A DNA stretch of 24,732 bases from a virus. Both the position numbers and the translations under genes were made by a program. Positions 1 to 24,732 of this stretch are shown here, one piece after another. The notes under the pieces were generated by a model. That model saw only the letters and a program-made list of their open reading frames with translations. It did no database searches and was not told where the DNA came from. Each line of letters starts with the position of its first letter. Within the stretch, counting starts at the first letter, position 1. Where the stretch lies: IMG/VR virus record IMGVR_UViG_3300035156_000043, positions 1 to 24,732 of that record; one strand, 5' to 3'.

Positions 1-151
1 GTAAACTGTAGGTCTCAATTCTTCCGGCCTCGTAAAGTGCGCACCAGCGCCACCGATAACCGGAACTCGCGACAGTACCCCAGCTTTTGATGCTGTCGCA
101 CGCCTGTATAAAAGTAGTGCCGCTCACTTGGCAGATAGCCCTGGAGCACCG

Positions 152-182
152 AAGCCCGCCCCGAAAGGATCGCGGGCTTTTT
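152..182 (+). terminator. Intrinsic terminator
   Basis: An 8-bp perfect stem (AAGCCCGC at 152-159 paired with GCGGGCTT at 172-179) is followed by further T residues to 182. The 12-nt loop itself contains CC-GAAA-GG. It would end a transcript coming from the left of the window, just ahead of the short ORF at 204. Confidence 0.75.
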
Positions 183-203
183 GCATTTCGAGGAAAGTTG
201 CTC

Positions 204-326
204 ATGACCATCCGCCTCAGTGCCCGGCGCATCGTGACCGCGATGGCCTTGATTGGCCTTGCCCGATACGCTACGTGCGACAGCTTGTGGCACGACATAG
301 TTCTGACTCACCGGCATAACTGGTGA
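204..326 (+). CDS. Doubtful 40-aa ORF
   Basis: An ATG at 204 is preceded by a reasonable ribosome binding site (AGGAAAG at 191-197, 6-nt spacer). The ORF would encode 40 residues with a basic N-terminus and a short hydrophobic stretch (residues 10-20), ending at TGA 324-326. The open frame extends upstream to 87, but that part crosses the terminator at 152-182, so the ATG at 204 is the better start. I recognise no family. It could be a small membrane-active peptide, a decayed gene remnant or chance. A strong inverted repeat begins at its stop codon. Confidence 0.25.
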   Translation: MTIRLSARRIVTAMALIGLARYATCDSLWHDIVLTHRHNW

Positions 327-402
327 CCACACAGAGAGCATCTGCCAGTAGGCGGCGCGAAGATCAGGCGCGACCGTTGGCCGTAGTCGCTCTCTGTGTG
401 GT
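326..402. repeat. 14-bp perfect inverted repeat enclosing 49 bp
   Basis: The arm at 326-339 (ACCACACAGAGAGC) is the exact reverse complement of 389-402. The 49-bp interior can form a smaller helix (GCGAC at 370-374 with GTCGC at 386-390, which competes with the outer arm). No T-run follows, so this is not a standard terminator. It could be a structured RNA, a protein-binding site or the ends of a small mobile relic. Confidence 0.6.
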
Positions 403-405
403 GAA

Positions 406-440
406 AGCGCCCCGCGTAACTTCGGGAAAAGTAGGGCGCT
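406..440. repeat. 7-bp inverted repeat next to the larger one
   Basis: AGCGCCC at 406-412 pairs perfectly with GGGCGCT at 434-440, and a shorter CCCG/CGGG pairing is possible inside it. It begins four bases after the 326-402 inverted repeat, so the two could form consecutive stems of one structured transcript. No T-run follows it. Confidence 0.4.
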
Positions 441-584
441 GCGCATGCTGAGGCGCTTCATGTAGTTGCCAGTCGGTCAGCGGCCAACATGGCGGGGAGA
501 TAAACGCGGCACAGGGGCTGACACCTCCGCGTCGCCCCTGCAAGGCAACCTGCCGGGATCAGCTCCGGTCACCGCATCCATTAT

Positions 585-1004
585 TCAGGCAAGTGAGACT
601 TCAAGCCGCTTACCCAAAGCCTTAGCCGCTTGCTCAACGAAATCGAGCTTCGACGCGTGGCCAAGATCGAACAGTCGATCAACCTGGGGAGTGTGTACGC
701 CCAGCAGCCGGGCCAGATCCGCTTTCCGCAGCTTCTGCGCGAACATTTCGTTCCAGATCAGGATCTTCGCCTCAGACAAGGCCGGCAGCGCCACGGTGCG
801 TTGCCCGGTCTCGGCGGCAGATGGAAGCGGTACAGGCTGGCGCCCGTCGAAGTAGGCCTGCAGCGCTGTTTCGATCGCATCGACAGCGTTGCGCAGCGCG
901 TCTTCCTCGTCATCGCCAACCGAGTTCACGGTAGGGAAATCAGGGAAGCCGACGAGGATAGTTCCGTTGGTGTCCGGTTGCAGGGTTACAGGGTAGTTCA
1001 TCAT
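585..1004 (-). CDS. hicB: HicB-family antitoxin
   Basis: This 139-aa protein neutralises the HicA RNA-cleaving toxin and represses its own operon. Residues 1 to about 70 have the HicB partial RNase-H-like fold signature: a YPV strand, GFPDFP, a DDEEDAL acidic stretch, a long helix and a PLPSA end. Residues about 75-139 form an HTH domain (KADLARLLGVHTPQVDRLFD), the DNA-binding part of long HicB proteins. It lies 97 nt downstream of hicA on the minus strand. Two ATGs stand in tandem (1004 and 1001). The ribosome binding site GAGGAAC (1007-1013) is better spaced for the second, which would give 138 aa. It is antisense to the phage late operon and looks intact. Confidence 0.93.
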   Translation of the reverse strand: MMNYPVTLQPDTNGTILVGFPDFPTVNSVGDDEEDALRNAVDAIETALQAYFDGRQPVPLPSAAETGQRTVALPALSEAKILIWNEMFAQKLRKADLARLLGVHTPQVDRLFDLGHASKLDFVEQAAKALGKRLEVSLA

Positions 1005-1080
1005 AAGTTCCTCATTGGAAGTGTGTCGCCATTGCTCGGTTTAGCAAGGTGGTGATTCATGATTCAGCGAGTAGCAGAGA

Positions 1081-1096
1081 AACCCCTTGCGGGGCC
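1081..1096 (-). other. GCAA-tetraloop hairpin between hicA and hicB
   Basis: Just after the hicA stop codon the minus strand reads CCCC-GCAA-GGGG followed by TTTC. The stem is only 4 bp (about 1083-1094) with a stable tetraloop and a weak T tract. It may be a partial terminator or an mRNA-stabilising hairpin that sets the hicA to hicB ratio. It is too short to call a proven terminator. Confidence 0.35.
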
Positions 1097-1101
1097 TCTC
1101 C

Positions 1102-1281
1102 TCACTTCAGTTTCAGATCCTTCAAGATTTTGTTGTGGAGCCCAGTGCCTATTTCCTTTGCTCCGTGATCTGGGAAGGTGCTTCGTTCACCGTTCAGTTC
1201 GACGTTGAAGTGGCTGCCTTTGCCGGGAGTGAACTTCGCTCCTCTGCGCTCTAGCCACCGTCGAAACTCGCTGTATTTCAT
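1102..1281 (-). CDS. hicA: HicA-family mRNA interferase toxin
   Basis: This 59-aa protein is the toxin of the HicAB module, a small double-stranded-RNA-binding-like fold that cleaves mRNA in a translation-independent way. It starts MKYSEFRRWLERRGAKF and carries the characteristic GKGSH motif with the conserved catalytic histidine (His23), then a beta strand (FNVEL) and the typical FPDHGAKEIGTGLHNKILKDL end. Its length matches the family (about 60 aa). The start at 1281 is fixed by a strong AGGAGG (1285-1290, minus strand). It is first in the operon, with hicB downstream, and is transcribed from the promoter at 1310-1337 under presumed HicB control. Confidence 0.93.
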   Translation of the reverse strand: MKYSEFRRWLERRGAKFTPGKGSHFNVELNGERSTFPDHGAKEIGTGLHNKILKDLKLK

Positions 1282-1309
1282 AAACCTCCTTTCGTCTGTT
1301 GATGGAATA

Positions 1310-1337
1310 ATTATACAACAGAAGTGTTGTGTGTCAA
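1310..1337 (-). promoter_or_regulatory. hicAB promoter
   Basis: Read on the minus strand: a perfect -35 TTGACA (1332-1337), a 16-nt spacer and a perfect -10 TATAAT (1310-1315). The hicA ribosome binding site and ATG follow about 20-30 nt downstream. This is the strongest sigma-70-type promoter seen in the window, so strong expression unless repressed is expected. Confidence 0.85.
1315..1330. promoter_or_regulatory. HicB operator candidate O1 (in promoter spacer)
   Basis: The palindrome ACAACA-GAAG-TGTTGT fills the spacer between the -35 and -10 boxes of the hicAB promoter. A bound repressor would block RNA polymerase directly. The arms are identical to those of a second copy at 1347-1362. 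Assignment to the HicB HTH domain is inferred from the autoregulation known for the family. Confidence 0.75.
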
Positions 1338-1346
1338 AGGCTTTTC

Positions 1347-1362
1347 ACAACATTTGTGTTGT
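1347..1362. promoter_or_regulatory. HicB operator candidate O2 (upstream)
   Basis: The palindrome ACAACA-TTTG-TGTTGT has the same arms as the copy at 1315-1330 but a different 4-nt centre. The two centres are 32 bp apart, about three helical turns, so two HicB dimers could bind the same face of the DNA and contact each other. Confidence 0.72.
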
Positions 1363-1392
1363 TTCTTTTACCCTCGCTCTTGAGTGAGCTTT

Positions 1393-1425
1393 GCCGCTGC
1401 CGCCTTTGGTGCCAGCGGCGTTTTT
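1393..1425 (+). terminator. Intrinsic terminator before the late gene cluster
   Basis: GCCGCTG (1393-1399) pairs with CAGCGGC (1413-1419), and the inner CGCC/GGTG bases extend the stem nearly to the loop. The sequence GTTTTT (1420-1425) follows. It ends + strand transcription coming through the hicAB region just ahead of the gene at 1442, unless late transcription is antiterminated. Confidence 0.75.
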
Positions 1426-1441
1426 ATTCCTGAGGTACGCC

Positions 1442-1813
1442 ATGGATGATCTCCAGCAGCGCATTGATGTGCTGCGCCCCTGTGCGGGCGACACCATCGT
1501 GCTGACCGTGCCGGGCCGCCTCACCGATAAGCAGCGCGACCAGATCCGCCGTGTGGCCACCGAATGGCTGCCGGTCAGCGTAAAGGTACTGGTGCTGGAT
1601 TCCGGTATCAGCGTGGCCCACATCGCAGCACCAGCGCACGCACCTGCTGTCGCTGCACCCGCTGAGCCTGTCCACTTCGATACGTGGTATCGGCATCGCA
1701 TCAACGTGGCCCATGCCAAGTACATGGAGCGCACCTCGTACAGCCTGCGATGCGACTGGAGCACGTTCCCGCCCGAAGCGATCAAGCGATACCTCGACGG
1801 GCCAGGCGTATGA
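1442..1813 (+). CDS. Hypothetical phage protein (123 aa)
   Basis: I do not recognise the family. The ATG at 1442 has a ribosome binding site (TGAGGT at 1431-1436, 5-nt spacer). An upstream in-frame start at 1391 would place coding sequence across the terminator, so it is rejected. The N-terminal half (MDDLQQRIDVLRPCAGDTIVLTV start) predicts an alpha/beta unit with a strand (KVLVLDSG, about residues 52-59). An Ala/Pro/His-rich linker follows (about residues 64-78), then a C-terminal part rich in aromatic residues and arginine (about 80-123). It is the first gene of a run of overlapping small genes ahead of the HNH and terminase genes, so a role near DNA packaging or late control is possible but not shown. 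Confidence 0.7.
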   Translation: MDDLQQRIDVLRPCAGDTIVLTVPGRLTDKQRDQIRRVATEWLPVSVKVLVLDSGISVAHIAAPAHAPAVAAPAEPVHFDTWYRHRINVAHAKYMERTSYSLRCDWSTFPPEAIKRYLDGPGV

Positions 1814-2082
1814 GCGCAGCTGCCGAGATGTACAGGTTCGACCTGATCCGCGCCATCGTGCCCGACCGACCGGCCATGACCTACCCAGTTCACCAGCCCA
1901 CGGTACTGGACGACTACTGCGAGCTGCTCGCCGACTGCGCCGAGGCCAAGCGCCTGCTGCGCGCCAACGGTCACGGCGAGCCGGGCATGAGCGTGCGCGA
2001 GCTGGTGCAGCTGCTGCTGGCGCTGCCGACCGCACCGGCCAAGACCGCGCCTACCCGCAAGAGAAAAGGAAAGCGCCGATGA
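1810..2082 (+). CDS. Hypothetical phage protein (90 aa), basic tail
   Basis: The start ATG overlaps the upstream stop (ATGA at 1810-1813), and the gene ends in another ATGA overlap with the next one, so it is translationally coupled on both sides. The protein looks mostly helical (about residues 28-72, with LDDYCELLADCAEAKRLL) and ends in a strongly basic tail (PTRKRKGKRR), which suggests nucleic-acid contact. No family is recognised. A longer open frame upstream to 1684 is read out of frame over the preceding gene and is not used. Confidence 0.65.
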   Translation: MSAAAEMYRFDLIRAIVPDRPAMTYPVHQPTVLDDYCELLADCAEAKRLLRANGHGEPGMSVRELVQLLLALPTAPAKTAPTRKRKGKRR

Positions 2083-2237
2083 CACAGACATCGATCACGA
2101 TCACGCTCAAGTGGCGCTGGTGGCTCAAGAGCTACCTGTTCGGCGTGTTGCTGATGGCCCGACTGGTCGGCCGCGAGCCCAACTGGGACCGCGTCCAATA
2201 CTGGATCGGCAAGGGCATCAAGTTTCAGGTGCGCTGA
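2079..2237 (+). CDS. Small phage protein (52 aa), possibly membrane-associated
   Basis: The start overlaps the upstream stop (ATGA at 2079-2082), and the stop (TGA 2235-2237) overlaps the ATG of the HNH gene. The protein begins with a beta-like segment (TSITITLKWRWW), then a short hydrophobic helix (about residues 18-30, YLFGVLLMARLVG) and a basic end (WIGKGIKFQVR). The hydrophobic stretch is only about 12 residues, so it may lie flat on the membrane or be buried. Small proteins of this style occur upstream of terminase genes in many siphoviruses, and their function is not known to me. Confidence 0.65.
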   Translation: MTQTSITITLKWRWWLKSYLFGVLLMARLVGREPNWDRVQYWIGKGIKFQVR

Positions 2238-2617
2238 TGGCCGCGCGACCCAAAGCGATCTGTCGCAAGGTCGCATGTGGTGCATTGATCGACGCACCTG
2301 GGTACTGCGCCAAGCACACGAAGCAGGCGGTCGGATGGAATCGTTCGCATGGTGACCTGACCAGTGCGCAGCGCGGCTACGGCTACCAGTGGCAGCAGCT
2401 TCGCAGCAGGGTGCTGAGGCGCGACGCTGGCCTCTGCCAGATCAAAGGGCCGGGCTGCACCTACGTGGCGCGCGAGGTCGACCACATCGTGAACAAGGCC
2501 ACCGCCCGCGAGAAGGGGTGGACAGACGCGCAAATCGATGATGAATCGAATTGCCAGGCTGCCTGCCCTACGTGTCACCGGGCGAAAACCACGGCTGAGA
2601 GGGGAGGGGGAGGCTAG
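2237..2617 (+). CDS. HNH endonuclease, packaging-associated
   Basis: This 126-aa protein has an N-terminal zinc knuckle (C9, C14, C24, H27) and a C-terminal HNH fold: C67 and C74, then VDHI (D82-H83), N105 in ESNCQ, and C110, C113 and H114 in CPTCHRAKT. In HK97-like cos phages an HNH protein encoded next to terminase stimulates terminase cleavage at cos and is needed for packaging and morphogenesis. Its place directly before the small terminase gene fits that role. The ATG at 2237 overlaps the upstream stop codon, and an alternative in-frame start at 2111 lies inside the previous gene. Confidence 0.92.
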   Translation: MAARPKAICRKVACGALIDAPGYCAKHTKQAVGWNRSHGDLTSAQRGYGYQWQQLRSRVLRRDAGLCQIKGPGCTYVAREVDHIVNKATAREKGWTDAQIDDESNCQAACPTCHRAKTTAERGGGG

Positions 2618-2697
2618 ATCTCTGGCCGGTTTTCCCCCTAGACCGACTAGCTAGTTTAATTTTTACTTCCGCAATTCAGACTTTCAGGAGCGACAGT
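2601..2697. other. Candidate cos / packaging-start region
   Basis: This is the HNH-terS junction. It holds a G-rich run (2601-2612), TTTTCCCCC (2630-2638), four CTAG tetranucleotides (2614, 2638, 2647, 2651) within 41 bp, a 10-bp palindrome ACTAGCTAGT (2646-2655) and a short AT-rich run (2655-2668). In many HK97-like cos phages the cohesive-end site lies between the HNH and small terminase genes, so this is the best place for it here. The exact cut position cannot be read from sequence alone. The rarity of CTAG in bacterial DNA makes the cluster stand out. Confidence 0.35.
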
Positions 2698-3102
2698 ATG
2701 CCCAAACCCCGAACCCCTTCGGCGGTGCTGGAGGCTCGGGGTGCTTTCGACAAGGACCCGGCCCGGCGCCGTGAGGATTTTGCCGCCGGCGAGTTCAGCC
2801 CCGCGCCACCGGACTACTTCACCGAGCCGCAGCGCGCGGTCTGGGACGAGATCGTCGCGGCCCTGCCGGCATCCGTGCTTCAGGCGACCGACCGCATCGC
2901 CGTCGAGCTCGCGGCGCGCCAGGTGGCGCACTTCCGTGTCATGCCTGACGCTGACGTGACCGCGGCCCAGCTTGCGCAGATCCGGACTGCGCTGGCGGTG
3001 CTGGGTATGACGCCGGCGGACCGTTCGCGCGTCTCAGCAAAGAAAGACGCGCCTACGAACGCGTTCGCCGAGATGATCGGCGGTAGCAAGAAGGCGCACT
3101 GA
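2698..3102 (+). CDS. terS: Terminase small subunit (P27 family)
   Basis: This 134-aa protein matches the P27-type small terminase in size and layout. It has a basic proline-rich N-terminus, a FTEPQRAVWDEIVAALP segment, the helical core typical of the family (about residues 40-110, with RIAVELAARQVAHFR) and a short Lys-rich end. It recognises phage DNA and delivers it to the large subunit for packaging. The start at 2698 has AGGAG (2686-2690) with a 7-nt spacer. The large subunit begins 3 nt after its stop codon, as expected for a coexpressed pair. Confidence 0.85.
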   Translation: MPKPRTPSAVLEARGAFDKDPARRREDFAAGEFSPAPPDYFTEPQRAVWDEIVAALPASVLQATDRIAVELAARQVAHFRVMPDADVTAAQLAQIRTALAVLGMTPADRSRVSAKKDAPTNAFAEMIGGSKKAH

Positions 3103-3104
3103 TC

Positions 3105-4784
3105 ATGTCGGCCGATTTTGTCGGCACGGCTCTCGAATACGCGCAGCAGGTTGTCAAAGGAAGGATCGTCGCCTGCAAATGGGTCAAGCTGGCCTGCAAG
3201 CGGCACCTCGACGATCTGAAGGCCAGCCGGAAAAAGGCGTTCCCGTACTACTTCGACGAAGACGCTGCCAACAAGGTCTGCAGGTTCCTTTCGCTCATGC
3301 CCCATACGAAAGGCAAGTGGGCGCGCAAGCGCGAGACAATTACCCTAGAGCCGTGGCAGTGCTTTGCATTCTGCTCGCTGTTCGGCTGGAAGCTCCGCAA
3401 GAACGACCGGCGCCGGTACCGCAAAGCCTATTTCGCGGTGCCGCGGAAGAACGGCAAGTCGATCATCGGCTCGGGCGTTGGCCTGTACATGTTCTCGGTC
3501 GACGGCGAGTTCGGCGCCGAGGTGTATTCGGGCGCTACCACCGAGGCGCAGGCGTGGGAGGTCTTCCGCCCGGCCAAGCAGATGCTCGAGCGTACGCCGG
3601 ACCTGAAGGAGGCGCTCGGCGCGGAGGTCTGGGCGAAGGCGCTGCTGGTGCCGTCGGATGGTTCGCGCTTCGAGCCGGTCATTGGCAAGCCCGGCGACGG
3701 CGCGTCGCCGTCCTGCGCGATCGTCGACGAGTACCACGAGCACGACACGTCCGAGTTGGTCGACACGATGGAGACCGGCATGGGCGCGCGCGAGCAGCCG
3801 CTGCTGCTCATGATCACCACTGCCGGCTTCAACATCGCAGGCCCATGCTACGACCAGGAGAGCGACGCCAAGAAGGTGCTCGAAGGCGTGCTGGACGACC
3901 CGGAGCTGTTCGCGCTGATCTACACGATCGACGAAGGCGACGACTGGACCAGCCCGAAGGTGCTGCGCAAAGCAAATCCGAACTTCGGCATTTCTGTCGA
4001 TGAGGATTTCCTGCTGGCCCAGCAACGGCAGGCCATGCAGAGCGCGTCGAAACAGACCCGCTTCAAGACGAAGCACCTGAACATCTGGTGCTCGGCGAAG
4101 TCGGCCTGGCTGAATATGCTCCAGTGGAACAAGTGCGGCGACAAGAAGCTGGCGCCTGAGCAGTTCAAGGGCGAGCGGTGCTACGTCATCCTCGACCTGG
4201 CCAGCCGCTCAGACGTGTGCGTGATCATGCTCATGTTCGTCAAGGTCATCGACGGCAAGCAGCATTTCTATTTTTTTGGCAGGTACTACCTGCCGGAAGA
4301 CGCGATCGAGAACGACCCGAAGAACAGCGGCGCCTACAAAAAGTGGGTGATCGATGGCTACCTTGAGCAGCACGAGGGCGCCGAGATCGACTTCGACCTG
4401 ATCGAGGAAGACACCCTGGCGCTGGTGGCCGAGTACGGGCCGGATGAGACCGTGTTCGACCCGTACCGCGCCGCGCAGCTGGAACAGCGGCTCACGAAAA
4501 ACGGCATCACGGCCGTGGAGCTGGGCCAGACGGTCAAGAACTTGTCGCTGCCGATGAAGGAACTCGAGAGCGCCATCAAGGCCGGCCGCGTGCACCACGA
4601 CGGCAACCCGGTGCTGACCTGGATGATGTCGAACGTGGTGGCCAAGCTGGACGCCAAGGACAACATCTACCCGCGCAAGGAAAAGCCCGAACAGAAGATC
4701 GACGGCGGTGTCGCCGCGATTATGGGCGTCGCTCGCGCAATCAGCGGGGAAGAAGCCGCCACCTCATTTTGGGACAAACCTTGA
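3105..4784 (+). CDS. terL: Terminase large subunit (HK97-like)
   Basis: This 559-aa motor ATPase and nuclease pumps DNA into the prohead and cuts concatemers. The ATPase part shows a Walker A-like motif PRKNGKS (residues 113-119), Walker B with catalytic glutamate-type residues AIVDEYHEHD (205-214) and a coupling motif ITTAG (238-242). The C-terminal RNase-H-like nuclease has the acidic residues D364 (VILDLAS), D452 (VFDPYR) and D533 (DGG). The length is normal for the family and nothing is missing. It follows terS by 3 nt and overlaps the portal start. Confidence 0.96.
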   Translation: MSADFVGTALEYAQQVVKGRIVACKWVKLACKRHLDDLKASRKKAFPYYFDEDAANKVCRFLSLMPHTKGKWARKRETITLEPWQCFAFCSLFGWKLRKNDRRRYRKAYFAVPRKNGKSIIGSGVGLYMFSVDGEFGAEVYSGATTEAQAWEVFRPAKQMLERTPDLKEALGAEVWAKALLVPSDGSRFEPVIGKPGDGASPSCAIVDEYHEHDTSELVDTMETGMGAREQPLLLMITTAGFNIAGPCYDQESDAKKVLEGVLDDPELFALIYTIDEGDDWTSPKVLRKANPNFGISVDEDFLLAQQRQAMQSASKQTRFKTKHLNIWCSAKSAWLNMLQWNKCGDKKLAPEQFKGERCYVILDLASRSDVCVIMLMFVKVIDGKQHFYFFGRYYLPEDAIENDPKNSGAYKKWVIDGYLEQHEGAEIDFDLIEEDTLALVAEYGPDETVFDPYRAAQLEQRLTKNGITAVELGQTVKNLSLPMKELESAIKAGRVHHDGNPVLTWMMSNVVAKLDAKDNIYPRKEKPEQKIDGGVAAIMGVARAISGEEAATSFWDKP

Positions 4785-6010
4785 ATTTTCTCGACCGACT
4801 ATTAGGCCGCAAGTCGGCCCAGCGCACCGACGCCGAAATCATGAAACTGCTCGACGGCGGCGGGGGCGGCCTGGTCGCCGGCGTGCACGTCAACGCGCGC
4901 ACCGCGCTGGAAGTCTCGACGGTGCTCGCGTGCGTGAAGGTGATCGCCGACGGCTGTGCGACGCCGAAGCTGCACGTCTATCGCGAAAAGGCCGACGGCA
5001 CCCGCGAGCGCGCGACCAACATTCCAGAATATCGGCTGCTGGCGCGCCGGCCGAACGAATGGCAGACCTCGTTCGAATGGCGCCGCATGATGACGATCCA
5101 TGCGGCACTGTCCAAGGGGGGGCTTTCGATCAAAGTGCGTGGCTTGAATGGCCGCGTGCGGGAGCTAATTCCGATCGAGCCTGGCCGGTGGGACGTACAG
5201 CGCGTATCGCGCTACGAACTGGTGTATCGCTGCTGGGACGAGTTCGGCCTGATCGGCGAATTCGGCCCCGACGACGTGTTCCTGTTGAACGGCGTGCAAT
5301 GGGACTGGGTGCAAAATCTGGACGCAGTCAAGTTGGCGCGCTCCGCGATCGGATTGTCCATGGCGACTGAGCAGAGCCAAGCGGCCATGCATAAAAACGG
5401 CCTGCGGCCGAGCGGCGTGTACACCGTCAACAAGGTGCTCGACGATAAACAGCATGAGCGGCTGACAACCTGGATCAAGAAGTTTGCCGGAAGTTCGCGC
5501 ACAGGCGATCCGCTGGTGCTCGACAACGACGCGCGCTGGACCCCGACGGCGCAGTCCGGCGTCGACGCCCAGCACGTGGAAACGCGCCGGCTGCAGATCG
5601 AAGAGATCTGCCGCGGCTACGGCGTGTTTCCGATCATGGTCGGCCACAACGACAAGTCGGCGACGTTCGCCAGCTCCGAAGCGTTCTTCGCCGCGCACGT
5701 CAAGCACACGCTGGCGCCCTGGCACGTAGCCTGGACACAGCGCCTCGACGAAACCTTGCTCGACGGCTCGGGTCCATTGTTTGCTGAGTTCGACACCCGC
5801 TATCTGATGGCCGGCTCGATGCGCGACCGCTCGCAGTGGGCGCGGACGATGGCCGAGATGGGCATCTATACCCGCAACGAAATTCGCGACGAGGAAGGGA
5901 AGGACCCACTTCCAGGCCTCGATGAACCGCTGACCCCCATGAACATGGCCCAGGGCGGCAAAAAAGGAACGAACGATGATGAATCTACCACTGCGCCCGC
6001 TGGCTCGTAG
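4769..6010 (+). CDS. Portal protein (HK97 family)
   Basis: This 413-aa protein should form the dodecameric channel at the capsid vertex through which terminase packages DNA and to which the connector proteins attach. The N-terminal LNFLDRLLGRK and the region with VLACVKVIADGCATPKL are typical of HK97-type portals, as is the position between terL and the protease. No ATG is available at the start. TTG at 4769 gives a 16-bp overlap with terL, while TTG at 4781 gives a 4-bp TTGA overlap and a protein starting MNFLDRLL. The second resembles both family starts and the overlaps elsewhere in this operon. The C-terminus is disordered and Gly/Ser/Thr-rich. Confidence 0.93.
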   Translation: MGQTLNFLDRLLGRKSAQRTDAEIMKLLDGGGGGLVAGVHVNARTALEVSTVLACVKVIADGCATPKLHVYREKADGTRERATNIPEYRLLARRPNEWQTSFEWRRMMTIHAALSKGGLSIKVRGLNGRVRELIPIEPGRWDVQRVSRYELVYRCWDEFGLIGEFGPDDVFLLNGVQWDWVQNLDAVKLARSAIGLSMATEQSQAAMHKNGLRPSGVYTVNKVLDDKQHERLTTWIKKFAGSSRTGDPLVLDNDARWTPTAQSGVDAQHVETRRLQIEEICRGYGVFPIMVGHNDKSATFASSEAFFAAHVKHTLAPWHVAWTQRLDETLLDGSGPLFAEFDTRYLMAGSMRDRSQWARTMAEMGIYTRNEIRDEEGKDPLPGLDEPLTPMNMAQGGKKGTNDDESTTAPAGS

Positions 6011-6764
6011 CCTGCAGGTTGCCTTGCCGCGCGCACCGGAGCGCCCGGCGCCGACCGTCCCGCAGCGGCCGGCGCCGCCAGTCCTGGAGCGCAAGCATGG
6101 CGCCGGTGGCCGTGAGGTGCGCAGCTATGTCCTGCAACTGAAGGCAGTCGGCGACGACGGCACGATCGAGGGCTACGGCTCCGTGTTCGGCGTTCGTGAT
6201 TCGTACGACGATGTGATCGCCCCGGGCGCCTATGCCGAGTCGCTGAAGGCGCACAAGGTGGAAGGCACCATGCCGGCCATGCTGTGGCAGCACGATGCGT
6301 CGGCGCCGATCGGCGTCTGGCTCGAAATGGTCGAGGATGCCAAGGGCCTGCGCATCAAGGGCCGGCTGGCGCTGGAAACCGTCAAGGGCGCCGAGGCCTA
6401 TGCGCTGCTGAAGATGGGCGCGCTGAACGGTCTGTCGATTGGCTTCGTCTCGAAGGCCTGGACGTACGACCGTGAGACGAACGTGCGTACCCTCACCGAA
6501 GTCGAGTTGTGGGAGGTGTCCCTGGTGACCTTCCCGTCGAACGAGGCGGCACGCATCACCGGCGTCAAGGCGGCCGACGTCGCCGGCATCAAAACCATTC
6601 GTCAAGCCGAGACGGCCCTGCGGGATGCGGGCTTCTCGGCGGACGCGGCCAAGGCACTGATTGCCGAGGTCAAACGCATCGCTTTGGATGAGCGGGACGC
6701 TCATGAGGCAGGTGCTGCGGCGCTCAACGCAGCTGATCGGCTGCTCAAATCCCTCACTTCCTGA
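5976..6764 (+). CDS. Prohead maturation protease (HK97 gp4-like, U35)
   Basis: This 262-aa protein is a herpesvirus-assemblin-like serine protease that cleaves the scaffold part of the capsid protein and then itself. The family core spans about residues 48-190: GYGSVFGV near residue 67, catalytic His106 in WQHD, catalytic Ser154 in LNGLSIGF, and Glu180 with the ELWEVSLVTFP strand. About 45 Pro/Arg-rich residues precede the core, and a helical tail (about 205-262) follows. Tandem ATGs at 5976 and 5979 are preceded by AAGGAAC. It overlaps the portal gene by 35 bp and is followed directly by its substrate, the capsid gene. Confidence 0.94.
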   Translation: MMNLPLRPLARSLQVALPRAPERPAPTVPQRPAPPVLERKHGAGGREVRSYVLQLKAVGDDGTIEGYGSVFGVRDSYDDVIAPGAYAESLKAHKVEGTMPAMLWQHDASAPIGVWLEMVEDAKGLRIKGRLALETVKGAEAYALLKMGALNGLSIGFVSKAWTYDRETNVRTLTEVELWEVSLVTFPSNEAARITGVKAADVAGIKTIRQAETALRDAGFSADAAKALIAEVKRIALDERDAHEAGAAALNAADRLLKSLTS

Positions 6765-6772
6765 AAGAACTT

Positions 6773-8173
6773 ATGAACAAAACCCGCAACGTGGCCACCC
6801 TGTTGGCCGTCACCATGGCCGCGCACTTCGCAGCCTTCCAGGCCAAGGCCGGCGCCGTCGTCTACGAGAAGCGCGAAGAGCCGACCCTACGCTCGGTCGC
6901 CGAAGCGATCGACAAGATCAACACGGCCTTCACTGAATACAAGCAGACGAATGACCAGCGCATCGAGGCGATCAAGTCGGGCAAGTCGACCGCCGACCTG
7001 GATGCCAAACTGGCCAAGATGGACGAAGCGATCTCCTTGATGTCCGAGCAGAAGAGCCGCCTCGAGCAGATGGAGACGAAGCTGTCGCGTCCGGGCGCCA
7101 TGGGCGGCGGCAACCGCGAGCCTGGTGTCAGCCAGGAAGAAGCCGAGTACAAAACCGCGCTGTTCGACTGGATGCGCGCCCCGAAAGACTTCGACCGTGA
7201 GCAACGCATGCACCAGGCCTACAAGGCGCTGGAAGCGAAGAGCGGCGCTGATGGTCGCGAGAAGCGCGCCACCCAGACCGTTGTCGGCAACAATGCCGCC
7301 GGCGGTTACGCGCTGCCGGAAGTCATCGAGCGCACGATCGCGCGCCTGTCGGCCGACATCTCGCCGATCCGCCAGATCGCCACTGTGCGCACTGTCGGCA
7401 GCACCGACTACAAAGAACTGTTCGACATCGGCGGAGCCGGCTTCGAATGGGTTGGCGAGGGCGACACCCGCAACCAGACCAACACCCCGAACCTGGTGGA
7501 AGTCGCGCCGACGTTCGGCACGGCATCGGCCAAGCCGCAGGCGTCCGAAGAATCGATGGACGACCTGTTCTTCAACGTCGAAGACTGGCTGACCGGCTCG
7601 GCGTCGGAATCGATGGCAGTCGGCGAAGGCGCCGCGTTCATCGGCGGCGACGGCGTCAAGAAGCCGACCGGTATCCTGGGCGGCCCGGCTCCAGTGATCA
7701 CCGGCGACGCAGCGCGTGCGTTCGGCACCCTGCAGTACCTGGCCTCGGGCCAAGCTGCTGCAATGCCGACCAATCCGGAAGTGTTCCTGGACATGGTCTA
7801 CGCGCTGCGCGCCCGCTATCGCAACAACGCCCAGTGGCTGACCAGCAAGCTGATCCTGGCCGCGCTGCGCAAGTACAAGGACGGCGATGGCCGCTACCTG
7901 TGGCAGCCGGCGCTCACCGCCGGCCAGCCGGCCACCTTCCTCGGCTACGGCATCACCGAAGCGGAAGACATGCCTTCGCTGGCGGCGAATGCGTTCCCAC
8001 TGGCTTTCGGCGACTTCAAGGAAGGCTACCTGATCTGCGACCGCGTGGGCATGCGCATCACCCGCGACGAGATCACCACGCCGGGCTTCGTGAAGTTCTA
8101 CGTGCGCAAGCGCGTGGGCGGCAAGCTGCGTAACACCCAGGCGATCAAGCTGCTGAAAATCGCCGCGGCGTAA
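6773..8173 (+). CDS. Major capsid protein (HK97 fold)
   Basis: This 466-aa protein forms the icosahedral shell. Residues about 37-108 are a charged, heptad-rich coiled coil (the delta or scaffold domain). A linker region (about 109-165) probably contains the protease site, and the HK97-fold shell domain runs from about 168 (VVGNNAAGGYALPE) to the end, with GGDGVKKPTGIL typical of the family. The start at 6773 has GAAAGAA (6763-6769). Oddly, residues 1-29 resemble a secretory signal peptide (basic start, hydrophobic core, AKA), which is unusual for a capsid protein. A perfect hairpin terminator follows the gene. Confidence 0.95.
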   Translation: MNKTRNVATLLAVTMAAHFAAFQAKAGAVVYEKREEPTLRSVAEAIDKINTAFTEYKQTNDQRIEAIKSGKSTADLDAKLAKMDEAISLMSEQKSRLEQMETKLSRPGAMGGGNREPGVSQEEAEYKTALFDWMRAPKDFDREQRMHQAYKALEAKSGADGREKRATQTVVGNNAAGGYALPEVIERTIARLSADISPIRQIATVRTVGSTDYKELFDIGGAGFEWVGEGDTRNQTNTPNLVEVAPTFGTASAKPQASEESMDDLFFNVEDWLTGSASESMAVGEGAAFIGGDGVKKPTGILGGPAPVITGDAARAFGTLQYLASGQAAAMPTNPEVFLDMVYALRARYRNNAQWLTSKLILAALRKYKDGDGRYLWQPALTAGQPATFLGYGITEAEDMPSLAANAFPLAFGDFKEGYLICDRVGMRITRDEITTPGFVKFYVRKRVGGKLRNTQAIKLLKIAAA

Positions 8174-8191
8174 GCGGTCCACCACCCCCAT

Positions 8192-8219
8192 GAAAACGCC
8201 CCGTGACTGGGGCGTTTTC
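8192..8219. terminator. Bidirectional intrinsic terminator after the capsid gene
   Basis: A perfect 11-bp stem (GAAAACGCCCC, 8192-8202, with GGGGCGTTTTC, 8209-8219) has a 6-nt loop. The A-run on one side and T-run on the other let it work in both directions. It lies 18 bp after the capsid stop and could limit the downstream genes relative to the abundant capsid mRNA. Confidence 0.85.
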
Positions 8220-8235
8220 GCATCCTGGAGAACAC

Positions 8236-8412
8236 ATGAAACTCATCGCAACGCAGAACTTCAGCTGGGCGCACCGCGGCGTCGAGGTCGAGCAGTTCGA
8301 AAAAGGCGCGGTCATCGAGACCGAAGACGCCGATCTGATCAAGGTCGCGACCGACGAAGGCTGGGCCAAAAAGGCCGGCAAGACCGACGCGAAAGCGGAC
8401 GGCGCCGAGTAA
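8236..8412 (+). CDS. Small conserved-type phage protein after the capsid gene (58 aa)
   Basis: The ATG at 8236 is preceded by GGAG (8227-8230). The 58-aa product has an N-terminal strand-rich part (MKLIATQNFSWAHRG), an acidic middle and a Lys/Ala/Asp-rich end (KKAGKTDAKADGAE). Short proteins of this type commonly sit just after capsid genes in HK97-like phages, with no function I can name. It lies directly downstream of the terminator at 8192-8219 and starts the accessory virion cassette. Confidence 0.7.
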   Translation: MKLIATQNFSWAHRGVEVEQFEKGAVIETEDADLIKVATDEGWAKKAGKTDAKADGAE

Positions 8413-8435
8413 CCACCCGCTGCCCGGAGATCGAC

Positions 8436-8711
8436 ATGATCCACCTGACCATGACGCCCGCGACGTCAAACATCCGAGCTTATGACCAGCCGGGCGGCTA
8501 CGAAAACCGCAGACCGTACCTGGCCATCGTCACCGTCACGCACCTGACCGACAAGATCGTGTACCTGCACGGCGCCGTCGGTACGGTCTGCCGCGAGACC
8601 TGGACCAAGACGCTCGACCTGCTGCGCGAACGAGGCGTCACCACGGTGATGCTCGAGCGGCACGGGCGCATGAAAACAATCGAACTGGCGGCGCCTGTCG
8701 CCGGTTCCTGA
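8436..8711 (+). CDS. Hypothetical phage protein (91 aa)
   Basis: The start is ATG 8436, after CGGAGA (8425-8430). The open frame extends upstream to 8190, but that part covers the previous gene in another frame and reads as arginine-rich shadow. The protein has MIHLTMTPATSNIRAYDQPG, then two predicted beta strands (YLAIVTVTHL and KIVYLHGAV), a helix (TWTKTLDLLRERG) and a final strand (TTVMLERHG). The small alpha/beta domain is not one I can name. It lies between two small genes of the presumed virion decoration cassette. Confidence 0.65.
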   Translation: MIHLTMTPATSNIRAYDQPGGYENRRPYLAIVTVTHLTDKIVYLHGAVGTVCRETWTKTLDLLRERGVTTVMLERHGRMKTIELAAPVAGS

Positions 8712-8730
8712 ACAGAAATACGAGGACCAC

Positions 8731-9201
8731 ATGGCCGCAATGACCGACATTCTTGAAAACAAGTACATCGACTGGTTCTTCCGCGGCCAGGCGCTGGGCT
8801 TGGCCGGCGCAAGCGCCGCTGCCGGTACCGGCCCGGCCACGCTGTACATCAGCCTGCGCGCCGCCGCCGATTCCGACGGCACGCCTGGTGCGGAGCTCTC
8901 CGGCGCCGGTTACGCGCGCGTGCCCGTCACGTCGTCGCTGGCCAACTGGGCCGGCACGCAGGGCGCCGGTACCACTGCCGCGTCGAGCGGTTCGAGCGGC
9001 ACCACCTCGAACAACAACCCGATCACCTTCGGCACTCCGGGCGCCGCCTGGGGGCAGGCTGTCGGCTTCGGCGTGCACGACTCGCTGACCGGCGGTTCCG
9101 AGCTCTACTATTCCGCGCTGGCGGCGCCGAAGACGATCAACCAAGGCGACCCGGCACCGTCGTTCGCAGCCGGCTCGCTGACCATCCAGGTCGACAACTG
9201 A
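8731..9201 (+). CDS. Tail-fibre-like virion protein (156 aa)
   Basis: The sequence pattern matches a short phage family usually annotated as tail fibre or virion-associated protein. It has a conserved start (MAAMTDILENKYIDWFFRGQ), then PATLYISLRAAADSD, a GxGYARVPVTSSLANWA segment, a Ser/Gly-rich loop (about residues 76-92), and the ending strands LYYSALAAPKTI and SFAAGSLTIQVDN. The fold is probably a beta sandwich. The start at 8731 has GAGGA (8722-8726). It sits between the capsid and connector genes rather than with the tail fibres, so a head-surface role is possible. The exact location on the virion is unknown. Confidence 0.72.
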   Translation: MAAMTDILENKYIDWFFRGQALGLAGASAAAGTGPATLYISLRAAADSDGTPGAELSGAGYARVPVTSSLANWAGTQGAGTTAASSGSSGTTSNNNPITFGTPGAAWGQAVGFGVHDSLTGGSELYYSALAAPKTINQGDPAPSFAAGSLTIQVDN

Positions 9202-9203
9202 TC

Positions 9204-9650
9204 ATGGATATCCGCGAACGCATCCTCGCGCGCGGCGACTTGGGCGAACTGGTCACCCGGCGCGACCTGGACGGCATCAAGGCGAAGCTCGACGCCGAGG
9301 GCTTGCGGGTACCGCAGCAACGCTTCATCACCGGTCGGGTCATCGCCGTGATGCACCCATCCGAAGGCCGCGACATTCTGCGTCGCCTCGAGGCGTTGGC
9401 TGAAATGGATATCGGACTCCGTTTCAACATGCCGTTTCTGCAACATGGCGATGGCATCGATATGGGCGACCCCGGAACGTGGCGCGAGCTCGACACGATG
9501 GCGCAGCTCTACTCTCATACCGATGGCGAAATGGGCCTGTCGGGTTCGCAGGTGTCCATGTTGAAAGAGATTTCTTTGACCCCCGTGATCGTTGATCGCC
9601 TGAAGGTCGAAGCGGCTGTGAACGAAATTTTGGGAAGTGATACCGCATAA
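9204..9650 (+). CDS. Hypothetical phage protein (148 aa)
   Basis: I recognise no family. The start ATG 9204 is 2 nt after the previous stop, and the gene ends with TAATG, shared with the next gene. The sequence looks mixed alpha/beta: an N-terminal Asp/Arg-rich helical part (about residues 1-32, DIRERILARGDLGELVTRRD), a central segment with FITGRVIAVMHPSEGRDILRR, and a C-terminal helix (about 125-145). There is no signal peptide or membrane segment. The tight spacing argues for a virion-linked role together with its neighbours, but this is inference. Confidence 0.65.
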   Translation: MDIRERILARGDLGELVTRRDLDGIKAKLDAEGLRVPQQRFITGRVIAVMHPSEGRDILRRLEALAEMDIGLRFNMPFLQHGDGIDMGDPGTWRELDTMAQLYSHTDGEMGLSGSQVSMLKEISLTPVIVDRLKVEAAVNEILGSDTA

Positions 9651-10042
9651 TGGCAATGACCATCGCAGAAGCAACGATTATCCCTGCTGGCACGGTGATC
9701 CCGTTCGGTTCCTACACTGAAGCGGCGCCGGCACCGGCCGGGGTGGGCGCTGTCGTCGGTCCGTTCGCAGACTACGCCGACACCTTTGTCTACCGTATCA
9801 CCAACGGCTCCACGGCACCAGGCTCCCCAATCGTCATCGTCTTCTACGCCTTGACGGCTGGCGGCCGCTGGTACGAAGTTGACCGCGTCAGCGGCGATGT
9901 GGTGGCGGGATCTACCGGAGTGGTGCCACCGAGCGGAACCATCCCTTGCCCCGCAGGTTGCGTGTCGTTCACCGCCAAGGCATTCGGTAACACATCGCAA
10001 AACGTGACGGTCGAGGTCTACCTGGCGCGCCAGGTGCCTTAA
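9650..10042 (+). CDS. Hypothetical beta-rich virion protein (130 aa)
   Basis: The ATG at 9650 overlaps the previous stop (TAATG). The sequence predicts an all-beta domain: repeated short strands (ATIIPAGTVIPFG, TFVYRITNG, IVIVFYALT, WYEVDRVSG, NVTVEVYLAR) separated by Gly/Pro/Ala loops, and no long helix. Such Ig- or jelly-roll-like small domains are common in capsid decoration and fibre-attachment proteins. It lies directly upstream of the LamG-like repeat protein, 3 nt away. The function is inferred from fold style and neighbours only. Confidence 0.65.
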   Translation: MAMTIAEATIIPAGTVIPFGSYTEAAPAPAGVGAVVGPFADYADTFVYRITNGSTAPGSPIVIVFYALTAGGRWYEVDRVSGDVVAGSTGVVPPSGTIPCPAGCVSFTAKAFGNTSQNVTVEVYLARQVP

Positions 10043-10045
10043 GCC

Positions 10046-11371
10046 ATGTCGCGCGACTACTCACGCAGGCTGCCGGCCGGCACGAAGGTTTCGGCAGGGA
10101 CGCCGATTGGGCGCAGCGTCACCGCCCACTTCCCGCTGGTGCGTGACTTTAAATCGGCAGTGCGCGGTCGGCCGGGCTTGGGGGTGTCTACCGGGCCAGT
10201 CCTCAAGCCTACGGTCACGGGTAAAGCCGCTGTCGGCAATGGAACGGGCAAGATCAGCACCGGCCTGCTGGCATCCGACCTCGGCATGACGGGCGCCAGC
10301 GCGCGGACCGTCATCGTCGAATTCATGCAGCTCGACGTCAGCTATACCGGCGGGAAAGGGGTATTCAGTTTCGGCGACACGTCGGGCACGCCGCGCAGCC
10401 AGTTCACCTTGTTGAGCGCGACCAGCTTCCGTCGCATCCAGCTTGCAACGTATAGCAACGATTACAGCTACGACCTCTGGACGCAGGGCGGGACCTACGC
10501 GCGGGTGTTCTTGGCCATCACCTACGATGGCAATCTGACCATCCGCATCAGGTCGCACTGTCGGGTGTTTCTGAATGATGGCACGCCGCAAGGTGTCGTT
10601 TCGCGCTCGTTCAGTCAGACCTTGCCGGCGCCGCTAAACACGGGTAACACGGCGCCGTTGGACCTGATGGGCGGTGGGCCGTACAACTTCGGGTCGATGA
10701 ATGTTGAACTGTTCAACGCGACCTTCATTGGCGGCCGCGCGCTGACCGAGCGGGAGATTGACAACTTCTACCGCAATCCGCAGCAGATCATGGCTGCGGC
10801 GCCGTCGTTCCCATATGCGCTGCTCGATTCGGCGCCAGTCGTTGTTGCCCCGATTGAACTCGCCGGCGCCGTCGTCGCGCGCGCGGCCAGCACCGGCGCG
10901 CTGACCACGTCAGTTCGTCTTTCTGGTACCGCACAAGCGGCGGCCGCCGCCGCCGGCGCGCTGTCCACCTCGGTGCGCCTGGCTGGTGCTGCGCTGGCGT
11001 CGGCCGCCGGCACTGGCGCGCTGTCGAGCGCGATTTCGCTGGCCGGCGCCGTTGCCGCTCAGTCTTCCGCTTCGGCGCAGCTGCAGGGTTCGGCCATCAC
11101 GCTGAGCGGCGGTGCTTACGTTCAGACGAGCGCCGCCGGATCGTTGGCGACATCGATCCGCCTGGCAGGCGCCGCCGCGGCGCAGTCCACGGCCGCAGGC
11201 GTGCTGGCGACGGCACCCGGCGGCACACAGCCGCCGACCGTAGAGATCGACGCCACCAAAATCCCGGCAGCGCGGACGGTTATTTTTGCCGGCCGTGCGC
11301 GCGCGGTCGTGTTTCAAGGCGGTATCCGCACGGTGCTGTTCGCCGGCGGTACCAGAACAGTGAGGTTTTAA
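10046..11371 (+). CDS. LamG-like virion protein with Ala/Gly repeat stalk
   Basis: This 441-aa protein has three zones. Residues about 25-255 resemble a LamG/concanavalin-A-like lectin domain, ending with the LTEREIDNFYRNPQQI signature often seen at the end of such phage domains. Residues about 270-391 hold six repeats of about 20 residues starting L(A/S)G. Residues about 408-441 hold four short beta repeats of the form RTVxFxGG. The layout suggests a sugar-binding head, a stalk and an attachment peptide. The start at 10046 lies 3 nt after the upstream stop, and the stop shares TAATG with the next gene. I infer a head or tail surface fibre that binds glycans; the target is unknown. Confidence 0.7.
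   Translation: MSRDYSRRLPAGTKVSAGTPIGRSVTAHFPLVRDFKSAVRGRPGLGVSTGPVLKPTVTGKAAVGNGTGKISTGLLASDLGMTGASARTVIVEFMQLDVSYTGGKGVFSFGDTSGTPRSQFTLLSATSFRRIQLATYSNDYSYDLWTQGGTYARVFLAITYDGNLTIRIRSHCRVFLNDGTPQGVVSRSFSQTLPAPLNTGNTAPLDLMGGGPYNFGSMNVELFNATFIGGRALTEREIDNFYRNPQQIMAAAPSFPYALLDSAPVVVAPIELAGAVVARAASTGALTTSVRLSGTAQAAAAAAGALSTSVRLAGAALASAAGTGALSSAISLAGAVAAQSSASAQLQGSAITLSGGAYVQTSAAGSLATSIRLAGAAAAQSTAAGVLATAPGGTQPPTVEIDATKIPAARTVIFAGRARAVVFQGGIRTVLFAGGTRTVRF
10856..11218 (+). repeat. Six in-frame ~60-bp repeats (20-aa Ala/Gly units)
   Basis: Repeats start at residues 272, 292, 312, 332, 353 and 373 of the LamG-like protein, each with L(A/S)G followed by Ala-rich residues and a SALxTSxR-like end. 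The period is 20 residues, with one 21-residue unit. The copies are diverged in sequence but keep the same pattern, suggesting a regular beta or triple-stranded stalk rather than a recent expansion. Confidence 0.75.
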
Positions 11372-11688
11372 TGGCAAACGCAGCACCCTACCTGGTCGGC
11401 GACAAGAACACGATCGACAAGGACCCGGACGACAAGCTCTGGTATGTGGCCAATGTAACGGCCGCGCTTGTCGACGGTGCGACAACTTGCGTGTCGTTCG
11501 ACGCTCTGCCGCAGGGCGTCACCATCTTGGAGAAGGGCGCGCCGCAGGGAAACCTGGGCGGCCTGCTTCCCGTGAAGCTCGACAGCATGGGCGCCGCCGG
11601 CACCGAGAGCTCCTGCACCTTCCGCGTCACGTGCGCGAACGGCGAACAGTTCGACAAAACCATCTACTTCAACCGAGTGAGCAACTGA
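11371..11688 (+). CDS. Small beta-rich phage protein (105 aa), possible fibre adaptor
   Basis: The start ATG 11371 shares TAATG with the LamG-like gene. The protein looks like a single beta sandwich: LWYVANVTAALVDG, CVSFDALPQGVTIL, GGLLPVKLD, a CTFRVTCANG strand with two nearby cysteines, and a closing strand KTIYFNRVSN. Together with the RTVxFxGG tail of the preceding protein it may form an attachment unit that anchors a surface fibre. I base that on gene order and fold style only. The next gene overlaps its stop by one base. Confidence 0.65.
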   Translation: MANAAPYLVGDKNTIDKDPDDKLWYVANVTAALVDGATTCVSFDALPQGVTILEKGAPQGNLGGLLPVKLDSMGAAGTESSCTFRVTCANGEQFDKTIYFNRVSN

Positions 11689-11843
11689 TGTTCGACCCGA
11701 CCAAGCTTCCTACCAAGCCATGCGATCCGGCCGCGCTCGAGGCGGAGGAGAAAGCGGCACCCGCCCCGGCGCCGGAATACGCCCGGGCGCCGGACGGCGA
11801 TGGCCACGCCGCGGCGCTGCGTTCGCGAGGTGGCGCGCAATGA
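11688..11843 (+). CDS. Short Pro/Ala-rich hypothetical protein (51 aa)
   Basis: The ATG at 11688 overlaps the previous stop (TGATG), and the stop overlaps the start of the connector gene (ATGA at 11840), so coupling supports a real gene despite its size. The sequence is low-complexity and probably disordered: MFDPTKLPTKPCDP, a Glu/Ala/Pro middle and a Gly/Arg end. It could be a linker peptide or an accessory part of the capsid-connector interface. No family is recognised. Confidence 0.55.
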   Translation: MFDPTKLPTKPCDPAALEAEEKAAPAPAPEYARAPDGDGHAAALRSRGGAQ

Positions 11844-12382
11844 ACCTGCGACTTATCACTCCGCCGACGGAATTGGCTGTATCAATCGAGTCCGCAATCA
11901 AGGCGGCGCGCGCGAGCGGCGCTGGCCTGGACGATGAGGTTGAGCAGGCCGTCAGAACCGCGACTGCGGACGCGGAATTTCAGACACAGCGCGCGCTCAT
12001 CGCGCAGACCCTGCGCCTCACGTTTGACCGCTTTGACGGCGCCATCAAGCTGCCGCGTCCGCGGCTACTCTCGGTGGTGCACGTGAAGTTCATCGACCCG
12101 GCCGGCCAGCAGCGGACGCTCGACCCGCAGGACTACCAGGCCGACGCCGAGAGCGAGCCCGCCTACATCGTGCCTGCGCCTGGCAAGGCATGGCCAGCGA
12201 CCGCGGCTCGCATCAACGCCGTCGAGGTGCAGTATGTTGCCGGCTACGGGCCTGACCACAACAGCGTGCCGGATTCGGTCAAGGGCTTCATCCTGCACCG
12301 CGTGGCCGAGCAGTTCGGCCAACTGTCCGCATCGATGGCCGCCAGCGCGGTGCGCTTGCTTGACGGAGAGGTGGTGTACTGA
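11840..12382 (+). CDS. Head-tail connector protein (HK97 gp6-like)
   Basis: This 180-aa protein fits the gp6-like connector family, which forms a ring under the portal. It starts MNLRLITPPTE, has a helix of acidic character (about residues 25-47), the core motif DAEFQTQRALIAQTLRL, the strand region PRPRLLSVVHVKFIDPAG, and a C-terminal YVAGYG...VPDSVKGFILHRVAEQF typical of the family. The ATG at 11840 overlaps the upstream stop. Its place before a head-closure gene and a gp10-like gene matches the standard order portal, connector, closure, tail completion, though here a cassette intervenes after the capsid gene. Confidence 0.85.
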   Translation: MNLRLITPPTELAVSIESAIKAARASGAGLDDEVEQAVRTATADAEFQTQRALIAQTLRLTFDRFDGAIKLPRPRLLSVVHVKFIDPAGQQRTLDPQDYQADAESEPAYIVPAPGKAWPATAARINAVEVQYVAGYGPDHNSVPDSVKGFILHRVAEQFGQLSASMAASAVRLLDGEVVY

Positions 12383-12696
12383 TGTTCAACGACCGCATTA
12401 CATTCCTGAAACCGAAGCAAGGCCGAGATGCGGCGGGCCAGCGAAACCCGAAGCAGGAATGGATCCCGATTGACCCGGCAACCTGGGGCGACGTCCGGCA
12501 CCTGCGCGGGCTCGAGACGCTGCGCGCCAACGCGGAGGTGGCAGTAATTCGAGCATCAATCTGCACCTGGTTCCGCGAAGACGTCAACGAGACGATGCGA
12601 GTGGTCCACAACGGTCGAACCTACAGCATCGCCTCACCGCCGCTGCGTAACGCTGATCGCCGCTTCATGGACCTGGTATGCGAGGGCGTGAAATGA
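12382..12696 (+). CDS. Head closure protein (SPP1 gp16-like joining family)
   Basis: This 104-aa protein has the signature of phage head-tail joining proteins: it starts DRITFLKP, has a short loop, WGDVRHLRGLETLRA, then VNETMRVVHNGRTYSIASPP and a final LVCEGVK. It closes the filled head and connects the connector to the tail. The TGATG overlap at 12380-12384 couples it to the connector gene, and its own stop overlaps the next start. Confidence 0.82.
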   Translation: MFNDRITFLKPKQGRDAAGQRNPKQEWIPIDPATWGDVRHLRGLETLRANAEVAVIRASICTWFREDVNETMRVVHNGRTYSIASPPLRNADRRFMDLVCEGVK

Positions 12697-13208
12697 TGCG
12701 CTTTGATACGTCTGACCTTTTGGAGGTCGTGCAGCAGACCGCTGAACAAGTTGTCGAGTCGATAGACGAGGTCACACTGCGTACCGTTGGATTTGCCGGG
12801 GCAGACCTGTTCCGCGACCAGGCGAAACAGAATGCGCTGGCCAACAAGAAGACCGGCATCCTGTTCGACAACATCATCGTAAAGCGACTCGAGGAAGAGT
12901 CGGACGGTGGCAAGGTGCAGGTTTATCTCGTCACGGTGCGAAATGGCAGCGAGGCCGGGGACGGCGCCTATTACTGGCGCTGGGTTGAAAACGGCCACAA
13001 ATTCGTGCCAAGAAACAAGAATGTCAGCAAAAGGACCGGCCGCACCATCGGGTGGGCGGCACACCGGCGCGCGGCCGAGCTTGAGTATGGAAATGCCCGC
13101 GTCCGCGCCTATCCATACATGCGCCCGGCCTACGAGAGTAGGAAGCACGATGCGGTCGACCTGATGACACGTACGCTGGCCGAACAACTGGCGAGGAATT
13201 CAGCATGA
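12693..13208 (+). CDS. HK97 gp10-like neck protein
   Basis: This 171-aa protein resembles the HK97 gp10 family, which sits at the head-tail interface. It has an N-terminal helix (about residues 7-45), a KTGILFDNIIVKR strand region, YYWRWVENGHKFVP typical of the family, and a C-terminal RAYPYMRPAYES helix. Two start codons stand in tandem at 12693 and 12696; the first shares ATGA with the stop of the closure gene. A longer frame upstream to 12678 adds only five residues inside the previous gene and is less likely. Confidence 0.83.
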   Translation: MMRFDTSDLLEVVQQTAEQVVESIDEVTLRTVGFAGADLFRDQAKQNALANKKTGILFDNIIVKRLEEESDGGKVQVYLVTVRNGSEAGDGAYYWRWVENGHKFVPRNKNVSKRTGRTIGWAAHRRAAELEYGNARVRAYPYMRPAYESRKHDAVDLMTRTLAEQLARNSA

Positions 13209-13555
13209 CGCCACACGAACAGCTATTTTCGGTGCTGGGCGGTTTAGCTGGCGGCCGGGTGTTCCCCGGCGTTGCCGAGCCAGACACGCCTACGCCATAC
13301 ATCACCTTCCAGGTGATCGGCGGACCGCCCATCAACTTCATCACCGGCGAGGCTCCCACCAAGCGTTTCGCCCGAATCCAGGTCAACGTCTGGTCCGCCA
13401 CCTCGATCGAAGCGTTCGAGGTTGCCGCGCAGGTCGAGAGCTCCTTGCGCGCGGAAACGGCGCTGCAGCTGGAGGTTCTAAGCTGCGCCGGCGACACATA
13501 CGATGAACTGACCACGTACCGTGGAGCGATGCAAGAGTTCCAGTTGTTCCTCTGA
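13205..13555 (+). CDS. Tail completion protein (DUF3168, gp17-like)
   Basis: This 116-aa protein starts MTPHEQLFSVLGGLAGGRVFP and has the DUF3168 core: PYITFQVIGG, then RIQVNVWSATSIEAFEVAAQVESSL and a final strand AMQEFQLFL. Proteins of this family cap the tail end and join it to the neck. The start overlaps the previous stop (ATGA at 13205). It ends the neck gene cluster and is followed by an intrinsic terminator. Confidence 0.85.
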   Translation: MTPHEQLFSVLGGLAGGRVFPGVAEPDTPTPYITFQVIGGPPINFITGEAPTKRFARIQVNVWSATSIEAFEVAAQVESSLRAETALQLEVLSCAGDTYDELTTYRGAMQEFQLFL

Positions 13556-13573
13556 TTCAGTCTCAACCCTTCC

Positions 13574-13610
13574 AGGCCGCCCCGAGCAATCCGGGCGGCC
13601 TTTTCTTTGC
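13574..13610 (+). terminator. Intrinsic terminator before the tail tube gene
   Basis: A 9-bp GC-rich stem (13574-13582 with 13593-13601) is followed by TTTCTTTG. It separates the neck genes from the tail tube gene 36 bp downstream, so the very abundant tube protein may be transcribed or processed separately. Confidence 0.78.
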
Positions 13611-13645
13611 CCGAGTCCCGGGCTCTTTGCCTGAAAGGCCCATAA

Positions 13646-14278
13646 ATGCAACTGCCAAATAACATCTCGTTCGCCATCGCGACCGCATACGCCGCCGCAG
13701 TGAACATCACTGCCGTCACCAACGCAACCGAAGCTGTGGTCACCGCCACCAATACCTTCGCCGCCGGCGACCTGGTCGAATACACCGGTGGCTGGGGGCA
13801 GGCGAACAACCGCGTGTTCCGCGTCAAGACGCCGTCGGGCACGCAGTTCACGCTCGAAGGCCTGGACACCTCGGATACCTCGCTGTTCCCGGCCGGCGCC
13901 GGCGTCGGCGCGGTCCGCAAGATCACTACCCGCGTCCCGATCGTGCAAGTGACCGGCGCGGATGTGTCGGGTGGCGACGGCAAGACCCAGACCGTTTCGC
14001 TGCTGGACAGCGCCGTCGACGTCGTGCTGCCCGATGGCTTCAATGCGACCACCGTCACGCTGACGATCGCCGACGAACCATCCAAGCCGCACCACGCAGC
14101 GTTGAAGGCAATCTCCGACGGGACGAAGATCGCAGCCCTGATCGGCACCCTGCCGGGCGGCGGCCTGCTGCTGTATAGCGGCTACTGCTCTTTCAACGAG
14201 AACCCGTCGCTCGCGAAAGGCAGCGTGATGGCTGTGAAGAGCACCCACTCGCTGCTCAACAGGGTCGTGCGCTACTGA
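13646..14278 (+). CDS. Major tail tube protein
   Basis: This 210-aa protein is placed where the tail tube gene stands in siphoviruses, directly before the chaperone pair G/GT. It shows a beta-rich layout with an early domain (ATEAVVTATNTFAAGDLVEYTGGW, like an Ig or tube insertion) and a C-terminal part with SLLDSAVDVVLPDGF, VTLTIADEP and SVMAVKSTHSLLN. It would form the hexameric rings of the flexible tail. The start at 13646 has AAAGG (13633-13637). Strong terminators flank it, consistent with a high-copy protein made as its own unit. Confidence 0.82.
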   Translation: MQLPNNISFAIATAYAAAVNITAVTNATEAVVTATNTFAAGDLVEYTGGWGQANNRVFRVKTPSGTQFTLEGLDTSDTSLFPAGAGVGAVRKITTRVPIVQVTGADVSGGDGKTQTVSLLDSAVDVVLPDGFNATTVTLTIADEPSKPHHAALKAISDGTKIAALIGTLPGGGLLLYSGYCSFNENPSLAKGSVMAVKSTHSLLNRVVRY

Positions 14279-14286
14279 TCTGGTTT

Positions 14287-14352
14287 GCCAGCCGGCGCCG
14301 ATTTGACGGTGCTGGCTTTTACGCCGCGAGGTCATTCCTCGCGGTCTTTTTC
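14287..14352 (+). terminator. Tandem intrinsic terminators after the tail tube gene
   Basis: The first hairpin is GCCAGC (14287-14292) with GCTGGC (14311-14316), plus an inner GCCG/CGGT helix, followed by TTTT. The second is CCGCGAGG (14324-14331) with CCTCGCGG (14337-14344), a 5-nt loop and TCTTTTTC. Two terminators in a row between the tube and chaperone genes would sharply reduce read-through. Confidence 0.82.
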
Positions 14353-14384
14353 TTCCGTTTCACTCCACCTGAAAGACAATAATC

Positions 14385-14840
14385 ATGGCAAAAGCTACCA
14401 AAATCGTCCTCGGCAAGCGTCCGCAGAACTTCAACAAGGAAGTGCAGTGCACCATGCTCGACGGTGCCCAGGGCTGCATGGAAGTCAACTATGTGTACCG
14501 CAGCCGCATCGAGCTGGCAGAGCTCACCGACGAACTGCAGACCAAGCTCAAGAACGAAGCGAACGCCGAGATCGAGCGCTTCAATGCCGCCGTCACCAAG
14601 GCAAAGGAAACCGCCGAGGCGATCCCCGAATTCTCGCTGACCCAGACCGAAATCGTGAAGCGTCAGTCGGCGATCAACGTCGAGTACATCATGAAGATCG
14701 TCAAAGGCTGGAACCTGGACGCCGACTTCGACAAGGACGGCGTGGCGGAACTGGTCGACACGCTGCCAGCGATGGCCGAGGCGATCAAGTCCGACTACCG
14801 CGCCGCCATCAACGAAGGCCGCCTGGGAAACTCCGTCTAA
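14385..14840 (+). CDS. Tail assembly chaperone G (zero-frame product)
   Basis: This 151-aa protein is the short form of the lambda-like G/GT chaperone pair, which coats the tape measure protein while the tail tube is built. It is mainly helical with acidic and basic residues (about residues 40-75, ELAELTDELQTKLKNEANAEIERF). Its start ATG 14385 follows GAAAGA. Near the end, codons GGA-AAC sit inside the slippery heptamer GGGAAAC (14825-14831), where some ribosomes shift to the -1 frame to make GT. Unshifted ribosomes stop at TAA 14838-14840. Confidence 0.82.
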   Translation: MAKATKIVLGKRPQNFNKEVQCTMLDGAQGCMEVNYVYRSRIELAELTDELQTKLKNEANAEIERFNAAVTKAKETAEAIPEFSLTQTEIVKRQSAINVEYIMKIVKGWNLDADFDKDGVAELVDTLPAMAEAIKSDYRAAINEGRLGNSV

Positions 14841-15157
14841 TCGCCGAAGCGATGTACACGCCGGGTCCGACAAAAAAGGACCTGGCCGAAATGGAAGCTG
14901 CCGGCCTCACGCTGGCGGACTTCGGCGAAAGCGTGGTCGAGATCTGGCCGGAGCACTGGGATGCCTACGTGCTGTTCGCCTACATGCGTACGCAGTGGCG
15001 CGCGGGCGGCATGGGTGTGATCGGGCTCGATTACGGCACGATGCATCGCAAGATGGATCGGATGAACCTAGACCAGGCGCAGTACGACGAGCTTGAGGCG
15101 GACATTCAAACCATGGAGTTCGCCGCCCTTGGCATTATGCATAGCCGGGATGACTAA
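14385..15157 (+). CDS. Tail assembly chaperone GT, -1 frameshift fusion
   Basis: The likely product joins residues 1-149 of G (through AAC 14829-14831) to the -1 frame starting at CTC 14831, giving about 257 aa and ending at 15157. The shifted part contains ESVVEIWPEHWDAYVLF and QWRAGGMGVIGLDY, features of DUF1799-type phage proteins, the T half of lambda-like GT. An ATG at 14852 could start T alone (101 aa), but no good ribosome binding site precedes it. GT links the chaperone to the tail tube subunits during assembly. A small TCGC-CGAA-GCGA hairpin begins 9 nt after the slippery site. Confidence 0.8.
14825..14831 (+). promoter_or_regulatory. Slippery heptamer GGGAAAC for -1 frameshift
   Basis: The zero-frame reading is CTG-GGA-AAC, so the heptamer is in the canonical X-XXY-YYZ phase. 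Both tRNAs re-pair after a -1 slip (GGG-AAA). It resembles the lambda GGGAAAG site. The frame is open for 108 codons after the slip. Confidence 0.82.
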
Positions 15158-15164
15158 GCGCCGG

Positions 15165-15192
15165 TTGCACCGTCCTTGCGCTGGTGTAAGAT
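15165..15192 (+). promoter_or_regulatory. Candidate promoter of the moron-like gene
   Basis: TTGCAC (15165-15170), a 16-nt spacer and TAAGAT (15187-15192) form a moderate sigma-70-like match (3/6 and 4/6). They lie directly upstream of a strong ribosome binding site and ATG at 15217, giving a short leader. It is plausible but not strong. Confidence 0.45.
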
Positions 15193-15216
15193 TGCATTCT
15201 CATCATAGGAGGGGAT

Positions 15217-15591
15217 ATGCAGCGATTCATTCTGGCGACCGCGCTTTGCCTGGCGAGCGGATCCACCTTGGCGTTCGGCCTCGCGTGCGAGAGGCCCGAA
15301 TACCTGCAGCTCAAAACTGCAGATAAGGCCGAGTTACAGCAGGAGTTTTGCCGCACAACTCGCATGAATGGCATGAACTTGAAATTGCGGCAAAGTACAG
15401 AGGCAGGGATCTCCGAGTTACGCAACATGGGCGCAGATACCTCGAAGCATGCCGCCGAGAGTGACGAGTTATTGCAGGCGGCGCAATCGTGCTCGAAGGC
15501 GGCCGCCGAATACGCCGGCGCGCTTCAACGCCGATTCAAGTCCAAGGCGCCCTCAGCTAAGGTATGCACCTCGCCCGGACCCGGGATATGA
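15217..15591 (+). CDS. Secreted moron-like protein with signal peptide (124 aa)
   Basis: This gene is independent of the structural genes around it. It has a candidate promoter, a near-perfect ribosome binding site (AGGAGGGG at 15207-15214), its own terminator after the stop, and a typical signal peptide (MQRFILATALCLASGSTLA, cleavage near residue 19-20). The mature part has four cysteines (residues 24, 45, 92, 117), so two disulfides in the periplasm are possible. The rest is helical and charged (about 30-105). There is no clean lipobox. I recognise no family. By position and build it is probably a lysogenic-conversion gene; superinfection exclusion or a host envelope effect are options. Confidence 0.75.
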   Translation: MQRFILATALCLASGSTLAFGLACERPEYLQLKTADKAELQQEFCRTTRMNGMNLKLRQSTEAGISELRNMGADTSKHAAESDELLQAAQSCSKAAAEYAGALQRRFKSKAPSAKVCTSPGPGI

Positions 15592-15619
15592 CCTAGCACC
15601 AATTCAGCGACACACAACC

Positions 15620-15643
15620 AAGCCACCTTCGGGTGGCTTTTTT
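15620..15643 (+). terminator. Intrinsic terminator with TTCG tetraloop
   Basis: AAGCCACC (15620-15627), TTCG loop, GGTGGCTT (15632-15639) and a T-run make a classic efficient terminator. It ends the moron-like transcript just 15 bp before the tape measure start, so the tape measure gene needs read-through, antitermination or its own promoter. Confidence 0.88.
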
Positions 15644-15657
15644 ATTTGGGCCACGCC

Positions 15658-18600
15658 ATGACCGATATCGTCAACAACGCAACAATTCGAGTGGTGGCAG
15701 ACGCCTCGGGCGTGGAAGCTGGCTTGCGCCCGGCGGTCGACGCCGCAAACCGAACCGGCCGCGCGATGACGCAAACCGGTGAGCGGTCGGCGGCCGCCGC
15801 ACGCACAGTAGAGAATTCGCAGCGCAACATCATCGCCTCGATCCAGCGCACGACGATGGCAATGGAGGCCGGCGGCCGCGGCACCGCGAATTATTACGAT
15901 TCGTTGGCACGTAACCGCGGGGTTGATCCCGCCACGCTCACCCCCTACCTGAATCAGCTGCGCGCGGTCGAGGCGGCGCAGGCACAAGCCACCCAGGCAA
16001 CGCAAGCTCAAGCCGCGGCCGCGCGCGATCTCGCCCAGGCTCAGGCATCGAAGGAGTCGTTCCTGGCCGGTTTGCGCGAGCAGATTGCCTTGTTCGGTAG
16101 GTCGACCGAAGAAGTGCTGCGCTACCGCGCGGCGCAAGCTGGTGCCGCTCAGGAAGCTTCAATGCTGATCCTGCAGCTGCAAAACATGCGCGCCGCCCAG
16201 CAGCAAACTGAAGCAGCAGCGCGCGCGCTGGCCCAGGCGCAGCGTGAAGCCGTCCAGGCCGACGCGAGCAGAAATACCTTCCTCGACGGTCTGCGTGAAC
16301 AAATTGCTCTGTTCGGCCGTTCGACCGAAGAGGTGCACCGCTACCGTGCCGCCCAGCTCGGCGCAGCCAGCGCTGCCGAACCGCTGATTGCTCAGCTGCG
16401 AGACCTGCGCCTGGCGCAGGAGCAGCAGACCTATGCCACTCGAATGGAAGCGCAGGCGCAGCGCGAGCTGGCGCAGGTGGAGGCCTCCCGTACCTCATTC
16501 ATCAAGGGATTGGAACAGCAAGTTGCCGCCATTGGCAAGACGCGGGCAGAACTTCTCGCGCTGCAGGCTGCGCAGCTGGGCGTAGCCAACCAGGCAAAGC
16601 CTTTGATCGACCAGCTGCACGCGCAGGACCAAGCCTTTCGCAATGGCGGTATGTCTGCTGCGGCGATGAACGCTGCGCTGCGGGGCGTGCCTGCGCAGAT
16701 GACGGACATCATCGTCAGCCTGCAAGGTGGCCAGGCGCCGCTTACGGTGCTCCTGCAACAGGGCGGTCAGCTGCGCGATATGTTTGGAAGTGCCAGCGGA
16801 GCATTGCGCGCCCTTGGTGGCGCAGCCCTCGGCCTGATCACGCCCTTTACGGTGACCGCCGCCGCGGTCGGCGCATTGGTTTATGCCTACAAAGCGGGCC
16901 ATGACGAGTCAATCAATTACTCGCGCGCCCTCATCATGACAGGCAATTTCGCCGGCACCACTGCGGGCCAGCTGTCTGACATGGCAGCACGGATGAAGGA
17001 GATCAACGGTTCCCAAGGTGTTTCGGCCAAGGCCCTGACGACGCTGGCCAGCACCGGCGCGATCGCTGCAGATAGCTTGGAAAAATTCGGCACAGTGGCC
17101 GTCGACGCCCAGCGCGTGCTCGGCAAGAGCGTCGAGGACACGGCAAAAGAGTTTGCAGCACTCGGGAAGGATCCGCTGACCGCACTCCGAGCGATGGGCG
17201 ACCAATTCGGCTTCGTCTCGACCGAGACGTATCGTGCTGTGAAAGCGGCACAGGAACAGGGCCGCATGATCGATGCGGCCCGCATCGCGCAGAATTCCTA
17301 CGCCGACGGCATCGCAAACCAGAAAGAAAAAGTGCTCGAAAGCCTTTCGGCCTGGGAGCGCGGCTGGAACGGCGTGAAGAAAGCGACGAGCGGGGCGTGG
17401 GATTCCTTTCTCGACTTTGCGAGCGGTCGGGAAGCGGGGCCTGACCAGCAGCTTGCGTTGCTGGATAAACAGCGTGAGGCCTGGCAGGCTCGGCTTGAGC
17501 GCCGGCAGAAGGTCCTCAGGACGCGTGACGGCGATAAGTACGATCCATCGACGGATCCGGACGTACTGGCGGCCCAGGCGCAGCTGGCGGCAATCGAACG
17601 CACCACCGTGGCTATCAACAAGAAGGCGGCAGCATCCGACCAGGCTGCTAAGGACGAGGGCCTAAGGGTGCAGCGTGAGGCACTGCAGAGGGAGTGGGAC
17701 GACAAGCAGAAGATTCTGATGACCCGGGCGGAGCTGCGCGACAAAGCCTTGGCCGCAGCCCAAACTCGCGGCGCCGAACTCGGTGTTCCGCAGGCGGATA
17801 TCGATAAGCAGTTGATGGCGATCCGTCGTGAATACAACGATGTCTACGTGGCCGGGATCGACGCCAGCATGACGTCGCTGCGGAAGCGTGGCGAAGTGGA
17901 GGAAGTGCTGGCCCAGCGCGCGCTGGCACAAATCCAAGCGCAGCGCGACGCTGGCGAAATCACGGAAGACGAAGCTCTTCGGCGTACGGCCGCTACGGAC
18001 CTGGCTATTATTGACGGGCAGAAGCGCGGCCTGCAGCAACAGCTTGCAATGACCCGACAGAAGATCGGTAGTCAACGCGAGCAACTTGATCTTCAGGGCC
18101 AAATCGATAAAAAAGACGAAGAACGTTCCAGCCGACAAAATAAGCTGGAGATCGACTTGGGCACCGCCCAACGGAACCGCTCGCAGGCCAGCCAGGATCT
18201 GTACATGCAAGGCGTCAAGGCGGCCGCCGCCGAGCTCACCGGCCTGGAAGACCAAGTGAAGGCGCAGCAGCTGGCCAACGAAGAGATCGGGCTGTCGAAG
18301 GAAGGAGTGGCAGCACTCCAGGCCGAGCGCATGCTTGCAATCGCGACCTTGAAAGAGGAGACCGCCGCACAGTTCGAGGCGCAGGAAGCCGGCAGCGTTA
18401 CCGCTGGGATCTACCGCCGCCAGGCCGAAGAGTTGCGCAAGCTCGCCACCCTCAAGCAGCAGGGCGCGATCAACGAAGGGATCTCGGACGCCAATAAAAA
18501 GGCGAAAGACAGCTTGAAGGAGTTTCTGGACCCGGCCCGGGCCCAGACGTTCGGGGAGGCGCTGCGCGAGGCATTTGGCACTGCGGGTGACTCGATCACC

Positions 18601-20976
18601 AAGATGACCGGCGCTTTGGACGCATTCGGCAAGCGTCAGGCAAAGATCGCAGAAGAGCGCGGTAATGCTGACCTGCTGTTCCGGAACGGCAAGATCGATG
18701 AAATCCAGCACTTGGAATACGTCGAGAAGCTCAACGATGAGAGCGCCAAGAATCGCATGGCTGGCTATGGCGCCATGGCGAGCGCGGCCGCCGGATTCTT
18801 CGGCGAGCAGAGCAAGGGCTACCAAGTCCTGATGGCAGTGTCGAAGGTGTTCCACGCGGCCGAGCTGGCCATGACGCTGGCCGAGCTGGTACCGAAAGGT
18901 ATTTCGGCGGTGCTGAGCCAAGGCTCGGGCGATCCATATACCGCGTTTGGCCGCATGGCGGCGATGGCTGCGATCGTCGCCGGTCTGGGCGTTGCCATCG
19001 GTTCTGTCGGCAGCGGCGGGGTGAGTCTGTCCGAATCGCGCCAGAAAACCCAGGGCACCGGGTCCGTGCTCGGGTCGGACGATAAGTCCGAGTCGATCGC
19101 GAAGTCGCTTGAAATAATGGAGTCGCTGGCTTCGAAGGAGCTGGGCATCAGTACCGGCATGCTGATGTCCCTGCGCAACATCGAGGCGGGGATCGGGCAG
19201 TTCGCCTCCTTGCTGGTGCGCACTACTGGTGTCTCGGGCGATTTTGGCGCCGGCATCGCGACGCGCGGCAGCGCCGACGCTTTCGGTCGATCAACGGCAG
19301 GCGTGCTATTAACCGGCGGTGTCATCGGGCTGGCTCTCGACAAGATTACCGGTGGCTGGGTTGGAAAGATCACTGGGTCAGTGCTGAACTCCATCTTCGG
19401 CGGCAAGAAAACTGTCGAGGACACCGGTTTCACTATGGGCCCGGCCAACTTCGGGAACATTCTGACCGGAGGCGTCAGCGCATCGCAGTATGCCGACATC
19501 AAGAAGGATGGCGGGTGGTTCCACAGCGATAAGCGCTCGACCCAGCTTGAAGGGATCGGCGCCGAGGGTAATCGTCAGATCAGCACGATCCTGACGTCGC
19601 TTTACGACACCGTGTTCCAGGCCGGCGAGCTCCTGCAGGTCAACGGTGACGAATTTACTGCGCGCCTGAACAGCTTCGTTGTCGACATCGGCAAGGTGAG
19701 CTTGAAAGGCAAAACCGGGGAGGAGATCCAGAAAGAGCTGTCGGCTGTGTTCTCGAAGGTCGGCGACGATCTCGCCAGCTTTGGCATTGCTGGGATTACC
19801 GAATTCCAGCAGGTTGGCGAGGGTGCACTGGAGACCTTGGCACGCGTTGCGTCGAACTATGCAGGCCTGGACGCAGTCTTGAACAGCATCGGCAAGTCGT
19901 TCGGGGCAACCGGGATCGCGAGCCTTGCTGCACGCGAAGAGCTGCTTTCCATGGCGGGCGGCATCGACGAGCTGGCGAGCCAAGCATCGTCGTTCGCCGA
20001 GAATTACCTGACCGAGGCGGAGCGGCTGGCGCCGGTGCAGAAGTATGTCACCGCACAGCTGGCGGAGATGGGCCTGACCTCCCTTCAGTCGCGCGATGCG
20101 TTCAAGCAGCACGTGCTGGGCCTTGATCTCACGATCGCGGCAGAGCGAGAGCAGTACGCGCAACTGATGTCGCTGCAGGAGGCGTTCGCCAAGGTGTTTC
20201 CGGCGATTGAGGATGCCACCATGTCGCTGACCGATGCGAAATCAGCGCTGGCAGATGCATACAACGCCGAGACCGATGCGGTCGACGCAACCATCAACCG
20301 GATGCGCTCGTTCGCCTCGAGCTTGAAGACCCTGCGCGACAACGCGTTGCTGGGTGGTCTTTCTCCGCTTTCGCCGCAACAGAAATATGCGGAGGCAAAG
20401 GCTCAGTACGAAGCTGTGCTGGCCGCGGCGCGAGGCGGCGATGAGGCAGCCCAGTCGCAGTATCAGGGCGCATTCAATGCGTTCCTGACTGCCTCCAGGG
20501 AGGTGTTCGCCAGCAGCAGCCAATATCAGGTCGACTTCGCCTACGCGCAGGCGGCCACGGAGGAGGCGGCACGCTGGGCTGAGTACCAGGTCGATGTCGG
20601 CAAGGCGCAGCTGGATGTCCTCAAGTTACAGGTGTCCGGAATCCTCGACGTCAATAAATCCGTGCTCTCAGTGCGGGAGGCCTTGGTTCAGTACAACGAA
20701 GCTCAGGGACGGCAGGCGGGCCCAGCCGCGATGCCAGCATCTGCGCAGATCCCGTTCTATGCGTCGGAAGGCCGGACAAACAACGCGGCGCTTGCGAATG
20801 AGATGTCTGCGGTGCGGCAAGAGCTGGCAGGGCTGCGGGCTGACCAACAGGTGCAGACCGGCGATCAGATCCAGGCACAGGCAACTGCGACCAGCGAATC
20901 TGCGGAAGTGATTGCGAAGGCCGTCCGGCAGCCGTGGAAATTTGCTGGTGACGAAACAAGGGTTGCTCCTCAATGA
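15658..20976 (+). CDS. Tail tape measure protein
   Basis: This 1772-aa protein sets tail length and carries DNA-ejection functions. Near residues 340-440 it has the core of the TMP_2 / lambda-H-like family (SAAAMNAALRGVPAQMTDIIVSL, then PLTVLLQQGGQLRDMFG). Long coiled-coil parts follow, and hydrophobic segments lie near 381-411, 1099-1119 and 1215-1245. Residues 130-348 are three 73-residue repeats. The start ATG 15658 is preferred; TTG 15646 would add four residues next to the terminator. By the family rule of about 1.5 angstrom per residue the tail would be near 265 nm (rough inference). It overlaps the next gene by 4 bp. Confidence 0.93.
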   Translation: MTDIVNNATIRVVADASGVEAGLRPAVDAANRTGRAMTQTGERSAAAARTVENSQRNIIASIQRTTMAMEAGGRGTANYYDSLARNRGVDPATLTPYLNQLRAVEAAQAQATQATQAQAAAARDLAQAQASKESFLAGLREQIALFGRSTEEVLRYRAAQAGAAQEASMLILQLQNMRAAQQQTEAAARALAQAQREAVQADASRNTFLDGLREQIALFGRSTEEVHRYRAAQLGAASAAEPLIAQLRDLRLAQEQQTYATRMEAQAQRELAQVEASRTSFIKGLEQQVAAIGKTRAELLALQAAQLGVANQAKPLIDQLHAQDQAFRNGGMSAAAMNAALRGVPAQMTDIIVSLQGGQAPLTVLLQQGGQLRDMFGSASGALRALGGAALGLITPFTVTAAAVGALVYAYKAGHDESINYSRALIMTGNFAGTTAGQLSDMAARMKEINGSQGVSAKALTTLASTGAIAADSLEKFGTVAVDAQRVLGKSVEDTAKEFAALGKDPLTALRAMGDQFGFVSTETYRAVKAAQEQGRMIDAARIAQNSYADGIANQKEKVLESLSAWERGWNGVKKATSGAWDSFLDFASGREAGPDQQLALLDKQREAWQARLERRQKVLRTRDGDKYDPSTDPDVLAAQAQLAAIERTTVAINKKAAASDQAAKDEGLRVQREALQREWDDKQKILMTRAELRDKALAAAQTRGAELGVPQADIDKQLMAIRREYNDVYVAGIDASMTSLRKRGEVEEVLAQRALAQIQAQRDAGEITEDEALRRTAATDLAIIDGQKRGLQQQLAMTRQKIGSQREQLDLQGQIDKKDEERSSRQNKLEIDLGTAQRNRSQASQDLYMQGVKAAAAELTGLEDQVKAQQLANEEIGLSKEGVAALQAERMLAIATLKEETAAQFEAQEAGSVTAGIYRRQAEELRKLATLKQQGAINEGISDANKKAKDSLKEFLDPARAQTFGEALREAFGTAGDSITKMTGALDAFGKRQAKIAEERGNADLLFRNGKIDEIQHLEYVEKLNDESAKNRMAGYGAMASAAAGFFGEQSKGYQVLMAVSKVFHAAELAMTLAELVPKGISAVLSQGSGDPYTAFGRMAAMAAIVAGLGVAIGSVGSGGVSLSESRQKTQGTGSVLGSDDKSESIAKSLEIMESLASKELGISTGMLMSLRNIEAGIGQFASLLVRTTGVSGDFGAGIATRGSADAFGRSTAGVLLTGGVIGLALDKITGGWVGKITGSVLNSIFGGKKTVEDTGFTMGPANFGNILTGGVSASQYADIKKDGGWFHSDKRSTQLEGIGAEGNRQISTILTSLYDTVFQAGELLQVNGDEFTARLNSFVVDIGKVSLKGKTGEEIQKELSAVFSKVGDDLASFGIAGITEFQQVGEGALETLARVASNYAGLDAVLNSIGKSFGATGIASLAAREELLSMAGGIDELASQASSFAENYLTEAERLAPVQKYVTAQLAEMGLTSLQSRDAFKQHVLGLDLTIAAEREQYAQLMSLQEAFAKVFPAIEDATMSLTDAKSALADAYNAETDAVDATINRMRSFASSLKTLRDNALLGGLSPLSPQQKYAEAKAQYEAVLAAARGGDEAAQSQYQGAFNAFLTASREVFASSSQYQVDFAYAQAATEEAARWAEYQVDVGKAQLDVLKLQVSGILDVNKSVLSVREALVQYNEAQGRQAGPAAMPASAQIPFYASEGRTNNAALANEMSAVRQELAGLRADQQVQTGDQIQAQATATSESAEVIAKAVRQPWKFAGDETRVAPQ
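16045..16701 (+). repeat. Three exact-length 219-bp (73-aa) tandem repeats in tape measure gene
   Basis: Units start at 16045, 16264 and 16483, each 219 bp with no indels. Units 1 and 2 share a 15-residue block (LREQIALFGRSTEEV) with many silent differences, and unit 3 is more diverged (LEQQVAAIGKTRAEL). This is protein-level conservation of an old duplication, likely a regular coiled-coil ruler segment. Confidence 0.88.
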
Positions 20977-22451
20977 CAGATGCTCAATTTACGACCTGGC
21001 TGCAGAGCCAGGCGGCGTACCGTGTCGTCCTCATCGAGGCCGCGGTCCAGATCGGTGGCGTGGAGTCCGTCGTCTACATGGCGACGAAACCATTCACCAC
21101 CGGTGCGGCCGATACGCCGGCAAATACCTCGTACCTCCCGATCGCCACTGTCGGCACGCTGTTCACCGAGCAGCTGTCGCTGGAAGGTGACGGCGCGCTT
21201 TCGGCCGGCGTACTGGAGATCGACAACACCGGCGGCGCGCGCGACATCTGGGCGGATGCTTCCTACGTCTGGACCAACCGCGCGATCAAGGCCTACATCG
21301 GTGACCTGCGCTGGCCTCGCTCGGACTTCCGCATGGTCTTCAACGGGATCGTGGCCGACATCGCGCCGCGCGGCCGCAACAAGCTGGGCCTGAAGCTGCG
21401 CGACAAGCTGCAGCGCCTGGACACGGCGCTCAGCGAAGCGAAGATTGGCGGCACTGGTGAGAACCAGGATGTGCTGCGCCCGGTGGCGTTCGGGCAGGTA
21501 TTCAACGCGACCCCAGTGCGGATCAGCAATGGGACGCTCGAGTATCAGGGGCATGTTGGTCAAATCGACGGTTCGATCGAGGCGCGCGACAACGCAGCCC
21601 CGGTCAGCTACACGACGAACGCGGCCACCGGCGTCATCACGCTGGACGATGCGCCGGCGGGCGCCGTCACCCTCTCCATGCGTGGCGACAGCGCCGGCGG
21701 CTATCGCGAAACGGTCGCCTCGATCGTCAAGCGCATCGTCACCGGCTACGGCAAGGCATCCGACCGCTTCACGGACGACGACCTCGACCTGGTCAGCCTG
21801 AGCGCGTTTGATTCGGCGAACCAGCAGGGCGTCGGCCTTTATGCGACGGACCGGCTGAACGTGCTGCCAGCGTGCCAGTCGCTGACGGGCAGCATCGGCG
21901 CCCAGCTGGTGATGTCGCGCCTGGGCAAGCTCCGCATCATCAAGGTCGCGCTGCCGGGAACGGGCACGCCGTTCGTGATCCGGCCGGAGCACATGGTCGA
22001 TGACACGCTGCAGCCGACTGGCCGCACCACCGCAGTCGGCGCCGTCAAGCTCGGCTTCTGCAAGAACTGGACGGTCCAGGACGCCGGCACGCTGGCGGGC
22101 ATTCCCGACCGGCACAAGGATCTGTTCTCCCAGGAGTGGCGCACCACCACGAAATCGGATGCGGCCACCATCGCCAAGTTCAAGCTCAACGCCGAGCCGA
22201 TCCAGCAGGACACGCTCCTGCTCACCCGGGCGGAAGCGGAAGCGGAGGCGCAGCGCCGTCTCGACTTGTGGAAGGTGCCGCGCACCACGTATGAGTTCGA
22301 TGGGCTACCCGAGCTGCTGCAGCTCGAGCTCGGCCAGGCCGTGACCGTCTTCAGCCCGCGCTTCGGCATGGCAGCTGGCGTCTCCGGCATCGTTATTTCA
22401 CTCGCGCCCGACTGGAACACCGGGCGCGTCAAAGTAGGGTTTCTCGTATGA
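20973..22451 (+). CDS. Tail tip / baseplate hub-like protein
   Basis: This 492-aa protein lies directly after the tape measure gene (ATGA overlap at 20973), where distal tail or hub proteins are encoded. It starts MTDAQFTTWLQSQAAYRVVLIEAAVQ. The body is beta-rich with SLEGDGALSAGVLEIDN, AYIGDLRWPRSDFRMVFNGIVADIAPRG and a C-terminal beta barrel-like region (GQAVTVFSPRFGMAAGVSGIVISL). The middle holds a VASIVKRIVTGYG helix. I infer that it closes the tail tube and carries the long fibre of the next gene. The separate M, L, K and I genes of lambda are not seen. Confidence 0.6.
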   Translation: MTDAQFTTWLQSQAAYRVVLIEAAVQIGGVESVVYMATKPFTTGAADTPANTSYLPIATVGTLFTEQLSLEGDGALSAGVLEIDNTGGARDIWADASYVWTNRAIKAYIGDLRWPRSDFRMVFNGIVADIAPRGRNKLGLKLRDKLQRLDTALSEAKIGGTGENQDVLRPVAFGQVFNATPVRISNGTLEYQGHVGQIDGSIEARDNAAPVSYTTNAATGVITLDDAPAGAVTLSMRGDSAGGYRETVASIVKRIVTGYGKASDRFTDDDLDLVSLSAFDSANQQGVGLYATDRLNVLPACQSLTGSIGAQLVMSRLGKLRIIKVALPGTGTPFVIRPEHMVDDTLQPTGRTTAVGAVKLGFCKNWTVQDAGTLAGIPDRHKDLFSQEWRTTTKSDAATIAKFKLNAEPIQQDTLLLTRAEAEAEAQRRLDLWKVPRTTYEFDGLPELLQLELGQAVTVFSPRFGMAAGVSGIVISLAPDWNTGRVKVGFLV

Positions 22452-24732
22452 GCGGAGTTCTGAACGACTGCGACGCGCTGCTGCAGGGCGCCGCGGTACG
22501 CATCCTGAATCCGAAGGATGCGTTCATAAACCTGACCCCTAGCGGCCCGGGTTTCCACATGAACGGCGCCGGCGTCGTCGACATTGCAGCCGTCAGGGTC
22601 ACGGCAGACCTGATCGCGCTTGAGGGAGACATCGACTTCACCGTCCAGGGCGGCACTCTGTCCAACGTGACCGCGCGCAGCGTCGACGTCAACTTCACGA
22701 CCGGGACCGCGATCTTGACCGCTACTGTGGTCACGAATGGGGAAACCTTCGGTCGTAGCTGCGTTATCCCTGTCGTGCGGGATGGCGCGCCCGGCCAGCC
22801 CGTGTACACGTGGATCAAGTACGCCGACACCGCAGCCGGCGCTGGTCTCTCGGACGACCCAGTCGGCAAGGCCTATATTGGCCTTGCCCACAACAAGCCA
22901 ACGGCCACCGAATCGACGACCCCCGCCGACTACACCTGGGCGCTAATGAAGGGCAGCGACGGTCTGCCAGGCACGAAAGGTGCCGACGGCATCACCTATT
23001 ACACCTGGATCAAGTACGCCGACCAGGCCGATGGAACCGGCCTCTACGACACGCCAAACGCGAATACCCTATACATCGGCATCGCAGTCAACCGCCTGAG
23101 CGCAACCGAGAGCACGACGAAGACCGACTACGTCTGGTCCCGCTTTAAGGGCGAGCAGGGTGTGGCCGGCGCGGTCACGTACACGTGGATCAAATATGCG
23201 GACACGGCCGCCGGCGTCGGCCTGTCCGATGACCCGACCGGAAAAGCGTACATCGGTTTTGCCTACAACAAGTCCACTGCGACCGAGTCGACGACGGCCA
23301 CGGATTACACCTGGTCGCTCATCAAAGGTACCGATGGCCAGCCAGGTGGCAAGGGCGCGGACGGCGCCACGCTCTACACGTGGATCAAATATTCGGATGC
23401 CGCGGACGGTACCGGGCTATACGACACCCCGACCGCCGGCACGCTGTACATCGGGATCGCCACGAACAAAAGCACGGCGACCGAGAGCACCGTGAAAACG
23501 GATTACGTGTGGTCGAAGTTCAAAGGAGACCAGGGCGTGCAGGGCCCGACGACCTACACCTGGGTAAAGTATGCCGACAGCTCCGCCGGCGCCGGCCTGA
23601 GCGACGATCCGACGGGCAGGGCCTATATCGGCTTCGCCTATAACAAGTCGACTGCGACGGAGAGCACCACCGCCACCGATTACACATGGTCGCTGATCAA
23701 AGGCACGGACGGGCAGCCCGGTGGCAAAGGGTCTGACGGGCAGACGCTGTACACCTGGATCAAGTATTCGGACAACGCCGATGGAACGGGTTTGTATGAC
23801 ACCCCAACAGCGAGCACTCAGTACCTGGGCATCGCGGTCAACAAAACCACCACCACGGAGAGCACGGTCAAGACTGACTACGTGTGGTCGAAGTTCCGCG
23901 GCGCCGATGGCGTCGGCACCGCCGGCATGCGCGGGGCCGGCCACTACTACGCGGCTGGCTCTGCCTGGTCGGATGGGGTCGCTGACGCTGCTACTCCCGA
24001 CGGTAATGTCGTCGGCGACGTCGTCACCATCTCGAGCAGCACCTTCGTCATGGAAAAGCGCTGGACGGGCACGGCCTGGGTGGACAATGGCGTCGTCGTC
24101 AACGGCAAGCTGATCGTGCCGGAGTCGATCCTGACTTCTGCACTTGCTGCTGGTGCCGTCACGGCGGGGAAGATCGCAGCTGGCGCCGTCAGCGCGAACA
24201 GCATTATCGTCACAGGCGACCAGAACAACCTGATCCGTGACCCCCAGTTCAAAGACCTGACATGGTGGGGACTGACCGGAAGGACGACGGAGGGGATCAG
24301 CATTGGCCGCTGGGCGGATGCGCAGCAACCAACACGCTGGAAGCACGGTGTCTCCGTCTACCTCGGTGCGACCACTGTTAGCAATGAACTTGTGGTCACC
24401 AGAACGCAAACGATGCCGATCGTTCCAGGTGCCACTTATCTGGTTGAGTATCAGGTTGGATTTAGTAGCGATTTCAATGGTGACCTGTCTATCTGGTTGC
24501 ACACCTACAATTCCAATGCAAACACGCTAGGTCCAACCCTACCGGGCGGGGGTGTGCCGAACAGCGGATATTTTTTCAATGGCAACGGTGACCCTATCCA
24601 ATACCCAAGCAACAGCCGGGGCGGTCAGGACGTCGTGAAATACTTCACGGTTCCGGCCAATAACGCTGTAGTCGGTTGCCAGTTCATCATCATGCGTCAA
24701 GTCCGCGCCGGCACTTGCGAGATTGGCGGCTT
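22448..24732 (+). CDS. Long tail fibre / host-specificity protein (5' part)
   Basis: The ORF starts at ATG 22448 (overlapping the previous stop) and is still open at the window end after 761 codons. Residues 1-118 form a beta-rich attachment domain (ILNPKDAFINLTPSGPG, then a strand series). Residues about 120-494 are three 125-aa super-repeats, each with two related units (YTWIKYAD ... TATEST ... DYxWS) joined by collagen-like Gly-x-y stretches. A low-complexity segment (GAVTAGKIAAGAVSANSI, about 570-590) precedes a beta-sandwich, carbohydrate-binding-like domain (NLIRDPQFKDLTWWG) that continues to the end. It probably contacts the host surface. Confidence 0.8.
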   Translation, partial: MSGVLNDCDALLQGAAVRILNPKDAFINLTPSGPGFHMNGAGVVDIAAVRVTADLIALEGDIDFTVQGGTLSNVTARSVDVNFTTGTAILTATVVTNGETFGRSCVIPVVRDGAPGQPVYTWIKYADTAAGAGLSDDPVGKAYIGLAHNKPTATESTTPADYTWALMKGSDGLPGTKGADGITYYTWIKYADQADGTGLYDTPNANTLYIGIAVNRLSATESTTKTDYVWSRFKGEQGVAGAVTYTWIKYADTAAGVGLSDDPTGKAYIGFAYNKSTATESTTATDYTWSLIKGTDGQPGGKGADGATLYTWIKYSDAADGTGLYDTPTAGTLYIGIATNKSTATESTVKTDYVWSKFKGDQGVQGPTTYTWVKYADSSAGAGLSDDPTGRAYIGFAYNKSTATESTTATDYTWSLIKGTDGQPGGKGSDGQTLYTWIKYSDNADGTGLYDTPTASTQYLGIAVNKTTTTESTVKTDYVWSKFRGADGVGTAGMRGAGHYYAAGSAWSDGVADAATPDGNVVGDVVTISSSTFVMEKRWTGTAWVDNGVVVNGKLIVPESILTSALAAGAVTAGKIAAGAVSANSIIVTGDQNNLIRDPQFKDLTWWGLTGRTTEGISIGRWADAQQPTRWKHGVSVYLGATTVSNELVVTRTQTMPIVPGATYLVEYQVGFSSDFNGDLSIWLHTYNSNANTLGPTLPGGGVPNSGYFFNGNGDPIQYPSNSRGGQDVVKYFTVPANNAVVGCQFIIMRQVRAGTCEIGG
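22805..23929 (+). repeat. Three 375-bp super-repeats in the fibre gene
   Basis: Units begin at 22805, 23180 and 23555, exactly 375 bp apart. Each super-repeat is an A unit (65 aa) and a B unit (60 aa, starts at 23000, 23375, 23750). A and B differ (LSDDP versus LYDTP; GKAYIG versus xTLYIG) but share the same frame. The amino acids of super-repeats 2 and 3 are nearly identical while many third codon positions differ. Confidence 0.9.

What the first reader, a model, noticed from the sequence alone, without database searches (positions are those of the whole stretch)
15161..15645. Moron-like secreted protein gene wedged between the GT chaperone and the tape measure gene
Seen: promoter-like boxes, strong ribosome binding site, signal peptide, four cysteines in the mature part, own TTCG terminator. 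Known: morons are extra genes with their own transcription that often alter the host. The insertion site is notable because GT and the tape measure protein act together in assembly. Function unknown, perhaps exclusion of competing phages or a change to the host envelope.
Basis: partly seen in the sequence, partly recalled or inferred. Interest (0 to 1): 0.68.

Follow-up and report, generated by a model that had tools for sequence, protein, structure and literature searches.

The report
Secreted prophage gene at exclusion-gene site
A phage carries an optional gene for a small secreted protein, wedged next to its tape-measure gene at a spot where related phages carry different membrane or secreted proteins, some of them proteins that lock out competing phages, so it is probably a new kind of phage-exclusion protein.

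Summary
The gene is real: ORF 15217-15591, 124 aa, a predicted signal peptide cut after A19, four conserved cysteines, strong ribosome site, lying between the frameshifted G-T chaperone genes and the tape measure gene (TMP). It is under purifying selection (dN/dS about 0.06-0.2) and has no Pfam, PHROG or PDB relative. It is a true moron: close relatives with the same tail genes lack it, keep only a relic, or carry an unrelated gene at the same spot; a tree of T needs at least eight gains or losses. Every full-length relative found sits directly upstream of a TMP. A promoter-like motif (TGNKGTANNAT) is shared with unrelated genes at this site and occurs only twice in the window, the second time before hicA. 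The terminator is not the gene's own: many moron-less relatives have a hairpin there. All 14 kinds of ORF at the site have a hydrophobic stretch near their start. Three are Imm_superinfect proteins, and HK97 carries its exclusion protein gp15 there. Most likely function, inferred and untested: a periplasmic protein made by the lysogen that blocks DNA entry of superinfecting siphophages, probably at their TMP.

The parts
14385..14840 (+). G, tail assembly chaperone (Phage_TAC_4)
   Evidence: Pfam PF08748 E 6.2e-25
14825..14831 (+). GGGAAAC slippery heptamer for the -1 frameshift G to GT
   Evidence: reading frames checked; a slippery-like heptamer is near the junction in 127 of 128 related loci
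14840..15157 (+). T part of the GT chaperone (DUF1799)
   Evidence: Pfam PF08809 E 4.9e-27
15182..15192 (+). TGGTGTAAGAT, promoter-like motif shared by morons at this site (TAAGAT = -10-like, 15187-15192)
15207..15214 (+). Shine-Dalgarno AGGAGGGG
15217..15591 (+). moron gene, 124-aa secreted four-cysteine protein
   Evidence: homologues, dN/dS 0.06-0.21, AF2 model
15217..15273 (+). predicted signal peptide, residues 1-19, cleavage after TLA
   Evidence: direct reading; N-terminal hydropathy 1.80; A19 invariant
15274..15588 (+). mature protein, about 11.4 kDa, pI 8.8, predicted antiparallel helical hairpin
   Evidence: AF2 pLDDT 89.7, pTM 0.79; pI and mass
15620..15646 (+). TTCG hairpin and T-run before TMP; resident at the junction, not moron-specific
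15658..20976 (+). tape measure protein (ATG 15658; alternative TTG 15646)
   Evidence: Pfam TMP_2 E 2.2e-66

Best explanation
A moron: an optional cargo gene carried between T and TMP in temperate HK97-type siphophages, probably of Massilia-like bacteria. In the lysogen it is transcribed from its own -10-like promoter while the late operon is silent; the hairpin already present in front of TMP probably ends that transcript. The product is exported by Sec, loses its signal peptide and folds in the periplasm into a helical hairpin held by two disulfides. There it most likely causes superinfection exclusion by hindering the tape measure/DNA-entry conduit of an incoming related siphophage as it crosses the periplasm. 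Shown: gene, homologues, patchy presence, site, motif, purifying selection. Inferred: export, disulfides, expression in lysogeny, exclusion, TMP as the target.
For: Patchy presence with at least 8 forced changes on the T tree, and well-supported sister pairs with and without it; relics L004 and L072. Every full-length homologue sits directly upstream of a TMP, and so does a distant one (L121) in a different tail module. The same site carries HK97 gp15, reported as a superinfection exclusion protein escaped by hybrids with HK022 tail tube and TMP genes (PMC10883804), and PF14373 Imm_superinfect proteins in L076, L077 and phage YMC11/02/R656 (E 2.7e-11, 1.6e-10, 1.6e-18). All 14 kinds of site ORF have a hydrophobic segment within the first 60 aa, against 2 of 34 neighbouring virion genes. 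Shared promoter-like motif: 13 of 14 close homologues, 8 of 15 unrelated site ORFs, 0 of 209 control upstreams. Arc, AntA, KilA-N or antirepressor genes lie beside site ORFs in L128, L076 and phage PS-1. TMP is the reported target of Ltp, and is contacted by SNIPE during injection.
Against: No sequence or fold match to any known exclusion protein. No expression, export or phage-resistance data. The envelope bias may hold for morons in general. The HK97 result is one case, and Imm function is taken from a Pfam name. The motif was drawn partly by eye from these loci and no -35 box is evident. HK97 gp15 and Imm are membrane proteins, while this one is predicted soluble.
Confidence: 0.5

Rival explanations
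1. A lysogenic-conversion moron that alters the host envelope or stress response and has nothing to do with phage exclusion; the T-TMP gap is only a safe landing place.
For: Moron status and secretion do not by themselves specify exclusion; other site ORFs (Zn-ribbon/Pmp3-like, small TM proteins) have no known exclusion role. In Burkholderia phi1026b several different morons are expressed in lysogens (PMC2920897).
Against: Proteins of known or named exclusion families recur at exactly this site (HK97 gp15, Imm_superinfect).
Confidence: 0.25
2. A Spackle-like periplasmic inhibitor of a tail-borne or lysis muramidase: exclusion by keeping the incoming phage from digesting peptidoglycan.
For: Spackle is a small secreted alpha-helical disulfide protein (PMC7677548); one homologue has a weak phrog_1586 'spackle periplasmic' hit, E 0.21, chance level.
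Against: Pfam finds only TMP_2 (and a sub-threshold SHOCT hit) in the window's TMP, no muralytic domain. Spackle was not among the fold matches (inconclusive). Predicted two long helices here against short helices in Spackle.
Confidence: 0.1
3. A virion or late-operon gene product helping tail assembly or TMP export.
For: It lies in the late operon, on the same strand, between two genes of tail assembly.
Against: Most relatives with the same G, T and TMP lack it, and sister pairs differ. It has a signal peptide, and its motif is absent upstream of T and of TMP in empty junctions.
Confidence: 0.07

Closest known systems
HK97 gp15 (superinfection exclusion moron, YebO-like)
   Same: same place T | moron | terminator | TMP; small, envelope-directed by prediction, cargo of a temperate HK97-type phage
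   Different: 62-aa protein predicted to be in the inner membrane, PF13974 YebO; no cysteines and no sequence relation; upstream region lacks the motif
Imm_superinfect (PF14373, T4 Imm type) proteins at the same site in L076, L077, phage YMC11/02/R656
   Same: same T-TMP site; in L076 and L077 the same promoter-like motif
   Different: transmembrane proteins with a C-terminal zinc ribbon; no homology
P22 SieA
   Same: prophage-expressed exclusion gene that blocks DNA entry (PMC10883804); P22 sieA lies near arc and ant (own knowledge), and some homologues here lie beside Arc and antirepressor genes
   Different: inner membrane protein of a podovirus; not at a TMP gene; homology not tested
TP-J34 Ltp
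   Same: exported helical protein of a temperate siphophage; moron; targets TMP (PMC3952083)
   Different: lipoprotein of a Gram-positive host; acidic repeat domains against a basic mature protein here (pI 8.8)
T4 Spackle
   Same: secreted small helical disulfide protein in the periplasm (PMC7677548)
   Different: 75 aa mature, one disulfide, inhibits the gp5 lysozyme; virulent phage

Membership tests
moron (prophage cargo gene) | inserted between conserved phage genes, absent from close relatives | tested here: met
   most relatives have 20-62 bp or less between T and TMP; at least 8 changes on the T tree
moron (prophage cargo gene) | own promoter | tested here: inconclusive
   shared -10-like motif far above controls, no -35 box, no RNA data
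moron (prophage cargo gene) | own terminator | tested here: not met
   hairpin also before TMP in 29 of 65 empty junctions, including close relative L005; the moron claim rests on the other features, since a terminator need not be private to the gene
moron (prophage cargo gene) | expressed in the lysogen independently of late genes | not testable with these tools
   no transcriptome held
HK97 gp15 / YebO family | sequence homology (PF13974) | tested here: not met
   gp15 hits YebO E 1.2e-8; the window protein has no Pfam hit at E 1
HK97 gp15 / YebO family | position between T and TMP | tested here: met
Imm_superinfect (PF14373) | PF14373 domain above cut-off | tested here: not met
   no hit for the window protein or the 9 aligned homologues
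superinfection exclusion protein (by function) | blocks infection or DNA entry of a related phage when expressed | not testable with these tools
   needs an experiment
T4 Spackle family | sequence or fold similarity | tested here: inconclusive
   phrog_1586 E 0.21 in one member; not listed among fold matches
known anti-phage defence proteins (PADLOC) | profile match | tested here: not met
   no hit at E 1

The most novel reading that the evidence does not exclude
The T-TMP junction is a dedicated exchange site for superinfection-exclusion genes in beta- and gammaproteobacterial siphophages: unrelated envelope proteins are swapped behind a common lysogeny promoter next to the gene for the tape measure, and this four-cysteine periplasmic family is a new exclusion mechanism acting on TMP from the periplasm.
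Probability: 0.35. Interest if true: 0.75.

Novelty: new variant of a known kind. Interest (0 to 1): 0.56.

Why it matters
If right, gene position alone would predict exclusion proteins: small ORFs between T and TMP with an N-terminal hydrophobic stretch and the TGNKGTANNAT motif could be listed from sequence and tested. It would add a soluble periplasmic protein to the few exclusion proteins linked to the tape measure (HK97 gp15, Ltp), and make the open question of how such proteins stop siphophage DNA entry testable in a small disulfide-bonded protein.

Tried and rejected
Sigma-70 consensus scan found no promoter pair. Pfam, PHROGs, PADLOC and PDB-sequence searches of the protein found nothing usable. 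Fold searches: no Foldseek match below E 0.5; best VIA Z 9.3 to the seryl-tRNA synthetase helical arm, which for helical hairpins means only a common arrangement. 'Own terminator' rejected. 'Virion gene present in all relatives' rejected. Lipoprotein idea rejected: no lipobox before C24 in the family. tblastn of the protein in 50,697 phage records: none. About 790 genomes of Oxalobacteraceae and Burkholderiales: only two hold a copy, so the family is rare among sampled genomes. The weak Spackle profile hit (E 0.21) is treated as chance. A charge complement (moron pI 8.8, TMP C-terminus pI 4.7) was noted but not used as evidence.

Full report
What is there. The window is a 24.7-kb virus record with the late genes of an HK97-type siphophage: terminase, capsid, tail tube, G, T, tape measure. 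A GGGAAAC slippery heptamer at 14825-14831 joins G to T by a -1 frameshift. Between T (stop at 15157) and TMP (ATG 15658) lies one ORF, 15217-15591, of 124 codons, with a strong ribosome site. The N-terminus reads as a Sec signal peptide with a TLA cleavage site and no lipobox. The mature part has four cysteines.

It is a real, selected gene family. Homologues at 68-74% identity occur in Massilia sp. YIM B02769 (two copies) and in viral contigs; others lie at about 40%, and one distant relative at 23% lies in an Oxalobacteraceae prophage. dN/dS is 0.06-0.21 where dS is measurable. Three cysteines are invariant over 15 sequences and each has a fourth near the C-terminus. EY of the PEY motif is invariant, and RRFKxKP is nearly so. 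AlphaFold2 gives an antiparallel pair of long helices (mature pLDDT 89.7, pTM 0.79). No known family or fold is matched with significance.

It is optional. Of the T-TMP junctions surveyed, 65 are empty (T and TMP less than 120 bp apart), 14 carry this family, one has a relic of the signal peptide only (L004), and 22 carry another ORF or more; some of those 22 belong to a different tail architecture and were left out of the tree. On a tree of T the family needs 10 changes, at least 8 forced by well-supported branches; sister pairs differ (L003 with, L005 without; L123 with, L049 without; L065 with this family, L068 with an unrelated secreted protein). L072 keeps only its C-terminal end behind a different ORF. 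Five of nine related contigs carry an integrase, so these are probably temperate phages.

Promoter and terminator. The motif TGNKGTANNAT ends in a -10-like TANNAT box and begins 35-44 bp before the start codon. It is present in 13 of 14 close homologues and in 8 of 15 other sequences tested (unrelated ORFs of this site and HK97 gp15), but in 0 of 209 regions upstream of T or of TMP in empty junctions, and in 0.65% of random 75-mers. In 1.39 Mb of loci it occurs 41 times, 36 times before a ribosome site and an ORF; 24 different ORFs result, 22 of them T-TMP morons. In the window it occurs twice: here, and before hicA on the minus strand (two or more matches in 8 of 100 shuffles). Since the motif was partly drawn from these loci, the family count is circular; the counts for unrelated ORFs and controls are less so, although three of the unrelated ORFs had been seen beforehand. 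There is no -35 box. The hairpin before TMP is not the gene's own: 29 of 65 empty junctions have one by the same strict rule. HK97 also has an annotated terminator after gp15.

The site points to the function. The ORFs at this place fall into 14 kinds, HK97 gp15 included; all have a hydrophobic stretch in the first 60 residues, against 2 of 34 neighbouring virion genes. Among them are PF14373 Imm_superinfect proteins in L076, L077 and Pseudomonas phage YMC11/02/R656, all above the Pfam cut-off. HK97 gp15, reported as a superinfection exclusion protein, sits at exactly this place (PMC10883804). In L128, L076 and phage PS-1, Arc, AntA, KilA-N or antirepressor genes share the gap with the moron, as next to P22 sieA (own knowledge). 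Other work ties TMP to exclusion or defence: Ltp targets it (PMC3952083), Tab targets it (PMC10884400), SNIPE contacts it during injection (PMC13190303).

Mechanism, with its status. Shown: gene, family, optional presence, site, motif, selection. Inferred from sequence: export, disulfides, lysogenic expression. Inferred from company and literature: exclusion at the DNA-entry step, with TMP as the likely target. I put 0.9 on moron, about 0.5 on the whole chain.

Limits. Loci come mostly from one viral collection with many near copies. The envelope bias may hold for morons anywhere, which I did not test. Whether the protein acts on phages at all is not shown.

Noticed in passing
window 585-1281, minus strand: A hicA-hicB toxin-antitoxin pair (HicA_toxin E 2.5e-11, HicB-like E 9e-9); hicA has the only other copy of the moron promoter-like motif in the window (1310-1320)..
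   Followed up: partly
window 15620-15646 and the same place in 29 empty junctions (e.g. L005, L030, L080): A hairpin plus T-run just before TMP is a resident feature of these late operons even without a moron; it may lower TMP output relative to G and T. Another hairpin with T-run lies between tail tube gene and G (14323-14345)..
   Followed up: partly
L128, L129, L063/L064, L067, L069, L076, L115; phage PS-1 AP014684 34689-37439: One to three and a half kb of extra cargo (Arc-like repressors, AntA/KilA-N/Rha antirepressors, unknown ORFs) between T and the moron, a larger insertion hotspot like the P22 immI region..
   Followed up: partly
window 15658-17000 compared with L002, L003: The N-terminal part of TMP is made of degenerate repeats around GLREQIALFG; relatives have more strict copies and a TMP about 210-230 residues longer, which may set tail length..
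   Followed up: no
window 22448-24730: A large tail-tip or fibre ORF with repeated TYTWIKYADTAAGAGLSDD-type units (about 55-60 residues), cut by the end of the record; no Pfam hit..
   Followed up: no
G001 contigs C5 and C25 (L117, L118): Massilia sp. YIM B02769 holds two different copies of the moron, each at a contig start, so probably two related prophages..
   Followed up: no
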